Below, piece by piece: positions 1 to 64,000 of a DNA stretch of 64,000 bases. The translations under genes and the position numbers were made by a program. This stretch comes from Kineothrix sp. IPX-CK (GTDB lineage Bacteria; Bacillota; Clostridia; Lachnospirales; Lachnospiraceae), in NCBI RefSeq assembly GCF_039134705.1, contig NZ_CP146256.1:372001-436000 (forward strand), in the 5' to 3' direction. Position 1 is the first letter of the stretch, and each line of letters begins with the position of its first letter. The notes under the pieces were generated by a model. That model saw nothing but the letters and a program-made list of their open reading frames with translations. It made no database searches and had not been told where the DNA came from.

Positions 1-32
1 CAAAAGCGGAAGGGAAAGCGGCGAGAGGGAGT

Positions 33-710
33 ATGTATAAAGTTTTAATTGTAGAAGATGATAATACCATAGCAGAGGAAGTAGGAAGGCATTTAATTAA
101 ATGGGGCTATGAAGTGGAGGCAGTTACCGATTTCGGTGACGTACTGGGGCATTTCGGCAGATTTCTGCCGCAGCTGGTACTGATGGACATCGGCCTGCCT
201 TTTTATAATGGATATTACTGGTGCGGAGAAATAAGGAAGGTCTCCCAGGTACCGGTTGTCTTTGTATCTTCGGCATCCGACAACATGAATATCGTTATGG
301 CGGTAAACATGGGCGGGGATGATTTTATTACGAAGCCTTTTGAGCTGGAAGTGCTCGCTGCGAAGGTGCAGGCAATTTTGCGCAGAACCTATTCTTTTTC
401 CGCTCAGACGTCGCTTATGGAATATAAAGGCCTCTTACTGAATCTTTCCGATATGACTTTGGTATGCCGTAATGAGAAGATAGAGCTTTCCAAAAACGAA
501 TATAAGATATTGCAGACTTTATTTGAGAATACCGGGAAAACGGTAACCAGAGAAATCATCATGAAAAGGCTTTGGGACGACGAGTGCTTTGTGGACGACA
601 ATACGCTGACTGTCAATATAAACCGCCTGCGCAAGAAGCTGGAGGGAATTGGTATGGAAGAGCTGATTGTTACGAAAAAGGGAATTGGCTATAAGCTAGG
701 GGAATTATGA
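33..710 (+). CDS. OmpR-family response regulator (BceR-like)
   Basis: Cytoplasmic DNA-binding response regulator, 225 aa. The receiver domain spans about residues 1-115, with the acidic pocket VEDD near the N-terminus, phospho-acceptor D52 in LMDIGLP and the conserved KPF lysine near 103. A winged-helix domain follows (about 130-225), with LSKNEYKIL and NTLTVNINRLRKKL typical of OmpR. A GGGAG ribosome site precedes the ATG. The stop overlaps the kinase start by 4 nt, and an ABC transporter of the BceAB type follows, so this is most likely a BceR-type regulator that activates the downstream transporter genes. The peptide that triggers it cannot be read from sequence. Confidence 0.93.
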   Translation: MYKVLIVEDDNTIAEEVGRHLIKWGYEVEAVTDFGDVLGHFGRFLPQLVLMDIGLPFYNGYYWCGEIRKVSQVPVVFVSSASDNMNIVMAVNMGGDDFITKPFELEVLAAKVQAILRRTYSFSAQTSLMEYKGLLLNLSDMTLVCRNEKIELSKNEYKILQTLFENTGKTVTREIIMKRLWDDECFVDDNTLTVNINRLRKKLEGIGMEELIVTKKGIGYKLGEL

Positions 711-1801
711 GAGAGAAAAATGAAAGAAGCATACTCGGGAGTTACTTGAAAGAACGCAGTATTTTACTGGCGGCATATGCCATGATCGTACTTGTTTTTC
801 TTGCACTGGCAGCTCTTTATGGTTATGACAATAGTGTCATTCATATGTTGTATGCGGTGGTATTAACTGCTTTTATTGCAGCCCTTGCCGGGATAATAGA
901 TTATATCCACTACAGGGATAAGTGTCTGAAGCTGTACGATGCACTTACAAAGAGAGAGGAAAGTGCTTATCATCTGCCTGAGGCGAAGATCCTTCCGGAG
1001 GTACTTTACGCCGAAATAGTGGTGGCAGCGGGGGAAGATAAGAGACGGCTTGTTTCTGAATTAGATGAAAAAAACCGGGATATGGCGGATTATTATACGA
1101 TGTGGATACATCAGATAAAAACCCCTATTTCAGCCTTACGCCTTGTTCTGCAGGGGATGCCGGATAATGAAGCCGTACAGAACACTGAATCCGTAAAGAA
1201 CACGGCTGCCGGAAGCGATACGGTTGTAAAGCAAGCCTTTGAAGAGCTGTTTAAAATAGAGCGGTATGCGGAGATGGCTCTATACTATGCCCGATTGGAC
1301 GATATGTCCTCGGATATGCTTTTTCAGGAATATGATGTAAACAGGATTATTAAGCGGGCTGTAAAAAAATATTCTCTTCTTTTTATCGGCAGCGGGCTTT
1401 CCTTTGACCTGGAGGATTTCGAATGCAGGACGGTAACCGATGAGAAGTGGCTTTCTTTTGCTATAGAGCAGATATTATCAAACGCTCTTAAGTATACTGT
1501 AGAAGGGGGCATCCGCATTTACGGGGCGGACGAGGGCGGAAGCCGGCGCAGCAAAAGAGTAAGCCATATTGTGATCGAGGATACGGGAATGGGTATATGT
1601 GAAAGCGACCTGCCCCGCATTTTTGAAAGGGGGTTTACCGGATACAATGGTAGAATGAACAGAAAGTCTACCGGCATCGGCCTATATCTGTGCAAACAGA
1701 TTATGGACAAGCTGTCTCACGAAATCGAGGTCAGATCTGCGGTCAATGAGGGAACAAAGGTAATACTGAGCTTCGGGCGGGATAGAGATACCATCAATTG
1801 A
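707..1801 (+). CDS. Intramembrane-sensing histidine kinase (BceS-like)
   Basis: Sensor kinase of 364 aa. Two closely spaced membrane helices (about 20-38 and 45-65) have almost no extracellular loop, the hallmark of intramembrane-sensing kinases that listen to their BceAB transporter rather than to a ligand. The phospho-acceptor is H135 in WIHQIKTPIS, and the ATPase domain shows the N box (EQILSNALKYT), G1 (EDTGMGI) and G2 (KSTGIGLYLCK). It is translationally coupled to the regulator upstream. The stop codon lies inside a set of palindromes at 1789-1822. Confidence 0.93.
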   Translation: MREKNERSILGSYLKERSILLAAYAMIVLVFLALAALYGYDNSVIHMLYAVVLTAFIAALAGIIDYIHYRDKCLKLYDALTKREESAYHLPEAKILPEVLYAEIVVAAGEDKRRLVSELDEKNRDMADYYTMWIHQIKTPISALRLVLQGMPDNEAVQNTESVKNTAAGSDTVVKQAFEELFKIERYAEMALYYARLDDMSSDMLFQEYDVNRIIKRAVKKYSLLFIGSGLSFDLEDFECRTVTDEKWLSFAIEQILSNALKYTVEGGIRIYGADEGGSRRSKRVSHIVIEDTGMGICESDLPRIFERGFTGYNGRMNRKSTGIGLYLCKQIMDKLSHEIEVRSAVNEGTKVILSFGRDRDTIN

Positions 1802-1822
1802 TGGTACCATCAAACGATGGTA
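1789..1822. repeat. Overlapping tandem palindromes at the end of the kinase gene
   Basis: The arm TACCATCAA and its complement alternate four times. Positions 1789-1806 form a perfect 18-bp palindrome, 1799-1814 a perfect 16-bp palindrome, and 1805-1822 a near-perfect 18-bp one. No T-run follows, so it is not a standard terminator. It sits over the kinase stop codon, just before the candidate BceR box. It may be a regulator site or an RNA processing site; function unknown. Confidence 0.6.
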
Positions 1823-1825
1823 ATG

Positions 1826-1898
1826 TGACAAAAGTGTAAGTTTGGCGGCGGAAATGTAAGGCGAAGCGATGGCAGTACATTTCCTCTTTTTTTATAAT
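1826..1898 (+). promoter_or_regulatory. BceR-type box and transporter promoter
   Basis: TGACA-AAAG-TGTAA at 1826-1839 fits the TNACA-N4-TGTAA inverted repeat reported for BceR-family regulators. About 55 bp downstream is a consensus -10, TATAAT (1893-1898), with no good -35 at the expected place, as expected for an activator-dependent promoter. Initiation near 1905 would give a leader of about 27 nt before the ATG at 1932. This also argues against the longer ATG at 1869, which lies upstream of the -10. Confidence 0.65.
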
Positions 1899-1931
1899 AG
1901 AGGAAAGATTTATGAAAGAGAGGATTTATTG

Positions 1932-2720
1932 ATGTCGCTATTAGAAGTAAAAAATGTAAAAAAAATATATACGACGCATCTTGGAGCGGTAAAGGTCCAG
2001 GCGCTTTGTGATGTGAACTTTTCCGTGGAGGAGGGGGAATACGTGGCGATTATGGGCGAGTCGGGTTCGGGAAAAACCACGCTTCTTAATATTTTGGCGT
2101 CGCTTGATAAGGCTACCAGCGGTAAAGTACTTTTAAATGATAAGAACTTGGCGGAAATCAAGCAAAAGCAGCTTTGTGCTTTTCGAAGAGATCACCTGGG
2201 CTTTGTTTTTCAGGATTTCAATTTGCTCGATACTTTGTCTTTACGAGACAATATTTTTCTACCGCTGGTCTTAGCCGGGGCACCTTTTCATAATATGGAG
2301 GAAAAACTGCGCCCGTTGGCGGAAAAACTGGAAATTACAGACTTACTGGATAAATATCCATATGAAGTGTCAGGAGGGCAGAAGCAGCGTGCGGCGGTAT
2401 GCAGGGCGCTTATCACGGAACCGGAAATCGTGTTTGCGGACGAGCCTACCGGAGCCCTGGACTCAAAGGCATCATCTAAGCTTCTTCGGCTTTTTGCGGA
2501 TATTAACAGAGACGGGCAGACGATTCTTATGGTGACCCATAGCATACAAGCGGCAAGCCATGCGGGAAGGATCCTCTTTATCAAGGATGGCTGCGTGTTT
2601 CATCAGATATATAGAGGTAACCGCTCTAACGAGGAAATGTATAAAATGATTTCTGACGCGCTGACCGTATTGCAGACGGGGAATTACTCTGCGCCATTTG
2701 GGAACGGGGAGGAGCGATAA
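1932..2720 (+). CDS. ABC transporter ATP-binding protein (BceA-like)
   Basis: ATPase subunit, 262 aa from the chosen ATG. Walker A is GESGSGKTT, the signature is YEVSGGQKQR, Walker B is IVFADEPTGALDS and the H-loop is MVTHS. This matches the MacB/BceA class that pairs with large FtsX-like permeases in peptide-antibiotic detoxification. The frame extends to an ATG at 1869, but the promoter -10 lies inside that extension and AGAGAGGA precedes the ATG at 1932. The stop overlaps the permease ATG by one base, so translation is coupled. Confidence 0.92.
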   Translation: MSLLEVKNVKKIYTTHLGAVKVQALCDVNFSVEEGEYVAIMGESGSGKTTLLNILASLDKATSGKVLLNDKNLAEIKQKQLCAFRRDHLGFVFQDFNLLDTLSLRDNIFLPLVLAGAPFHNMEEKLRPLAEKLEITDLLDKYPYEVSGGQKQRAAVCRALITEPEIVFADEPTGALDSKASSKLLRLFADINRDGQTILMVTHSIQAASHAGRILFIKDGCVFHQIYRGNRSNEEMYKMISDALTVLQTGNYSAPFGNGEER

Positions 2721-4741
2721 TGGAAAAGTCGATTAAGAAATGGCGTGTGCTGCCAAAGCTCGCAGTGACGGGGGTAATAAAAAATGGAACGGTTTATTAT
2801 CCTTATTTCGGTGCCGGGATATTTTCGGTGTTTATTTTTTTTATATTTTCCTCTATACTGCACAATGATATTATCGGCATACTGCCCCACAGTGTTTATG
2901 CGTGGATGTTTTTGCAAATCGGACGGGTGCTTTTGGGAATTATTCTCCTGCCTTTTTTATTCTACACCAATAGCTTTTTGATTAAGCGCAGAATAAAAGA
3001 AATAGGACTTTACAATATTTTAGGGCTGGAAAAGAAGCATATCGGTGTCATGATGCTTACGGAGACTTTGTTCTCTTATATTGTGGCGGTGGGGGGAGGA
3101 ATCGTGAGCGGGACGGTATTTTCCAAGCTGCTGTTTTTACTGCTCTTGCGTATGACAGGGCTTCCTGTGGATGTGAATTTCGTCTTTTATCCTGAGGCAT
3201 TTCTGGAAACGGCCATATTTTTCCTTTGGATATACGCCATAAATCTCGTTTCTAATTTGATACAGGTGGGAAAATCCAAGCCTGCGGAGCTTTTGTCAGG
3301 CAGTAAAAAAGGGGAAAAAGAGCCAAAGCTTCTGTGGATTTATTCGGCTTTGGGAGTGGCGGCACTGGCAGGCGGCTATGCTATTGCCATTCGCTCAAAG
3401 GTGGATTCTCAGGTATTCATTAGTTTCTTTTTTGCTGTTTTTCTCGTAATTGCGGGTACCTATTTTATATTTACTTCAGGAAGTGTGGCATTTTTAAAAC
3501 TTGTTAAGAAAAACAAAAAGGCTTATTATAAACCGGCCAACTTTATTACCATATCGGGTATGCTCTATCGCATGAAAAAGAATGCCGCGAGCCTTGCAAA
3601 TATTTGTATTTTCTCCACAATGGTAATTATTACACTCGTATGTACCTCATCCTTGTATATGGGATTAGATGAAATTTTGTATTTTAATTTTCCTTATGAT
3701 ACGGGCGTTTATTTTGAAAAAAAGGATGCCGGAAGGGATCATATAAGCGATGCTGCTATAGCTTTGGGAAAAGAAAACGGTATCTCAATAAAGGATTTGG
3801 TATCCTACGAGCGCATTTCTTTATCCTGCGGAAAAGAAGGCAATTCCTTTGGCGCAAGCTTTACAGAGGAAATGAGCTCCAAAGATAATTATAAAGTCAA
3901 TATCATTTCTCTGGAAGACTATAACGAAATGGAAAACAAGCAGGAAGTACTTGGAGAAAACGAGGTGTTCATTTTTTCCAGCGGAGCTGATTTTTCCTAT
4001 GACACGGTAACGTTTATGGGCAAATCGTTAACGGTAAAGAAAGAATGGAAGGAAATGAAAATAGAACCCAAATCGGAAAAGAATACATTTCAAGGCGAAT
4101 TTTATATTGTTGTAAGAGATAAAAGAATGCACGATGATTTGGTTGCGAGCTGGGCGGAGAAAAATGGTGTGGAGGATGTGGCTGGCTTTCTGGAAAGCGA
4201 CTACCGCATTATCCGATTTAACGTGGAGGGAGAAGAGGCGGATAAGGAAGTATTTATGAGCGAACTTAATACATGGTGTGAGGGCAGACCGGGGTTTGTG
4301 GCGTTTTATAATAATCTAGACGGCAGAGCAATGGATCTCAGCATGAATGGCGGGCTTTTGTTTATCGGTATTTTATTCAGCTTCGTTTTTCTCATGTGCC
4401 TGCTGCTTATCATGTATTACAAACAGATTTCAGAGGGATATGAGGATAGGGACGGCTTCTTTATTATGCAGAAGGTAGGAATGAGCGAGAAAGAAATTAA
4501 AACTACGATACACAGGCAAATACTTCTCGTATTTTTCCTGCCCCTAATAGGAGCGGTGCTTCACACCGCAGCGGGGCTTTTTATGGTAAATCAGTTATTT
4601 GCTACATTAAAGTTCTTCAATACTCCCCTGTTGGCAATATGTGCGGTATTTGTAACCACAGTGTTCATTATTTTCTACGGTTTAAGCTATTTAATGACGG
4701 CTAAGACCTATTATAAAATCGTAAGGCGGGAAAATGCCTGA
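2720..4741 (+). CDS. ABC transporter permease (BceB-like, FtsX family)
   Basis: Membrane permease of 673 aa with the BceB layout. There are several N-terminal membrane helices, including an FtsX-like portion with KRRIKEIGLYNILGLEK (about 90-106). A large extracellular domain of roughly 200 residues lies at about 325-545, and three more helices follow near the C-terminus. In this family the extracellular domain governs peptide specificity and signals to the BceS-type kinase. It ends 2 nt from the convergent chemoreceptor gene, with no obvious terminator between them. Confidence 0.9.
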   Translation: MEKSIKKWRVLPKLAVTGVIKNGTVYYPYFGAGIFSVFIFFIFSSILHNDIIGILPHSVYAWMFLQIGRVLLGIILLPFLFYTNSFLIKRRIKEIGLYNILGLEKKHIGVMMLTETLFSYIVAVGGGIVSGTVFSKLLFLLLLRMTGLPVDVNFVFYPEAFLETAIFFLWIYAINLVSNLIQVGKSKPAELLSGSKKGEKEPKLLWIYSALGVAALAGGYAIAIRSKVDSQVFISFFFAVFLVIAGTYFIFTSGSVAFLKLVKKNKKAYYKPANFITISGMLYRMKKNAASLANICIFSTMVIITLVCTSSLYMGLDEILYFNFPYDTGVYFEKKDAGRDHISDAAIALGKENGISIKDLVSYERISLSCGKEGNSFGASFTEEMSSKDNYKVNIISLEDYNEMENKQEVLGENEVFIFSSGADFSYDTVTFMGKSLTVKKEWKEMKIEPKSEKNTFQGEFYIVVRDKRMHDDLVASWAEKNGVEDVAGFLESDYRIIRFNVEGEEADKEVFMSELNTWCEGRPGFVAFYNNLDGRAMDLSMNGGLLFIGILFSFVFLMCLLLIMYYKQISEGYEDRDGFFIMQKVGMSEKEIKTTIHRQILLVFFLPLIGAVLHTAAGLFMVNQLFATLKFFNTPLLAICAVFVTTVFIIFYGLSYLMTAKTYYKIVRRENA

Positions 4742-4743
4742 TT

Positions 4744-6831
4744 TCACTCCGGACGGAAAGCGCACAGACTGCTTCGAAGTAACGCGGATATTTCATTGCA
4801 CGCGTTGACTTCGTCGCGGATGCCGTGAAGGACTACGGCGAACTCGGAGGTCAGCTGTGCAATTCCTGTAATATTTCCGCTGCTTTCATTCATGGTATCA
4901 AAGATATGAGAAATATTGTTGTCCATGAGCGCAAAGGAAACCCGCAGCTGTTCGGCATGCTCCGAGAAACGTTCCATCATTCGGGAAATCTCGGTAGCGT
5001 CCGCATAGTAGTTATTGGCAATATCCGTAAAAAAGACATAATCATTGATAACAGATGTGTCAATAAAGGACAAAATATTATTAGCATCCAGAGCCAGTTT
5101 TTCTACGGCTGCCGTTACGACTTCGCTGATATCCTGAATCTTTCCTGCAGCATTCTTGCTGCTTTCCGCAAGGGAGCGGATTTCAGAGGCAACTACGGAA
5201 AAACCGTGGCTGGATGAGCCGGCTCTTGCCGCTTCGATGGAAGCGTTTAAGGATAAGAGATTTGTCCGCTTGGATATATCCAGGATTTCATCGGTCAATT
5301 TGCCGATCATGGCGGCTTTGCCGCTTTCCTCCATGGAAAGATTAAGATTTTCTCTCATGGATGTCAGCACCTCCATAGCGGAGGCCTTTCCATGTATTGC
5401 ATTTTTTTCCAGCCCTTCCGCCTTCTGCATCATATCGAGAGTATAAGTTTTTCCCTCTTTGGAGAAATCCGCGATTGCTGTGGCAAAGCTTAAATTCTTC
5501 GTGGAACTGCTTTTCAGCGTATCGGTGGCTTCGGAGGCCTCTTGCGTACCCGCGGCAATTTGCTGCAGATGAGAGGATATATGGTCGATATTTGCATCGG
5601 AGGAAGCGATGTGTTCCGATACCTCACTTACGGTAAGGGTTAAATCACGGGACCTGGCATCCAGCCCGGATAGTACGTGCTCTAAGCCGGAGGCAAGGGT
5701 AAACATGGAGGATTTCAGGGCTTTTATTTCTTTTGTATTTTTATAAGGAAGCTTTTTCTCACGCAGATTGGTAACCCCGGAGGACAACAATGATGTTTGT
5801 TCCGCGATCCAGCGGAAGAGAGAAGAAATTCTCTGAGACATCATGATGGTACCCAGGCCTCCCGTCAGGCATATGAGAAGCATACTTATGATCATAGTTT
5901 TGATCAGTCCATATACCAGTACAAAGGATTCCGACAGCGGAGAGACGATGCATATGGATATGCCTCTTACTCCCAATGGATAATAAGAATAGAGAAAGCT
6001 GGTATTATCGCTTTTGGCGATGACACTGCCATTTTCTCCCTGGGTCATAGAAAGATAAACTCTCTTAAGGTCGTCAGGGATCTGGGCATAAGCCGCCATA
6101 GCTTCGGTATCACTTTCATCAGGAACTCCAAAACGGGTATTCAATACCAAGGATTGATCCGGATGGGCAGAGACGGTGCCATCGGAATTGAGCATGAAGA
6201 CATAACCGTTGTCTGTGAACTGATAGTTGTTCAATATATCGGAGATACATTCCAGACGGAGGTAACCGATGAGCACCCCTACCTTTTTGTCGTTCCGGTA
6301 TATGGGAGTGCTGATTCCGAGAACAGCCCTGCCGGTGCTGACAGAGATAGCAGGCTCACTCACATAGGTTTTTTCCTCTTTCCAGGGCATGGCAAAGGCT
6401 TCCTGCGTGCGGATAGAATAACCATGACCATCTTTTCCTTCGGTATGTACCTGCTCGGTGCCATATTGGTTGGCGATCAGGAAGTGGGACCAGACATCAG
6501 ACCCCTCCACTGCAAGTAAAGCTTGCAGATAGGGTTCCGCCTGTGTATAGTCCATGCTTTTTACGCTCTCCTGCATAGCTGCGGTTTCCACAATAGCAGT
6601 ATATTTGTCAATTTCCGTCCGCATTTGATTGCTGAGCATGGAAGCATAAATAGTGCTCTTGTGCTCGGTCTCCTCTTTTACCGTATGGTAGGTATAAAGA
6701 GTGATAATAGATAATAAAAGAAGAAAGGGTAAAACAAAGATTAAGGAGAGATTTTTAAAAAATTGTATTTTCAAAGAGTGGTCTTTACGTTTCATAAAAG
6801 AGCGGTCTTTACGTTTCATATAAGCAACCAT
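4744..6831 (-). CDS. Methyl-accepting chemotaxis protein with Cache sensor
   Basis: Chemoreceptor of about 695 aa. A short basic N-terminus is followed by a membrane helix (about 25-45 from this start), an extracellular double-Cache-like region, and a second helix (about 320-340). The cytoplasmic signalling domain carries the conserved hairpin tip RTNLLSLNASIEAARAG and SEIRSLAESS that contacts CheA/CheW. The start is uncertain. A TTG at 6867 has no ribosome site; the ATG at 6831 has an AAAGG only 1 nt away; ATGs at 6819 and 6795 begin two copies of a 24-nt repeat. The chemoeffector is not predictable. No other chemotaxis gene is nearby. Confidence 0.88.
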   Translation of the reverse strand: MVAYMKRKDRSFMKRKDHSLKIQFFKNLSLIFVLPFLLLLSIITLYTYHTVKEETEHKSTIYASMLSNQMRTEIDKYTAIVETAAMQESVKSMDYTQAEPYLQALLAVEGSDVWSHFLIANQYGTEQVHTEGKDGHGYSIRTQEAFAMPWKEEKTYVSEPAISVSTGRAVLGISTPIYRNDKKVGVLIGYLRLECISDILNNYQFTDNGYVFMLNSDGTVSAHPDQSLVLNTRFGVPDESDTEAMAAYAQIPDDLKRVYLSMTQGENGSVIAKSDNTSFLYSYYPLGVRGISICIVSPLSESFVLVYGLIKTMIISMLLICLTGGLGTIMMSQRISSLFRWIAEQTSLLSSGVTNLREKKLPYKNTKEIKALKSSMFTLASGLEHVLSGLDARSRDLTLTVSEVSEHIASSDANIDHISSHLQQIAAGTQEASEATDTLKSSSTKNLSFATAIADFSKEGKTYTLDMMQKAEGLEKNAIHGKASAMEVLTSMRENLNLSMEESGKAAMIGKLTDEILDISKRTNLLSLNASIEAARAGSSSHGFSVVASEIRSLAESSKNAAGKIQDISEVVTAAVEKLALDANNILSFIDTSVINDYVFFTDIANNYYADATEISRMMERFSEHAEQLRVSFALMDNNISHIFDTMNESSGNITGIAQLTSEFAVVLHGIRDEVNACNEISALLRSSLCAFRPE
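6772..6819 (-). repeat. Tandem 24-nt duplication in the chemoreceptor 5' coding region
   Basis: Two adjacent 24-nt units (6772-6795 and 6796-6819) differ at two positions. Each encodes MKRKDxS on the minus strand, so the protein begins with a duplicated basic segment just before its first membrane helix. Each unit starts with an in-frame ATG, which multiplies the possible start sites. Confidence 0.85.
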
Positions 6832-7023
6832 GCCTTTCTTATTCTCTGTATAAGCCGTATATTCCAAGGTTGTAAAAAGATAATGGGCTATGGACAGTTT
6901 ATGTCATATAAGGGAGAAGTTCTATCAAGAGTTTGTAAAGTTGAGGTAAAAAAAATTTTACAAAGGTTCCTAACCGTCCTAAAATGGTGTATAGTATAAG
7001 GAAGATAAATCGGGGAGGATGGC

Positions 7024-7740
7024 ATGGACGGAATAGAGAAACTAAAGAAAATAATAGATGACAGTGACAACATCGTATTCTTTGGCGGTGCCGGAGTGTC
7101 GACGGAAAGCGGTATACCGGATTTTCGAAGCGTGGACGGTCTTTATAATCAGAAATATGATTATCCTCCTGAAACGATCTTGAGCCATACCTTTTATAGA
7201 AGAAAGCCGGAGGAATTTTACCGTTTTTACAGAGACAAGATGCTATGCCTTACGGCAAAGCCTAACGCAGCTCATTTAAAGCTTGCCCAGTGGGAAAAGG
7301 CTGGAAAGTTAAAGGCAGTCATTACGCAGAACATAGATGGTTTGCATCAGTCGGCAGGAAGTAAGAAGGTACTTGAACTTCATGGCTCGGTGCTTAGGAA
7401 TTACTGTGAGGGCTGCGGAAAGCTTTTCACCGCAGAGCATATTCTGCATTCCGTGGAAGTGCCCCGCTGCGATGAATGCGGCGGTCCCATTAAGCCGGAT
7501 GTAGTTCTCTATGAAGAGGGCCTGGATTCACAGATAATGGAGCAGGCCATGGACTATATAAGAAATGCGGAGGTTCTCATTATCGGAGGTACCTCGCTTG
7601 CGGTATATCCGGCCGCAGGAATGATTGACGGTTATAAGGGAAATAAGCTCGTGCTCATCAACAAGACGCCGACTATGAGAGATAATGTGGCGGATTTAAT
7701 CGTGCAGGGCAGCATCGGCGATGTTCTAAAGGTGCTGTAA
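7024..7740 (+). CDS. cobB: NAD-dependent protein deacylase (Sir2/CobB family)
   Basis: Sirtuin of 238 aa that removes acyl groups from lysines using NAD+. NAD-binding motifs are GGAGVSTESGIPDFRS and TQNIDGLHQSAGS, with the catalytic His in LELHGSV. Four zinc cysteines occur as CEGCG and CDECGG, followed by KPDVVLYEE and GGTSLAVYPAAG. Length is normal for bacterial CobB/SrtN. GGGGAGGAT precedes the ATG. A possible -10 TATAGT is at 6990-6995 with a weak -35. DUF951 follows after 22 nt and is probably co-transcribed. Confidence 0.95.
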   Translation: MDGIEKLKKIIDDSDNIVFFGGAGVSTESGIPDFRSVDGLYNQKYDYPPETILSHTFYRRKPEEFYRFYRDKMLCLTAKPNAAHLKLAQWEKAGKLKAVITQNIDGLHQSAGSKKVLELHGSVLRNYCEGCGKLFTAEHILHSVEVPRCDECGGPIKPDVVLYEEGLDSQIMEQAMDYIRNAEVLIIGGTSLAVYPAAGMIDGYKGNKLVLINKTPTMRDNVADLIVQGSIGDVLKVL

Positions 7741-7762
7741 TAAGACTGTGAGGGTGGTTTGT

Positions 7763-7945
7763 ATGGATATTCAGGTTGGAGATGTTCTGAGATTGAAAAA
7801 GCAGCATCCCTGCGGAAGCAAGGAATGGGAGGTTCTGCGGATAGGAGCGGACTTTCGATTGAAATGCGCAGGCTGCGGTCATCAAATTATGATAGCGCGC
7901 AGAGTGCTTGAGAAAAATATCAAAGAAATTAAACAAAAGCCTTGA
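7763..7945 (+). CDS. DUF951 family protein
   Basis: Small protein of 60 aa starting MDIQVGDVLRLKK, with the conserved HPCGSKEWEVLRIGAD and a CAGC pair. These are the typical features of DUF951, whose function is unknown but which often sits next to rpsF or other information genes. A GTG at 7748 gives a longer frame, but GAGGGTGG is well placed for the ATG at 7763 and the family starts there. The rpsF promoter -35 overlaps its stop codon. Confidence 0.85.
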   Translation: MDIQVGDVLRLKKQHPCGSKEWEVLRIGADFRLKCAGCGHQIMIARRVLEKNIKEIKQKP

Positions 7946-7970
7946 AAATAACGGGTTTGTATGGTATCAT
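7942..7970 (+). promoter_or_regulatory. rpsF operon promoter and short leader
   Basis: TTGAAA (7942-7947), 17 bp, then TATCAT (7965-7970). The start near 7977 gives a leader of about 70 nt. The leader holds a small CTCAT/ATGAG hairpin (8003-8018) before AAAGGAGG. S6:S18 autoregulatory leaders are known in this operon in Firmicutes, but I cannot match this one to that motif with confidence. Confidence 0.6.
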
Positions 7971-8046
7971 AGTAACTCGTGATATATTTTAAATTCCTTG
8001 CTCTCATCTTAGAATGAGGGCCAGAGACCAAAAGGAGGTAACGCAC

Positions 8047-8337
8047 ATGAACAAATATGAATTAGCCGTTGTTGTCAGTGCAAAAATCGAAGATGAAGAA
8101 AGAGTAGCAGTTCTTGATAAATGCAAAGCTCTTGTTGAAAGATTCGGTGGACAGGTTACGAACGTGGATGAATGGGGTAAGAAGAGATTAGCTTACGAAG
8201 TTCAGAAAATGAAAGAAGCCTACTACTACTTCATTCACTTTGATGCTGAGAGCACTGTTCCGCTGGAAATCGAAAACAGAATTCGTATCATGGACAATGT
8301 AATCAGATATTTATGCGTCAGACAGGACGAGGCATAA
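8047..8337 (+). CDS. rpsF: 30S ribosomal protein S6
   Basis: Ribosomal protein of 96 aa, MNKYELAVVVSAK onward, with the conserved VDEWGKKRLAYEV and YYYFIHFDA segments. S6 binds 16S rRNA as a heterodimer with S18. The ATG at 8047 follows AAAGGAGGTAAC; a longer frame from 8014 lacks such a site. First gene of rpsF-ssb-rpsR, a gene order conserved in Firmicutes. Confidence 0.97.
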   Translation: MNKYELAVVVSAKIEDEERVAVLDKCKALVERFGGQVTNVDEWGKKRLAYEVQKMKEAYYYFIHFDAESTVPLEIENRIRIMDNVIRYLCVRQDEA

Positions 8338-8355
8338 GAGAGAACAGGAGAACGT

Positions 8356-8811
8356 ATGAATAAAGTAATACTTATGGGACGTTTAACGAGGGACCCCGAA
8401 GTGAGATATTCACAAGGGGAAAGCCCGATGGCAATTGCCAGATATACACTTGCTGTAGACCGCAGATTCGGAAGAAACAATGACGATGCCAGTGCAGACT
8501 TTATCGGCTGCGTAGCATTCGGCAAAGCCGGAGAATTCGCGGAGAAATATTTCCGGAAGGGAACAAAGATAGCGATTACCGGACGTATCCAGACGGGAAG
8601 CTATACGAATAAGGATGGCGTAAAGGTGTATACGACGGATGTTGTTGTCGAAGATCAGGAATTTGCGGAGAGTAAGAACAGTGCCGGTGCAGACGGGGGT
8701 TTTGCCGGTAACAGTAACTTTTCCGGCGGCGGAAGACCCGAGCCCATGGCGGCAGGGGACGGCTTCATGAATATTCCCGATGGAATAGATGAAGAGCTTC
8801 CATTTAATTAA
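8356..8811 (+). CDS. ssb: Single-stranded DNA-binding protein
   Basis: OB-fold SSB of 151 aa, starting MNKVILMGRLTRDPEVRYSQ. The OB fold covers about residues 1-105. A glycine-rich linker follows, ending in the acidic tip DGIDEELPFN through which SSB recruits replication and repair partners. It lies between rpsF and rpsR in the standard order. It coats single-stranded DNA during replication. Confidence 0.97.
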   Translation: MNKVILMGRLTRDPEVRYSQGESPMAIARYTLAVDRRFGRNNDDASADFIGCVAFGKAGEFAEKYFRKGTKIAITGRIQTGSYTNKDGVKVYTTDVVVEDQEFAESKNSAGADGGFAGNSNFSGGGRPEPMAAGDGFMNIPDGIDEELPFN

Positions 8812-8820
8812 AAAATGAGG

Positions 8821-8846
8821 ACTCGGTATTTACTTTAATACGGAGT
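8821..8846 (+). promoter_or_regulatory. Hairpin between ssb and rpsR
   Basis: ACTCGGTATT and AATACGGAGT pair over 10 positions with one mismatch around a 6-nt loop, in the 74-nt spacer before rpsR. There is no T-run, so it is not a terminator. It could set mRNA stability or tune S18 expression; role not known. Confidence 0.4.
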
Positions 8847-8885
8847 TCATAACTGATAAGTGAATATGAAATAGGAGGCACTATT

Positions 8886-9149
8886 ATGGCTTATAATAAA
8901 GCAGAGAGGTCTGATTCTCCGATGAGAAGAAAAGGCGGCATGCGCAGAAGAAAAAAAGTTTGCGTATTTTGCGGCAAAGACAATGTTATCGATTATAAAG
9001 ATGTAAATAAATTAAAAAGATATGTATCTGAGAGAGGAAAAATCCTCCCCAGAAGAATCACAGGAAATTGCGCAAAGCATCAGAGAGCTCTTACCGTAGC
9101 AATCAAGAGAGCACGTCATATCGCATTGATGCCGTATGTAATGGATTAA
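8886..9149 (+). CDS. rpsR: 30S ribosomal protein S18
   Basis: Ribosomal protein of 87 aa. A basic N-terminus ([11 protein letters not shown]) is followed by [38 protein letters not shown] and [16 protein letters not shown], all diagnostic of S18. The CxxC form suggests the zinc-coordinating version. AGGAGG precedes the ATG. It partners with S6 on the 30S platform. Confidence 0.97.
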
Positions 9150-9160
9150 TACTAAAAATG

Positions 9161-9195
9161 AGGCCAACTATCGCAAATGGTAGTTGGTCTTTTTT
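9161..9195 (+). terminator. Intrinsic terminator of the rpsF-ssb-rpsR operon
   Basis: GGCCAACTA pairs with TAGTTGGTC across a short loop, followed immediately by a run of T. It lies 11 nt after the rpsR stop. Confidence 0.88.
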
Positions 9196-9270
9196 GATGT
9201 AATAGGAAAGTGTTCCTATTACATCAAAATGGATGCGCAGCTACGTGCGCGAAGGCACTTTTGCTCATGG
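9196..9270. repeat. Dispersed intergenic repeat, copy A (shortened)
   Basis: A perfect 13-bp inverted repeat (GATGTAATAGGAA, 4-nt loop, complement; 9196-9225) follows the terminator T-run directly. After it come GGATGCGCAGCTACGTGCGC and GGCACTTTTGCTC. Both blocks recur in order in the copies at 37113 and 43249; here the material between them is missing. Confidence 0.7.
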
Positions 9271-9403
9271 TAAAACGCTAAACCTATTTATAAGTATAAT
9301 TATAAAAAAAAGAATAATAAGTATGCAAATTATATAAAAAATAAAAAAATATTGAAAATTATATGAACATATAATATAATAATATAAAGTTAAGCGCTAA
9401 ACT
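9269..9403 (+). promoter_or_regulatory. Sugar operon promoter with two LacI-type operators
   Basis: TTGAAA (9353-9358), 16 bp, TATAAT (9375-9380). A 16-bp near-palindrome with central CG, AGTTAAGCGCTAAACT (9388-9403, 7 of 8 arm positions matched), covers the expected transcription start. This is the classic placement for a LacI-family repressor. A weaker relative, GGTAAAACGCTAAACC (9269-9284), shares the half-site GCTAAAC 119 bp upstream and could serve DNA looping. The LacI-family gene at 17454 is the obvious candidate regulator. Confidence 0.65.
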
Positions 9404-9446
9404 AAAATCGAACAAATAATGTAGTAAAACTGTGTGGAGGTTAAGA

Positions 9447-11162
9447 ATGAGTAAAAAGTTAAAGCAAATATTTTCGATGCTGCTGGCAATGACGATGGTA
9501 ACGGGGCTATTAGGAGGATGCGCAGGCAGTTCCGGTAGCGTGGATACAATTACGGATATAAAGGATACCGGGGCGCAGAATGCCGCAGCTACATCGACTT
9601 ATGAGCCCTACCCTGAAACGGTCACCTATACGATCGGTCTGAGAGTGCGTGCCGATGTAGCATATCCGGAAGGCAGTACGGATACGGCGGAGGAAAGCGC
9701 CTATACAAGATTCATGAAATCCAAATTGAACATACAAAATAAGAACGCATTCGAAGCGGCAGACGATAACGACTATAATCAAAAGGTTTCCATGGCAATC
9801 ACCAGTGGAGATATTCCGGATATTATGAACGTTACCTATGACGACTTCAAGGAATTGGCCGAGAACGATATGCTGGAGGATTTAACCGAGGCATACAATA
9901 ACTGTGCCAGCGATTTGATGAAGGAAATCTATGCGTCCAACGATAATCGGTCCCTGGATATGGCAACCATAGACGGAAAATTATATGCAATTCCCACAAC
10001 GGCTATTTCCAGCGGACCGGAGATGCTCTGGCTTAGGGGGGACTGGATGGATAAGCTCGGTCTGGAGGAGCCCAAGACCTTGGAAGATATAGAGAATATC
10101 GTTAAGGCCTTTGTAAAACAGGACCCGGGAGAGAACGGTGCAGGGAAGACCGTAGGAATTCCGTTGTGCGTGGACGGAGACACTAATTATATTTACGGAA
10201 ACTATTCGGGAGCATATAAAGCCAATAATATTTTTACAAGCTTCGGCGCCTACCCCGAGCAATGGGTGGAGGGCAAGGACGGAACTGCGGTATACGGCTC
10301 GGTGCAGCCGGAGATGAAGCAGGGACTGCAAGTGCTTGCGGACTGGTATAAGGAAGGCGTGATCGACCAGCAGCTGGCGGTCAGGACCTATGACGATATC
10401 AAGGCACTTGTGACGGATGGAAAATGCGGTTCCTATTTTTGCGGCTGGTGGGCACCCTATGATTTGGCCGGTTCCTATGAGCTGAATCCCGATGTGGAAT
10501 GGCGTGCTTATATTCTGCCCACAGGTTCGGATAACAAGGTAACCATGTGGTCGGGAAATCCCAATCAGAATTATTTCGTAGTACGAAAAGGGTTTGAGCA
10601 TCCGGAACTTCTCGTAAAAGCGAAATCAATCACCTTGGATTACAATCAGGGAGATGCGGCGTATACGGATGAAAGTGCGGAATGTAAGGAATATCTGGAT
10701 TATGTAGCTCATGGCTACGGTGTGGAGGTAATCGGCGGATTCGACTGGTACGATGCTGCTGCGCGTGCATATCAGCATATCAGCGAAGCCATCGACGGAA
10801 CGAGAAATCCGGACGAAATGAATGCCTATGAACATTCCTTGTATGAGTCCTGCACGAAATACCTGGAAGCGGTAAACAATAAGGAAAAGCCTGAAAAAGC
10901 GAACTGGCTGGACTACAATGCCCGCATGGTAGCCAGCAAGCTCATGAATGATACCGAGGTAAATATCGTACAGCCGGTATTCTTCAGCCAGACGGATTCC
11001 ATGTCGCTGATGTGGGAAAGCTTAAGAACTCTGGAAAGAACCACTATTCTTAAAATAGTGACAAATGAATTAAGTGTAGATGAATTCGATGCTTTCGCAG
11101 AGGAATGGATGAATGCGGGAGGACAGCAAATCACAGAGGAAGTGAACGAAGCGATTAATTAG
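9447..11162 (+). CDS. Extracellular solute-binding lipoprotein (sugar ABC transporter)
   Basis: Substrate-binding protein of 571 aa. The signal peptide is MSKKLKQIFSMLLAMTMVTG, then the lipobox LLGGC, with the lipidated Cys near residue 26, so it is anchored outside the membrane. The rest resembles the large family-1 binding proteins (LplA-like, 500-570 aa) that accompany LplB/YtcP-type permeases. GGAGG precedes the ATG at 9447; an in-frame start at 9432 lies upstream of that site. The GH31 and GH13 genes downstream suggest an alpha-glucan oligosaccharide ligand (inference). Confidence 0.92.
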   Translation: MSKKLKQIFSMLLAMTMVTGLLGGCAGSSGSVDTITDIKDTGAQNAAATSTYEPYPETVTYTIGLRVRADVAYPEGSTDTAEESAYTRFMKSKLNIQNKNAFEAADDNDYNQKVSMAITSGDIPDIMNVTYDDFKELAENDMLEDLTEAYNNCASDLMKEIYASNDNRSLDMATIDGKLYAIPTTAISSGPEMLWLRGDWMDKLGLEEPKTLEDIENIVKAFVKQDPGENGAGKTVGIPLCVDGDTNYIYGNYSGAYKANNIFTSFGAYPEQWVEGKDGTAVYGSVQPEMKQGLQVLADWYKEGVIDQQLAVRTYDDIKALVTDGKCGSYFCGWWAPYDLAGSYELNPDVEWRAYILPTGSDNKVTMWSGNPNQNYFVVRKGFEHPELLVKAKSITLDYNQGDAAYTDESAECKEYLDYVAHGYGVEVIGGFDWYDAAARAYQHISEAIDGTRNPDEMNAYEHSLYESCTKYLEAVNNKEKPEKANWLDYNARMVASKLMNDTEVNIVQPVFFSQTDSMSLMWESLRTLERTTILKIVTNELSVDEFDAFAEEWMNAGGQQITEEVNEAIN

Positions 11163-11175
11163 TACTGAACATTAG

Positions 11176-11217
11176 GCCTGAGCCGGTTTAGCTTATCTTA
11201 TCGGTTCAGGCATTTTT
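11176..11217 (+). terminator. Attenuating hairpin between binding protein and permease
   Basis: GCCTGAGCCG pairs with CGGTTCAGGC (one wobble), followed by ATTTTTG. It sits between the binding-protein stop and the first permease. A leaky terminator here is a common way to make more binding protein than permease. Confidence 0.7.
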
Positions 11218-11232
11218 GCGGGGCAGCGGACT

Positions 11233-12147
11233 GTGAAGAAAGGTATGGGTTATTTTATGAATAGACCGAAAAAGCAAGTATATTATCATTTGATGATGCT
11301 TCCGGGGATGATATTTTTAATCATTTTTAATTTTATTCCTATGGCTGGAATTGTGATGGCATTTCAGAATTTCAGCCCGGTAAAGGGGATCTTGGAATCT
11401 AAATGGGTAGGGCTTGATAATTTTAGATTTATCTTCAGCCTCCCGGATAGCAGACAGATTTTTGTTAATACAATTATCATATCGCTTGGGAAGATTATGC
11501 TTGGAATCCTTATTCCGGTCTGCTTTTCCCTGATGCTGAATGAAATAAAAGTGAAGTTTTTTAAACGAACGGTTCAGACAATTGTATATATGCCTCATTT
11601 TTTGTCTTGGGTAGTGTTTGCTGCGGTAGTCCAAAGTATATTTTCTTATGACGGGCCGGTCAATGTACTGCTGACGGTAATAGGAATGGAGCCTGTTATG
11701 TTTTTGGGAAGCAATCAGTGGTTTCGAACGTTAATGGTTACTACCGATAGCTGGAAAGAATTCGGTTATGGCTCGATCATTTATCTGGCGGCGCTTACGG
11801 GAATAGACCCGGGGCTGTATGAAGCAGCATCCATTGACGGGGCAAGCCGGTGGAAAAGGCTTTTGTATATCACCTTGCCGGGAATCATGCCGATTATCCT
11901 CATTATGCTGACGATGGCCCTGCCTAACATTTTGAATGCGGGTTTTGATCAGATTTTCAATCTATACAATCCGCTCGTTTACGAATCGGGAGATATTCTG
12001 GACACCTATGTTTACAGAGTGGGTATGTTAAAAAGGCAATACAGTCTGGGAACGGCAGTGGGATTGATTAAATCTGTAGTCGGAATGATACTGATATTAG
12101 CTGCGAATAAATTGGTCACGACATTTTCCGACCGGAGAATGTTCTAA
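11233..12147 (+). CDS. Sugar ABC transporter permease (LplB type)
   Basis: Integral membrane permease of up to 304 aa. About six helices are visible, starting with the segment LPGMIFLIIFNFIPMAG. The EAA loop that docks the ATPase reads YEAASIDGASRWKRLLYITLPG (about 196-217). LplB/YtcP-type permeases work with lipoproteins like the one upstream. Start is uncertain: GTG 11233, ATG 11245 and ATG 11257 are in frame, with the AGAAAGG site only 1 nt from 11245 and 13 nt from 11257. Confidence 0.92.
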   Translation: MKKGMGYFMNRPKKQVYYHLMMLPGMIFLIIFNFIPMAGIVMAFQNFSPVKGILESKWVGLDNFRFIFSLPDSRQIFVNTIIISLGKIMLGILIPVCFSLMLNEIKVKFFKRTVQTIVYMPHFLSWVVFAAVVQSIFSYDGPVNVLLTVIGMEPVMFLGSNQWFRTLMVTTDSWKEFGYGSIIYLAALTGIDPGLYEAASIDGASRWKRLLYITLPGIMPIILIMLTMALPNILNAGFDQIFNLYNPLVYESGDILDTYVYRVGMLKRQYSLGTAVGLIKSVVGMILILAANKLVTTFSDRRMF

Positions 12148-12158
12148 GGAGGACAAAG

Positions 12159-13040
12159 ATGAAAAAACGGAAAAAAATAGATTTACTGACCGTATTCATT
12201 TATGCGGTGGTGATAGTGATGGGCCTAAGCTGCCTTCTTCCGCTGCTGAATACGTTGGCGTTATCCTTTAGCAGCAGCGCGGCGGCTACAGCCGGTAAAG
12301 TAGGAATTATACCGGTGAGTTTCACGCTGAGCTCTTATCAGAAGATATTGAATGACCAACAGTTTTGGAGATCCTTTCTCATTTCGGTGTTACGGGTGAT
12401 AGCAGGTACCTCGCTCAATATATTTTTAGTAATTACCATGGCCTATCCTTTATCCAAGAGCGGGAGAGAATTCGGAGCACAGAAAATATACATCAAATTC
12501 GTGATATTCGCTATGCTGTTTAACGGCGGCATGGTACCTACCTACATGGTAGTGCAGAAGCTGGGAATGATTAATACCCTCTGGTCTTTGATTTTACCGG
12601 GAGCAGTGGGCACAGGAAATGTTATCTTGATGATGAACTTTTTCAGGAGTGTGCCGAAATCCCTGGAGGAAGCGGCAGAAATCGACGGTGCCACCCCATT
12701 TCAGATTTTATGGAATATATTTATACCTGCATCGAAGCCTTGCATAGCAACTATCGTACTTTTTTGTATCGTAGGGCACTGGAACGATTATTTTTCGGGA
12801 ATCCTGTACATAACGAAGGTACATAATTATCCCCTGCAGACCTATATTCAAATGATAGCTACTACCTTTGATATTTCCAAAATAACCGATATCAAAAAGC
12901 TGGAAGAGTTTCTCGCGATATCGGAAAGAACGCTGAATTCTGCAAAAATAGTCGTATCCGTCATACCGCTGTTATTAATTTATCCTTTTCTGCAGAAATA
13001 TTTTACCACAGGACTCGTGGTAGGAGCCGTTAAGGAGTGA
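12159..13040 (+). CDS. Sugar ABC transporter permease (LplC/YtcP type)
   Basis: Second permease of the transporter, 293 aa. There are about six helices, with the EAA loop LEEAAEIDGATPFQILWNIF around 170-190 and the family C-terminus FTTGLVVGAVKE. AAGGAGG precedes the ATG, 11 nt after the first permease. No ATP-binding subunit follows, as is usual for this class in Firmicutes, where a shared MsmX-like ATPase encoded elsewhere energises several importers (family knowledge). Confidence 0.93.
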   Translation: MKKRKKIDLLTVFIYAVVIVMGLSCLLPLLNTLALSFSSSAAATAGKVGIIPVSFTLSSYQKILNDQQFWRSFLISVLRVIAGTSLNIFLVITMAYPLSKSGREFGAQKIYIKFVIFAMLFNGGMVPTYMVVQKLGMINTLWSLILPGAVGTGNVILMMNFFRSVPKSLEEAAEIDGATPFQILWNIFIPASKPCIATIVLFCIVGHWNDYFSGILYITKVHNYPLQTYIQMIATTFDISKITDIKKLEEFLAISERTLNSAKIVVSVIPLLLIYPFLQKYFTTGLVVGAVKE

Positions 13041-13051
13041 GAGAAGGACGA

Positions 13052-15442
13052 ATGAAGAAAATATATAGAATTGATGCCAGCGGAAGGGCATTGGAAGAAA
13101 ATATAGTACACCGAGGAGAGCTTCGTATTACATTGCTGACCCCTGCGCTTCTCAGGATAGAATATAACCGGGAAGAAGACTTCGTGGACGCGCCTACACA
13201 GGCGGTATGGTTCCGGAAGTTTCCTGCCGTGGATTATTGTCTGGAGGAGTCGGAGGAAAGCCTTTTTCTGGAAACTGCGCGGATATGCCTTAAATATAAC
13301 AAGGACAGTAAAGCGGAGGATTTCCTGACAATCAGAATAAAGGACGAGGCGGGCAGGTATATCGGAAGATGGAAATGGACCGACGAGGTCCTGACGCTAA
13401 AGGGGACTGCCAGAACCCTGGATGAAACGGACGGGGCGGTAACGCTTGAGGAAAGTATTATTTCGAGGCAGGGATATTCTGTTCTGGATGACAGCGCCTC
13501 TTATTTAATAAAAGAAAGCGGTGAACTGACGGGGAGAAAAAGCATCGGCAAGGATATTTATTTCTTTGGATACGGTCATGCCTATCAGGAATGTCTGAAG
13601 GACTTTTTCCGGATGACAGGGAAGCCGCCCATGCTTCCCAGATTCGCTTTCGGTAACTGGTGGAGCCGTTATCACAAATATACGGAAGAGGAGTATAAAG
13701 CGCTGATAGAAAGGTTCGAAGAAAATGAAATTCCGCTGTCCGTGGCGGTAATCGATATGGACTGGCATATTACCGAGATTGACTCCGGAGAAGGGAGCGG
13801 ATGGACGGGATATACATGGAATCGTGAATTGTTTCCGGAGCCGGAGAGGCTTCTTACATGGCTCCATGAAAAGAAGCTTCAAGTATCGCTCAATGTACAT
13901 CCGGCAGAAGGAGTTTTGCCACATGAGGAGGCTTATGATGAAATGGCAGGAGCCCTCGGTATGGATACGAAGAGGCGGGAACCCATAGACTTCAACATTT
14001 CTGATCCTGAATTTCTGGAGGCATATTTTCAATATCTGCATGCTCCTAACGAAGCGATGGGAGTGGATTTCTGGTGGGTGGACTGGCAGCAGGGGGAAAA
14101 AAGCGGACTGCCGGGAGTGGACCCGCTATGGCTTCTTAACCACTATCATTATTTGGACAATGGAAAGGAAAATAAGAGGGCGTTGATTCTGTCTAGATAT
14201 GGTGGAGCCGGAAGCCACAGATATCCGGTGGGATTTTCCGGCGATTCTATTATATCGTGGGAAACTCTGAAATTTCAGCCATATTTTACGGCGACGGCGG
14301 CTAATATTGGATACGGATGGTGGAGCCATGACATTGGCGGTCATATGCTGGGAGCATACGATGAGGAATTGCAGATTCGCTGGGTTCAATTCGGAGCGTT
14401 TTCCCCTATCTGCCGTATACACAGCTCGGCAAGCCCTTTCAATCATAAGGAACCATGGAACTATTCTTTGGAGACTAATATGATCATTACGAAGTACTTG
14501 CGGCTGAGGCATCAATTGATTCCCTATCTGTATACAATGAACAAGGTTTTTTCCTCGGAAGGGATTCCTTTGTTGAGACCTTTATATTATGAGTACCCGG
14601 AAAAAGAGGAAGCGTACCGTATGCCGAATGAATACCTTTTTGGAACCCAGATGATTTGCACTCCCGTTACTGAGCCTGTTATCGATGCAATACGGGTGGC
14701 TAAAGCGAACGCTTGGATACCGGAGGGTACCTATATCGATTGGTTCACCGGCATGATTTACAGAGGCGGGCGCAGGATAGACCTTTACCGGGGGATTGGG
14801 GAAATGCCTGTGCTTCTTAAGGCAGGAGCCATTGTACCGCTGAATGGAGATGAGAAGAGAAGAAACGGTACGGATAACCAGGACTTATTGGAATTGATAG
14901 TAGCTGCAGGGGCGGACGGAGAATTCGAATTATATGAGGACGATGGTATCAGCCTGCTTTTTGAAAAGGGAGAGTATGTAACCACGCAGTTTGAGCTGGA
15001 TTACAGGAATGCCGGAGAGCTTCGGATCCATGGAGCAAACGGCGACTTGAAATTAATACCGGAGAGAAGAAAATACCGGATCCGCTTCCTTGGATTTGAA
15101 AAACCGGACACGATATGGGTAAAAAGAGATGGCACATTAGCAGAACTATCGTTTTACTATGAAGCGATAAGGAATGAAGCAGTGCTGGAATTAGAGGCAG
15201 GAGTTGATGAAGAGATTAGTATATCCTTTCAAGGGGGCATGCGATTAGGAAGCAATAAAGTACCGGAGAGATGCTTTCTGCTGCTGGATAAGGCTAAAAT
15301 TGAATATACCGAAAAAGAGAAGATTTATAATATCATCACAAAAAACACATGCGTCAGGGCTTTGACAGGCTTGCTGAGCTTAAATATAAATGCTGAGCTT
15401 TACGGAGCGTTTCATGAACTGCTGCTTGCAGAGGAAGAATGA
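13052..15442 (+). CDS. GH31 family alpha-glycosidase
   Basis: Glycoside hydrolase family 31, 796 aa, most likely an alpha-glucosidase that releases glucose from non-reducing ends. An N-terminal beta domain precedes the (beta/alpha)8 barrel. The nucleophile is predicted as D344 in FWWVDWQQG and the acid/base as D398 in GFSGDSIISW. RIHSSASPF and the C-terminal beta domains fit the family. No signal peptide is seen, so it acts in the cytoplasm on imported oligosaccharides. AGAAGGA precedes the ATG at 13052; the GTG at 13037 has its ribosome site too close. An alpha-xylosidase or isomaltase specificity cannot be excluded. Confidence 0.9.
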   Translation: MKKIYRIDASGRALEENIVHRGELRITLLTPALLRIEYNREEDFVDAPTQAVWFRKFPAVDYCLEESEESLFLETARICLKYNKDSKAEDFLTIRIKDEAGRYIGRWKWTDEVLTLKGTARTLDETDGAVTLEESIISRQGYSVLDDSASYLIKESGELTGRKSIGKDIYFFGYGHAYQECLKDFFRMTGKPPMLPRFAFGNWWSRYHKYTEEEYKALIERFEENEIPLSVAVIDMDWHITEIDSGEGSGWTGYTWNRELFPEPERLLTWLHEKKLQVSLNVHPAEGVLPHEEAYDEMAGALGMDTKRREPIDFNISDPEFLEAYFQYLHAPNEAMGVDFWWVDWQQGEKSGLPGVDPLWLLNHYHYLDNGKENKRALILSRYGGAGSHRYPVGFSGDSIISWETLKFQPYFTATAANIGYGWWSHDIGGHMLGAYDEELQIRWVQFGAFSPICRIHSSASPFNHKEPWNYSLETNMIITKYLRLRHQLIPYLYTMNKVFSSEGIPLLRPLYYEYPEKEEAYRMPNEYLFGTQMICTPVTEPVIDAIRVAKANAWIPEGTYIDWFTGMIYRGGRRIDLYRGIGEMPVLLKAGAIVPLNGDEKRRNGTDNQDLLELIVAAGADGEFELYEDDGISLLFEKGEYVTTQFELDYRNAGELRIHGANGDLKLIPERRKYRIRFLGFEKPDTIWVKRDGTLAELSFYYEAIRNEAVLELEAGVDEEISISFQGGMRLGSNKVPERCFLLLDKAKIEYTEKEKIYNIITKNTCVRALTGLLSLNINAELYGAFHELLLAEEE

Positions 15443-15457
15443 AAGAGGATAAATCTT

Positions 15458-17362
15458 ATGGAAAAATGGCTTCAAAGTGTCTATTCCGATGGAACTGGAC
15501 ATTACGTCAGCGAGCCTTATCCTGCAAAGGGTGAATGGGTCGATATACAAATCAGAATGTTAAAAAATCAAAGTGTGAAGCATGTGCTTCTCCGTTCTAA
15601 AGAATTTGGAATTGAAAAATTAACCGAGATGAATTTGTTTAAAACGAAAAATGGATTGGATTATTACAAGGTGCAGGTCCGGATAAACGATCCGGTATAC
15701 CGCTACCAATTCTACTTGGTTACGGAAGAGAAAATTTATTATTATACGCAGCACCGTATTACGGATCATATTCCCGATGAATCGATGGACTTTGTGATAC
15801 TTGCGGACTATCATCCTGCCAAATGGATAAAGGAATCTGTTTTTTATCAGATTTTCCCTGACAGGTTCTGCAACGGAAATGAAAAAATCAGCGTTAAGGA
15901 CGGGGAATACAGCTATCAGGGGCATCCTGCCATTCGGGTAAAGAATTGGAATACGCCTGCTGCAGACTATGGGCAGACGCACGCTCTTGATTTTTATGGG
16001 GGAGACCTGGAGGGAGTCATCAAGAAGCTGGATTATCTGTCGGAGCTTGGTATAAATGCCATATATCTGAACCCTATTTTCACATCCCCCTCGGTGCATA
16101 AATATGACAGTCTGGATTATTACCATGTGGATACTCATTTGGGCGGGGATGCAGCGCTGAAAATGCTGATTAAAAAATTGCATGAGAGAGATATGAAGCT
16201 CATGCTGGATATTTCAATCAATCACACAAGCTCCGCCGCACAGTGGTTCAATAAAGAGAACGAATTTTATCAAGCTTGTGTGGGAGCGTATCAAAATCCG
16301 GAATCGGAGCTCCGCCAGTTTTATTTTTGGGACGACAAGGGAAATTATGATACATGGTGCGGAGTGAAGACTATGCCTAAGCTCAACTATGGGTCTGAGG
16401 AGTTGAGAAGAAAGGTATATAAGAATAGAAACTCCGTACTTAAAAAGTGGATGAAAGAGCCTTACGGGATCGATGGCTGGAGATTTGATGTGGCAGATTG
16501 TCTGGCGAGAAACGAGGTGACGGATGTACATGAGGAAGTTCTTAAGGAGATAAGACAGGAACTTAAGTCCGAAAATCCCGATATTTATTTGCTGGCGGAG
16601 GACTGGGCGGACTGTTCGGAGGATCTGAAAGGAGACGCATGGGACGGAACGATGAATTATTACGGCTGTGCCCGGCCGATTCGTGAATTTGTGGGGGAAA
16701 TCGATTTATTTCATGTAAGGAACCCGATACTCAGCCGCGTAACCTGTAAAATGACGGCGAAACAGTTGGCGGAAAGAATTACACAATTTTATGCGAAACT
16801 TCCCTGCTCCGTACAGTATCAGATGTTCAACCTGCTGAACAGCCATGATGTGACCAGACTTTATAATAATCCTGAGGTGAACACGGAAGAGCACAGAGGG
16901 GCGGTCGTGATGATGTTTGCATTGCCGGGGTGTCCTAATGTTTATTATGGAGATGAGATCCTTTTGGAGGGGGGGATTGATTCTATAGAGAGCTGCCGTT
17001 ATCCCATGAATTGGAACCGGAAGGAGGAATTTACGGAGATTTATGAATTCTACCGGAAGCTGGCATGGCTGAAGAGAAGTTCCCAGGCGATGCAGGACGG
17101 GGGATTTCAGGTTTTTTGGGATAAGGATTACATATTTGCTTTCTCCAGATTTACGGAAAAGGAGGTTATCTTTGTTGTTTGTTCGACGGATGACAAAGAA
17201 TATGAAATAATTCTTCCGATTGAGAATTATGGATTAGAGCATTTTCGGGAAAAAGAGGATTACTTCGGCGTTCCTTTGGATACGGAAAAAAGGGATGGAA
17301 AAATAATATGTCACATAAAACCCCACCAAAGTTATCTGATGAGGGTGCCCATAGAAAAATAA
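15458..17362 (+). CDS. GH13 alpha-amylase family enzyme (cyclomaltodextrinase/neopullulanase-like)
   Basis: Cytoplasmic GH13 enzyme of 634 aa. An N-terminal beta domain (about 1-125) precedes the catalytic barrel, as in the GH13_20 cyclomaltodextrinases and neopullulanases. Conserved regions: LDISINHTS (region I), GWRFDVAD with nucleophile D344 (II), LLAEDW with acid/base E381 (III) and LNSHDVTR with D464 (IV). No signal peptide. It probably cuts imported maltodextrins or cyclodextrins for the GH31 enzyme encoded 15 nt upstream in the same operon. Confidence 0.91.
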   Translation: MEKWLQSVYSDGTGHYVSEPYPAKGEWVDIQIRMLKNQSVKHVLLRSKEFGIEKLTEMNLFKTKNGLDYYKVQVRINDPVYRYQFYLVTEEKIYYYTQHRITDHIPDESMDFVILADYHPAKWIKESVFYQIFPDRFCNGNEKISVKDGEYSYQGHPAIRVKNWNTPAADYGQTHALDFYGGDLEGVIKKLDYLSELGINAIYLNPIFTSPSVHKYDSLDYYHVDTHLGGDAALKMLIKKLHERDMKLMLDISINHTSSAAQWFNKENEFYQACVGAYQNPESELRQFYFWDDKGNYDTWCGVKTMPKLNYGSEELRRKVYKNRNSVLKKWMKEPYGIDGWRFDVADCLARNEVTDVHEEVLKEIRQELKSENPDIYLLAEDWADCSEDLKGDAWDGTMNYYGCARPIREFVGEIDLFHVRNPILSRVTCKMTAKQLAERITQFYAKLPCSVQYQMFNLLNSHDVTRLYNNPEVNTEEHRGAVVMMFALPGCPNVYYGDEILLEGGIDSIESCRYPMNWNRKEEFTEIYEFYRKLAWLKRSSQAMQDGGFQVFWDKDYIFAFSRFTEKEVIFVVCSTDDKEYEIILPIENYGLEHFREKEDYFGVPLDTEKRDGKIICHIKPHQSYLMRVPIEK

Positions 17363-17413
17363 ACATAGAAAAATTATGAGAAAGGCTAACTGTTTTTTGC
17401 CGGGGAAATAGGG

Positions 17414-17419
17414 TATAAT
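17414..17419 (+). promoter_or_regulatory. -10 element upstream of the LacI-family gene
   Basis: TATAAT at 17414-17419, with a weak -35 candidate TGTTTT 17 bp upstream (17391-17396). It would give the regulator its own promoter, separate from the sugar operon that ends at 17362. Confidence 0.45.
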
Positions 17420-17453
17420 GTTCTTATAATAACTATTTTAAAGGAGCATCGGT

Positions 17454-18476
17454 ATGATAACGTTAAAGGATATCGCAAAAGAAGCCGGCGTAAGCAGTGT
17501 AACGGTTTCGAATGTAATTAACGGCAATTATAAAAAGGTATCCGCTGAGAAGATTGATGAGATTCAGGAAATCATTAAAAAACATCATTATGTTCCCAAT
17601 GCGGTAGCGCGAAGCCTTGCGGTAAAGGAGTCGAAGCTGATTGGAGTAGTGATTCCTTATGTGGCTGAGAATGAGAACTTCCTGCAAAGTCCTTATAACG
17701 CGGAAATACTGGGTGTACTGGAAAAGTGGATTCGCAAGAACGGATACTATTTAATGGTAAGATGCGTCGATAGCTGCAAAGAGATTATTCCTGTAATCAA
17801 CACGTGGAATGTAGATGGAGTGGTCTTTCTCGGAGCATATAGCCACGAAGTGAGAGAGTTGAATAAGCAATTGCGGCTACCGATGGTTTTTATTGATACA
17901 TATGCGGATGAAAAAGAAATTGTAAATATTGGTGTAGATGATTTCAAAGGAGGTTATATCGCCACGAAATACCTGATCAGCAAAGGACATCGTTCCATTT
18001 GCTTCGTAGGGCCGTGCTATATTGAAGGAAATGTAGTAGAAAAGCGATATAACGGATACTTGAAGGCGATGGGGGAATGTGGCTATGGGGACAGTATTTC
18101 CAGCCAACATGCCATTGGAACCTCATATGAAGACGGCGTTGGCATAGGAAAAAAAATTGCGTTTGCAGAGGAAGAAGTCACTGCAGTCTTTGCCACGGCG
18201 GACATATTGGCGTTAGGATTGATTCATGGCTTGCGTTTGAATGGGAAGAGGGTTCCGCAGGACATATCCGTAATCGGGTTTGATAATTTGCAGGAATGCA
18301 GATATTCTACGCCACAGCTTACTACCATATCGCAGAATATTTCCATAAAAGCGGAACGGGCAGCAGATGCGTTGTTTCAAATGATTAGGGAAAAGAAGAA
18401 AATGTCCATGAATGAGATAATAGAGGTTGAGTTAGTGGAAAGACAGTCGGTCCGGCCCATATCGGGCGCGGATTAA
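17454..18476 (+). CDS. LacI-family transcriptional regulator
   Basis: Repressor of 340 aa. The N-terminal helix-turn-helix reads ITLKDIAKEAGVSSVTVSNV with hinge HHYVPNAVARSL. A periplasmic-binding-protein-like effector domain follows, with IGVVIPYVAENEN, GVVFLGAY, SVIGFDN and a C-terminal dimerisation part. AAAGGAGC precedes the ATG. It follows the alpha-glucan operon and probably represses it from the operator at 9388-9403, released by an imported sugar. The effector is not predictable. Confidence 0.93.
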   Translation: MITLKDIAKEAGVSSVTVSNVINGNYKKVSAEKIDEIQEIIKKHHYVPNAVARSLAVKESKLIGVVIPYVAENENFLQSPYNAEILGVLEKWIRKNGYYLMVRCVDSCKEIIPVINTWNVDGVVFLGAYSHEVRELNKQLRLPMVFIDTYADEKEIVNIGVDDFKGGYIATKYLISKGHRSICFVGPCYIEGNVVEKRYNGYLKAMGECGYGDSISSQHAIGTSYEDGVGIGKKIAFAEEEVTAVFATADILALGLIHGLRLNGKRVPQDISVIGFDNLQECRYSTPQLTTISQNISIKAERAADALFQMIREKKKMSMNEIIEVELVERQSVRPISGAD

Positions 18477-18480
18477 AAGG

Positions 18481-18506
18481 GCAATGCCGCCAGGCGTTGC
18501 TTTTTT
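18481..18506 (+). terminator. Intrinsic terminator after the LacI-family gene
   Basis: GCAATGCC pairs with GGCGTTGC (one G-T wobble) around a 4-nt loop, followed by six T. It lies just after the stop codon. Confidence 0.88.
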
Positions 18507-18585
18507 ATGCAATAGAAAGTGCGTCTATTGTATAAAAAAGCGAGTGCATGGCTGTTCATGAGAGTGTGTCAGAAGCGCTGTTCTT
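18507..18585. repeat. Dispersed intergenic repeat, copy B (diverged)
   Basis: ATGCAATAGA and TCTATTGTAT form an inverted repeat with the 7-nt loop AAGTGCG, directly after a terminator T-run. Arms and loop match the first part of the copies at 9196, 37113 and 43249. The remainder is weakly similar, so this is an old or partial copy. The rest of the 261-nt gap to gdpP holds an extended -10 (TGCTATACT, 18658-18666) likely used by gdpP. Confidence 0.5.
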
Positions 18586-18737
18586 TGTATCTTACAAAAT
18601 ATGTCGTAAAAGGATAGAAAACGACTAAATAATAGTGTGGAACTTCAAAGAAAAAAATGCTATACTGTAAGAAATGTATTTTGAAGGTTATAGCGTTACA
18701 AATGGGTAGATGATGCCCGCAGGGAAAAGGGTAAGGT

Positions 18738-20783
18738 ATGAAAAACAGCATTAAGTTAAAAGGCAGATTAAAAAAATATTTGCAGACTTCCGTATATTTA
18801 GGTATTTTATTAGTTATCGTAAACTTAGGAATTTATTTGATCGATTACCGCGCAGGGCTGGTTCTTACATGCTTTGTTATTTTCTATTTCGTGGTAGTCT
18901 TATCACTTTTGCTATACAATAAACCGGTTATCATGAACGAGCTGATCAGTTTCGCTACGCAATATGGACAGATCCAGAGAAAGCTTCTCAGGGATTTGGA
19001 CTTGCCTCATGCCCTGTTGGATGATGAGGGCAAGATTATCTGGACGAATGCTGCCTTCGAGAAGACCGTACATAAGAGCAGGGGATACCGCAAATCGATT
19101 ACTTCTCTGTTCCCCACGATCACGAAGGAAAAGCTGCCCGGTGAAGCGGATGAAGTAGAATTCAGCGTAAGCTTCGAGGACAGCGATTATGTGGCTAAGC
19201 TTAAGAAAATATCTTTAAGGGATATGGAAGAGGGCAGTGATATCATCGAAGTGGAAGACTATGAAGGTTATTTGATCGCCCTTTATCTGTTCGATGAGAC
19301 TGCTTTGAAGATAGCGCTCCAGGAGGTGGATGACCAGAGCCTTGCGGTAGGATTGATTTATCTCGACAATTACGATGAAGCGTTAGAAAGCGTGGAAGAA
19401 GTAAGGCGTTCTCTTTTGATTGCGCTGATCGACAGAAAGGTTAATAAGTACATAGCCGGTTTGGACGGCATTTGTAAGAAGATCGAAAAAGATAAGTTCC
19501 TCGTTATCTTGCGCAAGAAGGCAATCGCTTATCTTCAGGAATACCGGTTCGACTTATTGGAGGATGTAAAGACCGTCAATATTGGTAATGAAATGGCCGT
19601 AACTATAAGTATAGGTGTCGGATTGAACGGTCTTACCTATGCGCAGAATTATGAATTCTCACGAAATGCCATTGATTTGGCCTTGGGCCGGGGCGGCGAT
19701 CAGGCGGTGGTAAAGACCCCTAACAACACTATTTACTACGGCGGAAAGAGTCAGCAGGTGGAGAAAAATACCCGTGTCAAGGCGAGGGTAAAGGCGCATG
19801 CATTGAAAGAGATTATATCCGGCAAGGACAAGGTTATCGTAATGGGGCACCGGAATGCGGATGTGGACAGCTTCGGAGCGGCGGTAGGAGTTGCACGAAT
19901 CGCGCATACTCTGGAACGTAAGGTGCATATCGTCGTCAACAATGTGACTACATCGCTGCAGCCTATGGTCGAGATGTTCAAGAACAATCCTGAATACGAT
20001 GACGACCTGATCATCAACAGCCAGCAAGCCATCGAGATGGTAGGAAACAATGCGGTGCTGGTAGTGGTGGATGTGAACAAGCCGAGCATTACTGATTGCC
20101 CGGAAATGCTTCGTTTGTGCAAATCCATCGTAGTATTCGACCACCACAGACAGGGCACGGAGGTCATTGAAAACGCGACGCTTTCTTATGTGGAGGCATA
20201 TGCATCGTCCACATGCGAAATGGTTTCGGAGATATTGCAATATATCGGAGATAATATAAAAATTACGAGTACCGAGGCAGACTGTCTGTATTCCGGTATT
20301 ATGATAGATACCAACAATTTTATGACGAAGACGGGCGTGAGGACCTTTGAGGCGGCAGCCTTTCTTAGAAGAAGCGGCGCAGATGTTACGAGAGTGCGCA
20401 AGCTGTTCCGTGAAGATGCGGCCGACTATAAGGCTAAGGCGGATGCGGTCAGCCAGGCAGAGATTTACCGCAATGCTTATGCGATTTCCATATGCACCGG
20501 AGATGATGTTTTGAATCCTACGGTGGCGGGTGCGCAGGCGGCCAATGAGCTGTTAAATATCAAAGGTGTGAAGGCCAGCTTCATTTTGACCGAATATCAG
20601 AATCAGATTTATGTCAGCGCCCGTTCCATCGACGAGGTTAACGTTCAAATCATTATGGAGAGACTGGGCGGCGGCGGACATATGAATATAGCCGGATGCC
20701 AGATGGAGGACAGGTCTTTGGCAGAGGGCATCGGCATCATTAAGCATACGTTAGATACGATGATTGAAAACGGCGAGATTTAA
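18738..20783 (+). CDS. gdpP: Cyclic-di-AMP phosphodiesterase, DHH/DHHA1 (GdpP-like)
   Basis: Membrane-bound phosphodiesterase of 681 aa that hydrolyses c-di-AMP. Two N-terminal helices (about 17-55), a PAS-like region and a degenerate GGDEF domain (about 195-320) precede the catalytic DHH domain. DHH-domain motifs are GHRNADVDSFGAAVG, VVVDVNKP, VFDHHRQGTE and IDTNNFMTKTG; the DHHA1 end has GGGGHMNIAG. The order gdpP-rplI-dnaB is conserved in Firmicutes. Confidence 0.94.
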   Translation: MKNSIKLKGRLKKYLQTSVYLGILLVIVNLGIYLIDYRAGLVLTCFVIFYFVVVLSLLLYNKPVIMNELISFATQYGQIQRKLLRDLDLPHALLDDEGKIIWTNAAFEKTVHKSRGYRKSITSLFPTITKEKLPGEADEVEFSVSFEDSDYVAKLKKISLRDMEEGSDIIEVEDYEGYLIALYLFDETALKIALQEVDDQSLAVGLIYLDNYDEALESVEEVRRSLLIALIDRKVNKYIAGLDGICKKIEKDKFLVILRKKAIAYLQEYRFDLLEDVKTVNIGNEMAVTISIGVGLNGLTYAQNYEFSRNAIDLALGRGGDQAVVKTPNNTIYYGGKSQQVEKNTRVKARVKAHALKEIISGKDKVIVMGHRNADVDSFGAAVGVARIAHTLERKVHIVVNNVTTSLQPMVEMFKNNPEYDDDLIINSQQAIEMVGNNAVLVVVDVNKPSITDCPEMLRLCKSIVVFDHHRQGTEVIENATLSYVEAYASSTCEMVSEILQYIGDNIKITSTEADCLYSGIMIDTNNFMTKTGVRTFEAAAFLRRSGADVTRVRKLFREDAADYKAKADAVSQAEIYRNAYAISICTGDDVLNPTVAGAQAANELLNIKGVKASFILTEYQNQIYVSARSIDEVNVQIIMERLGGGGHMNIAGCQMEDRSLAEGIGIIKHTLDTMIENGEI

Positions 20784-20831
20784 GCTTTTACGCAGAGGTT
20801 TTCAAATTTTGAAAGGAGTACATTTACGGAC

Positions 20832-21281
20832 ATGAAGATTATATTGATAGAAGATGTGAAGAGTTTAGGCAAGAAGGGGCAGATTGTGGAAGTGAGCGAC
20901 GGCTATGCGCGAAATTTCGTGCTTCCCAAGAAGCTTGGCCTGGAAGCCACAGGAAAGAACATAAACGATCTGAAGCTGCAAAAGGCCAATGAAGAAAAAA
21001 TAGCGTTGGAGCAGCTTAATGCGGCGGAAGACTTTGCGGCTGAAATGGAAAAGAAGGAGGTTATCGTAACGATAAAGTCGGGGGAAGGCGGAAAGACCTT
21101 CGGTTCCATATCCTCCAAGGAAATCGCGGAGGCTGCAAAGAGTCAATGCGGAATGGAAATCGACAAGAAGAAGATCCAGATGCCGGAAGCGATAAAGAGC
21201 CTCGGCGTATATGAGGTATCTGTAAAGCTGCATCCGAAGGTGGCCGGTAAACTGAAGGTAAGGGTTCAGGAAGAAAAATAA
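20832..21281 (+). CDS. rplI: 50S ribosomal protein L9
   Basis: Ribosomal protein of 149 aa. The N-terminal RNA-binding domain reads MKIILIEDVKSLGKKGQ and VSDGYARNFVLPKKLG; a long connecting helix and the C-terminal domain follow. Normal family length. GAAAGGAG precedes the ATG. It lies between gdpP and dnaB, probably one transcript. Confidence 0.97.
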   Translation: MKIILIEDVKSLGKKGQIVEVSDGYARNFVLPKKLGLEATGKNINDLKLQKANEEKIALEQLNAAEDFAAEMEKKEVIVTIKSGEGGKTFGSISSKEIAEAAKSQCGMEIDKKKIQMPEAIKSLGVYEVSVKLHPKVAGKLKVRVQEEK

Positions 21282-21308
21282 AAGATACGAAAAGTGAGAG
21301 GATGAAAA

Positions 21309-22646
21309 GTGGCGGCAATGGAAGAAACATTGCTCAAAAGGGTACTGCCCCATAGTATAGAAGCCGAGCAATCCGTGATAGGCGCTATGATTATGGATAG
21401 GGAAGCGATTGTTGTTGCCTCCGAAATAGTGATGGAGGATGATTTTTACAGCAAGCAGTGCGGGATTCTATTTGAGGCTATGATAGAACTGAATGATGAA
21501 GGGAAACCGGTGGATTTAGTAACGCTGCAGGACAAGCTGAAGGAGAAGGATATTCCGGCGGAGATGAGCAGTCTGGAATATATCAGAGATCTGATTACTG
21601 CGGTGCCTACTTCTGCTAATATCAAGTACTATGCGAATATTGTGGCGGAGAAGGCTACGTTGCGCCGGTTGATAAAATTAAACGAAGAAATAGCCAATAC
21701 CTGTTATGTAGGAAAGGAAAGCCTTGAGGTTATTCTGGAGGATACGGAAAAACGCGTATTTAATCTGGTTCAGAGAAGAAATACGGGAGAATTTGTACCG
21801 ATTCGCCAGATCGTCATGAACGCAATGGATCAAATCGAGAAGGCCTCCAGAAATAAAGGGAGCGTTACGGGAATCGCAACGGGTTTTATCGATTTGGATT
21901 ACCGGACGGCGGGAATGCAGCCTTCCGACCTCGTTCTCATCGCGGCCAGACCGTCCATGGGAAAGACTGCTTTCGTGCTGAATATTGCTCAGCATGTGGC
22001 TTTCAAGCTTAATCAGACAGTAGCTGTTTTCAGTCTGGAAATGTCCAAGGAGCAGTTGGTCAACCGTCTGTTTTCCTTAGAATCCAGAGTGGATGCGCAG
22101 AAGTTGAGGACGGGAAGTTTATCTGACGGCGATTGGGAAAAACTGATTGAGACTGCCGGAGTTATCGGCAAGTCGAACCTGATAATAGATGATACCCCTG
22201 GTATCAGTATTGCGGAGCTGCGCTCCAAATGCAGAAAGTACAAGCTGGAACACGGGCTTAAAATGATTATCATCGACTATTTGCAGTTGATGTCGGGAAG
22301 CGGCAAGGGAGATTCCAGGCAGCAGGAGATTTCGGATATTTCCCGCTCATTAAAGGCCCTGGCGAGGGAGCTTAGCGTTCCGGTCCTGGCATTATCACAG
22401 CTCAGCCGAGCCGTGGAGCAGAGGCCGGATCATAGGCCGATGCTTTCGGACCTTAGAGAGTCAGGAGCTATCGAGCAGGATGCCGACGTGGTTATGTTTA
22501 TTTACAGGGATGATTATTACAACAAAGATACCGAGAAAAAGGGTATTGCAGAGATTATCGTGGCAAAACAGAGAAATGGTCCAATCGGAACAATCGATTT
22601 GGTTTGGCTGCCGGAATATACCAAGTTTGCCAATATGCAGAAGTGA
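21309..22646 (+). CDS. dnaB: Replicative DNA helicase
   Basis: Hexameric fork helicase of 445 aa. The N-terminal DnaB domain begins LPHSIEAEQSVIGAM; a RecA-like domain carries Walker A ARPSMGKT, the catalytic region MIIIDYLQLMSG and ALSQLSRAVEQR. The GTG start at 21309 is preceded by GAGGATGAAAA; an ATG four codons in lacks such a site. It is loaded by the DnaC/DnaI-type protein encoded at 46754-47722. Confidence 0.96.
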   Translation: MAAMEETLLKRVLPHSIEAEQSVIGAMIMDREAIVVASEIVMEDDFYSKQCGILFEAMIELNDEGKPVDLVTLQDKLKEKDIPAEMSSLEYIRDLITAVPTSANIKYYANIVAEKATLRRLIKLNEEIANTCYVGKESLEVILEDTEKRVFNLVQRRNTGEFVPIRQIVMNAMDQIEKASRNKGSVTGIATGFIDLDYRTAGMQPSDLVLIAARPSMGKTAFVLNIAQHVAFKLNQTVAVFSLEMSKEQLVNRLFSLESRVDAQKLRTGSLSDGDWEKLIETAGVIGKSNLIIDDTPGISIAELRSKCRKYKLEHGLKMIIIDYLQLMSGSGKGDSRQQEISDISRSLKALARELSVPVLALSQLSRAVEQRPDHRPMLSDLRESGAIEQDADVVMFIYRDDYYNKDTEKKGIAEIIVAKQRNGPIGTIDLVWLPEYTKFANMQK

Positions 22647-22686
22647 TAATCATTATTTCAATTTAAGTTTATTAGATGAGATTACA

Positions 22687-22720
22687 AAAGAGGACATGTA
22701 TAGTATACAGTCCTCTTTTT
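22687..22720 (+). terminator. Intrinsic terminator after dnaB
   Basis: AGAGGAC pairs with GTCCTCT around a 14-nt loop that can itself pair, followed by TTTTT. Confidence 0.85.
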
Positions 22721-22838
22721 ATGTATACGGTTGACGAAATAACCCGATAAAATACAAAATTCAACAAAACGTATAGTGAGTGGAAAGTGTCGGAGAAATA
22801 AACCGGAAAATATAAGAAGACAGAAAGGAGAAACAGGA

Positions 22839-23585
22839 ATGGAAAGACAAACACGTTATTTAATTTCGGATGCAGCAAAGCTGGTGGAGGTAGAGTCCCA
22901 TGTGCTCCGCTACTGGGAGGAGGAGCTTGGAATTCCGATTAAGAGAAACGAGCTGGGGCATAGATACTATACGGAAGAAGATGTGGAATGCTTTAAGGAG
23001 GTAAAAAGCCTGAAGGAGCAGGGCCTGCAGCTCAAGGCAATCCGTGTAGTGGTTCGAAACGGCAGGTTGGAGCGTATAAATGGCAATTCTGCAATCGAGA
23101 ACGGGCTGCTGTATAGTGAAAAGTTAGAAAAGGTTAATGAGACCAGGAAAAAATCTTATGAAACTGGAGAACCGGATTCCGGAATGAACAAAGAACACGG
23201 AAGACAGATGATAGAGATCATTGCGTCTAAGGAATTATCTGAGCCGAGGAATGAGAGCGTCGGCTTCGGAGCTGTCGGCAGGGAAGAAAAGAGCATGCGC
23301 CTGCAAATACTATTGCAGCATATGATATCGGAAGCGGTAAAGGAGAGCAACAAGGAGCTGTGCGATGATATTAAGGAAAGCGTTCTCAAGGAAATGGATT
23401 ACCAGTTCCGCCTGCAGGAGGAAAAGGAGGAGGTGCGGGAAGCCGAGAGAAGCAGGAGAGAGGACGAGCACTATAAGAGAATCGATGAGCTGCTTCGGAG
23501 CTACAGCAAAAAAGGAAGGAGAAAGGAGAAGGCAGAGGAGAGGCAGAATCGTATTGCCGCAAGAAAAAAGCCTTCAATCGTCTGA
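22839..23585 (+). CDS. MerR-like helix-turn-helix protein with coiled-coil tail
   Basis: Protein of 248 aa. An N-terminal MerR-type winged helix (YLISDAAKLVEVESHVLRYW, then HRYYTEEDVECFKEVKSL) is followed by a long charged, glutamate/arginine-rich region, probably a coiled coil, and a very basic C-terminus. There is no metal- or drug-binding domain. The architecture recalls chromosome-organising MerR-like proteins such as RacA more than inducible MerR regulators (inference). GAAAGGAG precedes the ATG at 22839. A TTGACG hexamer near 22733 may be part of its promoter. Confidence 0.75.
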   Translation: MERQTRYLISDAAKLVEVESHVLRYWEEELGIPIKRNELGHRYYTEEDVECFKEVKSLKEQGLQLKAIRVVVRNGRLERINGNSAIENGLLYSEKLEKVNETRKKSYETGEPDSGMNKEHGRQMIEIIASKELSEPRNESVGFGAVGREEKSMRLQILLQHMISEAVKESNKELCDDIKESVLKEMDYQFRLQEEKEEVREAERSRREDEHYKRIDELLRSYSKKGRRKEKAEERQNRIAARKKPSIV

Positions 23586-23593
23586 TTGAAGGC
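23564..23593 (-). terminator. Terminator of the ferredoxin gene, inside the MerR-like gene end
   Basis: On the minus strand GCCTTCAATC pairs with GATTGAAGGC around a 4-nt loop, followed by a run of T. The hairpin covers the last codons and stop of the convergent MerR-like gene, so that gene's C-terminus is partly set by the terminator sequence. Confidence 0.82.
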
Positions 23594-23617
23594 TCAGGGA
23601 GCATTATTATAATGATA

Positions 23618-23788
23618 TTAGCCCTGAGAAATAGCGCCAGTAGGGCAAACGCCTGCGCAAGAACCACAGTCGATGCAAGTATTAGCATCAATTTCGTATT
23701 GGCTGTCGCCTGCGCTGATTGCGCCAACCGGACACTGTCCTTCGCAAGAGCCGCAGCTTACACAAGAATCATTGATTACATATGCCAT
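23618..23788 (-). CDS. 2[4Fe-4S] ferredoxin
   Basis: Small electron carrier of 56 aa, starting MAYVINDSCVSCGSC. Two complete CxxCxxCxxxCP cluster motifs (CVSCGSCEGQCP near 9-20 and CIDCGSCAGVCP near 38-49) are separated by the usual spacer. AAGGAGGAATATC precedes the ATG. It has its own terminator. It likely serves pyruvate-linked or radical-enzyme electron transfer, such as reduction of the PFL-activating enzyme next door (inference). Confidence 0.95.
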   Translation of the reverse strand: MAYVINDSCVSCGSCEGQCPVGAISAGDSQYEIDANTCIDCGSCAGVCPTGAISQG

Positions 23789-23914
23789 AATGATATTCCT
23801 CCTTAATATGTATCCTTATTGATAAATTGTTATCAAACTATACCTTATTTTAATATAAAACCGGGTCAAATACAAGTGAAACATAAAATATTAAATTACT
23901 ATCTCTGACAGCCT

Positions 23915-24676
23915 CTAATGAGGCTGACCGGCCTCCGAGCGGCGCTTCTTGATTCCTTCAAGTATTACCTTTTTCTTTTCGGGAATCTTATTCTTATTCA
24001 TAGCAGGAACGCCGGAAAGCTTGTATTCCATATTGAGCTGCTTATACTTAGCTTCTCCCATCGTATGATAGGGGAGCACGTCCAGCGCTTTCAGATTGCT
24101 GAACTGACCGATGAAATACCCTAAATCGAACAGATACTTATCGTCATCGGTAAGTCCCGGCACTATCACGTGACGAACCCACATATCTACATGCTTCTCA
24201 TTCAGATACGCAGCGAAGGCGAGGATATCCTCATTGGGATATTCCGTAAGCTCTTTGTGCTTCAGGGAATCAATGTGTTTTATATCCAGCATGACCAAAT
24301 CGGTCAAGGCCATTAATTGATCCAGCTTCGCGATCCACTGTGTATTCTGCGCCTTGTATATGATGCCCGAGGTATCGATGCAGGTGTGAACACCTTCTTT
24401 TTTGGCGATGGTGAATAAATCGATGAGAAAATCGATCTGAACCAGCGGTTCTCCGCCGGTTACCGTCATTCCTCCGCTTTTGTAAAAGGCCTTGTTCCTA
24501 TTGTATTGTTCAAAGACTGCCTCCGGCTCCATGAGAGTGCCGGCATTCATTTCCCAAGTATCAGGATTGTGGCAATAAGCACAACGCATAGGGCATCCCT
24601 GCAAAAAGACGACAAATCTTGTACCCGGACCGTCCACCGTACCAAAACTTTCAATTGAGTGTATTCTGCCTTGCAT
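23915..24676 (-). CDS. pflA: Pyruvate formate-lyase activating enzyme
   Basis: Radical SAM enzyme of 253 aa that installs the glycyl radical on PFL using SAM and a [4Fe-4S] cluster. The cluster motif CPMRCAYCHNP lies near residue 30, with GTVDGPGTRFVVFLQG before it and the SAM-binding GGEP later. Two in-frame ATGs exist (24682 and 24676); AAGGAAG is spaced correctly for the second and too close to the first. It is downstream of both PFL subunits, beyond a hairpin at 24696-24728. Confidence 0.95.
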   Translation of the reverse strand: MQGRIHSIESFGTVDGPGTRFVVFLQGCPMRCAYCHNPDTWEMNAGTLMEPEAVFEQYNRNKAFYKSGGMTVTGGEPLVQIDFLIDLFTIAKKEGVHTCIDTSGIIYKAQNTQWIAKLDQLMALTDLVMLDIKHIDSLKHKELTEYPNEDILAFAAYLNEKHVDMWVRHVIVPGLTDDDKYLFDLGYFIGQFSNLKALDVLPYHTMGEAKYKQLNMEYKLSGVPAMNKNKIPEKKKVILEGIKKRRSEAGQPH

Positions 24677-24695
24677 GTCCATCTTCCTTTTCTTT

Positions 24696-24728
24696 TAAAA
24701 AGGGCCCTGAAACGGTTTCAAGGCCCTC
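24696..24728 (-). terminator. Attenuating terminator between PFL small subunit and pflA
   Basis: On the minus strand an 11-bp stem (GGGCCTTGAAA pairing with TTTCAGGGCCC, one mismatch) closes a short loop and is followed by TTTTT. It would make much less activase than lyase from one transcript, matching the catalytic need. Confidence 0.8.
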
Positions 24729-24750
24729 GATAATAATTGCTTTTGCGTAA

Positions 24751-24996
24751 TTATACAGATTCATGGAATGTACGTGAAATAACGTCATTCTGCTGTTCGG
24801 GAGTCAACTTGATGAAGTTAACCGCATATCCGGATACCCGGATGGTAAGCTGAGGATAGTTCTCAGGATGTTTCTGAGCATCCAGAAGAGTATCTCTGTT
24901 AAGAACGTTAACGTTCAGGTGATGCCCGCCCTTCGTTGCATATCCATCTAATAATGATACAAGGTTATCAACCTGTGCTGCGCTAATATCTGCCAT
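24751..24996 (-). CDS. Separate glycyl-radical subunit of pyruvate formate-lyase (GrcA-like)
   Basis: Protein of 81 aa that corresponds almost exactly to the C-terminal glycyl-radical domain of a standard PFL. It has [41 protein letters not shown] and [11 protein letters not shown]. The radical glycine is G56 in RVSGYA. It has its own AAAGGAGA eight bases before the ATG at 24996; the frame extends 12 codons upstream without a better site. Because the large subunit at 25284-27323 lacks this domain, the two must combine to make active enzyme. It is shorter than GrcA/YfiD (about 127 aa in E. coli), which rescues damaged PFL. Function by homology is strong; obligate pairing is inference. Confidence 0.9.
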
Positions 24997-25044
24997 TTTA
25001 TTTATCTCCTTTCGTGATGGAAAAATCATCATTGAAATTTCTCT

Positions 25045-25248
25045 TTATCGATAGTCGTCCAAGCCCTGCTCCAAGGTAGGAACACTGCATGCTAACGGGG
25101 TTCTGGAACAGTCTGTACATCCCAAGGTCTGAACGTTTTTCGATTCTTCCTGAGAATTGTCTACATCCACGTTTATATGACCTATACCTTGAAGCATGCC
25201 GGAATCCAACATCTTTACAATATCGTCAATCATTGTTTTCTCGTCCAT
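25045..25248 (-). CDS. Small cysteine-tailed protein between the PFL subunits
   Basis: Protein of 67 aa with its own AAAGGGG ribosome site. The first half (DDIVKMLDSG, then GIGHINVDVDN) lines up with the glycyl-radical subunit ([10 protein letters not shown], then [11 protein letters not shown]). The RVSGYA radical loop is absent. The second half instead holds three cysteines in GCTDCSRTPLACS and ends LEQGLDDYR. I know of no named family for it. It may be a structural partner, a docking subunit or a redox-responsive regulator of the split PFL. Spacing is 35 nt from the large and 48 nt from the small subunit gene, so one operon. Confidence 0.75.
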   Translation of the reverse strand: MDEKTMIDDIVKMLDSGMLQGIGHINVDVDNSQEESKNVQTLGCTDCSRTPLACSVPTLEQGLDDYR

Positions 25249-25283
25249 AACGAACCCCTTTCTTATTTCGCTTTATAATATAA

Positions 25284-27323
25284 TTAGCTATTTAAATCTA
25301 AATCGATGTCGCCTGCAAATACCTTATCCTCTTTACCGAGAGCTCCCGGGACGATAGAGAAGGTATTAGAGATACCATCCTGTGCATCTTCGAAAGGAAG
25401 CTTTGCAACGGAAGACAGAGAGGCGATAGCACCATGTGTATCGCGTCCGTGCATCGGGTTAGCGCCGGGGGCGAAAGGCTGGCCTTTCTTACGTCCGTCC
25501 GGAGTGTTTCCGGTAGCCTTGCCGTAGGTTACATTAGAAGTAATTGTAAGTACGGACATGGTAGGAACCCCATTTCTGTAAGTGTGATGTCTTCTGATAG
25601 CAGTCATGAATTTGGAAACGATGTCGTGAGCAATCTTGTCTACGCGGTCATCGTCGTTACCATATTTCGGGAAATCACCAGTGGTCTTGAAGTCTACGAT
25701 GATTCCGTCTTCGTCTCTGATGACTTCAACCTTCGCATATTTGATTGCGGATAAGGAATCGGCAACGATGGACAAGCCCGCGATACCAGTTGCGAAATAA
25801 CGCTTTACATCCCTGTCATGAAGAGCCATCTGTGCTCTTTCATAGCAGTATTTGTCATGCATATAGTGGATAACGTTCAAAGTATTAACATATACGTCTG
25901 CCTGCCATTCCATCATATCTGAAAACTTTCCTATTACATCATCGTAATCAAGAACATCGCCTTCTATCTTGCGGTATTTCGGGCCGACCTGTTTCTTTGT
26001 CACTTCGTCTACACCGCCGTTCAAAGCATAGAGCAAACATTTTGCGAGGTTAGCACGTGCGCCGAAGAACTGCATTTCCTTACCGATTACCATGGAAGAT
26101 ACGCAGCATGCGATACCGTAATCATCCGCATGTGTCACTCTCATAAGGTCATCGTTTTCATACTGTATGGAAGAAGTCTGAATAGACATTTTAGCGCAGT
26201 ATCTCTTGAAGTTCTCAGGAAGTCTTGTGGACCAGAGAACAGTCAGGTTCGGTTCCGGAGAAGCACCTAAGGTAGTCAGTGTGTGTAAATAACGGAAAGA
26301 ACTTTTCGATACCAGGTGACGTCCGTCAACACCAACACCGCCGATGGATTCTGTCACCCATACGGGGTCGCCTGCGAAAATCTGGTTGTACTCAGGAGTA
26401 CGGGCGAATTTCACGCATCTTAACTTCATAATGAAGTGGTCAATAAATTCCTGAATCTGCTCTTCGGTAAAGGTTCCGTTTGCCAAGTCTCTTTCTGCGA
26501 AGCAGTCGATGAAGGTAGAAGTACGTCCGAGAGACATAGCAGCACCATTCTGCTCTTTTACCGCACATAAATATCCGAAGTAAGTCGCCTGAATAGCTTC
26601 TTTTACATTAGTAGCCGGATTGGAAATATCGCATCCGTAAGAAGCAGCCATTTTTTTCATCATTTTAAGAGCTACGATCTGCTCGGAAATCTCTTCGCGA
26701 AGGCGCATAACATCATCGGTCATAACGCGTCCGGTAGAGTCCTTCTGAACAAGTTTGTCTTCAATTAATCGGTCGATGCCGTATAAAGCGACACGTCTGT
26801 AATCGCCAATGATACGTCCGCGTCCGTAAGCATCTGGAAGTCCTGTGATAATATGGGAAGAACGGCATGCTCTCATATCTTCGTTGTAAGCGTCGAAGCA
26901 GCCGGCATTGTGTGTTTTTCTATGAGTAGAGAAGAATTCGCTGATTTCGGGATCTACTTCGTAGCCGTTATCGGAGCAAGCTTTTTCTGCCATGCGGATA
27001 CCGCCATAAGGCTGTAAAGAACGTTTGAACGGTTTGTCTGTCTGGAAACCGACGATCGTCTCTTTGCTCTTGTCCAAGTAACCCGGTCCGTGAGAAGTGA
27101 TGGTGGATACAACCTTAGTGTCCATATCGAGAACACCGCCGGCTTCACGCTCTTTCTTCTGCAAATCAAGTACCATGTTCCATAAATCTTTTGTGTTTTG
27201 TGTAGCGTCAGCTAAAAAGGATTCATCTCCGTCATAAGGATGATAGTTTTTCTGGATGAAGTCGCGAACATTGACCTCATTTTCCCATTTGCCGCCTACA
27301 AAGTCTTTCCATTCTGGTCTCAT
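25284..27323 (-). CDS. pflB: Pyruvate formate-lyase large subunit lacking the glycyl-radical domain
   Basis: Protein of 679 aa (standard PFL is about 750-760). It converts pyruvate and CoA to acetyl-CoA and formate. The PFL barrel is complete: [42 protein letters not shown], the catalytic pair C406-C407 in [10 protein letters not shown], and [18 protein letters not shown] near the end. It stops at GDIDLDLNS, just where the glycyl-radical domain would begin; that domain is encoded separately at 24751-24996. AGGAGG precedes the ATG. The break falls at a domain boundary with a new gene in between, not at a frameshift. Confidence 0.94.
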
Positions 27324-27386
27324 TTTAAATAAGCCTCCTACTTTGTTATATGATTAGTTTTTTAATTATGCAATTCGGGCACACTT

Positions 27387-27446
27387 ATTATAAGTGAAAG
27401 CCTCTTGCTGAGTCAAGCGACGGAATGTACTTTTTTAGGTACATTC
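27387..27446 (-). promoter_or_regulatory. PFL operon promoter with upstream inverted repeat
   Basis: Reading on the minus strand: TTGACT (27411-27416), 18 bp, TATAAT (27387-27392). Six bases upstream of the -35 is a perfect 8-bp inverted repeat GAATGTAC-N8-GTACATTC (27423-27446), centred near -53, the usual place for an activator or redox regulator to bind. The binding protein is unknown. Confidence 0.7.
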
Positions 27447-27506
27447 ACACGTTATGACAGTTTAAATATAAACTTTTTGTTAATATTATTAAGAATTCGG
27501 AATAGG

Positions 27507-27535
27507 TTGCCAGAAGGAGGAGAAAGTATTATACT
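27507..27535 (+). promoter_or_regulatory. Promoter of the DUF1858 gene
   Basis: TTGCCA (27507-27512), 17 bp, TATACT (27530-27535), a good match to consensus. It is divergent from the PFL promoter. A Rex-like half-site pair, TTGTTAA-N5-TTAAGAA (27477-27495), lies just upstream. Confidence 0.6.
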
Positions 27536-27585
27536 ATTAGTAGTTTTCCCAGAAAACATTTTTTATACAAAAGGAGGTAGAAAAG

Positions 27586-27777
27586 ATGGCAGAGATAACT
27601 AAGGATATGACAATTGGTGAAATATTGAGAATAAATCCTAATGTGGCACCTATTCTTATGGAAATAGGAATGCACTGCTTAGGTTGTCCTTCCGCTCAGG
27701 GAGAAACATTGGAAGAAGCAGCTATGGTTCATGGCATACAAATAGATGACCTGATGGAAAAAGTTGCAGCGGTATAA
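27586..27777 (+). CDS. DUF1858 domain protein
   Basis: Protein of 63 aa made of one DUF1858 domain: [31 protein letters not shown] with a CxxC pair, then [12 protein letters not shown]. Related domains occur alone or fused to hybrid-cluster and redox proteins and are proposed to act as redox disulfides or metal sites; their exact role is unknown. AAAGGAGG precedes the ATG. It is divergent from the PFL operon and may respond to the same redox state. Confidence 0.9.
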
Positions 27778-27787
27778 AGTTCATATG

Positions 27788-27824
27788 AAAAAGAGGTGTG
27801 CCGGTAATCCGATACACCTCTTTC
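27788..27824. terminator. Bidirectional terminator between DUF1858 and mecA
   Basis: AAAGAGGTGT pairs with ACACCTCTTT, with A-run before and T-run after, so it can stop transcription from both convergent genes. Confidence 0.85.
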
Positions 27825-27832
27825 ATTTGTAC

Positions 27833-28615
27833 TTATATTTGACTTAGCGACTGTATGGCATTATTTTTTATAATGGGTTCAAAATGTTCTTCCAAATATG
27901 CTTCACTAGCCAGAGCATATTTTTCACTGGTTCCGTATTCGGATAAAATATTACATATTTTGTTAAATTCAACCGGAGTATGACTGCCTTTTGCTACTAA
28001 CAGCACATAACGGCGATTGGTGTCATTTTTGTATAGGGAATTGCTTCCGCTGTAGTTTGGGGCCAGCACGTGAGAAATCCGAGCAACCACGCCGAGGGAA
28101 TCGAAGGAGAAGATTCTGGTCAAGTCCTGATTCTCATGAATGGAGAAATCCGGTTTCCTGGCGACTTTCTTTTGCGATCTGTCTGGATTCGCAGTAACTT
28201 CATCCGTATCTTCCTGCGCGCCTGAAAATTTACCATCGTGAATCTTTTTGAACAAATCAAGTACGTCATCCGCACCTTCGGAAAGACTGTCTATCATTTC
28301 ATCGAGTTCTTCTTCCGTATCGTGAACTGAAGGAGCAAATTTGGAAAAACGCGTATCCAGTTCTTCCGGGTCCTCCACCTTTGTAATGATAAGAACGATA
28401 CAGTCTGAATTCAGTGGAATTGCTTCTATCATCAGCGGAATATCCTCAGCCTCGAATCCAAATTCAAAGGATGCTTGCTGCATCATATCTCGAAACAGAT
28501 TTTTCGCTTTTTCGGTTCCGTATGCGAGTTCACTGATCTTTAATTCACGGTCGGCTAAATCTTCTCTGGTAAGTGTACAGCGAATCTGATGGTCGTTAAC
28601 TTTTTCAATTTTCAT
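27833..28615 (-). CDS. mecA: Adaptor protein MecA
   Basis: ClpC adaptor homologue of 260 aa. The N-terminal substrate-binding domain is well conserved (MKIEKVNDHQIRCTLTREDL, then AKNLFRDMMQQASFEFGF and IPLMIEAIPL). An acidic serine/glutamate-rich linker (about 95-150) and a C-terminal ClpC-binding domain follow. In Bacillus MecA delivers ComK and other targets to ClpCP; targets here are unknown. AAGGATG precedes the ATG. Confidence 0.9.
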   Translation of the reverse strand: MKIEKVNDHQIRCTLTREDLADRELKISELAYGTEKAKNLFRDMMQQASFEFGFEAEDIPLMIEAIPLNSDCIVLIITKVEDPEELDTRFSKFAPSVHDTEEELDEMIDSLSEGADDVLDLFKKIHDGKFSGAQEDTDEVTANPDRSQKKVARKPDFSIHENQDLTRIFSFDSLGVVARISHVLAPNYSGSNSLYKNDTNRRYVLLVAKGSHTPVEFNKICNILSEYGTSEKYALASEAYLEEHFEPIIKNNAIQSLSQI

Positions 28616-28800
28616 GTTATCACATCCTTACTATAAGATACTGCCATTGTTTTATCTTGTGACTAACCTGAACCTATTAACCCTAAAGAATAATACTTTA
28701 CAGTTAAATGTATATTATACTTAACGTAAGTTTAAGTCAATAGAGTTGATTCAGTGTTTAAAAAATTTTAATAAAAAATGGATTTTCTTTCAAGTTTTAC

Positions 28801-28829
28801 TTGAAATATCCGGAAAAACTGGTTATAAT
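28801..28829 (+). promoter_or_regulatory. Consensus promoter without a clear gene
   Basis: TTGAAA (28801-28806), 17 bp, TATAAT (28824-28829): a near-perfect promoter. It is followed at 28866-28873 by AAAGGAGG and an ATG one base further on, opening only a 21-codon frame rich in hydrophobic residues. No long gene lies downstream on this strand until 29418. Confidence 0.6.
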
Positions 28830-29417
28830 TACTACTGCGGGATGTCTCTGGATAATTAGTATCGAAAGGAGGCATGGCAGTTTTATATATTTATTGTATC
28901 ATTTTAAAGCATATATTGGAATATCTTTCACAGATTTAATAGTGATTTAATATTTCAATTCTTATCCTTCTATCTTATAGTATGGAGGATGTCTTACAAG
29001 CTTATGTGCTTGTCCGTCAAATAAAATTTTCCAACTAATTTTCACAATATTATAATTCGCATGTAGTTTTTTTAACAGGACAATTTTATTTTTATACCAT
29101 TTATTTGATACGCGTCCAGACATTCCGTCACTGTCTATTATCGTCAATTTATCAAAAAGTATAAGAAAATTTATAAAAAATATATCACGGTTTTGCTGTT
29201 GGTCATACAAACGGTAACAATAATTCTCTGCGCAAAGATAAGCTTAGGCTTTGTTGCATCAAACAGGAAGACCCCCGAGACTGTAAGGTGCAGTGAAATA
29301 GGTGCCGAAAGAAACAAAATAAAAAGCCGACAAAAAAGTATTAAAAAGTCAAATTTGGTAATGACGGTATTAGAATAGTTTGTTATAATAAAGGACGATT
29401 GGAAGGGAGCTGGTTAA
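28830..29417. other. Intergenic stretch with no supported gene
   Basis: This AT-rich stretch contains an 82-codon minus-strand frame (28962-29210) without a ribosome site or recognisable motif, and a 61-codon plus frame (29193-29378), also unsupported. A TATAAT near 29391-29396 precedes the GH18-type gene. The segment 29220-29330 is less AT-rich and could hold a structured RNA, but I recognise no riboswitch class. It may contain remnants of a decayed gene. Confidence 0.5.
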
Positions 29418-31112
29418 ATGAAGAAATTGATTCCGGTAATAACTGCGGTCGTCCTTATTATCGTGGTTATTGCAATAAGCGTTGGTATAAAAATTGCGGA
29501 TAAATACTCGTATTCGAAGGAGAGGGAGAATCTCGACGAATATTTTTCTATAGAGAGCGCCGACGAGGTGCCTATCGTTTTGCAGGACGAGCTGATCGAG
29601 GAATCTGCCAGGCTGATCGAGGGAACATATTACCTCGATTTGGCGACGGTTCACAAATACTTTAATGACAGATTTTACCAGGATGAGAACGAAGGCTTGC
29701 TGCTGCTTACCCTGCCGCAGGAGACGGTGCGAAGTGAAATAGGCTCTTCTCAGTACAGCACGTCAGCCGGCGATGTTTCCGAGGAATATGTCATTTCCAG
29801 ATACGAAGGAGATACCTTCTATATAGCTATAGACTATGTGAAAAAATATGCCAATTTTTCATATGAAACCTTTACGGATCCGAACCGTATGCAAATTTAT
29901 ACGAAGTGGGAGGAACGTAAGACGGCGCAGCTTATCAAGGATACGGCAGTGCGCTATCAGGGCGGAGTCAAGAGTCCGATTTTAAAGGATGTGGCTGAGG
30001 GTGACACTGTGGTAGTCATCGAGGAAATGGAAAAATGGAGCAAGGTAAAGACTTCTGATGCCTTTATCGGTTATGTGGAGAACAAGCAGCTGGATAATTA
30101 CGGTTCCCTGTCGCCTATTCCGGTTACGGACTATGAGGAGCCGGTATATACGAATATTTCCAAGCCCTATAAAATCAATTTGGCATGGCATGCCGTTGCA
30201 GGAACTGCGGGTAATGACACACTCGATTCCGCTTTGGCGGGAACCAAGGGAATCAATACGATTTCGCCTACATGGTTCGCGCTAAGCGATAATGACGGGA
30301 ACTTTACCAGCTTTGCTACCAAGGATTATGTGACAAAAGCGCATGAGCAGGGAATAGAGGTATGGGGACTTATAGATAACTTTACTAATAAGGAAACGGT
30401 AGACACGTACGAGGTCTTATCCTATACGAGCAAACGCACCTATCTCATTGAAAATTTGATAAGTACGACTCTGGAATATGGCTTGGACGGAATCAATGTG
30501 GACTTCGAGGAAATCAGTCAGGATGCGGGTGATCATTTCATACAGTTTATCAGGGAACTGTCTGTTGCCTGCAGAGCTAATGGAATAGTGCTTTCGGTGG
30601 ATAATTATGTTCCGACAGGCTATACGGACCATTATGACAGGGCGGAGCAGGGAGTTGTGGCGGACTATGTAGTCATCATGGGCTACGATGAATATTATAA
30701 GGGAAGTTCCGAAGCAGGCAGTGTAGCCTCCATCGGGTTTGTGGAGAATGGGATCAAGAAGACGGTGGAGCAGGTTCCTCCCGAAAAGGTAATCAACGCA
30801 ATTCCTTTCTACACGAGAATATGGGAAACAAAGGGAGCCGAACTTACCAGCCAGGCGGTGGGAATGGATCTTGCGGAGGAATTCGTGTTAAATCATAACA
30901 TCGAGACGAGGTGGGATGAGGAGACCTGTCAAAACTACGGAGAGATACAAGAAGGTGACAGCTTCTATCAGGTATGGCTGGAGGACGAGCAGTCCATAGA
31001 GGTCAAGTTAAACATTATGCAGAAGTATAATATCGCCGGCGTAGCCGAGTGGAAATTGGGATTCGAGAAAGCATCTGTATGGGATGTGATCGGGAATTAC
31101 CTGAACCAATAG
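29418..31112 (+). CDS. Secreted GH18-domain protein with SH3 domain
   Basis: Membrane-anchored or secreted protein of 564 aa. One N-terminal membrane helix (LIPVITAVVLIIVVIAISVG) precedes a region like the copper-amine-oxidase N-terminal fold (about 45-165), a bacterial SH3 domain (about 170-225: VKSPILKDVAEGDTVVVIEE) and a GH18 barrel (about 250-560). The barrel carries the DxxDxDxE signature as LDGINVDFEE. It resembles YaaH/YdhD-type spore or wall glycosidases that cut N-acetylglucosamine bonds. GGAAGGGAG precedes the ATG. An amidase gene follows 53 nt downstream. Confidence 0.87.
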   Translation: MKKLIPVITAVVLIIVVIAISVGIKIADKYSYSKERENLDEYFSIESADEVPIVLQDELIEESARLIEGTYYLDLATVHKYFNDRFYQDENEGLLLLTLPQETVRSEIGSSQYSTSAGDVSEEYVISRYEGDTFYIAIDYVKKYANFSYETFTDPNRMQIYTKWEERKTAQLIKDTAVRYQGGVKSPILKDVAEGDTVVVIEEMEKWSKVKTSDAFIGYVENKQLDNYGSLSPIPVTDYEEPVYTNISKPYKINLAWHAVAGTAGNDTLDSALAGTKGINTISPTWFALSDNDGNFTSFATKDYVTKAHEQGIEVWGLIDNFTNKETVDTYEVLSYTSKRTYLIENLISTTLEYGLDGINVDFEEISQDAGDHFIQFIRELSVACRANGIVLSVDNYVPTGYTDHYDRAEQGVVADYVVIMGYDEYYKGSSEAGSVASIGFVENGIKKTVEQVPPEKVINAIPFYTRIWETKGAELTSQAVGMDLAEEFVLNHNIETRWDEETCQNYGEIQEGDSFYQVWLEDEQSIEVKLNIMQKYNIAGVAEWKLGFEKASVWDVIGNYLNQ

Positions 31113-31165
31113 AAAGTGTTCATTTTTCTTTCTTATATTTCATAGATTGAAGTAACGGCAGGAAT

Positions 31166-31906
31166 ATGAGCGGGATATCAATGATAGATGAAAAACAGAA
31201 AAAAATTTTAAGTATTGTGATGGCGGTAATTCTCCTGGTGTCAATGTATTTTGTGGCAAGGGAGAGTGCCGCCTATGTTAATGCGGACAAAGTTATCTCG
31301 GGGAAAGGAGGGGACAGCTCCGAGGAAATCTGTGTCGTCATCGATGCGGGGCACGGAGGAGCGGATCCGGGTAAGGTAGGAATTAATGGAGCCTTGGAAA
31401 AGGATCTGAATCTTCAAATCGCCAATCGCTTGAAGAAATTTCTCGAAGCGCAGGACATAAAAGTAGTTATGACGAGGACGGACGAGGGCGGCCTGTATGA
31501 TGAGAATGCTTCCAATAAAAAGGTTCAGGACATGAAGCGGCGGATTGCTATTATTGAAGAGGCTCAGCCGAAAATTGTGGTAAGTATTCATCAGAATAGT
31601 TATCAGGAAGAATATGTCCACGGTGCTCAGGTTTTCTATTATACCGGCAGTGAAACGGGGAAGGCGCTTGCGAAGCTGATACAAAACCGTTTTGTGATTA
31701 ATCTGGACCCCGAAAATAAGCGGGAAGCAAAGGCAAATGACAGTTATTACCTATTAAAAAAGACATCGGTTCCTATTGTTATCGTGGAGTGCGGATTTCT
31801 CTCCAATAGAGAAGAGGCGGAGAAGTTGAAAACGGAGGTTTATCAGGAAAAGGCGGCTTGGGCGGTACATATGGGGGTATTGCAGTACCTGAATTCACAA
31901 AAATAG
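31166..31906 (+). CDS. N-acetylmuramoyl-L-alanine amidase (CwlD-like)
   Basis: Zinc amidase of 246 aa (Amidase_3) that cuts between muramic acid and the stem peptide. An N-terminal helix (KILSIVMAVILLVSMYFVA) anchors or exports it. Zinc and catalytic motifs are VVIDAGHGGADPG, the Glu in LEKDLNLQIA, VVSIHQNSY and VIVECGFLSN. Size and layout are like CwlD, which makes muramic-delta-lactam in spore cortex; another wall role is possible. An internal ATG at 31181 is an alternative start. Confidence 0.9.
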   Translation: MSGISMIDEKQKKILSIVMAVILLVSMYFVARESAAYVNADKVISGKGGDSSEEICVVIDAGHGGADPGKVGINGALEKDLNLQIANRLKKFLEAQDIKVVMTRTDEGGLYDENASNKKVQDMKRRIAIIEEAQPKIVVSIHQNSYQEEYVHGAQVFYYTGSETGKALAKLIQNRFVINLDPENKREAKANDSYYLLKKTSVPIVIVECGFLSNREEAEKLKTEVYQEKAAWAVHMGVLQYLNSQK

Positions 31907-31995
31907 AAATGGCGGTCTCCCTGTTGTTGCAATTTACCATACATAAATAGAGACAAAAAAAAACGATTGTGGTATACTATACGGGGTGAACTTAA

Positions 31996-33057
31996 ATGGA
32001 TACAAAAACAATCCGTATGGATGAACAAAATATAGATTATGAAGCTTTAAAACAAGCCGGAGATATTATTAAAGCCGGCGGTCTGGTGGCCTTTCCTACA
32101 GAAACCGTATATGGGCTCGGGGGAGACGCATTGAATGAGGAATCTTCGGGGAAAATATATCGTGCCAAGGGCAGGCCCTCGGACAATCCGCTTATCGTCC
32201 ATATTTGTAAGCTGGAGGATATGGATCCTATCGTAAAAGAGGTAACGCAGGCGGCGAAGCTGCTTGCAGAGGCTTTTTGGCCCGGTCCCCTCACTATCAT
32301 ATTGAATAAATCGGATAAGGTGCCTTATGCCACCACCGGTGGATTAGACACGGTGGCTATTCGTATGCCGGAGCATAGAACGGCACTGGCCTTCATAGAA
32401 GCGTCCGGAGGATATATTGCAGCGCCAAGCGCCAATATCTCCGGCAAGCCAAGCCCTACCATCGCGAAATATGTGGCGGAGGATATGGATGGCAGAATAG
32501 AGATGATCATCGACGGCGGTGAGGTGGGCATCGGATTAGAGTCCACAATTGTGGATCTGACGGAAGAGACTCCCATGATACTGCGTCCCGGTTACATTAC
32601 GAAGGAAATGTTAGAAAAGGTTCTGGGCGAAGTGAAAGTGGATGGAACTATATTAGGCGATAGCTTGGAAAAGGCGCCAAAGGCGCCGGGAATGAAGTAC
32701 AGACATTACGCGCCTAAAGGCAGGCTGACCATTATCGCAGGGCTTCAGGAGAAAGTGGTCCGGGAGATAAATGACAGGGCATTGAGCATGCGGAAAATGG
32801 GAGAAAAGGTCGGAATTATCGGGACGGATGCCACCGTTTCCCTTTACAGTGCAGATAGCGTAAAAAGTGCGGGAAGGCGGGAGGACGAGGAGTCCATCGC
32901 AAGGGCGCTTTATCGGATACTGCGTGAGTTTGACGATGAGGATGTAACGGTGATCTATTCTGAGGCCTTCGATGAGACTTCGGAAAATGGGGGAATTGGA
33001 CAAGCTATTATGAACCGGCTGCTGAAAGCGGCAGGACATCATATAGAAAATATGTAG
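31996..33057 (+). CDS. sua5: L-threonylcarbamoyladenylate synthase (Sua5/YwlC type)
   Basis: Enzyme of 353 aa making threonylcarbamoyl-AMP for the t6A37 modification of ANN-decoding tRNAs. The YrdC domain (about 15-205) has FPTETVYGLGGDA, YRAKGRPSDNPLIVHI and GLESTIVD; a C-terminal Sua5 domain starts after APGMKYRHYAPKG. The promoter has an extended -10 (TGGTATACT, near 31970). It heads a set with rpiB and upp that keeps an order also seen around ywlC-ywlF-upp in Bacillus. Confidence 0.95.
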   Translation: MDTKTIRMDEQNIDYEALKQAGDIIKAGGLVAFPTETVYGLGGDALNEESSGKIYRAKGRPSDNPLIVHICKLEDMDPIVKEVTQAAKLLAEAFWPGPLTIILNKSDKVPYATTGGLDTVAIRMPEHRTALAFIEASGGYIAAPSANISGKPSPTIAKYVAEDMDGRIEMIIDGGEVGIGLESTIVDLTEETPMILRPGYITKEMLEKVLGEVKVDGTILGDSLEKAPKAPGMKYRHYAPKGRLTIIAGLQEKVVREINDRALSMRKMGEKVGIIGTDATVSLYSADSVKSAGRREDEESIARALYRILREFDDEDVTVIYSEAFDETSENGGIGQAIMNRLLKAAGHHIENM

Positions 33058-33081
33058 AACAGTATAAATAAGGAGGCGCTT

Positions 33082-33534
33082 ATGTCTATCGCATTAGGAT
33101 GTGACCATGGAGGATATGGTCTGAAACTGGAAGTTATTAAATATTTGGAAGCGCAGGGTATTGCATACAAGGATTTTGGCAGCAATAGCCTGGATTCCTG
33201 CGATTATCCCGAGTACGGACGTGCTGCGGCAGAGGCAGTAGCGTCGGGAGAGTGCGAGACGGGAATCGTCATCTGCACCACAGGAATTGGAATATCCATC
33301 ACGGCGAACAAGGTCAAGGGTATTCGTTGTGCGCTTTGCTCGGATACGGTTTCCGCAAGGCTGACAAAAGAACACAATGATGCCAATATGCTCGCCCTCG
33401 GAGCGGGTATCGTAGGTACCAATCTGGCGCTTGGAATTGTGGATACGTTTCTCCATACGGAATTTTCCGGAGAAGAGAAACACTGCCGGAGAATCACCAA
33501 GATCGCGGCAATCGAAGATGAACTTTTGAATTAA
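33082..33534 (+). CDS. rpiB: Ribose-5-phosphate isomerase B
   Basis: RpiB of 150 aa, interconverting ribose-5-P and ribulose-5-P. Motifs are LGCDHGGYGLK, DYPEYGRAAAEAVASGE, the catalytic Cys in CTTGIGISITANKVKGIR and HNDANMLALGAG. AAGGAGG precedes the ATG. It lies between sua5 and upp, feeding ribose phosphate for PRPP and nucleotide synthesis. Confidence 0.96.
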   Translation: MSIALGCDHGGYGLKLEVIKYLEAQGIAYKDFGSNSLDSCDYPEYGRAAAEAVASGECETGIVICTTGIGISITANKVKGIRCALCSDTVSARLTKEHNDANMLALGAGIVGTNLALGIVDTFLHTEFSGEEKHCRRITKIAAIEDELLN

Positions 33535-33576
33535 ATTAAATATAAAAATGTAACAGCATACACAGGAGGTATTACA

Positions 33577-34206
33577 ATGGCAAAGGTAGTAATTATGGAT
33601 CACCCGTTAATTCAGCACAAAATCGGTTATATCAGGAGAAGAGATACCGGGACGAAGGATTTCAGACAGACAATTGGTGAGATTGCCATGTTAATCTGCT
33701 ATGAGGCTACAAGGGATTTGCAGCTTTCCGATGTGAAAATAGAAACTCCCATCTGCACCGCCACGGCAAAAGCGTTGAAAGGAAAGAAGATGGCGATCGT
33801 TCCGATTCTTCGCGCGGGACTCGGTATGGTGGATGGTATGCTGACACTGATTCCGGCGGCAAAGGTTGGGCATATCGGCCTATACCGCGATCCGGAGACT
33901 TTAAATCCGGTGGAATATTACTGTAAGCTTCCGGCTGACTGTGCGGAAAGGGAAGTGTTCGTAGTGGATCCGATGCTGGCGACGGGAGGTTCTTCCGTAG
34001 CGGCGATTCAGATGCTAAAAGATAAAGGCTGCAAGAACATTCATTTCATGTGCATTATTGCGGCGCCTGAGGGAATCGAGAAGATGAAGAAGACTCATCC
34101 TGATGTAGACATGTATGTAGGTGCACTGGACGAGAAACTAAACGATCACGGATATATTGTTCCCGGCCTGGGGGATGCGGGAGACAGAATATTCGGAACC
34201 AAATGA
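33577..34206 (+). CDS. upp: Uracil phosphoribosyltransferase
   Basis: Pyrimidine salvage enzyme of 209 aa converting uracil and PRPP to [18 protein letters not shown] at the N-terminus, [14 protein letters not shown], the PRPP loop [10 protein letters not shown] and [14 protein letters not shown] at the C-terminus are all diagnostic. CAGGAGG precedes the ATG. Confidence 0.97.
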
Positions 34207-34230
34207 GAATGATTTTTCTAAGGGGGATAC

Positions 34231-34710
34231 ATGAAGAGAAAAAACTATATTTCCTGGGATGAGTATTTTATGGGGGTATCGAAGCTTTCGGGGATGAGAT
34301 CCAAGGACCCCAGTACTCAGGTTGGGGCGTGCATTGTCAGTGAGGACAATAAGATTTTATCCATGGGATATAACGGTTTTCCGGCAGGCTGTTCCGACGA
34401 TGAATTTCCATGGGAAAGAGAAGGCGATATATATGATACTAAGTATGCCTATGTGACGCACAGCGAATTAAATGCCATATTGAATTACCGGGGCGGCAGC
34501 TTGGAGGGGGCGAAGATATACGTGTCGCTTTTTCCCTGCAACGAGTGTGCGAAGGCCATTATTCAATCCGGTATCAGGACCATCGTATACGACAGCGATA
34601 AATATGCGGATACGCCCACGACCAGAGCATCCAAGCGGATGCTGGATGCGGCGGGAGTGAGATATTACCAGTACCAGAGGACGGGCAGAAAAGTAGAATT
34701 AGAAATGTAA
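34231..34710 (+). CDS. Deoxycytidylate (dCMP) deaminase
   Basis: Zinc deaminase of 159 aa producing dUMP for thymidylate synthesis. Start YISWDEYFMGVSKLSGMRSKDPSTQVG is typical; zinc ligands occur as HSELNAILNY and PCNECAKAI, and YDSDKYADTP follows. It is 24 nt after upp in the same direction, completing a pyrimidine salvage cluster. Confidence 0.93.
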   Translation: MKRKNYISWDEYFMGVSKLSGMRSKDPSTQVGACIVSEDNKILSMGYNGFPAGCSDDEFPWEREGDIYDTKYAYVTHSELNAILNYRGGSLEGAKIYVSLFPCNECAKAIIQSGIRTIVYDSDKYADTPTTRASKRMLDAAGVRYYQYQRTGRKVELEM

Positions 34711-34751
34711 AGGGGACCCTTTCGGTCACCGGGCCAAGGCGGGTAGGATAA

Positions 34752-35924
34752 ATGAAGCATACAGGAAAACAGAATATGGCGGCAGTGCTCATCGCAGCAT
34801 TGCTGGCAGGGGGAATACCCATGACAACTGCGACTACTGCGTATGCGACAGATGCTACCAGAAAAAAGCTGCAGGAAGCGCAGGATCAGAAAAGCCAGAC
34901 GCAGTCTGACTTGAACCAGACGCAGGAAGACCTGCAGAACTTGAATCAGGAAAAGGACTCGCTTCAAGGAGCGCTGAATACACTCAACAGTCAGTTGAAG
35001 GAGGTCAGCAATAACCTGGAGGAGCTGGAAGCGCAAATCGACGATAAAGAAGCCGAGATAGAACAGACGAAGGAAGACTTGGCAGATGCAAAGGCCACGG
35101 AAGAGCTTCAATATGAGAGCATGAAAAAGCGGATTCAGTTTATTTATGAAACACAGGATTACGTCATGCTGGAAATGCTTTTTGCCTCCGCGGATTTTTC
35201 CGATTTTCTCAATCGCAGCGATTATATCGATCAGCTTTCCGCTTACGACAGGAAGAAGCTTAAGGAATATACGGAGACGAAAGAGCAGATTGAGGCGGCG
35301 GAAAAACAGTTAAAGGTAGAAAAGCAGGAGCTGGATGACTATAAAGCTCAGGTAGAAGTGGAAAAAAGCCGGGTATCCGGGCTGGTAGGACAGACTGCCA
35401 CGAATATCGCCGGAAAGAAAACTGAAATATCACAGGCGGAAGCTGATGCTCTGGCATATGAGCAGAGCATAAAGGAGCAGGAAGAAAATATTGCCAAGCT
35501 TCAGGCGCAGCTTGCTGAAGAAATCCGACTCTCCCAATTGGCGGCGCAGTCGGCATGGAGAGATATTTCCGAGGTAAGCTTTGCGGAGGGAGACAGGTAT
35601 CTTCTTGCGAATCTCATTTATTGCGAAGCCGGCGGTGAGGGCTATGCCGGACAGCTGGCGGTAGGTGCGGTCGTTATTAATCGTGTACTTAGCTCCGTCT
35701 ATCCGGACTCGGTGGTTGGAGTCATCTATCAGGGCAGTCAGTTTTCCCCCGTGGCAAGCGGACGGCTTGCAATCGCTTTGGCGGAGGGAAAGGCTACGGC
35801 CAGCTGCTATCAGGCTGCGGATGATGCTATGAAGGGAAATACCAATGTCGGAAACTGCGTGTATTTCCGTACTCCCATCGAAGGGCTGAGCGGCATTAAC
35901 ATTGGAGGACATGTATTTTATTAG
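34752..35924 (+). CDS. Secreted coiled-coil protein with SleB/CwlJ hydrolase domain
   Basis: Exported protein of 390 aa. A signal peptide (about 1-33, ending TATTAYATDA) is followed by a long coiled coil (about 35-270: LNQTQEDLQNLNQEKDSLQ and later heptads) like the regulatory region of PcsB/CwlO-type hydrolases. The C-terminal Hydrolase_2 domain is LIYCEAGGEGYAGQLAVGAV, with the family's catalytic Glu in CEAGGEG. SleB/CwlJ enzymes are lytic transglycosylases acting on spore cortex; joining that fold to a division-hydrolase coiled coil suggests use in vegetative wall remodelling (inference). Confidence 0.88.
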   Translation: MKHTGKQNMAAVLIAALLAGGIPMTTATTAYATDATRKKLQEAQDQKSQTQSDLNQTQEDLQNLNQEKDSLQGALNTLNSQLKEVSNNLEELEAQIDDKEAEIEQTKEDLADAKATEELQYESMKKRIQFIYETQDYVMLEMLFASADFSDFLNRSDYIDQLSAYDRKKLKEYTETKEQIEAAEKQLKVEKQELDDYKAQVEVEKSRVSGLVGQTATNIAGKKTEISQAEADALAYEQSIKEQEENIAKLQAQLAEEIRLSQLAAQSAWRDISEVSFAEGDRYLLANLIYCEAGGEGYAGQLAVGAVVINRVLSSVYPDSVVGVIYQGSQFSPVASGRLAIALAEGKATASCYQAADDAMKGNTNVGNCVYFRTPIEGLSGINIGGHVFY

Positions 35925-35934
35925 GCTTTAACAT

Positions 35935-35978
35935 AAAAAGGCATGACAATTCTTTGAAAGCAAAGGAATGTCGTGCCT
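35935..35978 (-). terminator. Terminator downstream of the DUF402 gene
   Basis: A long stem (GGCATGACAATTCTTTG pairing with CAAAGGAATGTCGTGCC, small mismatches). On the minus strand it is followed by TTTTTATG; on the plus strand no T-run follows, so it mainly serves the minus-strand gene. Confidence 0.75.
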
Positions 35979-35987
35979 ATTGTTAAT

Positions 35988-36464
35988 CTATAAAATATCC
36001 TCGATATATTTCTGTAAGGTAGAAAACTTTCCGGCATATATAATCTGAAGCAGGCAATTTAGGCGAAGCAGGCATTTCTTTATCAAATCGCACTGCACCA
36101 ATTCTTTGTCCAAAGCAGTAACCAGCTCGTCCAGATCCACGACTTTCACGAAGCCGTCGGGATAGATGATGACGTCCGCCAGCAGGTCTAAGGTAGTCAA
36201 AGTATTCTGGGCTTCGTCATGAATATATTCCACAATATCGCAGTACCAGTATAAGAGAGAGCCGTCCTCGCGGTAGAACTTGCTCACCTTGAAGCCCTGC
36301 CCCAGAAAATAACAGGAATAACCGTGGTGCAGATTCTTTTTCGGCTTTAAAGCGTTCCATTTGGTAATGATTACTTCATCGTTACATGTGACGATAATAT
36401 CGTCCTTCAGTAAAATGCACTCATCCGGCATGATTCTTTTACGGTAAAGAGTAGGGTTTGTCAT
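35988..36464 (-). CDS. DUF402 family protein
   Basis: Protein of 158 aa from the chosen ATG. The DUF402 core is seen in SCYFLGQGFKVSKFYREDG, WYCDIVEY and TLDLLADVIIYPDG with VVDLDEL. Family members include nucleoside phosphatases (YgaC/Ntdp type) and RNA-associated proteins; the activity here is not settled. GGGAGGACGC precedes the ATG at 36464, while the frame runs on to 36551 without such a site. Confidence 0.8.
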   Translation of the reverse strand: MTNPTLYRKRIMPDECILLKDDIIVTCNDEVIITKWNALKPKKNLHHGYSCYFLGQGFKVSKFYREDGSLLYWYCDIVEYIHDEAQNTLTTLDLLADVIIYPDGFVKVVDLDELVTALDKELVQCDLIKKCLLRLNCLLQIIYAGKFSTLQKYIEDIL

Positions 36465-36652
36465 GCGTCCTCCCAGAATGCCGCAAAGCGAAAAAAGGAG
36501 AGTAACAGCTCGCGGCTGATTACGGTTTGCAGTAAAGGTATATATGCTCAAATATTACACTTGCCCCAAACAAAAGTCAAGCGAGAAAGTCAAAAAAGGG
36601 AAAAACGCATATGATAACATAAAAAATAATCTTTTTATAAAGGAAGTTGCTC

Positions 36653-37045
36653 ATGTATAATCAAAGAATTTTGCCCTTTTATATGACATATCCGCTGCCC
36701 CTCTATTATCAGGAAGAAGATACGGCGATGAGAGATTTGGAGTACTTACAGCAGATGTATCCGATAGAGGCGAAAAAGTACCAGAAAGTAGTAGCCAGCA
36801 TGTTGGATAAGCTGGATTATGAAGGCAGTATGATTTATGACGAATACCCCGATAAGTGGCAGATGTACAGACTATCCCAGAATATCTTAGACGTTATCAG
36901 AAAGCAGGAAGAAGATGCGAGGCCGGGTGAGGTTGTTGCGCAAGAGAAACTGGATTCGATTTCAGATGTGGTGCAGATTATTCTTTGCTATGAAGTTTAT
37001 AAGAGAAGACATAATCGGAGCCATAGCGGTATTTTAAAGTTTTAG
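36653..37045 (+). CDS. Uncharacterised small protein
   Basis: Protein of 130 aa that I do not recognise. It starts MYNQRILPFYMTYPLPLYY, followed by a helical acidic region (MRDLEYLQQMYP, then SMLDKLDYEGSMIYDEYPDK) and a basic end (VYKRRHNRSHSG). No signal peptide or membrane helix. AAGGAAG is 6 nt before the ATG at 36653. The good ribosome site and codon use like its neighbours suggest it is expressed. No function can be proposed. Confidence 0.7.
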   Translation: MYNQRILPFYMTYPLPLYYQEEDTAMRDLEYLQQMYPIEAKKYQKVVASMLDKLDYEGSMIYDEYPDKWQMYRLSQNILDVIRKQEEDARPGEVVAQEKLDSISDVVQIILCYEVYKRRHNRSHSGILKF

Positions 37046-37074
37046 TTGTAGTTTTATAGTAAAGTCAGTAAAAT

Positions 37075-37109
37075 ATAGTCATGGCATGAATTGTCATGGC
37101 TATATTATT
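37075..37109 (+). terminator. Probable terminator after the small protein gene
   Basis: ATAGTCATG pairs with CATGGCTAT (one wobble) around an 11-nt loop, followed by ATTATTG. The T-run is poor. The dispersed repeat begins four bases later, the same terminator-repeat order as at 9161 and 18481. Confidence 0.5.
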
Positions 37110-37112
37110 GTA

Positions 37113-37240
37113 CTCTTATAGGAAAGTACGTCCTATAAGAGAAAAGCCCTTCGGGCAGGATGCGCAACTGCGCGCACGGAACAAAAGCTGTGCTGTCGAA
37201 GTATTAAGTCGTGTGGGTGTGCGAAGCACACTTCTGTTCC
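37113..37240. repeat. Dispersed intergenic repeat, copy C (full length)
   Basis: Order of parts: perfect 11-bp inverted repeat CTCTTATAGGA-N7-complement (37113-37141); tight hairpin GCCCTTCGGGC (37146-37156); GATGCGCAACTGCGCGC; then a closing stem GGAACAAAAG (37178-37187) with CTTCTGTTCC (37231-37240) around an inner hairpin GTGTGC-GAA-GCACAC. It matches copy D at 43249-43372 part for part. It ends 24 nt before the methyltransferase ATG. Confidence 0.8.
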
Positions 37241-37264
37241 AGACGTTTAGGAAGAGGATAAAAA

Positions 37265-38398
37265 ATGGAAGAATTGTTGCAGGAAGCAATCGGAGAAGGG
37301 CTGTACCAGATTATTTTAAGCAATCCGACGGATAAGGAAAACATGAGTAAGGTGAAGATACGCCCTGTAATATTGCAGGATAGATTGTGTTTTCAGGAAA
37401 CCACATATATAGGAGCGCAGGTATTTCACGAGAATTTCGATAAGGAAGCTTTGATAGTGCAGATTATGACACATATGTCGGGAAATTTCCGCCAATGCGA
37501 GATAGAGACTACGCAACTAAAGGCCACCGTGCTCGTAAGCAAAAAAGGAAAAGTAACGATCAATAAAAAGGCGGCAGCAGGACAGAAGAAAATCGATTTG
37601 TCCCATAACAGGGTGAAAGCATATATTTTAGAGGAGGGAAAGGTAGTTCCTTTTCTCGTGGATCTGGGGGTTCAGACCTTGGATGGAAAAGTAGTAAAGT
37701 CCAGATATGATAAATTTAAGCAGATTAACCGTTTTTTGGAATTTATTGAGGATATTCTGCCCACACTTCCTAGAGGAAGAACGATTAAAGTCATCGATTT
37801 CGGATGCGGGAAGTCATATCTTACGTTCGCCATATACTATTATCTGAAGATATTACAAGGATTAGAAGTGGAGATTATAGGCCTGGATCTGAAAAAGGAC
37901 GTGATCTTACGCTGTAATGCCTTCGCTTTAAAATATGGGTACGAGAGCTTAAGATTCTTACAAGGAGACATCAGCACCTTTGAGGAGGCGCAGGAAGTGG
38001 ATATGGTTGTAACCCTTCACGCATGCGATACTGCAACCGATTATGCGCTGGCAAAAGCAGTAGGATGGAACGCTAAGGTGATTTTATCTGTTCCATGCTG
38101 TCAGCACGAGGTGAACAGGCAGATTGCATGCGAGGAGCTGGCCCCAGCACTTAAATACGGGTTGATCAAGGAGCGGATGGCAGCACTCCTTACCGATGCG
38201 ATACGCGCCAATATTTTGGAAGAACAAGGCTATGAAGTACAAATACTGGAATTTATAGATATGGAGCATACGCCCAAGAACATTTTGATACGTGGGATAA
38301 GGAAACCGGAGAAGGCCGGAAAACACAGAGAAACGAATGTGAAAAAAATGACAGGCCTGATGAATGTGGAAACTACCTTGCAGAAGTTAATGCAGTAA
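37265..38398 (+). CDS. SAM-dependent methyltransferase
   Basis: Class I methyltransferase of 377 aa. A leading domain (about 1-155) precedes the Rossmann fold with motif I VIDFGCGKSYLTFAIYY (about 178-194), motif II IIGLDLKKD and motif IV MVVTLHACDTATD, then VPCCQHEVNR. The pattern fits the Methyltransf_32 group, often linked to RNA modification; the substrate is unknown. GAAGAGGAT precedes the ATG. Confidence 0.85.
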   Translation: MEELLQEAIGEGLYQIILSNPTDKENMSKVKIRPVILQDRLCFQETTYIGAQVFHENFDKEALIVQIMTHMSGNFRQCEIETTQLKATVLVSKKGKVTINKKAAAGQKKIDLSHNRVKAYILEEGKVVPFLVDLGVQTLDGKVVKSRYDKFKQINRFLEFIEDILPTLPRGRTIKVIDFGCGKSYLTFAIYYYLKILQGLEVEIIGLDLKKDVILRCNAFALKYGYESLRFLQGDISTFEEAQEVDMVVTLHACDTATDYALAKAVGWNAKVILSVPCCQHEVNRQIACEELAPALKYGLIKERMAALLTDAIRANILEEQGYEVQILEFIDMEHTPKNILIRGIRKPEKAGKHRETNVKKMTGLMNVETTLQKLMQ

Positions 38399-38495
38399 AA
38401 CGGAGTATTTATATTATGAAGTCAATGACCCGCGAGCAGTAACCAAAGCCAAGTTAGCCTGGCGCGTTGCTTTCGGGAGAATAAGGAAACGGAAA

Positions 38496-41048
38496 ATGAA
38501 GAAAACAGCGATAAAATGTTTATATCTGGCGGCTGTGTTTTTTGTAGCTCTTTTTATTATCAGTGCGGTGGCAAACCAGGGCAATACCGAGATGACGATG
38601 GAAATGGGACCGGCGACATATCCGGTTATCCACATGGTGGTAGGCGGCAGAGAGGTAAACAGTCTGCATGGATATAAGGGAAGCATGGAAAGCAGCTACC
38701 AAAGGGACAGTATAACGCCCCTCGGACAAGGGAGAAAAGTGAATATTGCCGTGGATAAATACGGGGAGACGATAGAAGGGCTGTCCTTTGAGGTGCGAAG
38801 CATTGACGGAGATAGGCTGGTGGAGAGCACCCAGCTTACCGAATATCAGGAGACGGAAGAGACCATCGAGGCGGAATTCTCCATAAAAGATTTAATCGAA
38901 GAGGATACGGAATACATGCTCGTGCTGCTCCTTGCCGACGGCAATGGGAGGACGATTTATTATTATACGAGAATTATCCAGACAGAAAACTATTTTGCTG
39001 ATGAAAAGGTAGATTATGTGTTGGATTTTCATAGGAGAACCTTCGATAAGGAGGCTGCGAAGGAGCTTACCAAATATCTGGAATCCAATTCTGACGGAGA
39101 TAATACGACCTACAGCAAGGTGACGATACACAGCAGCTTCAATCAGGTTACATGGGGAGACTTGTCCGTAAACAAATTAACGGAGCCCGATATAACAATA
39201 AAGGAACTGGCCTCCCAGACCGGAGCCCTGGAGCTGAATTATCTTGTATCCATAGCGGACGGTAAGCAGACAAAGCTTTACCGAATCAAAGAATTCTACT
39301 GGATACGCTATACCTCCGACCGGATTTACCTGCTGGACTTCGAGAGGACAATGAGGCAGATCTTTGACGAGAAAGCAGATGTTTACAGCAATAATAAGAT
39401 CGATCTGGGGATAACCCGGCTTGAGGACATTGATTTGGCTGAGAGCGATGGCGGAAACGTAGTAGCGTTTACCGACGGGAACCGGCTATACTGTTATAAT
39501 GTTACCGACAATAAGCTTTCTCTCTTATTCAGTTTTTATGACGGAAATTATGACGATGAAAGGACCATTTGGGAGAAGCACGAAATAAAGATATTGAACG
39601 TGGATGAGGCGGGAAATGTCCAGTTCATCGTCTACGGATATATGAACCGCGGAAAGCACGAAGGAGAGGTCGGGATATCGGTATATCATTTCAGCGGGCT
39701 TTTGAACACGATTGAAGAACTGGCCTATATACCCAGTGCAGGCTCCTACGAAATACTGAAGGCAGAGTTGGAGCAGCTTTCCTATATCAATAAGTCGGCA
39801 ATCTTCTTCTTTATGCACGAGGGCTCCATTTATGCGGTGAATCTGGAGGACCGTACCTGTGAGGTCATGGTTTCCGGTCTGATAGAAGGCAGCTATAAAG
39901 TGTCGGACTCCAACCGGATGGTGGTATGGCAGACCGGAGGAGACCAATATGCCAGCAAAAAGCTGATACTTATGAATCTGAACACAAAGGAAAAGACAGA
40001 AATAGCCGCAAGTGAGGAATCGGAAATAGCGGAGGAATATATCGCGCCATTGGGCTTTATGGACGAGGACTTGATATACGGTCTGGCTAAAAGCTCAGAT
40101 GTGGTTCAGGACAACACCGGAAGCATACTATTTCCTATGTATAATATCAAGATACAAAACGAAAGCGGAGAGGTGCTTAAGACTTACGAGCAACCGGGAA
40201 TTTATGTGGTCGGCAGCGAGATTCAGGGCAATCAGATCAGCCTTTTGCGTTTGGAGAAGGATGAGGAAACAGGAGCCTATACCGAGATTTCTAACGACCA
40301 GATCGTAAATACGAAGATAGAGACTGCTGGAAACAATACGGTGGAATCCGTTCTTACGGACAAATTCGAAAAAATAGTGCAGATAGTTGTAAAGAGCAAT
40401 ATCAATATGAAAACCTTAAAATGGCTGACACCAAAGGAAGTGTTGTTCGAGGGTGGAAGGGAAATTGCGCTGGAAGAAAATGAAACGGAAGCTCCCCGAT
40501 ACTTTGTATATGGAAAAGACGGGGTGGAAGGAATCTTCACCGATGAAGGAAACGCGGTCAATCTGGCCTATGAGCTTTCCGGCATAGTAGTGAATGAAAG
40601 AGGCGATTATATCTGGATCAAGGGGAACAGAAGCTTGAAGAACCAGATCATGGCTATTAAAGAGGCGGCGATTACCGAAGAAAAGAACAGCCTTGCCATA
40701 TGCCTGGATACGATTCTGCAATATGAAGGCGTAATGCGCAATTCGGAATATCTTTTAAACCGGGGAGAAAACATACTGGATATTATGAAGAGCAATCTGG
40801 AGGGAGTTCAGGTTCTTGATTTGACGGGATGCAGTCTGGACGCTATATTATATTATATCAATAAGGATATACCGGTGCTTGCAACCTTAAACGACGGCAG
40901 TGCAGTTTTGATTGTGGGCTTCAACGAGCTCAATACGGTATTGATGGACCCGCTTACCGGTACGATTTACAAAAAGGGAATGAATGACTCGAAGCAGATG
41001 TTCGAAGAAAATGGAAATCGCTTTATCACCTATATTAGGGGTGAATAA
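38496..41048 (+). CDS. Large exported protein with degenerate C39-like peptidase domain
   Basis: Protein of 850 aa with one N-terminal membrane helix (about 7-25: LAAVFFVALFIISAVA), the bulk outside the cell. The middle (about 60-680) is rich in beta strands with repeating short motifs, possibly propeller-like. The last 120 residues look like Peptidase_C39: LAICLDTILQYEGV at the cysteine position, INKDIPVLATLNDGSAVLIVG and VLMDPLTG. The usual catalytic His before the final strand is replaced (GSAVLIVG where GHYVVVVG is expected), so the domain is probably inactive. Function unknown; surface binding is likely (inference). Confidence 0.7.
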   Translation: MKKTAIKCLYLAAVFFVALFIISAVANQGNTEMTMEMGPATYPVIHMVVGGREVNSLHGYKGSMESSYQRDSITPLGQGRKVNIAVDKYGETIEGLSFEVRSIDGDRLVESTQLTEYQETEETIEAEFSIKDLIEEDTEYMLVLLLADGNGRTIYYYTRIIQTENYFADEKVDYVLDFHRRTFDKEAAKELTKYLESNSDGDNTTYSKVTIHSSFNQVTWGDLSVNKLTEPDITIKELASQTGALELNYLVSIADGKQTKLYRIKEFYWIRYTSDRIYLLDFERTMRQIFDEKADVYSNNKIDLGITRLEDIDLAESDGGNVVAFTDGNRLYCYNVTDNKLSLLFSFYDGNYDDERTIWEKHEIKILNVDEAGNVQFIVYGYMNRGKHEGEVGISVYHFSGLLNTIEELAYIPSAGSYEILKAELEQLSYINKSAIFFFMHEGSIYAVNLEDRTCEVMVSGLIEGSYKVSDSNRMVVWQTGGDQYASKKLILMNLNTKEKTEIAASEESEIAEEYIAPLGFMDEDLIYGLAKSSDVVQDNTGSILFPMYNIKIQNESGEVLKTYEQPGIYVVGSEIQGNQISLLRLEKDEETGAYTEISNDQIVNTKIETAGNNTVESVLTDKFEKIVQIVVKSNINMKTLKWLTPKEVLFEGGREIALEENETEAPRYFVYGKDGVEGIFTDEGNAVNLAYELSGIVVNERGDYIWIKGNRSLKNQIMAIKEAAITEEKNSLAICLDTILQYEGVMRNSEYLLNRGENILDIMKSNLEGVQVLDLTGCSLDAILYYINKDIPVLATLNDGSAVLIVGFNELNTVLMDPLTGTIYKKGMNDSKQMFEENGNRFITYIRGE

Positions 41049-41209
41049 TGTAAAATTGCGTATTTAGGCTGTTCGCAACCGATGGTTGCGGCCATTCAAA
41101 CTAGAATTGGTAGTGCAACCGGGGGGCAATTTCTATAATTAGCTCAAAGGAGTTCCCGATGTGAAAATTCCAAATGAAGTTTTTCACATTAAGAAAAGGA
41201 GAAAGTATT

Positions 41210-42013
41210 ATGAATATTGAAATTGCAAATCGGTTAGTGAATCTGCGAAAAAGCAATAACCTGTCGCAGGAAGCCTTGGCCGAGAAGCTTGGAATCAGCA
41301 GGCAGGCTGTGAGCAAGTGGGAAAGGGCGGAGGCTTCACCGGACACGGATAATCTAATATTACTGGCGAGGCTGTATGGAATATCTCTGGATGAGCTTTT
41401 AAAGACGGAGGACGAGATTTCACCTCGCGGAGAGGAGACGAGGGAGACTTCAGATTCTGAAGAAGGGCTTCAAAACAGCGATGATGATGAATACGTTCAT
41501 GTGGGCTTTGGAGGGGTTCATGTGAAGGATAAGGACGGAAGCGAGGTTCATGTAGGCTGGGACGGTATACATGTGGACGACAAAAAGAGCAGAGATAACG
41601 TTCATATCGATAAAAAGGGAGTATATGTAAATGGACAGAAATATGACAAGGAATGGTTCAGACATTATCATCATTTCCCTTTTACTCTGGTTATCGTGCT
41701 GCTTTATATTTTGGCAGGAGCGTTCTTTAACGCATGGCATCCGGCATGGATGCTATTCCTTCTGATCCCGCTGTGGAACAGTTTCTTATCAGCGATAAAA
41801 AATGAAAATATGCATTTTTTTTCATATCCGGTATTAGCTACGCTGCTGTTTCTTTGCGCCGGCTTCTTTACAAACGCATGGCATCCGGCATGGGTGATTT
41901 TTCTGACGATTCCGATTTACTATTCTTTGGTTTCATATATGCAGAGCCTTAGGAAGGAGCGCGAATATGAAGAATATCGTTCTCCGTATTCGGACGAAGA
42001 TACGGAGGAATAG
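41210..42013 (+). CDS. XRE-family regulator fused to a membrane domain
   Basis: Protein of 267 aa. An N-terminal Cro/C1 helix-turn-helix (IANRLVNLRKSNNLSQEALA, GISRQAVSKWERAEASPDTD) is followed by an acidic region with short beta repeats (HVGFGGVHVKD, HVGWDGIHVDD, HIDKKGVYVNG). Then come four membrane helices in two duplicated blocks, each carrying NAWHPAW. AAAAGGAG precedes the ATG at 41210. Its gene is 2 nt before the DUF4097 gene, so the two probably form one envelope-sensing unit. Confidence 0.85.
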   Translation: MNIEIANRLVNLRKSNNLSQEALAEKLGISRQAVSKWERAEASPDTDNLILLARLYGISLDELLKTEDEISPRGEETRETSDSEEGLQNSDDDEYVHVGFGGVHVKDKDGSEVHVGWDGIHVDDKKSRDNVHIDKKGVYVNGQKYDKEWFRHYHHFPFTLVIVLLYILAGAFFNAWHPAWMLFLLIPLWNSFLSAIKNENMHFFSYPVLATLLFLCAGFFTNAWHPAWVIFLTIPIYYSLVSYMQSLRKEREYEEYRSPYSDEDTEE

Positions 42014-42015
42014 AT

Positions 42016-42984
42016 ATGAAAAGAACGTGGATAGGGTTCATCGTGTTTTTATGCGGAGCAATCGTAATCTGTGCGGCGTCTGCAGCCTATGCAAGGCAGC
42101 ATAATTATGGTTCTTTCCGCTTTATAGGAGGATTTGGAATGGTAAGCTTGAAAAACACAGAGGAATTTGCGGTCGATGGAATTGAGAATATAGATATTTC
42201 ATATAGTTCGGAGAATATCGTTTTTCTAAAAGGAGAGGCGGATAAAATCGTTATAAAGGAATATCTCTATGAGAACAGAGAAGATCATACGAAAATGGAA
42301 ACAGAAGGAAATACGCTGTATGTTAAGAAGAATGAGGGGATGAACGTGACCTTTACTCTGGGCTTTTTGACAGGAAGCGAGCGAATCGAAATATATTTGC
42401 CCGAAGCCTTCAGCGGAAGCGTAACGGTCACGGCCTCCAGCGGAAATATCACTTCGGATCCGGCGTGGAGCTTCCGGGAGTTCTATGCGTCTGTAAAAAG
42501 CGGAAATATTACCTGCGAAGCGATCGAGGCAGAGAAAATCACGGCAGAAACTTCCAGCGGAAATATTTTCTTCGGTATGGCTCAGGGAGAAAGAACCGTT
42601 ACTGCATCCAGCGGGAATATTGTGGTATCTTCCGGGGCAGGAAACACTTATGTGTCTGTTTCCAGTGGAAACATCAAGGTGGAAGGAGCATCGGGGAGTT
42701 TTAAAGCTTCAGCCCATAGCGGTAACATCGAAGCTGAATTAATCAGCCTGGGAGAAACAGTGGAAGCGGAGACGAGCAGCGGTAACATCCGGCTGAATAT
42801 CCCTAAGGACAGCTCCTTTTCCTATGAAGTAAATGCAGGCAGCGGAAGCATAGATACCGATTTCGATGAATACCTTTCCTACAACAAGAGAGGCAATGCG
42901 GCGAGCGGTACCTATGGAGCAAATGCAACGACATCGATAAGGACCAGCACCTCAAGCGGCAATGCGGATGTGAAGTTTCGCTAA
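42016..42984 (+). CDS. DUF4097 beta-repeat membrane protein
   Basis: Protein of 322 aa. One N-terminal helix (IGFIVFLCGAIVICAASAAYA) precedes an extracytoplasmic beta-solenoid made of repeated SSGNI/SGNI units about 18-25 residues apart (ASSGNITSD, KSGNITCEA, SSGNIFFG, SSGNIVVS, SSGNIKVEG, HSGNIEAE, SSGNIRLN). This is DUF4097, often found with XRE or sensor regulators and possibly working as a sensor or adhesin-like surface protein. GGAGGAATAG precedes the ATG, inside the upstream gene's end. Confidence 0.88.
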   Translation: MKRTWIGFIVFLCGAIVICAASAAYARQHNYGSFRFIGGFGMVSLKNTEEFAVDGIENIDISYSSENIVFLKGEADKIVIKEYLYENREDHTKMETEGNTLYVKKNEGMNVTFTLGFLTGSERIEIYLPEAFSGSVTVTASSGNITSDPAWSFREFYASVKSGNITCEAIEAEKITAETSSGNIFFGMAQGERTVTASSGNIVVSSGAGNTYVSVSSGNIKVEGASGSFKASAHSGNIEAELISLGETVEAETSSGNIRLNIPKDSSFSYEVNAGSGSIDTDFDEYLSYNKRGNAASGTYGANATTSIRTSTSSGNADVKFR

Positions 42985-43033
42985 ATCAGCAGTTATGGAG
43001 AGGAACAGATAGCATTTTTTTGTTTAAAGTTTG

Positions 43034-43057
43034 AAAGGAGCCTCTCGGCTCCTTTTT
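43034..43057 (+). terminator. Intrinsic terminator after the DUF4097 gene
   Basis: GGAGCC-TCTC-GGCTCC followed by TTTTT, the tetraloop hairpin of a strong terminator. Confidence 0.9.
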
Positions 43058-43372
43058 ATGTAATAGGATTAGGATGTCAAAAGGTCCTTTTGCAAACGTC
43101 TCAAGTCAATATGCTCAAAACAAAAAGACTCCTGCTCCAAATTCCAATATATAAGAAGTTCTAAATATTTACATAGGCGCAGTCGTTCTTTTTGTTTTGG
43201 TCATATTGACCAGAATGTATTTATAAAGGACCTTTTGACACCCTAATCGTAATAGGAAAATGCGCCTATTACATAAAAGCCCTTCGGGCATGATGCGTAG
43301 CTGCGCGCGCAAAACAAAAGCTGTGCTGCCAAAGTATTGGGCCGCGAGAGTGAGAGGAGTACACTTTTGTTC
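43058..43372. repeat. Dispersed intergenic repeat, copy D, interrupted by a MITE
   Basis: Removing the insertion at 43067-43248 plus one copy of its duplicated target restores ATGTAATAGGAAAATGCGCC and its inverted arm TATTACAT. After that come GCCCTTCGGGC, GATGCGTAGCTGCGCGCGC and a closing stem AACAAAAG/CTTTTGTT (to 43371). This is the same order as copy C. It ends 3 nt before the queT-like stop codon on the other strand. Confidence 0.8.
43067..43248. mobile_element. 182-bp palindromic MITE
   Basis: The ends are inverted repeats matching at 23 of 24 positions (GATTAGGRTGTCAAAAGGTCC and three more bases). A second inner pair (43105-43130 against 43181-43210, GTCAATATG and CAAAACAAAAAGA) makes most of the element one long hairpin. 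It is flanked by the direct repeat GTAATAG (43060-43066 and 43249-43255), extendable to nine bases, as a target-site duplication. No coding capacity, so it must be moved by a transposase encoded elsewhere. Family not identified. Confidence 0.82.
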
Positions 43373-43375
43373 AAT

Positions 43376-43858
43376 TTATTGATTGAAAATACGGTTTCTG
43401 TATTTCTCCAGGGCAAGGAGCAGAAGCATTCCTAAGACCCCGCAGGAAATGATTTCCCCAGCGGTAACGGTAATTACGGAAAACCACAAGGGGCGTATGC
43501 CGTAAGCGTAAAGCAGCACGGGAGGGATCACGATCATGTTAGCAATGATGGGCGGAACAGGCGCCAGCCATTTATACCGGCGAAGCTTATAAGTGAAGAA
43601 CGCGCCGGCCAGGGTGGCGAGACTTCCGAATATAATATCCGGCAGAGCGCACCCTGTCAGTATGTTGCTGAGCAGGCAGCCGATAAACAATCCGGGTATT
43701 GCTGCGGGAGTGAAAAAGGGAAGAATTGTAAGAGCTTCCGAGAAACGGACCTGCACCGCGTAGTTGGCGAGGCCAAAGGCATTGGCTACAAAAGTGAGCA
43801 CAACATAAATAGCGGCAATCATCGCCGCCTGGACCATTAGTAATACTTTCTTGTTCAT
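43376..43858 (-). CDS. queT: QueT-family queuosine precursor transporter
   Basis: Membrane protein of 160 aa with five or six helices: LMVQAAMIAAIYVVLTFVAN, the conserved VQVRFSEALTILPFFTPAAI, GLFIGCLLSNILTGC and DIIFGSLATLAGA. This matches QueT (ECF-type substrate-binding subunit for queuosine precursors such as preQ1). It would need the shared ECF energising module encoded elsewhere. AAAGGAG precedes the ATG. Confidence 0.9.
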   Translation of the reverse strand: MNKKVLLMVQAAMIAAIYVVLTFVANAFGLANYAVQVRFSEALTILPFFTPAAIPGLFIGCLLSNILTGCALPDIIFGSLATLAGAFFTYKLRRYKWLAPVPPIIANMIVIPPVLLYAYGIRPLWFSVITVTAGEIISCGVLGMLLLLALEKYRNRIFNQ

Positions 43859-43983
43859 ATGAATTTGTCTCCTTTAGTTTTGTTTTTTTGCCGTTTTATG
43901 AACGGGTCGGTCAGGAAGGTCTCGAACTGACCGGGTGTTTGCAACTTGATAAGTGTATCATAAGTATGGGTGAAATTCAAGGT
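43859..43983 (-). promoter_or_regulatory. Structured leader upstream of queT
   Basis: The 125-nt spacer after the MATE gene holds, on the minus strand, a stem CGGTCAG/CTGACCG, a smaller hairpin CCGTT/AACGG, then an A-rich tail running into AAAGGAG. preQ1 riboswitches commonly precede queT, and the hairpin plus A-rich tail by the ribosome site resembles them in outline. I could not match the sequence to preQ1 class I, II or III. Confidence 0.3.
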
Positions 43984-45399
43984 TTAGTCTATGGTATTCT
44001 TCGTCAGCCACACTCCTGAGCGGTAACGGAGATAATAAATAACCGTTCTTACGGCCCATTCGATTCCCATACAGATCCACACACCCTGAACACCGAATCC
44101 CAGAGGAAGAGCGAAGAGATAGCCCAGTCCCACCCTGATGACCCACATGGTGATAAGAGAGGAAATGGAGCTATAATTGGCATCGCCTGCCGAACGAAGG
44201 ACGCAGGGCAGGATATTGGATGCCGACCAGAAAAAGGGCATTGGAATGGCCGCGATCCAAAGCAGGATATATATTAAGGATAACGTCGCTTCCGGCGCCT
44301 GATACAGCTCCAATATTAAGGGCATGAGAGGCATGAATACCACTAAAGATAAGATGACGATAAAGGTCCCTAACCATATGAGCTTCGCTCCGTAACGCTT
44401 TGCCAGCTCCTTATCTCCGGCACCGATGCACTGGCCTACTACAGTAATGGCAAGAGTACCTACCGCCATCCCGCTGGAATACAGGATAGAAAAGGCAGAG
44501 CTTGCGATGGCGTTGGCTGCAACGCTGATCGTACCGAGGAAGACGATATAAGTCTGAACAAGCATGCCGCCTCCATTAAAGAATACTTGTTCCAAGGCGA
44601 AGGGGACACCTATTTTAAAGACGGATCTTAACATAGAAGGATTAATATGGAAAATGTTCTTTGTATAAATCCTGAATATACTTTTGGGGCGCACCAATAA
44701 AAAGACCGCGAAGCCGCCGCCGATAAGTCTGGCAATGTTTAAGGAAAGGACTGTTCCCATGATATCCATATGAAAGCCGTTGATAAAGAGCAGGCTGGCG
44801 AACAGATGGATCAGATTGATGAGCATCGTAAGGCGCAGACAGATTTTCGTCTCTCCCAGTCCTCGAAGGACCGCAAAGGAACCCACATAAAAGGAATGAA
44901 AGATCATGGAAAGGGATACTCCGATGAGGTAGCTGCAAGCCTTTTCCTTGACGACGGGGTCCGCCGCTCCAAATAAGGTATATACCAACGGGTTTGAAAA
45001 AACGATCAAAAGAGTGCATAAAGCCCCGGCCGCCAGCGAGGTGGCGAACATTACCTGCCCGGCGGCAGCACGTATCTTCTCCGTTTCACCCCGCCCCTTA
45101 TACTGTGCAACGACTACGGTGCCTCCGGCAGCGATGGCATTGAAGATGGAATAAGTCATCATATTCAAGGGAGATACGAGGCTGACCGCGGATACGGATT
45201 CCTGACTGGAGGAACTTATCATAGCCGTTGTAAGCAGCCCGATGATGTTGATAAAAAACTGATCCAGAATAAGCGGAAGCAGCATAGAAAATATTTCTCC
45301 ATAGGAAAATTGATTGCTTCCAAACTGTTTGTCCAAAAATAAATCGGCCCTTGAACCGGACCGGATAAGTGTAATTTTATGTGCGGAGTGCAGTTTCAT
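43984..45399 (-). CDS. MATE-family efflux transporter
   Basis: Multidrug/cation antiporter of 471 aa with about 12 helices: FSYGEIFSMLLPLILDQFFI at the first helix, VSLVSPLNMM, GTVVVAQYKGRGE and later AITVVGQCIGAGDKELAKR, the repeated GQ(x)GA-type segment of MATE proteins. Substrate unknown. The ribosome site AGAAAGG is about 13 nt from the ATG, a long spacing. queT follows downstream on the same strand. Confidence 0.92.
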   Translation of the reverse strand: MKLHSAHKITLIRSGSRADLFLDKQFGSNQFSYGEIFSMLLPLILDQFFINIIGLLTTAMISSSSQESVSAVSLVSPLNMMTYSIFNAIAAGGTVVVAQYKGRGETEKIRAAAGQVMFATSLAAGALCTLLIVFSNPLVYTLFGAADPVVKEKACSYLIGVSLSMIFHSFYVGSFAVLRGLGETKICLRLTMLINLIHLFASLLFINGFHMDIMGTVLSLNIARLIGGGFAVFLLVRPKSIFRIYTKNIFHINPSMLRSVFKIGVPFALEQVFFNGGGMLVQTYIVFLGTISVAANAIASSAFSILYSSGMAVGTLAITVVGQCIGAGDKELAKRYGAKLIWLGTFIVILSLVVFMPLMPLILELYQAPEATLSLIYILLWIAAIPMPFFWSASNILPCVLRSAGDANYSSISSLITMWVIRVGLGYLFALPLGFGVQGVWICMGIEWAVRTVIYYLRYRSGVWLTKNTID

Positions 45400-45456
45400 A
45401 GAATCATTATGCCTTTCTCATATCCTGCGGACTTCCCTCCGCAAGCGCAAATTTTT

Positions 45457-45498
45457 ATCCATATAGTTTGAACGGATGGCCGTTTAAACTATATGGAT
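45457..45498. repeat. Perfect-length inverted repeat upstream of the MATE gene
   Basis: A 19-bp arm (ATCCATATAGTTTGAACGG) with its inverted partner after a 4-nt loop, 18 of 19 positions complementary; the odd pair is a G-U wobble if read on the plus strand. There is no T-run on either side, so it is a poor terminator. It lies 58 bp upstream of the MATE start and 33 bp past the prs stop and could be an operator. Confidence 0.65.
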
Positions 45499-45530
45499 AA
45501 TAAAATACTTCATCTTTATAGGCCGGAACA

Positions 45531-46721
45531 CTAATCATCCAGCTCCCCGTTCTTATATTTTGCCACAACGTTCTGGATACGTTCGTTAGGATCTAACAAA
45601 TCACTGATAGAAGCATCGTGGTTCAAGGTATCGATAAGGTATGCAATATACTTGCTCATGTCACAGGTGATGTACCATTCCCTGGAAAGCAGTTCCGGCG
45701 TCTGATAGATTAAGTTGGTGGTAAGCACTCTGTCGATGTTCTTGTCCTCAAAGGCCTTGTCAAAACCGGAGAGGCCATTGGTAAAGAGACCGAATGTGGA
45801 ACAGATAAATACCCGGCCCGCCTTTCTTTTCTTAAGCTCAGCCGCTACTTCGAGAGCGCTTTCGCCGGAGGAAATCATATCGTCGATGATAATCATATCC
45901 TTGCCCTCTACGCTGGTTCCAAGGAATTCATGAGCAACAATAGGATTCCTGCCATCTACCACTCTCGTATAATCACGTCTCTTATAAAACATACCCATAT
46001 CCAGACCGAGCACGTTGGCCATATAGATTGCGCGTCCCATACCGCCCTCGTCGGGGCTGATGACCATCATATGATCTGAATCCAAGGTCAGACCCTGCAC
46101 ATGATGGAGAAGTCCCTTGATGAACTGATAAGTGGGCTGTATCGTCTCGAAACCATGAAGAGGTATCGCGTTCTGTACTCGCGGGTCGTGTGCATCGAAG
46201 GTAATGATATTGTCTACGCCCATGGCAACCATTTCCTGAAGCGCCAGCGCACAGTCCAAAGACTCTCTCGTGCTTCTTTTGTGCTGTCTGCTTTCATATA
46301 GAAAAGGCATGATAACTGTAATTCTTCTCGCTTTACCGCCTACTGCAGCAATAATTCGTTTCAAATCCTGATAGTGATCATCGGGAGACATGTGATTTTT
46401 ATGTCCACATAAAGAGTACGTGAGGCTATAGTTTGCCACATCAACAAGGATATAGAGGTCGGTTCCTCTGACGGATTCCATGATAATTCCCTTTGCCTCA
46501 CCGGTGCCGAAGCGGGGAACCTTCGCGCCAAGAATATAAGATTTACGCTGATAACCTGCAAATGCGAGAGAGTCTTTGTGTTCACTTTCTCTTTCCGTCC
46601 TCCAATTTACAAGATAGTAATCAACTTTCTCCCCCAAAGATTTACACCCTTCCAAAGGAATGATGCCTAGAGATCCGACGGGAATGGTCTCAAGATTTCT
46701 TTTTTCTTCACGCTTTGCCAT
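45531..46721 (-). CDS. prs: Ribose-phosphate pyrophosphokinase, long divergent form
   Basis: PRPP synthetase of 396 aa, longer than the usual 310-330. Recognisable parts are IIMESVRGTDLYILVD, VIMPFLYESRQHKRSTRESL (usually YARQDRK), IITFDAHDPRVQNAI and the PRPP loop IIIDDMISSGES. The normal N-terminal FSDGE motif is altered (FGTGEAKG) and the ends carry extra segments. It follows dnaD and dnaC on one strand, 32 nt after dnaC, so it is probably co-transcribed with the primosome loader genes. Confidence 0.88.
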   Translation of the reverse strand: MAKREEKRNLETIPVGSLGIIPLEGCKSLGEKVDYYLVNWRTERESEHKDSLAFAGYQRKSYILGAKVPRFGTGEAKGIIMESVRGTDLYILVDVANYSLTYSLCGHKNHMSPDDHYQDLKRIIAAVGGKARRITVIMPFLYESRQHKRSTRESLDCALALQEMVAMGVDNIITFDAHDPRVQNAIPLHGFETIQPTYQFIKGLLHHVQGLTLDSDHMMVISPDEGGMGRAIYMANVLGLDMGMFYKRRDYTRVVDGRNPIVAHEFLGTSVEGKDMIIIDDMISSGESALEVAAELKKRKAGRVFICSTFGLFTNGLSGFDKAFEDKNIDRVLTTNLIYQTPELLSREWYITCDMSKYIAYLIDTLNHDASISDLLDPNERIQNVVAKYKNGELDD

Positions 46722-46753
46722 GAAAAAATCCTCACTTTCTGCTGCGCAGGTAT

Positions 46754-47722
46754 TTAATTTGCTCTGTTTAGTTTTTTATATATTCGGATATCCGGTCCGG
46801 ATAATTTACATAATGTATAGTTGCTGGTAATCCTCGAAAATATTCTGTCAGAATAACGCACTCGCAGTTCCTCCAGCGAAAGGTTCGTAGAGATAACTGT
46901 GGACTTGTGCCGGATGTGGCGCTCGTTCAGACAAGAAAAGAGCTGGGAAGAAGTATAATTGCCCGTAACCTCCGCACCCAGATCGTCGATGATTAACAAA
47001 TCGCAGTTATAAATATCGTCGCAAGCTTCACCTAGCCCGTTTTTATTCCTAAACCCATAGGTAAGCTGGGATAAGGTCTCAAAAAAGGAGGAGGAACTGA
47101 AATAAAGGACGGAACGGCCCTTTTCGATCAATTCTTTTGCGACGCAGCCGGACAAAAATGACTTGCCAGACCCTACTGTACCATAAAAGAATAAATTTTG
47201 ATAGATGGAATCAAAATTTTCTATAAATTTCTTGCAAGTGTTTACGGCGTCCATAAAAAGCACGAGATCATCATCCTTATAATATTCATAAGAAAGATTG
47301 GAAAAATTCTCATGCTGTAACATCTTGCTGATGTGAGACTGCTCGTAAAGCATGGAAATTTCGAACTGGCGGAAGCAATGACATTTCTGTCCGTCTATGT
47401 ATCCGGTATCCTTGCATTCGGGGCAATCGTAAACCGGCTCCAGATAATCGGAAGGATAGCCGTAGGAGACCAAAAGGTTCGTCTTGCTTTCAGAAAAATT
47501 TTTAATGATCGTTTTCAGATCATCGAGAGCGGAATCGTCCCCGCTTAAAAGCTTTTTCCCATGTTCTACGGAAATGGAGGCTATAGAGTCTTCGAGTTCC
47601 TTGTAGCCATCCACATGCTCATAAATATAGGCGCGGCGCTTCTCCAACAAATGCCGGTTCCTGTCCTGCTTTTCCTCATATGTGCGAATAATGAAATTAT
47701 ATTGAACATTATTTAACGTCAC
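46754..47722 (-). CDS. dnaC: Helicase loader, DnaC/DnaI-like ATPase
   Basis: AAA+ ATPase of 322 aa. The N-terminal region has a zinc site (CPECKDTGYIDGQKCHCF, about 114-131); the ATPase domain has Walker A GTVGSGKSF, Walker B CDLLIIDDLGAE and sensor STNLSLEELR. It loads the DnaB helicase (gene at 21309). A GTG start follows AAGGAG by 8 nt. It is 17 nt after dnaD. The symbol follows common usage; in Bacillus the equivalent is dnaI. Confidence 0.93.
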   Translation of the reverse strand: MTLNNVQYNFIIRTYEEKQDRNRHLLEKRRAYIYEHVDGYKELEDSIASISVEHGKKLLSGDDSALDDLKTIIKNFSESKTNLLVSYGYPSDYLEPVYDCPECKDTGYIDGQKCHCFRQFEISMLYEQSHISKMLQHENFSNLSYEYYKDDDLVLFMDAVNTCKKFIENFDSIYQNLFFYGTVGSGKSFLSGCVAKELIEKGRSVLYFSSSSFFETLSQLTYGFRNKNGLGEACDDIYNCDLLIIDDLGAEVTGNYTSSQLFSCLNERHIRHKSTVISTNLSLEELRVRYSDRIFSRITSNYTLCKLSGPDIRIYKKLNRAN

Positions 47723-47739
47723 AGCGAAGTCTCCTTAAG

Positions 47740-48837
47740 TTATCGGATTTTTAAGAGTTCCTTTTCCAGCGTCTCGAAGTCATAATCATGCTGCTTGAAT
47801 TGATTAAAAGCATTGTTCGAAACGGATTTGGGCAGTGTGCGTGAAGTCTTACCGCGCAGGAATTTCTCATCCTCCTTTGCGATATCGGGAAGATGGTGTA
47901 CACCCGCATTGTGCCAGCTCTTTAGAATAGTATCGGCATATTCGAAACGGTGCTTATCCGTTCCCATGACGGTGCGCTCACAGGCAACGCGGATCACGTC
48001 CATGTCAAAATCAAGCTCCTTCGTCCAGTGGCGGATATAATCAGCCTCCTTGGAAGTGGGAGAAGTATTCTTGCCCAGAGCGTTCATGATGTCATAAACG
48101 GATTTATCGTATTTGTAAGCATACTTTTCTGCATCTTTTGGATTGGTAATGCCCGACTGTGCCCAGCTGACAGCCACTTTTTCTATGTAACGGAAGTCCT
48201 TCTTGCCGCGCTCTACACAGTACTGGACTAAGTAATCAATTAAGTCCACGGAAAAAGCGAGCTTATCCGAAATGAAGAATATGGTTCTCACTTCGGAGGG
48301 AGATAAGGTCTTTCCTATGTATTGTTCCACAATAAATAATAATTGCGAGGTTTCTTCTTTTGATTTGAATTCTTTTAACTGGTCTAAGGAATAGGACGGC
48401 CTTTCATAAGACTCCTCGCTTAACTGTTTATCCTCAGAAGCGGAAGCCGGTTCTGACACAGCATCTATGTCCGGAGAAACGGGCTCCTTGACGGCTCGTG
48501 CCGCTGCCGGAGCGGCAGGCATAGGGTCGCCGTTTATCTGCCGGTTTAAATCGAGAAGATGAATTCCGATTAAATTTCTGGCTTCGTCGTATTCTAATGA
48601 AAGAAGGCGATTCTTTTCCCAGTATTTGAGCGCACGCATCACGTCTTTTTCCGTATGGTTAAATTTGTCCGCAATATCGGACAGACTGCAAGATAGATTG
48701 GCATTCATCATACGGATAAGATAAATGTATATTTTAAGCTGTGCATCGTTAGCATCCTTCATATATTCGTCAATAAAAATATTGGATACAGCCGTTGCAT
48801 CCACATAGTTGTCCTTATAAATTGTTAAACGCCCCAT
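47740..48837 (-). CDS. dnaD: DnaD-domain primosome protein
   Basis: Replication initiation protein of 365 aa. An N-terminal winged-helix-like domain (LSCSLSDIADKFNHTEKDVM, RALKYWEKNRLLSLE) is followed by an alanine/proline/serine linker (about 100-150) and two DnaD/DnaB_2 domains in the second half, each with the YxxxI-type end (KDFRYIEKVAVSWAQSGI and FEYADTILKSWHNAGV). It works with DnaC/DnaI to deliver the helicase at origins or stalled forks. Confidence 0.92.
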   Translation of the reverse strand: MGRLTIYKDNYVDATAVSNIFIDEYMKDANDAQLKIYIYLIRMMNANLSCSLSDIADKFNHTEKDVMRALKYWEKNRLLSLEYDEARNLIGIHLLDLNRQINGDPMPAAPAAARAVKEPVSPDIDAVSEPASASEDKQLSEESYERPSYSLDQLKEFKSKEETSQLLFIVEQYIGKTLSPSEVRTIFFISDKLAFSVDLIDYLVQYCVERGKKDFRYIEKVAVSWAQSGITNPKDAEKYAYKYDKSVYDIMNALGKNTSPTSKEADYIRHWTKELDFDMDVIRVACERTVMGTDKHRFEYADTILKSWHNAGVHHLPDIAKEDEKFLRGKTSRTLPKSVSNNAFNQFKQHDYDFETLEKELLKIR

Positions 48838-48897
48838 TTATCTCACCCGTCTTCATTATATGTTACTGCTCACTCCGTTCTTATATGAACAGTAACC

Positions 48898-48926
48898 ATT
48901 ATATTACTATACTCATTTCAAAGCAA
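48898..48926 (-). promoter_or_regulatory. Candidate dnaD-dnaC-prs promoter
   Basis: On the minus strand TTGCTT (48921-48926), 17 bp, TATAAT (48898-48903). Downstream, 48862-48896, is a GTTACTG/CAGTAAC inverted repeat in the leader. A second TATAAT with an extended TG lies a little upstream near 48940. Confidence 0.5.
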
Positions 48927-49006
48927 ATTGAATTATAACATACCCCCTCTTAAAAATAAATAGTCAATTTGCCGGAAAACGCCGTAAATACGCCATTTTC
49001 CAGAAA

Positions 49007-49189
49007 TGTGGACGATGTGGATAATGTGGATAATTATAGCGGCAGGAAGGATGCACGGTAGGTAAATATATGTAAAATTCATGTAAAAACCAAGGGTTAC
49101 GGGAGGAATTTCCTAAATGACAGAAAAGCTAAAATATCCACAAATTCTAAAAGGGATAGGGCTCTTAAAATTGTGGATATTGTGGATAG
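49007..49189. promoter_or_regulatory. Cluster of tandem DnaA boxes upstream of dnaD
   Basis: TGTGGACGA (49007-49015) is directly followed by TGTGGATAA twice (49016-49024 and 49025-49033), perfect DnaA boxes (TTATCCACA on the other strand). Further on are ATATCCACA (49134-49142) and the adjacent pair TGTGGATAT (49172-49180) and TGTGGATAG (49181-49189), each one base from consensus. The last touches the murC stop. Boxes in each group are exactly 9 bp apart. This fills much of the 352-nt gap between murC and dnaD. Confidence 0.8.
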
Positions 49190-50569
49190 CTATTTTTTTA
49201 GAAGATTTTCCCCCACTTTTACGATGTCTCCGGCCCCCATAGTTATCAACAAGTCATTTTTAACACAGCTCTCTGATAAAAAATTCTCGATTTCTTCAAA
49301 AGAAGATAAATAGAAGCATTCAGCTCCCAGTTTATTTATTTCCGCTTGAAGATTGGCGGAGCTGATTCCCAGGTTATCAGTCTCTCTGGCCGCATATATA
49401 TCGGAAAGGACAACCTTGTCTGCAAGGGAAAGAGCTGCCGCGAATTCCTTTAGGAAGGATTTCGTCCTTGTATATGTGTGTGGCTGAAAAACGCACCACA
49501 ATGTGTTGTGGGGATAATTTTGAGCAGCTTTCAAGGTCGCGGTAATTTCCGTAGGATGATGGGCATAATCATCTATAATGGTAATACCGTCTTTTTTACC
49601 CTTATATTCGAAACGCCTGTCGGTGCCTGTAAAATGCAGAAGCGCTTTTTTCACCGTATCGCTGTCGATGCGAAGGACGTCGGCGAGAGCGATGGCAGCC
49701 ATGGCGTTGTGCACATTATGTTCTCCGGGAACCATAAGGGAAAAGTCTTCGGCTAAATTGTTTCTCCGGTTCAGCGTAAAGGATGCATGAGCCAGCCCGT
49801 CAAAATGCAGATCGGAATAACTGTAATCGCAAGAAGGAGTGGAGCCGCAGGTAATGACCCGGCAAGTCAGTCCCCTTGTGATTTCTTCGTAATTATCGAT
49901 GTCTCCGTTAATGATGAGAGTTCCGTCCTCCGGCAGCAGCTTGGCAAATTTATGGAATGAAGTGCGGATATCATGAATATCTTTAAAGAAGTCGAGATGA
50001 TCCTCTTCTATGTTAAGTATAATTCCGATCTTCGGAAAAAAGCTTAAGAAGCTATTGGTATATTCACAAGCCTCCGTCACGAAATATTCGGACTTGCCTA
50101 CCCGGATATTGCCTCCGATGGTCTTAAAGATGCCGCCGATGGAAAGTGTAGGATCGCAGTCGTTCTCGAGGAGAATCTCCGATATCATAGAGGTGGTAGT
50201 AGTCTTGCCGTGGGTGCCGCTGACGGCGATGGGAAGCTTGTAGTTTTTCATCATCTGCCCGAGAAGCTCGGCTCTCGACAGATGGGGAATACCCATTTCC
50301 TTCATGGCGATAAACTCGGGATTATCGGGATGGATGGCACTGGTGTACACGATGAGGTCGATATCATAGGTCAGATTCTCTGCTCTTTGTCCGTAGTGGA
50401 CAACCGCTCCCTTCTCCTTTAAGGCTTCGGTCAGAGGCGATTGTCTCATATCCGAGCCGGATACTCTGAAGTCCTCCGTCAGAAGAATCTCGGCGAGACC
50501 GCTCATGCTGATGCCGCCGATGCCGATGAAGTATATGTGAATAGGGTGTTGAAAATCAATGTTGTACAT
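49190..50569 (-). CDS. murC: UDP-N-acetylmuramate-L-alanine ligase
   Basis: Cytoplasmic peptidoglycan precursor ligase of 459 aa that adds the first L-alanine to UDP-MurNAc. The N-terminal Rossmann motif is IYFIGIGGISMSGLAE, the ATP loop GTHGKTTTT, and IDDYAHHPTEI lies in the C-terminal domain. The ATG at 50569 follows AGGAAG and begins MYNIDFQHPIHIYF, the normal start; the frame extends to 50650 without a ribosome site. Confidence 0.96.
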   Translation of the reverse strand: MYNIDFQHPIHIYFIGIGGISMSGLAEILLTEDFRVSGSDMRQSPLTEALKEKGAVVHYGQRAENLTYDIDLIVYTSAIHPDNPEFIAMKEMGIPHLSRAELLGQMMKNYKLPIAVSGTHGKTTTTSMISEILLENDCDPTLSIGGIFKTIGGNIRVGKSEYFVTEACEYTNSFLSFFPKIGIILNIEEDHLDFFKDIHDIRTSFHKFAKLLPEDGTLIINGDIDNYEEITRGLTCRVITCGSTPSCDYSYSDLHFDGLAHASFTLNRRNNLAEDFSLMVPGEHNVHNAMAAIALADVLRIDSDTVKKALLHFTGTDRRFEYKGKKDGITIIDDYAHHPTEITATLKAAQNYPHNTLWCVFQPHTYTRTKSFLKEFAAALSLADKVVLSDIYAARETDNLGISSANLQAEINKLGAECFYLSSFEEIENFLSESCVKNDLLITMGAGDIVKVGENLLKK

Positions 50570-50883
50570 AACCGCACTTCCTGTTCTTTTTATGCTTATA
50601 CTGTATTGCCCGGAGCGGACGATATGTCTTTTCCCTTGGACGATACGCATACTATATTATACTCACATAGCCGGAAAAAACCAATAGCAATTTGAGTCGG
50701 AAATTGTCGGAGAAGGAAACAAGCCCCGTAAAATGGCACGTTTTGACTAAAAGTGACCGTATGATACGCAAGAAACTCCAAAAAAATATATAAAATATAC
50801 AAATAAATTTCTTTAAATGTAAAAATATTGTAAAAAACTTACATAAAAAATGCCGTAAATTGAAAAGTATTTTGTAAAAAATA

Positions 50884-50912
50884 TTCACTTTCTTAGTATA
50901 ATATGGTATAAT
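50884..50912 (+). promoter_or_regulatory. glgC promoter
   Basis: TTCACT (50884-50889), 17 bp, TATAAT (50907-50912) with an upstream TG (extended -10). The rest of the 407-nt gap between murC and glgC is AT-rich, with no gene; murC's own promoter must lie in its left part. Confidence 0.65.
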
Positions 50913-50976
50913 CTAAAACACAATATAGTAATTACTTAAGTGTGACTAACAGGTAAGACTGATAAGAGGTGATGAC

Positions 50977-52251
50977 ATGATTAAAAAAGAAATGATTGCC
51001 ATGTTGTTAGCTGGGGGACAAGGAAGCCGTCTGGGGGTTTTGACATCGAAGGTGGCAAAGCCGGCGGTAGCCTTCGGGGGAAAATACAGAATTATCGATT
51101 TCCCTCTCAGCAATTGTATTAACTCCGGTGTGGATACGGTGGGAGTATTGACCCAGTATCAGCCTCTTAGGCTGAATACACACATAGGAATAGGTATTCC
51201 GTGGGACCTTGACAGGAATATAGGAGGTGTAACGGTGCTTCCGCCTTATGAGAAGAGCACCAACAGCGAATGGTATACGGGAACGGCTAACGCTATTTAT
51301 CAGAACATTGATTATATCGACAGCTTCAATCCGGACTACGTGCTGATACTTTCAGGAGATCACATCTATAAAATGGATTACGAGGTAATGTTAGACTTTC
51401 ACAAGGAGAACAACGCTGAAGTAACGATTGCGGTCATGCCGGTGCCGATGGAGGAAGCGAAGCGGTTCGGCATCATGATCACCGATGACAGGAAGCAGAT
51501 AACGGATTTCGAGGAGAAACCCGAGAACCCGCGAAGTAATCTGGCTTCCATGGGGATTTACATATTTAGCTGGAAGGCTCTGAAGAATTCCCTGATCATG
51601 AATTCGGAACAGCCGGCGCTGGATTTCGGCAAGCATATCATTCCATATTGCCATAGGCAGGGCTCGCCGCTGTACGCATATGAATTTAACGGCTACTGGA
51701 AGGATGTAGGAACACTCAGTTCTTACTGGGAGGCCAACATGGAACTTATAAACATTGTGCCTGAGTTCAACCTGTATGAAGAATATTGGAAAATATACAC
51801 GAGAAGCACCATACTGCCGCCCCAGTACATATCCTCCGAGAGTGTGATCGAAAAGAGTATCATCGGAGAGGGCTCCGATATTCATGGCGAGATATACAAT
51901 TCCGTAATCGGCTGCGGCGTTGTCATCGAGAAGGGGACCGTGGTGAGGGATTCCATCATCATGAACGAGACGCATATCGGTTCGGGCTGTGAGTTGAACA
52001 AGGTAATTATCGCGGAGAATGCGGACATCGGGAACAATGTAAGGATGGGGATTGGCGATGAGGTTCCTAATGAGACAGATCCGCACATCTACAATGTAGG
52101 AATGGTTACAGTGGGGGAGAAGAGTGTGATTCCTGAAGGAGTGACCATAGGAAAGAATACCGTAATCTTTGGAGTCACAGCGCTGGAGGACTACGAACAG
52201 GCAAATCTTTTAAGCGGGAGAACATTGATAAAGGCGGGTGAAGAACATTGA
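50977..52251 (+). CDS. glgC: Glucose-1-phosphate adenylyltransferase
   Basis: ADP-glucose pyrophosphorylase catalytic subunit, 424 aa, first step of glycogen synthesis. The nucleotide-binding start reads [20 protein letters not shown], then [20 protein letters not shown], a GTANAIYQN segment, sugar-phosphate site [10 protein letters not shown] and a C-terminal left-handed beta helix with hexapeptide repeats. GAGGTGATGAC precedes the ATG. It overlaps glgD by 4 nt. Confidence 0.96.
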
Positions 52252-53366
52252 GAGCGATTGGTATTATTTTAGCAGGCGGCAACAATCACAGAATGAAAGA
52301 ATTATCCCAGAAGCGCGCGGTATGTGCGATGCCTATTGCAGGAAGCTATAGAAGCATCGACTTTGCTCTTAGCAATATGTCTAACTCGCATATTCAAAAG
52401 GTGGCGGTATTTACACAGTACAATGCCAGAAGCCTGAACGAACACTTAAGCTCCTCCAAATGGTGGGACTTCGGCCGCAAACAGGGCGGATTATTCGTCT
52501 TTACGCCGGCAGTTACGGCGGAGAGCAGTTACTGGTACAGAGGAACGGCGGATGCTATTGCCCAGAACCTTACCTTTTTGAAAAACAGCCATGAGCCGTA
52601 TGTAGTAATCGTCTCCGGTGACGGTATTTATAAGATGGATTACAACAAAGTGCTGGAATATCATATCGATAAGAAGGCGGATATTACGGTTGTATGTAAG
52701 GACATGCCGGAGGATATGGATGCGGGAAGGTATGGCATCATCAAGATGAATGAGGAGAGCCGTATCGAGGAATTTGAAGAAAAGCCTATAATGGCCAGAT
52801 CCAGCACCGTTTCCTGCGGTATTTACATAGTAAGAAGGCGCCAGCTTATAGAGATGATAGAAAAGGGTATGGAAGAGGATCGTTATGACTTTGTAAAGGA
52901 CATTCTTATCCGTTACAAGAATATGAAGAGGATATACGGCTACAAAATCAAGTCGTACTGGAGCAACATAGCGACAGTTGAGGACTACTTCCATACGAAT
53001 ATGGATTTTTTGAAGCCGGAGATCAGGGACTATTTCTTCAAACAGTATCCCGACGTATATTCCAAGGTGGATGATCTGCCTCCTGCGAAATACAATGTGG
53101 GAGCAAATGTGAAAAACAGCCTGATTTCCAGCGGAAGCATTGTAAACGGCACGGTAGAGGACTCCGTTATCTTTAAAAAGACATACATCGGAAATAATTG
53201 CTACATAAAGAATTCCATTATTCTGAACGATGTCTACATCGGGGACAATACACATATTGAAAACTGCATAGTGGAGAGTAGGAATACCATCAGGGCCAAT
53301 TCCTACCATAAAGGCGAGGAAGGTATTAAAGTTGTGATAGAGCATAATGACAGATATGTCATATAG
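52248..53366 (+). CDS. glgD: Glucose-1-phosphate adenylyltransferase subunit GlgD
   Basis: Partner subunit of 372 aa. It keeps the fold of GlgC ([54 protein letters not shown]) but lacks the catalytic GxGxRL/Lys pattern in the nucleotide loop. In Firmicutes GlgD acts with GlgC and changes its kinetics and regulation. The TTG start overlaps the glgC stop (TTGA), so translation is coupled. Confidence 0.94.
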
Positions 53367-53402
53367 CGACAAACCTATGATTAGCCAAGGGGGATAAACG
53401 AC

Positions 53403-53678
53403 ATGGATATTACAGACGTAAGAGTGCGTAAGATCACGAAGGAAGGAAAGATGAAAGCAATTGTATCGATTACCTTGGACGAAGAGTTCGTAGTTCACGA
53501 TATCAAGGTGATTGAAGGAGAGAAGGGGCTTTTCATTGCAATGCCGAGCAAGAAAGCGACAGATGGAGAATACAGGGATATCGCCCATCCGATCAATTCC
53601 AGCACAAGGGAGCGGATTCAGGCGACCATACTGGAGAGCTATGAAAAAGCGCTTTTGGAGCCGGACGAAGAAGAATAG
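53403..53678 (+). CDS. spoVG: Septation/regulatory protein SpoVG
   Basis: Protein of 91 aa beginning [20 protein letters not shown], with [20 protein letters not shown] and [15 protein letters not shown]. Normal length. SpoVG is a nucleic-acid-binding regulator affecting septation, sporulation and virulence genes in different Firmicutes. AAGGGGGAT precedes the ATG. Confidence 0.96.
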
Positions 53679-53716
53679 GATAAGAATAAAAAAAGAACAA
53701 AGAAAAACATGCGATA

Positions 53717-53753
53717 AAAACGGGAATGCTCTAAATGGGCATTCCCGTTTTTA
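53717..53753 (+). terminator. Intrinsic terminator after spoVG
   Basis: CGGGAATGC pairs with GCATTCCCG, with A-run before and TTTTT after. Confidence 0.92.
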
Positions 53754-53936
53754 CGTAATAGATAGATATCAGCACTCTTTTGATTCCTCCTGAATAATAG
53801 CTTGTTGAAATGTAGAAGGTTTAAGGTTAAAATGATGTGTAAGCGTTAACGGATGATAGGAGAAATAAGGTTGAATAAAAATGCGTATTCAACTATTGAT
53901 TTGAGTGCGCGTCGCAACGTGCAGATGGGTATAAAG

Positions 53937-54512
53937 ATGTTTATTATTGCAGGCCTGGGAAATCCGGGAAAAGAATATGAAAATACAAGACATAATGTAG
54001 GTTTTAAGGTGATAGATGTCCTTGCGGATAAATATAATATAAGTGTAGCCGAATTGAAGCATAGAGCGATGATAGGGAAGGGCTATGTGGGCGGTCAGAA
54101 GGTAGTTCTGGTGAAACCGCTCACGTTCATGAACCTGAGCGGAGAAAGTATCCGCCCGGTTATCGATTATTATAAGGTGGAAGCAGAGAGCGATCTGATC
54201 GTCATTTCGGATGACATCAGTCTGGAACCGGGGCAGATCCGTATCAGGAAAAAAGGGAGTGCAGGAGGACATAACGGGCTGAAGAACATTATAAAGCAGC
54301 TTGGACACGACAACTTTCCGCGAGTGCGCATAGGCGTGGGTGAGAAGCCGAAGAATTATGATCTCGCTGACTGGGTGTTGGGACACTTCAATAAAGAGGA
54401 AAAAGCGGCGGTGGATGAAGCGTTGGACAAGGCAGTAAAAGCGCTGGAAATCATGCTGGCAGACGGGGCGGATACCGCCATGAATGAATTCAACCGCAAG
54501 GTATCGTTATAA
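53937..54512 (+). CDS. pth: Peptidyl-tRNA hydrolase
   Basis: Enzyme of 191 aa that frees tRNA from prematurely released peptidyl-tRNA. FIIAGLGNPGKEYENTRHNV holds the catalytic His, then KPLTFMNLSGES, the catalytic Asp in VISDDISLEPGQIRIR and GSAGGHNGLKNI. Family members start at this ATG. The open frame runs 28 codons upstream, and the best ribosome site (AGGAG, about 53858) precedes an in-frame TTG at 53871, so a longer N-terminus is possible. Confidence 0.94.
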   Translation: MFIIAGLGNPGKEYENTRHNVGFKVIDVLADKYNISVAELKHRAMIGKGYVGGQKVVLVKPLTFMNLSGESIRPVIDYYKVEAESDLIVISDDISLEPGQIRIRKKGSAGGHNGLKNIIKQLGHDNFPRVRIGVGEKPKNYDLADWVLGHFNKEEKAAVDEALDKAVKALEIMLADGADTAMNEFNRKVSL

Positions 54513-54571
54513 ATATAATAGATGGACGATGGCCGCAAGGAACAAAAAATAACCAGGAGAGGAATACTTAG

Positions 54572-57500
54572 ATGAGGACATTTACCGCACCCTTGTACGA
54601 GCTGGGTGAATTCGAAGAAATTACAAAGCTCCTTAGTAAGCCACAGGCGGCAGTGTCGCTGATGGGATGTGTGGATTCGCAGAAGCTTCATATGGCATAT
54701 GGGCTCAGCGAGGGCTTCAAATATAAAATCATTGTTACTTATAACGACCTGAGGGCGAAGGCGATATTTGAAGATTGCAAATTATATGACAGGAATGTCA
54801 CAATGTATCCGGCAAAGGATCTGATCTTTTATCAGGCGGACATTCACGGCAACCAAATCGTTACGGAAAGAATAAAGGCGCTAAGAAGAGTGATCGAAGG
54901 CAGACCGCTTACGGTGGTGACTACCTTCGATAGCTTTATGACGCCTCAAGTGCCTCTGTCCGTTTTGGAAAAGAATGTGATTCGCATAGACTGCCAGGCT
55001 TCTGTGAACGAAAGAAAGCTTGCCCAGAAGCTTGTGGAAATGGGATATGAGAAGAACTATCAGGTGGAGGCACCGGGACAGTTCTCCATTCGCGGCGGCA
55101 TTGTAGATATTTTTGATTTGACGGAAGAGAATCCTTATCGAATCGAACTGTGGGGAGAAGAAGTAGAATCTATCCGGAGCTTCGACATCTTAAGCCAGCG
55201 TTCCATAGAAAGGCTGCAGTCCATCCGCATTTATCCGGCTACGGAAATGGTCCTTACCGCTGAGGAAATGAAAAAGGGTATGGAGCGGGTAGAAGCAGAG
55301 TCCCGAAAATGCGGGGACAGATTCCGAAAGGAGTTTAAAACCGAGGAAGCGCACCGCATTACCTCGCAGATTAAAGAGCTGAAGGAGCAGATTTTCGAGT
55401 TCAAGGAGGCGGCAAATCTGGAAAGTTACATACGCTATTTCTATCCGGAAACGGTTTCCTTTATGGAGCTCTTCGATAAGGACAAGAGCTGTATCTTTAT
55501 CGATGAACCGGCACGGGTGAAGGAACATGCGGATGCGGTGGAACTGGAATTCAGGGAAAGCATGATGCACCGGATGGAAAAGGGTTACGCTTTGCCCGGG
55601 CAGGCGGATCTCCTGTTCGGCTCGGAAGAGGTGGCTGCCAGGATGGCGAAGAACAGAGTGGTGACCTTGGCGGCGATAGACTTGAAGAACTCGCTTTTCA
55701 AAGCGGATAAGAAGTTCGATATCGGAGCGAAGAGCGTCGCTTCCTATAACAACAGCTTCGAGGCTTTGCTTAAGGACTTGAAGCGGTATAAGAAGGGCGG
55801 GTACCGGGTTCTTCTTTTATCCGGTTCAAGAACGAGGGCGAAGCGGCTGGCGGAGGATTTAAGAAATGAGGAGCTGACCGGTTTTTACAGTGAGGATCCC
55901 TTTCGGGAAATACAGCCGGGAGAGATAATGACCTTCTACGGCCGTGCGCAGAAGGGTTTCGAATACCCGCTGATAAAGTTCGTCGTTATTTCGGAGAGCG
56001 ATATTTTCGGCGCGGAAAAGAAGAAAAAGCGGAAGGTCAAGAAATATGAAGGTCAGAAGATCAACGGTTTCAATGACCTTAAGGTGGGAGATTTCGTAGT
56101 CCATGAAAATCATGGACTTGGCATCTATAAAGGAATTGAAAAAGTCGAAGTAGAAAAAGTGGTCAAGGACTATATTAAAATCGAATACCGGGACGGAGGG
56201 AATCTCTATATACTCGCCACCGGTCTGGATGTGATCCAGAAATATGCCTCAGCCGATGCCAGAAAGCCGAAGCTCAATAAGCTGGGCACGCAGGAATGGA
56301 GCCGGACGAAGAGCAAGGTAAAAGGGGCGGTAAACGAGGTGGCAGGAGACCTTGTGGAGCTGTATGCGGTAAGACAGCAGAGAGAAGGTTTTGTCTATGG
56401 AAAAGATACGGTATGGCAGCAGGAGTTTGAAGAGATGTTTCCCTACGAGGAGACGGAGGATCAGATGACGGCCATCGCGGCGACGAAAAAGGATATGGAA
56501 AGTGCGAAGATCATGGACCGCCTCATTTGCGGAGACGTAGGCTACGGCAAGACGGAAATTGCCATTCGTGCGGCGTTTAAAGCGGTTCAGGAAGGTAAGC
56601 AGGTCGTATACCTGGTACCTACCACCATTTTGGCACAGCAGCATTACAACACGTTTGTACAGAGAATGAAGGATTTTCCGGTACGCGTGGATCTGCTTTC
56701 CCGTTTCCGGACGCCGGCGGAACAGAAGAAAACGGCAGAAGACCTGAGAAAAGGCCTTGTGGACATCGTCATCGGCACCCACCGGGTGCTTTCCAAGGAT
56801 ATTGTTTTCAAGGATCTCGGACTTCTTATTATCGATGAGGAGCAGCGTTTCGGAGTGGCTCATAAAGAAAAGATAAAGAATATGAAGGAAAATGTGGATG
56901 TGCTTACCCTCACGGCTACGCCTATACCGAGAACACTCCATATGAGCCTTATCGGCATCCGTGATATGAGCGTACTGGAGGAGGCACCGGAGGACCGTCT
57001 TCCGATCCAGACCTATGTACTGGAATATAATGAGGAAATGGTAAGAGAGGCTATCGTCAGGGAGCTATCCAGAGATGGCCAGGTTTACTATGTCTATAAC
57101 AGGGTAAATAATATCGCAGATATTGCGTCGGGAATCGCCGAGCTCGTGCCGGAGGCGAACGTTGCTTTCGCTCATGGCCAGATGAAGGAGCATGAGCTGG
57201 AAAAGATTATGTATGACTTTATCGGAGGTGAAATCGACGTACTGGTTTCCACTACGATTATAGAGACCGGTCTGGACATCTCTAATGTGAATACGATGAT
57301 CATCCATGACTCCGACAATATGGGACTTTCCCAGCTTTATCAGCTCAGAGGGCGAGTAGGACGTTCCAACCGCACCGCCTATGCGTTTTTGATGTATAAG
57401 CGGGATAAGATGCTGAAAGAAGTTGCGGAAAAACGTCTTGCGGCTATCAAGGAATTTACCGATTTGGGCAGTGGCTTTAAAATTGCCATGAGGGATTTGG

Positions 57501-58117
57501 AAATACGCGGTGCGGGCAATCTGCTGGGCTCGAAGCAGCATGGACATATGCAGGCGGTAGGATATGATTTGTATTGCAAGATGCTGAACGAGGCGGTAAA
57601 GAACCTAAAGGGAATGAAAACGGAGGAGGATTTCAATACCTCTGTGGATTTGGATGTGGATGCATTTATTCCGCCGTCCTATATCATGAATGAATTTCAA
57701 AAACTGGATATTTATAAGCGGATCGCAGGTATCGATAATAGTGCGGAAAGCGATGATATGAAGGAGGAATTGCTGGATCGTTTCGGAGAAATCCCTAAAT
57801 CGGTGGATAACCTCCTAAGAATCGCTTTGGTGCGTGTAAATGCCCACAAGCTTTACATGCCTGAGGTGCGGGGACAAAATGGCGAGATACGCTTTTTGCT
57901 GAACTCCGATGCAAAAATAAGAGCGGAGAATATCCCCGCCCTTTTGAAAAAATATCCCAAGCTTTCATTTAACGCCAAGGGTACTCCCTTTTTCCTCTTC
58001 CGCTACAAAAAATGTGCGGTGGTAGAGAAGGATGCGGAAAATCTGCTGACGCTGACTGAAGAGCTGCTCTCGGATATGAAGAAAATACTGCTCGATGAAA
58101 GCGCCGCTTTGGATTAA
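54572..58117 (+). CDS. mfd: Transcription-repair coupling factor
   Basis: Full-length Mfd, 1181 aa. It pushes stalled RNA polymerase off DNA and recruits UvrA. Order: UvrB-like region ([20 protein letters not shown]), the RNA-polymerase-binding domain ([20 protein letters not shown] near 505-525), then the translocase with Walker [14 protein letters not shown] box [22 protein letters not shown] and [12 protein letters not shown], and a C-terminal TRCF domain. AGGAGAGG precedes the ATG. Gene order spoVG-pth-mfd resembles Bacillus. Confidence 0.97.
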
Positions 58118-58884
58118 GATTTTTCTATTACAATATAGGTGACATACGCTTCGCCCAGCTGATACCCAAGCCTCTCTGCCAGCATTACGGACTCCTTGTT
58201 CATGGCGTCCCAGCTGGGATAAAGCCCCCGCTCCAAGCATTCCAAGATCAAGCGGGAGGCGCAGATGAGAGCGAGGCCCTTTCTGCGGTATCCGGCGAGG
58301 GTGTCCACTTCAATTTCGATACCCTTATCATAGACGGTATAAGAAGAGGCCCCGGAAACGATGGCGTCTTCGCACATAACGACAAACCCCAGCCCATGTT
58401 TTTCATAGGCTTCGTAGCTGCCGAATACGGAACATAAGTCTCGAAGCTGCTCCATCATCAAAAGACGGCGGTAGATAGCTTCATCTATCTTACGGAGAGA
58501 ATATCCGCCGGGAAGATTTGCAATATTGCCGGAAAGCGTTTCTTTATGGAATGCTTCCGGTTTTTTTATGGTATAACGCATAAATCGTTCAAAGCTTTCA
58601 GGATAAGCTTCTTCGATAAGAACGTCCCACCCAGGACTTTCCGGAATGAGAAGCAGAAGGCCGGAAGGTGAATCCACATGGATATTGTCTGTAAGTTCAC
58701 GATTGGGGACACCTGTAAAAAAGCAGAAATCTCCTACGATAATCTGGGCACTGGATGGATGCTCCGGGTTATCGGTCCAAGCCCTTCCCATGTACCCTTG
58801 AAGGCAGGACCGGATGATAGTGTGGGCGGCGTTTGAAAAAAGCGGGGCGATTTTAGACATATCCTTTCTCGATAGTTCGTACAT
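58114..58884 (-). CDS. GNAT-family acetyltransferase
   Basis: Protein of 256 aa. The first half is variable; the second half is a GNAT fold with acetyl-CoA motif TLAGYRRKGLALICASRLIL and the end SVMLAERLGYQLGEAY, similar to the GNAT_acetyltran (PF12746) group. Substrate unknown. AAAGGAGG is well spaced for the ATG at 58884; an ATG at 58890 is too close and the frame to 58962 has no site. Its stop overlaps the mfd stop by 4 nt, convergent. Confidence 0.82.
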   Translation of the reverse strand: MYELSRKDMSKIAPLFSNAAHTIIRSCLQGYMGRAWTDNPEHPSSAQIIVGDFCFFTGVPNRELTDNIHVDSPSGLLLLIPESPGWDVLIEEAYPESFERFMRYTIKKPEAFHKETLSGNIANLPGGYSLRKIDEAIYRRLLMMEQLRDLCSVFGSYEAYEKHGLGFVVMCEDAIVSGASSYTVYDKGIEIEVDTLAGYRRKGLALICASRLILECLERGLYPSWDAMNKESVMLAERLGYQLGEAYVTYIVIEKS

Positions 58885-59079
58885 GTACATCCTCCTTTTA
58901 TTCCCTTGAGCAATGAGCCGGGTGCAAGCCTGCCTGCATTTGGCGAATGCCGCGAGGGCCAAATATCCCGCAGCTTGCCGGGGTATTGACTTACATAACG
59001 ATTTTTAATTTCAGCATTGATAAAAAGTGTAACAAAGGACGAAGCCCAGTGCAAGTGGTTATGCTGAAATAAAAATAGA

Positions 59080-59108
59080 TTGATCAGAAAATGAACCTTT
59101 TTCATAAA
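59080..59108 (+). promoter_or_regulatory. Candidate promoter of the ECF sigma operon
   Basis: TTGATC (59080-59085), 17 bp, CATAAA (59103-59108): a weak housekeeping-type match. An ECF autoregulatory promoter could lie nearby but cannot be told without its consensus. Confidence 0.35.
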
Positions 59109-59163
59109 AGAATGCTCTTATAGTCAGATACGTATCGGAAAGAAGAGGAAGGAGTCCAAGGTC

Positions 59164-59745
59164 GTGGAAGAATTAAGACTGGTGCAGCAGCTAAAAGGCG
59201 GAGATAAGGCGGCCTTTGACGCTCTGTATGAAAATTATAAAAATATACTTTTGCGCATGGCATATCTGGTGAGCGGCAATAGGAATGATGCCGAGGACAT
59301 CGTGCAGGAGACGTTTGTAAAATGTTATCTGCATATCGGAGAACTGAAAAAGGACGAGGGTTTTCGGCCTTGGCTTTTTCAAATATTGTACCGTACGGCA
59401 TATAGACAGACCAAGAAGCGCGGCAGGGAAATTCCTGACGAGGATATCGACATGCAGGCGGAGGCCACGGACGGAGTCACCTCTCTGGATAAGCTTGTGA
59501 GAAATGAGACGGAAAAAATGATAAGCGATGCGGTACAGGGCTTAGATATCAAGCATCGGACAGTAATCGTTCTGTATTATTACAATGAGCTGTCCGCAGG
59601 AGAGATCGCGAAGGTGATCGGATGCACGCAGGGAACCGTAAAATCCAGACTGCACAATGCGAGAAAAAAGTTAAAAGGAATATTGAAAGCGCAGGAGGAA
59701 GGAGGCAAAGAATATGAAAAGCAAAAAGGATTGCATTATTCATAA
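59164..59745 (+). CDS. ECF-type RNA polymerase sigma factor
   Basis: Sigma-70 family ECF factor of 193 aa. Region 2: YENYKNILLRMAYLVSGNR, DAEDIVQETFVKCY and the -10-reading helix FRPWLFQILYRTAYRQ; region 4: LDIKHRTVIVLYYYNELSAG and IAKVIGCTQGTVKSRLHNAR. No region 3, as usual. The GTG start follows GGAAGGAG. It overlaps the next gene by 32 nt, the typical arrangement with a membrane regulator. Confidence 0.95.
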   Translation: MEELRLVQQLKGGDKAAFDALYENYKNILLRMAYLVSGNRNDAEDIVQETFVKCYLHIGELKKDEGFRPWLFQILYRTAYRQTKKRGREIPDEDIDMQAEATDGVTSLDKLVRNETEKMISDAVQGLDIKHRTVIVLYYYNELSAGEIAKVIGCTQGTVKSRLHNARKKLKGILKAQEEGGKEYEKQKGLHYS

Positions 59746-60550
59746 GGAGTGGGATGAAAAGGATGAAACATTGAAGGAAGCCCTTTGTGAAATGAGCGGA
59801 CGGATAAGTGCCTCCGAAAGCTTGAAGCGGCAAATTGACAGCCGGCTTTTTAAAGACGAGAAAGGAAGGACTATTTCTATGAAGAGATTCAGTGTGAAGA
59901 AAGTAGCGATCGGAGTGGCGGCAGCATGTCTTGTGTTGGGAACGGCGTCGATCGCAGGAAGCGGGATTAAAAATTATGTGAGTCACGGCTCCATAATCCC
60001 GGATTATACGAAGTTTGAGGATTTGGAAAAGGCGGAAGAAGAGGCAGGGTATCGGATAGATGCAGTAGAAGCCTTCTCCAACGGCTATAAAATGAACGGC
60101 ATCTATATATCAGAAACTGCGATACAAAATGAGGCAGGGCAAAAGGAGGATGAGCAGAAAGAAATCGATATCTTTTACAAGAAAACAGGAGCTAAAGAAA
60201 TTTCCTCTTCCGCTTGTAAGCTGTTTGCCGGCGAAACCCCGGAAACGGTTTTAAATATTTCTGCTGCTGATAAAACAATGCAGTGCGGCGATATTACCCT
60301 GATTTTCAATAAGACCACATTCAAATTCGTTCCGCCCGATTACAAATTGACCGAGGAGGATGAGAAGGCGCAGGATAGCGGAGCTTTAGCAATTTCCTAC
60401 GGTACCTCTGAGGTGGAAATTAAAGAGTTTTTTTCTGTGGGATGGGTGAAGGACGGAATTGTATATAATCTGAGTGGTTTTGACCTTGCGCTTACCGCGG
60501 ACGAAATGCTTGGCATGGCGAGAGAGATAATCGAAAGCGGGGCAAAATAA
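59714..60550 (+). CDS. Membrane protein paired with the ECF sigma factor (putative anti-sigma)
   Basis: Protein of 278 aa with a cytoplasmic N-terminus (about 1-58), one membrane helix (VAIGVAAACLVLGTASIAG, about 64-82) and an extracytoplasmic domain of about 190 residues. This is the topology of anti-sigma factors, though no zinc anti-sigma HxxxCxxC motif is visible. AGGAAGGAGG precedes the ATG within the sigma gene. Likely role: hold or release the sigma factor in response to an envelope signal (inference from position and topology). Confidence 0.78.
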   Translation: MKSKKDCIIHKEWDEKDETLKEALCEMSGRISASESLKRQIDSRLFKDEKGRTISMKRFSVKKVAIGVAAACLVLGTASIAGSGIKNYVSHGSIIPDYTKFEDLEKAEEEAGYRIDAVEAFSNGYKMNGIYISETAIQNEAGQKEDEQKEIDIFYKKTGAKEISSSACKLFAGETPETVLNISAADKTMQCGDITLIFNKTTFKFVPPDYKLTEEDEKAQDSGALAISYGTSEVEIKEFFSVGWVKDGIVYNLSGFDLALTADEMLGMAREIIESGAK

Positions 60551-60574
60551 TAACCGGAAGAAGCTTTTTGCAGA

Positions 60575-60613
60575 AGGCAGATGAGAATATATGCAGCTCA
60601 TCTGCCTTTTTTT
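60575..60613 (+). terminator. Intrinsic terminator of the ECF sigma operon
   Basis: AGGCAGATGAG pairs with CTCATCTGCCT around an 11-nt loop, followed by seven T. Confidence 0.92.
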
Positions 60614-60632
60614 GCCTGTTACTCAAAAACGA

Positions 60633-60661
60633 CTGACAAAGGAGAAAAAAACGGTTATTCT
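60633..60661 (+). promoter_or_regulatory. Promoter of the LytTR-DUF3021 pair
   Basis: CTGACA (60633-60638), 17 bp, TATTCT (60656-60661). It lies right after the preceding terminator and 40 nt before the chosen GTG. Confidence 0.55.
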
Positions 60662-60701
60662 AATATCGAACCGGTTTATGAATATAATGGGAGGCGGGAT
60701 T

Positions 60702-61136
60702 GTGAAGGTTGAAATAAAACTATCTGCGGATATAAAAGAACCATATGCTGTGATTTATGCAAATGCGGTAACTGAAGAGGTACAGCGCGCTGCGGAAGCT
60801 TTTGAAATGAAGGGAAGCGTAATCACCGCAAAAGAAAACGAGAAAATAGTTATCTTGGACGGGGCGGAAATCTATATGGTGCGTGCGGAAAACAAGGAGG
60901 TTTTCATTTACGGCAGGGATAAGAAATATTTGTCAAGAAAGAAGCTTTACGACCTGGAATATATGCTGGGAGAGAATTTCATGAGGATTTCCAAGACTAC
61001 CATTGTGAATCTGAAGAAAATTGACAGTGTGGAGCCGGCCTTTAACGCCATGATGTACCTCGTGATGAAGAACGGCTGCAAAGATTATATTACAAGAACT
61101 TATCTCATGGAATTCAAGAAGTACCTTGGAATTTGA
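60702..61136 (+). CDS. LytTR-domain DNA-binding regulator
   Basis: Small regulator of 144 aa from a GTG preceded by GGGAGG. The LytTR domain covers about residues 45-144: EIYMVRAENKEVFIYGRDK, LYDLEYMLGENFMRISKTTI and VNLKKIDSVEP are typical. There is no receiver domain. It is followed 33 nt later by a DUF3021 membrane protein; such pairs are LytTR regulatory systems, in which (from studied streptococcal examples) the membrane protein restrains the regulator. Targets unknown. Confidence 0.9.
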   Translation: MKVEIKLSADIKEPYAVIYANAVTEEVQRAAEAFEMKGSVITAKENEKIVILDGAEIYMVRAENKEVFIYGRDKKYLSRKKLYDLEYMLGENFMRISKTTIVNLKKIDSVEPAFNAMMYLVMKNGCKDYITRTYLMEFKKYLGI

Positions 61137-61169
61137 AACGTGATCAATAAAAGAAAGTGAGGAAAAATT

Positions 61170-61598
61170 ATGTTTAGAAAAATAGTTAGATTGGTATGTA
61201 TCGGCATCTCCTGGGGATGTACCATTTCCTGTCTGATTTCAATGGCAGGATATACCATTATGGGAAATGAGTGGTTTTTATCTTCTCCCAGAGGCTTCAA
61301 CACTCAGATAGCGGCTTCGATGATCGTGGGTCTGGGCTGGAGTCTTCCAACTGTGGTATATGATAACGAAAGGCTCTCCAGAGTGCAGCAGCTTTTGATC
61401 CATGGAGCGATAGGTTTTATCGTGTATATTCCGGTGGCCTTTTATATGCAGTGGATACCCTTAGGAAATATTTCCCTTATGCTTGCAAGCATCCTGATAG
61501 CGATAGTCAGCGCGTTTATTGTTTGGCTTTGCTTCTATTTCTATTACAGGGGCGAGGCCAGGGAAATCAATCGGGAAATTAAGGAAAAGGGTTTATAG
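61170..61598 (+). CDS. DUF3021 membrane protein (LytTR partner)
   Basis: Membrane protein of 142 aa with four helices (about 8-28, 45-65, 75-95, 103-125) and a basic C-terminus (FYFYYRGEAREINREIKEK). It matches DUF3021, which regularly follows LytTR genes like the one just upstream. It probably inhibits or tunes that regulator at the membrane (inference from studied relatives). GTGAGGA precedes the ATG. Confidence 0.88.
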   Translation: MFRKIVRLVCIGISWGCTISCLISMAGYTIMGNEWFLSSPRGFNTQIAASMIVGLGWSLPTVVYDNERLSRVQQLLIHGAIGFIVYIPVAFYMQWIPLGNISLMLASILIAIVSAFIVWLCFYFYYRGEAREINREIKEKGL

Positions 61599-61611
61599 GA
61601 GCTGATATAAC

Positions 61612-61646
61612 ATGCAGGAGAGGCGAGAAAAGTCTCTCCTGTATTT
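61612..61646 (+). terminator. Probable terminator after the DUF3021 gene
   Basis: GCAGGAGAG pairs with CTCTCCTGT around an 11-nt loop, followed by ATTTGC; the T-run is short. Confidence 0.5.
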
Positions 61647-61669
61647 GCATGAAAATAGCTACTCGCTTC

Positions 61670-61699
61670 TTGTACTTTACACCGCCTGTATGCTATACT
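61670..61699 (+). promoter_or_regulatory. Promoter of the XpaC-TelA pair
   Basis: TTGTAC (61670-61675), 18 bp, TATACT (61694-61699) with an extended TGC before it. Confidence 0.6.
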
Positions 61700-61758
61700 A
61701 CTAAAGTAAATTTCTATAGATTGATTTTAGTATAATAAGAACGGCGGAGAATGGTAAA

Positions 61759-63027
61759 ATGAACGATATGGATTTTTCCAATTGGGGGCGGGATATTGGA
61801 GAAAAAATTGATAAATTCGTAAAGTCCAAGGAAGTTACGGAATTGCAGGAAAATATCAGAGCGACGGTGGAAAACACCATGCAGGAAGTGAGCCGTTCCG
61901 TAAAGGAAGCTACTGATAATGCGAATAAGAGTGCGGGTCAGAACAGAAGTAAACCGTATCAGAGCGTGCCTCCGAAAAAAAACTATCAGGATACCTACCG
62001 CACGGGCCAGTACGCGAAAACCGCGCAGCCTATGAAGGAATATCGAAATAACCGCCAGCTCCCGGTAATGAGAAGTCCTCAGGGGAGCGTATCCGGCGTG
62101 CTGCTTACCGTGTTCGGAAGTCTTGGTGCGGTGCTATCGTGGAGCTATGCGCTGGTGGCATATTCACTATCCTTTGTCGCGGTCAATCTGTTCGGAATAG
62201 GAGCCATATCCATAGAGATACCGTTGGTGTTAGGCTGTATCTGCACGGCGGCAGCCGCAGCGGGCGGATTTTTGAGGCGCAGAGTGAAGAGATTTAAAAA
62301 ATATGTAAAGGCTATGGGAGTGAAGGATTTTCATTCCATAGAGAGCCTTGCTAAGATAGTAGGAAAAAAGGACAAGTTTGTCATCAAGGACTTAAAGCGC
62401 ATGATAAGGCGCCGGTGGTTTCGCGAGGGACATCTGGACCGTCAGGAGACCTGCTTCATGCTGACGGACGAATCCTATCAGATGTATCAGGATGCACAGA
62501 AAGAGCTGGAACGCCGCAAGGAGGAGGAACAACGTCTTTCCAAGGAGAAGGAGCTGTTAGAGCAGGACCCGGTGAGAAAGCAGCTTATGATAACTGTGGA
62601 AGAAGGAAAGGAATATATCAGGCGCATCAAGGCTGCTAACGACAGTATGCCGGATGAGGAGATTTCCGGCAAGCTTTTCCGTCTGGAGAGGATTTGTACC
62701 CGTATTTTTGAGCATATAGAGCAGAACCCGGAGAAGCTGTCCGATATACGCAGGTTCATGAGCTACTATATGCCTACTACGCTTAAACTGGTGGAGGCAT
62801 ATCAGGAATTCAGCGAGCAGCCGGTCCAGGGAGATAATATCACCACCGCGAAAAAAGAAATTGAAGAAATGCTGGACGATATAAACGGAGCCTTTGAAAA
62901 GATGTTTGACAAGCTTTTTGAGGATGACGCGATGGATATTTCCACGGATATTTCCGTATTGTCTACTATGCTGGCACAAGAAGGGCTTTTAAAGGATGAA
63001 TTCAAAAAAGAGAATGAGGGAGAATAA
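61759..63027 (+). CDS. XpaC-like membrane protein
   Basis: Protein of 422 aa. A cytoplasmic N-terminus rich in Asn/Gln/Arg (about 1-110) is followed by two membrane helices (about 113-140 and 148-170), then a basic stretch (FLRRRVKRFKKYVKAMG), a winged-helix-like segment (FHSIESLAKIVGKKDKF) and long charged helices. This fits the XpaC family (named for 5-bromo-4-chloroindolyl phosphate hydrolysis), usually paired with TelA as here. Its real role is probably in envelope stress rather than hydrolysis. It is 11 nt before telA. Confidence 0.85.
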   Translation: MNDMDFSNWGRDIGEKIDKFVKSKEVTELQENIRATVENTMQEVSRSVKEATDNANKSAGQNRSKPYQSVPPKKNYQDTYRTGQYAKTAQPMKEYRNNRQLPVMRSPQGSVSGVLLTVFGSLGAVLSWSYALVAYSLSFVAVNLFGIGAISIEIPLVLGCICTAAAAAGGFLRRRVKRFKKYVKAMGVKDFHSIESLAKIVGKKDKFVIKDLKRMIRRRWFREGHLDRQETCFMLTDESYQMYQDAQKELERRKEEEQRLSKEKELLEQDPVRKQLMITVEEGKEYIRRIKAANDSMPDEEISGKLFRLERICTRIFEHIEQNPEKLSDIRRFMSYYMPTTLKLVEAYQEFSEQPVQGDNITTAKKEIEEMLDDINGAFEKMFDKLFEDDAMDISTDISVLSTMLAQEGLLKDEFKKENEGE

Positions 63028-63038
63028 AGGAGCAGATT

Positions 63039-64000
63039 ATGGTAATGGAAGAGAACAGAAATGATGTACCGGTTTTAACATTAAGTCCATTTGAAGATTT
63101 GGCGAAAGAACCGGCAGCGCCGGCAGTGATTCCGCCTTCCGGTGCGGAGAAGCAGGAACAGATCGAGGTTTTTGATGAGAGTACGTTTACGCCTGAAGAA
63201 CGCAGGATGGTGGACGATTTCGCTTCCAAGATCGATTTGAACAATTCTACTGTAATTTTGCAGTACGGAGCGGGATCCCAGAAGAAAATCGCGGATTTTT
63301 CCGAGACTGCGCTTTCCAACGTGCGCAGCAAGGATTTGGGAGAAATCGGAGAGCTTTTATCCAGCGTGGTATACGAGCTGAAAAAGTTCGACGAGGAGGA
63401 AGAAAAAGGCTTTCTCGGAGTGTTTAAAAAGGGCAGCAATAAAATTGCCTCTATGAAGAGCAAGTACGACAAGGCAGAAGTCAATATAGGCAAAATATGC
63501 GGTGTTTTAGAAGACCATCAGATCCAGCTTTTAAAAGATACGGCGATGCTTGATAAGATGTATGATCTGAACAAGAATTACTTTAAGGAGCTTTCGATGT
63601 ACATTCTGGCGGGCAAGAAAAAGCTCGGCAAAGTAAGGCAGGAGGAGCTTCCTGTTCTCATGGAGAGAGCTCAGGCGAGCAATCTGCCTGAGGATGCGCA
63701 GGCAGTGAACGATTTTGTGGCACAGTGCGACCGTTTCGAGAAGAAGATTCATGATCTGGAGCTGACCAGAATGGTATCCATCCAGATGGCTCCGCAGATC
63801 CGGCTGGTACAGAGCAACGATACGATCATGTCGGAAAAGATTCAGTCTACCCTCGTGAACACGATTCCTCTCTGGAAGAGTCAGATGGTGTTAGCGCTTG
63901 GCATTACCCATTCTTCTCAGGCGGCTCAGGCGCAGCGGGAGGTTACGGATATGACCAATGAGCTGCTTAAGAAAAATGCGGCGGTGCTGAAGGTGGCTAC
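63039..64000 (+). CDS. telA: TelA-family toxic anion resistance protein (runs off the window)
   Basis: Open frame of 320 codons with no stop before the window ends. It starts MVMEENRNDVPVLTLSPF after AAAGGAG. TelA features: LSNVRSKDLGEIGELLSSVV, FLGVFKKG, a helical middle, and RMVSIQMAPQIRLVQSNDTI followed by TIPLWKSQMVLALG. Named for tellurite resistance, TelA proteins are linked to envelope and antibiotic tolerance. The missing C-terminal part is beyond 64000. Confidence 0.92.
   Translation, partial: MVMEENRNDVPVLTLSPFEDLAKEPAAPAVIPPSGAEKQEQIEVFDESTFTPEERRMVDDFASKIDLNNSTVILQYGAGSQKKIADFSETALSNVRSKDLGEIGELLSSVVYELKKFDEEEEKGFLGVFKKGSNKIASMKSKYDKAEVNIGKICGVLEDHQIQLLKDTAMLDKMYDLNKNYFKELSMYILAGKKKLGKVRQEELPVLMERAQASNLPEDAQAVNDFVAQCDRFEKKIHDLELTRMVSIQMAPQIRLVQSNDTIMSEKIQSTLVNTIPLWKSQMVLALGITHSSQAAQAQREVTDMTNELLKKNAAVLKVA

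Follow-up and report, generated by a model that had tools for sequence, protein, structure and literature searches.

Pyruvate formate-lyase (PFL) is a textbook enzyme that is destroyed by oxygen; its radical domain is described as part of one chain, and GrcA, a small stand-alone protein, as an emergency patch. In the stretch of the Kineothrix sp. IPX-CK genome analysed here (64,000 nucleotides, NZ_CP146256.1, positions 372,001 to 436,000; the window), the catalytic barrel and the glycyl-radical domain (GRD) are encoded by separate genes, with a third small gene between them. The locus raises the question of whether the two pieces are the PFL of this organism, and of what the third gene contributes. 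The relevant features, in window coordinates, are:

25284-27323, minus strand: gene for the barrel subunit (679 aa)
25045-25248, minus strand: middle gene (67 aa), between the barrel and GRD genes
24751-24996, minus strand: gene for the stand-alone GRD (81 aa)
23915-24682, minus strand: pflA, radical-SAM PFL-activating enzyme (255 aa; TIGR02493, 290 bits, cut-off 231.75)
23618-23788, minus strand: ORF downstream of pflA, encoding a small ferredoxin-like protein (eight cysteines)
24700-24728, minus strand: terminator-like element (strong hairpin, then a run of T) in the GRD-pflA spacer
27387-27416, minus strand: TTGACT-18-TATAAT, resembling a promoter, ahead of the barrel gene (11/12 match, to the consensus only)

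The barrel gene, middle gene, GRD gene and pflA follow one another in this order and in the same direction, with intergenic gaps of 35, 48 and 68 bases, and all coordinates given in the preliminary description of this DNA hold; the first three are separate, intact genes. That description had also assigned to the barrel and the GRD a start and ribosome site each, and a Shine-Dalgarno-like stretch can indeed be read in the sequence before the starts of the barrel, middle and GRD genes. The hairpin preceding pflA was missed by a simple scan and was found by folding the RNA of positions 24690-24742 of the minus strand (-20.6 kcal/mol, z -4.55; an equally good fold in 0 of 200 shuffles). Taken with the promoter-like site, it makes the barrel gene, middle gene and GRD gene look like one transcript, while pflA may be transcribed separately or at a lower level.

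The same arrangement was found in public sequences. Among 80 named loci, chosen for encoding the middle protein, 79 have all three genes (barrel, middle and separate GRD) on the same strand, while in one just the barrel and middle genes are present. Comparison of the window with Kineothrix alysoides gave dN/dS values of 0.046 for the barrel, 0.114 for the middle gene and 0.023 for the GRD, indicative of purifying selection. This recurrence and these ratios rule out a frameshift or an assembly error, so that the split is the stable gene arrangement that had been supposed. A relative of the ferredoxin-like protein is present in 68 of these 80 loci and in 29 of the 53 split loci retrieved in the survey described below; its occurrence in 3 of 30 full-length loci is an unfair control, the flank there spanning only about 1.5 kb. 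This protein is a possible electron donor to PflA.

The 679 aa protein matched TIGR01255 with 1091.3 bits (cut-off 994.2) and PF02901 with 718 bits, and the adjacent catalytic cysteines, Cys406-Cys407, are present and conserved. The TIGR01255 match runs from profile position 2 to 665 of 744 and stops there; no GRD follows in the same chain, the domain being encoded separately. Both parts of the earlier observation, namely that the barrel keeps its cysteine pair and that it ends at the domain boundary, are thus borne out. The C-terminus of the window barrel carries neither a radical domain nor the cysteine tail of some relatives described below. Another barrel cysteine, at alignment position 386 (read as C376), occurs at a frequency of 1.00 in split and 0.40 in full-length barrels; split-specific cysteines of this type may reflect shared ancestry.

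The identification of the 81 aa protein as the missing C-terminal domain was likewise confirmed. It matches the C-terminal half of PF01228 (positions 52-106) and scores above the cut-off of the NCBIfam family GrcA3 (NF038360; 161.3 bits, cut-off 158) and below that of GrcA/YfiD (TIGR04365; 101.1 bits, cut-off 170). Its radical glycine is G56, in the motif RVSGYA. The residues S55-G56-Y57 are invariant across 11 GRDs, and the glycine together with SGYAV is intact in all 55 GRDs checked, one of which contains a cysteine.

The genome of origin (4.72 Mb, one contig) was searched for a full-length PFL, as had been proposed, and none was found after every candidate had been scored; it contains a single PFL barrel. 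Thus no intact PFL exists in this genome that a spare part could repair. There are two stand-alone GRDs, the second of which (79 aa, 87% identical) is unlinked, lies far from the locus and adjoins an ORF that looks like spoIIIAA. Either GRD could consequently donate the radical to the barrel, with no full-length PFL to compete. The claim that the 81 aa GRD would be the only source of the radical stands in so far as stand-alone GRDs are the sole PFL glycyl-radical source of the genome, and falls in so far as a second one exists. Additional GRDs away from the barrel occur in the window genome and in six other split genomes (G023, G032, G033, G065, G095 and G123); a seventh, G080, is doubtful, its second GRD lying beside pflA at a contig end and being nearly identical to the first copy.

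The frequency of the split, for which a survey had been suggested, was determined with TIGR01255 in 150 genomes, each of another genus, from the family to which the window genome belongs (probably Lachnospiraceae). A readable PFL was present in 119, and 56 of these had a split barrel with a separate GRD while 63 had only full-length PFL, so that in nearly half of the sampled PFL-bearing genera a separate radical subunit is the normal state. The other 31 genomes comprise 18 without a match and 13 with weaker or partial matches. Split and full-length PFL occur together in 3 of the 56 split genomes and no full-length PFL was seen in 53, some of which (e.g. G012) had not every candidate scored: in genomes with more than six candidates six were scored, and a further full-length copy could be missed. 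Split loci could be retrieved from 53 genomes, and in all 53 the barrel lacks a GRD, which is encoded by a gene of its own. Split forms also occur in other families at class level (293 genomes). From these, 13 loci were picked by a middle-gene or short GRD match, of which three belong to the same family, one to the same order and nine to other families.

The preliminary description had mentioned the third gene merely as a separator of the other two. Its 67 aa product consists of a GRD-like helix and strand (about residues 1-33) followed by a cysteine tail with the motif DC..AC.VPTL..GLD, in which Cys47 and Cys54 are invariant. A search for homologues yielded 1542 proteins at E <= 1, of which the best 120 all had E <= 1.5e-29; the closest named relative, at 96%, is from Kineothrix alysoides. 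In an alignment of 32 diverse middle proteins, from which the shorter L045 and L053 were left out, D15, G23, C47, A53, C54 and P57 are invariant, and H24 and N26 are close to it. A third cysteine occurs in many copies (GCxDC...AC), and the sequence (I/V)P(T/N)L..G.D after the cysteines is conserved; the degenerate proteins of L045 and L053 end after CxxC. The dN/dS of the middle gene was 0.08-0.12 in four of six comparisons, those with a computable dS. The homologue count, the invariant residues and the purifying selection exclude a chance ORF. Searches of the middle protein gave no match in Pfam, only sub-threshold matches in NCBIfam and no convincing match among PDB sequences (best E 0.44), and on these grounds its identification with a known small subunit was rejected.

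Comparison of the middle-protein and GRD profiles with hhalign, leaving out four middle sequences and one GRD, gave 96.4% and a score of 51.7 over 36 columns, whereas shuffling the columns of the GRD alignment 100 times gave at most 25.9. By this criterion the N-terminal half of the middle protein, with its helix and GGHxNV strand, is a relative of the GRD. The homology to PF01228 is confined to this half, and the single-sequence Pfam scan gave no match. The radical glycine and the RVSGY loop are absent from all 32 aligned middle proteins, which have the cysteine tail instead. When the two sequences are set side by side without gaps, Cys54 of the window protein coincides with Gly56 of the GRD. 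The distance from the histidine to the cysteine is 30 residues in 15 of the 32 middle proteins, 29 in six, 31 in four and 32 in two, and five have longer linkers (34 in one, 36 in four); the corresponding distance is 30 in all 11 GRDs. The two residues did not coincide exactly when the profiles were forced into a global alignment, and the idea that the cysteine occupies the position of the radical glycine is a suggestion only.

Relatives lacking the middle gene have a cysteine pair elsewhere, namely in a C-terminal tail of the barrel itself, an example being LDCPDEACRIPNLMEGLDREF. With the middle gene sought at E <= 0.001, 37 of the 56 split genomes have the gene, 19 have the barrel tail, none has both and none has neither. 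The genomes counted are those of the 53 retrieved loci, the window genome and two in which the locus is cut between contigs. At the level of the 53 loci, the gene is near the barrel in 32 and the tail is present in 19; the loci of G110 and G001 have neither, and in these two genomes the middle gene is on another contig (35 and 79 bits). The 37 genes thus comprise 35 beside the barrel and two on another contig. The tails contain at least two cysteines in 19 of 19 cases; 11 also retain the (I/V)P step seen in the middle protein, and eight lack it (e.g. DCACCEPN). The third gene is therefore no mere separator: it encodes a two-cysteine protein apparently derived from a GRD, and its place is taken by the tail in relatives without it.

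The middle gene is absent from all 63 genomes with only full-length PFL, the weak matches in G038 and G146 being their own GRDs. Among the barrel-GRD linkers of 30 full-length PFLs, only that of L019, a fused chain within the split clade, has a cysteine pair (TCGCEEVTC), and L010 has a single cysteine; the other fused PFLs within this clade (L014, L015 and L021) have no cysteine element. Of the 13 class-level loci, 12 have a readable barrel; that of L198 is spread over two frames, and this locus is left out of the tally. Six of the 12 have the gene, five have the tail, which in L195 is a degenerate GCCEDNID, and one, L200, has neither a tail nor a middle gene in its genome. A split PFL hence has no strict need for the cysteine element, since L200 ends without a tail, as does PDB chain 38la.

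In a tree of 84 barrels the split barrels fall into one group (support 100) that also holds four fused barrels; in a tree of 96 barrels the split group has a support of 99 and 69 rows. L200 is not part of this group: in the 96-barrel tree it joins full-length PFLs on a long branch (support 90), and it appears to represent a second, independent origin of the split, one that lacks the cysteine element. Confining the 65 main split barrels to one clade was not rejected (p-AU 0.41), so that the four fused PFLs inside the group may lie outside it or be re-fusions. Exchange between tail and gene takes a minimum of 11 changes on the best tree of 96 barrels and of seven on that of 84; many branches are weak, and the well-supported ones force at least four changes for the tail. 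Tail and gene were opposite in nearly all pairings of four well-supported independent pairs (p 0.125). For the split and the element there are three such pairs, one going the same way and two without a difference, so that their association is close to one evolutionary event.

The reading that we favour, albeit tentatively, is that of a two-part PFL whose radical subunit can be exchanged and whose empty barrel is served by a thiol element, either the middle protein or the barrel tail. The barrel and the GRD would be the cell's only PFL, a non-covalent enzyme in which the barrel holds the substrate site and Cys406-Cys407, and the GRD, activated by the neighbouring PflA, would dock in it and provide the glycyl radical. 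After cleavage by oxygen, a GRD could be shed and a new one supplied by the operon gene or by the second, unlinked gene; it is in this conditional form that we retain the earlier suggestion of a swap after oxygen damage. The middle protein would be a third component on the barrel, a duplicated GRD that kept the docking helix and strand and lost the radical glycine. While the GRD slot is empty, this protein or the barrel tail would protect or re-reduce the exposed catalytic cysteine pair. Such chemistry may be likened to ribonucleotide reductase (RNR), in which a flexible C-terminal cysteine pair re-reduces an active-site disulfide; here a cysteine pair is seen on the barrel C-terminus or on a small partner. 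Structure predictions of a barrel with tail (P0126) and of a barrel with middle-protein read-through (L139) were unusable (mean pLDDT 52.6 and 48.3), probably owing to alignments of closely related rows. A more specific version makes the middle protein a decoy GRD with its cysteine at the place of the radical glycine, plugging the empty barrel beside Cys406-Cys407 and keeping or restoring its thiols until a GRD loads. This is rather unlikely as it stands; if true, PFL would alternate between a radical-bearing and a thiol-bearing insert, the latter being reduced in relatives to a tail of the barrel.

In an E. coli study (PMC8683613), a barrel cut at residue 695 showed wild-type activity once activated, and removal of residues 696-759 left YfiD binding unmeasurably weak and activation 32-fold down, which its authors read as the loss of a recognition element. 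A naturally split barrel is therefore chemically credible, with a problem of assembly or of thiol exposure to solve, and replacement of a damaged GRD fits in part, because the cut-back barrel was fully active once activated and bound the spare part poorly (PMC8683613). The same truncation speaks for a different role of the cysteine element, that of recruiting the GRD or PflA in place of the contact made by E. coli residues 696-733, with the cysteines binding a metal or forming part of a motif. The element does occur where the radical domain is no longer tethered, and (I/V)P(T/N)L..G.D, conserved in the middle proteins and with its (I/V)P in 11 of 19 tails, resembles a short linear motif. However, the cysteines are more constant, eight of 19 tails keeping them without the (I/V)P step, and with a cysteine in only one of 55 GRDs there is no partner there for them to pair with. 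We consider a role in recognition or assembly possible but on the unlikely side, and the thiol reading is favoured over it because the cysteines are the most constant feature of the element.

Benzylsuccinate synthase and 4-hydroxyphenylacetate decarboxylase have small accessory subunits that bind a metal or an Fe-S cluster, and the element might stabilise the complex in the same manner. It is indeed a small cysteine-bearing partner of a glycyl radical enzyme, and many copies add a third cysteine and a near-invariant His24; nevertheless, the two invariant cysteines are too few for a cluster without further ligands, and no accessory-subunit family was matched in Pfam or NCBIfam, which renders this role improbable. 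Being homologous to the GRD in its docking half and lacking the radical glycine, the middle protein might also act as a negative regulator, keeping PFL inactive by competing, as a decoy GRD, for the barrel or for PflA. This is a little less probable again, given that 19 of the 56 split genomes have only the barrel cysteine tail, with no GRD-like half, so that the docking half is not the conserved part. Finally, annotation of the GRD family as the spare part GrcA3 could mean that the split form is dispensable or degenerating and that its GRD merely serves another PFL. The absence of a full-length PFL from the genome of origin, its not being seen in 53 of the 56 split genomes, the strong purifying selection and the intact radical loops make this very improbable.

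The preliminary description had set the split against the single-chain textbook PFL, with GrcA/YfiD known only as a spare part, and this needs amending. The split is common in the family (56/119), its GRD is already named by NCBIfam as GrcA3, and barrel chains unmatched by the GRD search stand in the PDB; as such, it is not new. A search of the open-licence literature yielded no paper on a split PFL, and one may exist elsewhere. Within the same literature the middle protein family, its origin from a GRD and its exchange with the barrel tail appear to be undescribed. The cysteine element is the unnamed partner of every readable main-clade split barrel and has moved between gene and barrel several times, and it should indicate what PFL needs once its radical domain is untethered. 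On the two-part reading, the oxygen-sensitive radical part of a key fermentation enzyme is a small, replaceable piece, and the old question of how anaerobes sustain PFL after brief oxygen exposure becomes a testable matter.

Among known systems, E. coli PflB (PDB 1h16, TIGR01255) has the same barrel, the adjacent catalytic cysteines, the same kind of GRD and a PflA activator, but it is one chain, whereas the window PFL is cut before the GRD helix, has its GRD in a gene of its own and adds a third small protein. The closest solved barrels are PDB 38la and 38lb ('Formate acetyltransferase'), with 1075 and 1114 bits to the window barrel against 975 for E. coli PFL. Their chains were unmatched in the GRD search, although either may be a cut construct, and they suggest that others work on such barrels. 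38la stops right after LGKED without a cysteine tail, while 38lb bears GECDMCEM and about 33 further residues; 38la ends where L200 does, yet it scores 1109 bits against L200 and 1167 against the main-clade barrel L037. YfiD/GrcA (TIGR04365, PDB 6owr) and GrcA3 (NF038360) are likewise stand-alone GRDs able to complete a PFL barrel. The E. coli protein repairs an intact PFL after damage; with no intact PFL beside it, the window GRD would be a required subunit. For the cysteine element the nearest parallel is one of function only, in another enzyme and another reaction: the split class II RNR of Pseudomonas aeruginosa, NrdJa/NrdJb, is also a radical enzyme in two polypeptides, one of which is reported to mediate reductive dithiol exchange (PMC4520616).

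The genome of Kineothrix sp. IPX-CK carries a second stand-alone glycyl-radical domain (GRD), which has no linkage to any barrel of pyruvate formate-lyase (PFL).

L001:1441-1680 (own genome, C1:2198357-2198596), minus strand: second stand-alone GRD, 79 aa, 87% identical to the first

An additional GRD distant from the barrel is also present in six further split-PFL genomes, and a seventh candidate, in the sampled genome G080, is doubtful and possibly reflects a duplicated contig end instead. A further family of small unlinked proteins, with open frames of 68-99 aa, was found in eight genomes (loci L102-L105 and L107-L110), all of them split-PFL genomes. Their N-terminus resembles the GRD or the middle protein (23-33 bits) and is followed by a conserved YHHGRCD(V/I)GSP(W/F) motif, as in these examples:

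L104:2974-3198, minus strand: YHHGRCD-motif protein
L108:2941-3147, minus strand: YHHGRCD-motif protein

For the three of these proteins that were tested, Pfam yielded no match and NCBIfam none that reached its cut-off, and inspection by eye disclosed no conserved neighbours of the genes. The protein at L106 has a related N-terminus and a different tail.

In the window, the barrel gene adjoins a divergent small gene.

27586-27777, plus strand: small gene with a DUF1858 redox-disulfide domain (TIGR03980)

Relatives of this gene lie near 24 of the 53 split loci and 48 of the 80 public loci encoding the middle protein, counts for which the flanks of the full-length loci are too short to serve as a control; a link to thiol redox is possible.

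Further observations concern these loci.

L198:3447-5585: split-type barrel spread over two neighbouring open frames, of 291 aa and 420 aa
L019:1465-3789: fused PFL within the split clade
L200:2796-5118: split PFL

At L198 the barrel may have been broken once more, or the two frames may stem from a sequencing error or mark a pseudogene. In the barrels of L085, L086 and L087 the match to the PFL profile TIGR01255 is interrupted near profile position 535 and falls into two stretches, a pattern suggestive of an inserted or divergent segment at that point. The fused chain of L019 joins barrel and GRD through a cysteine-rich linker (TCGCEEVTC) that looks like a relic or an intermediate. L200 is apparently a second, independent origin of split PFL; no middle gene was found in its genome, and its barrel ends directly after LGKDD, without a tail, at the same place as the chain of PDB entry 38la (Formate acetyltransferase).
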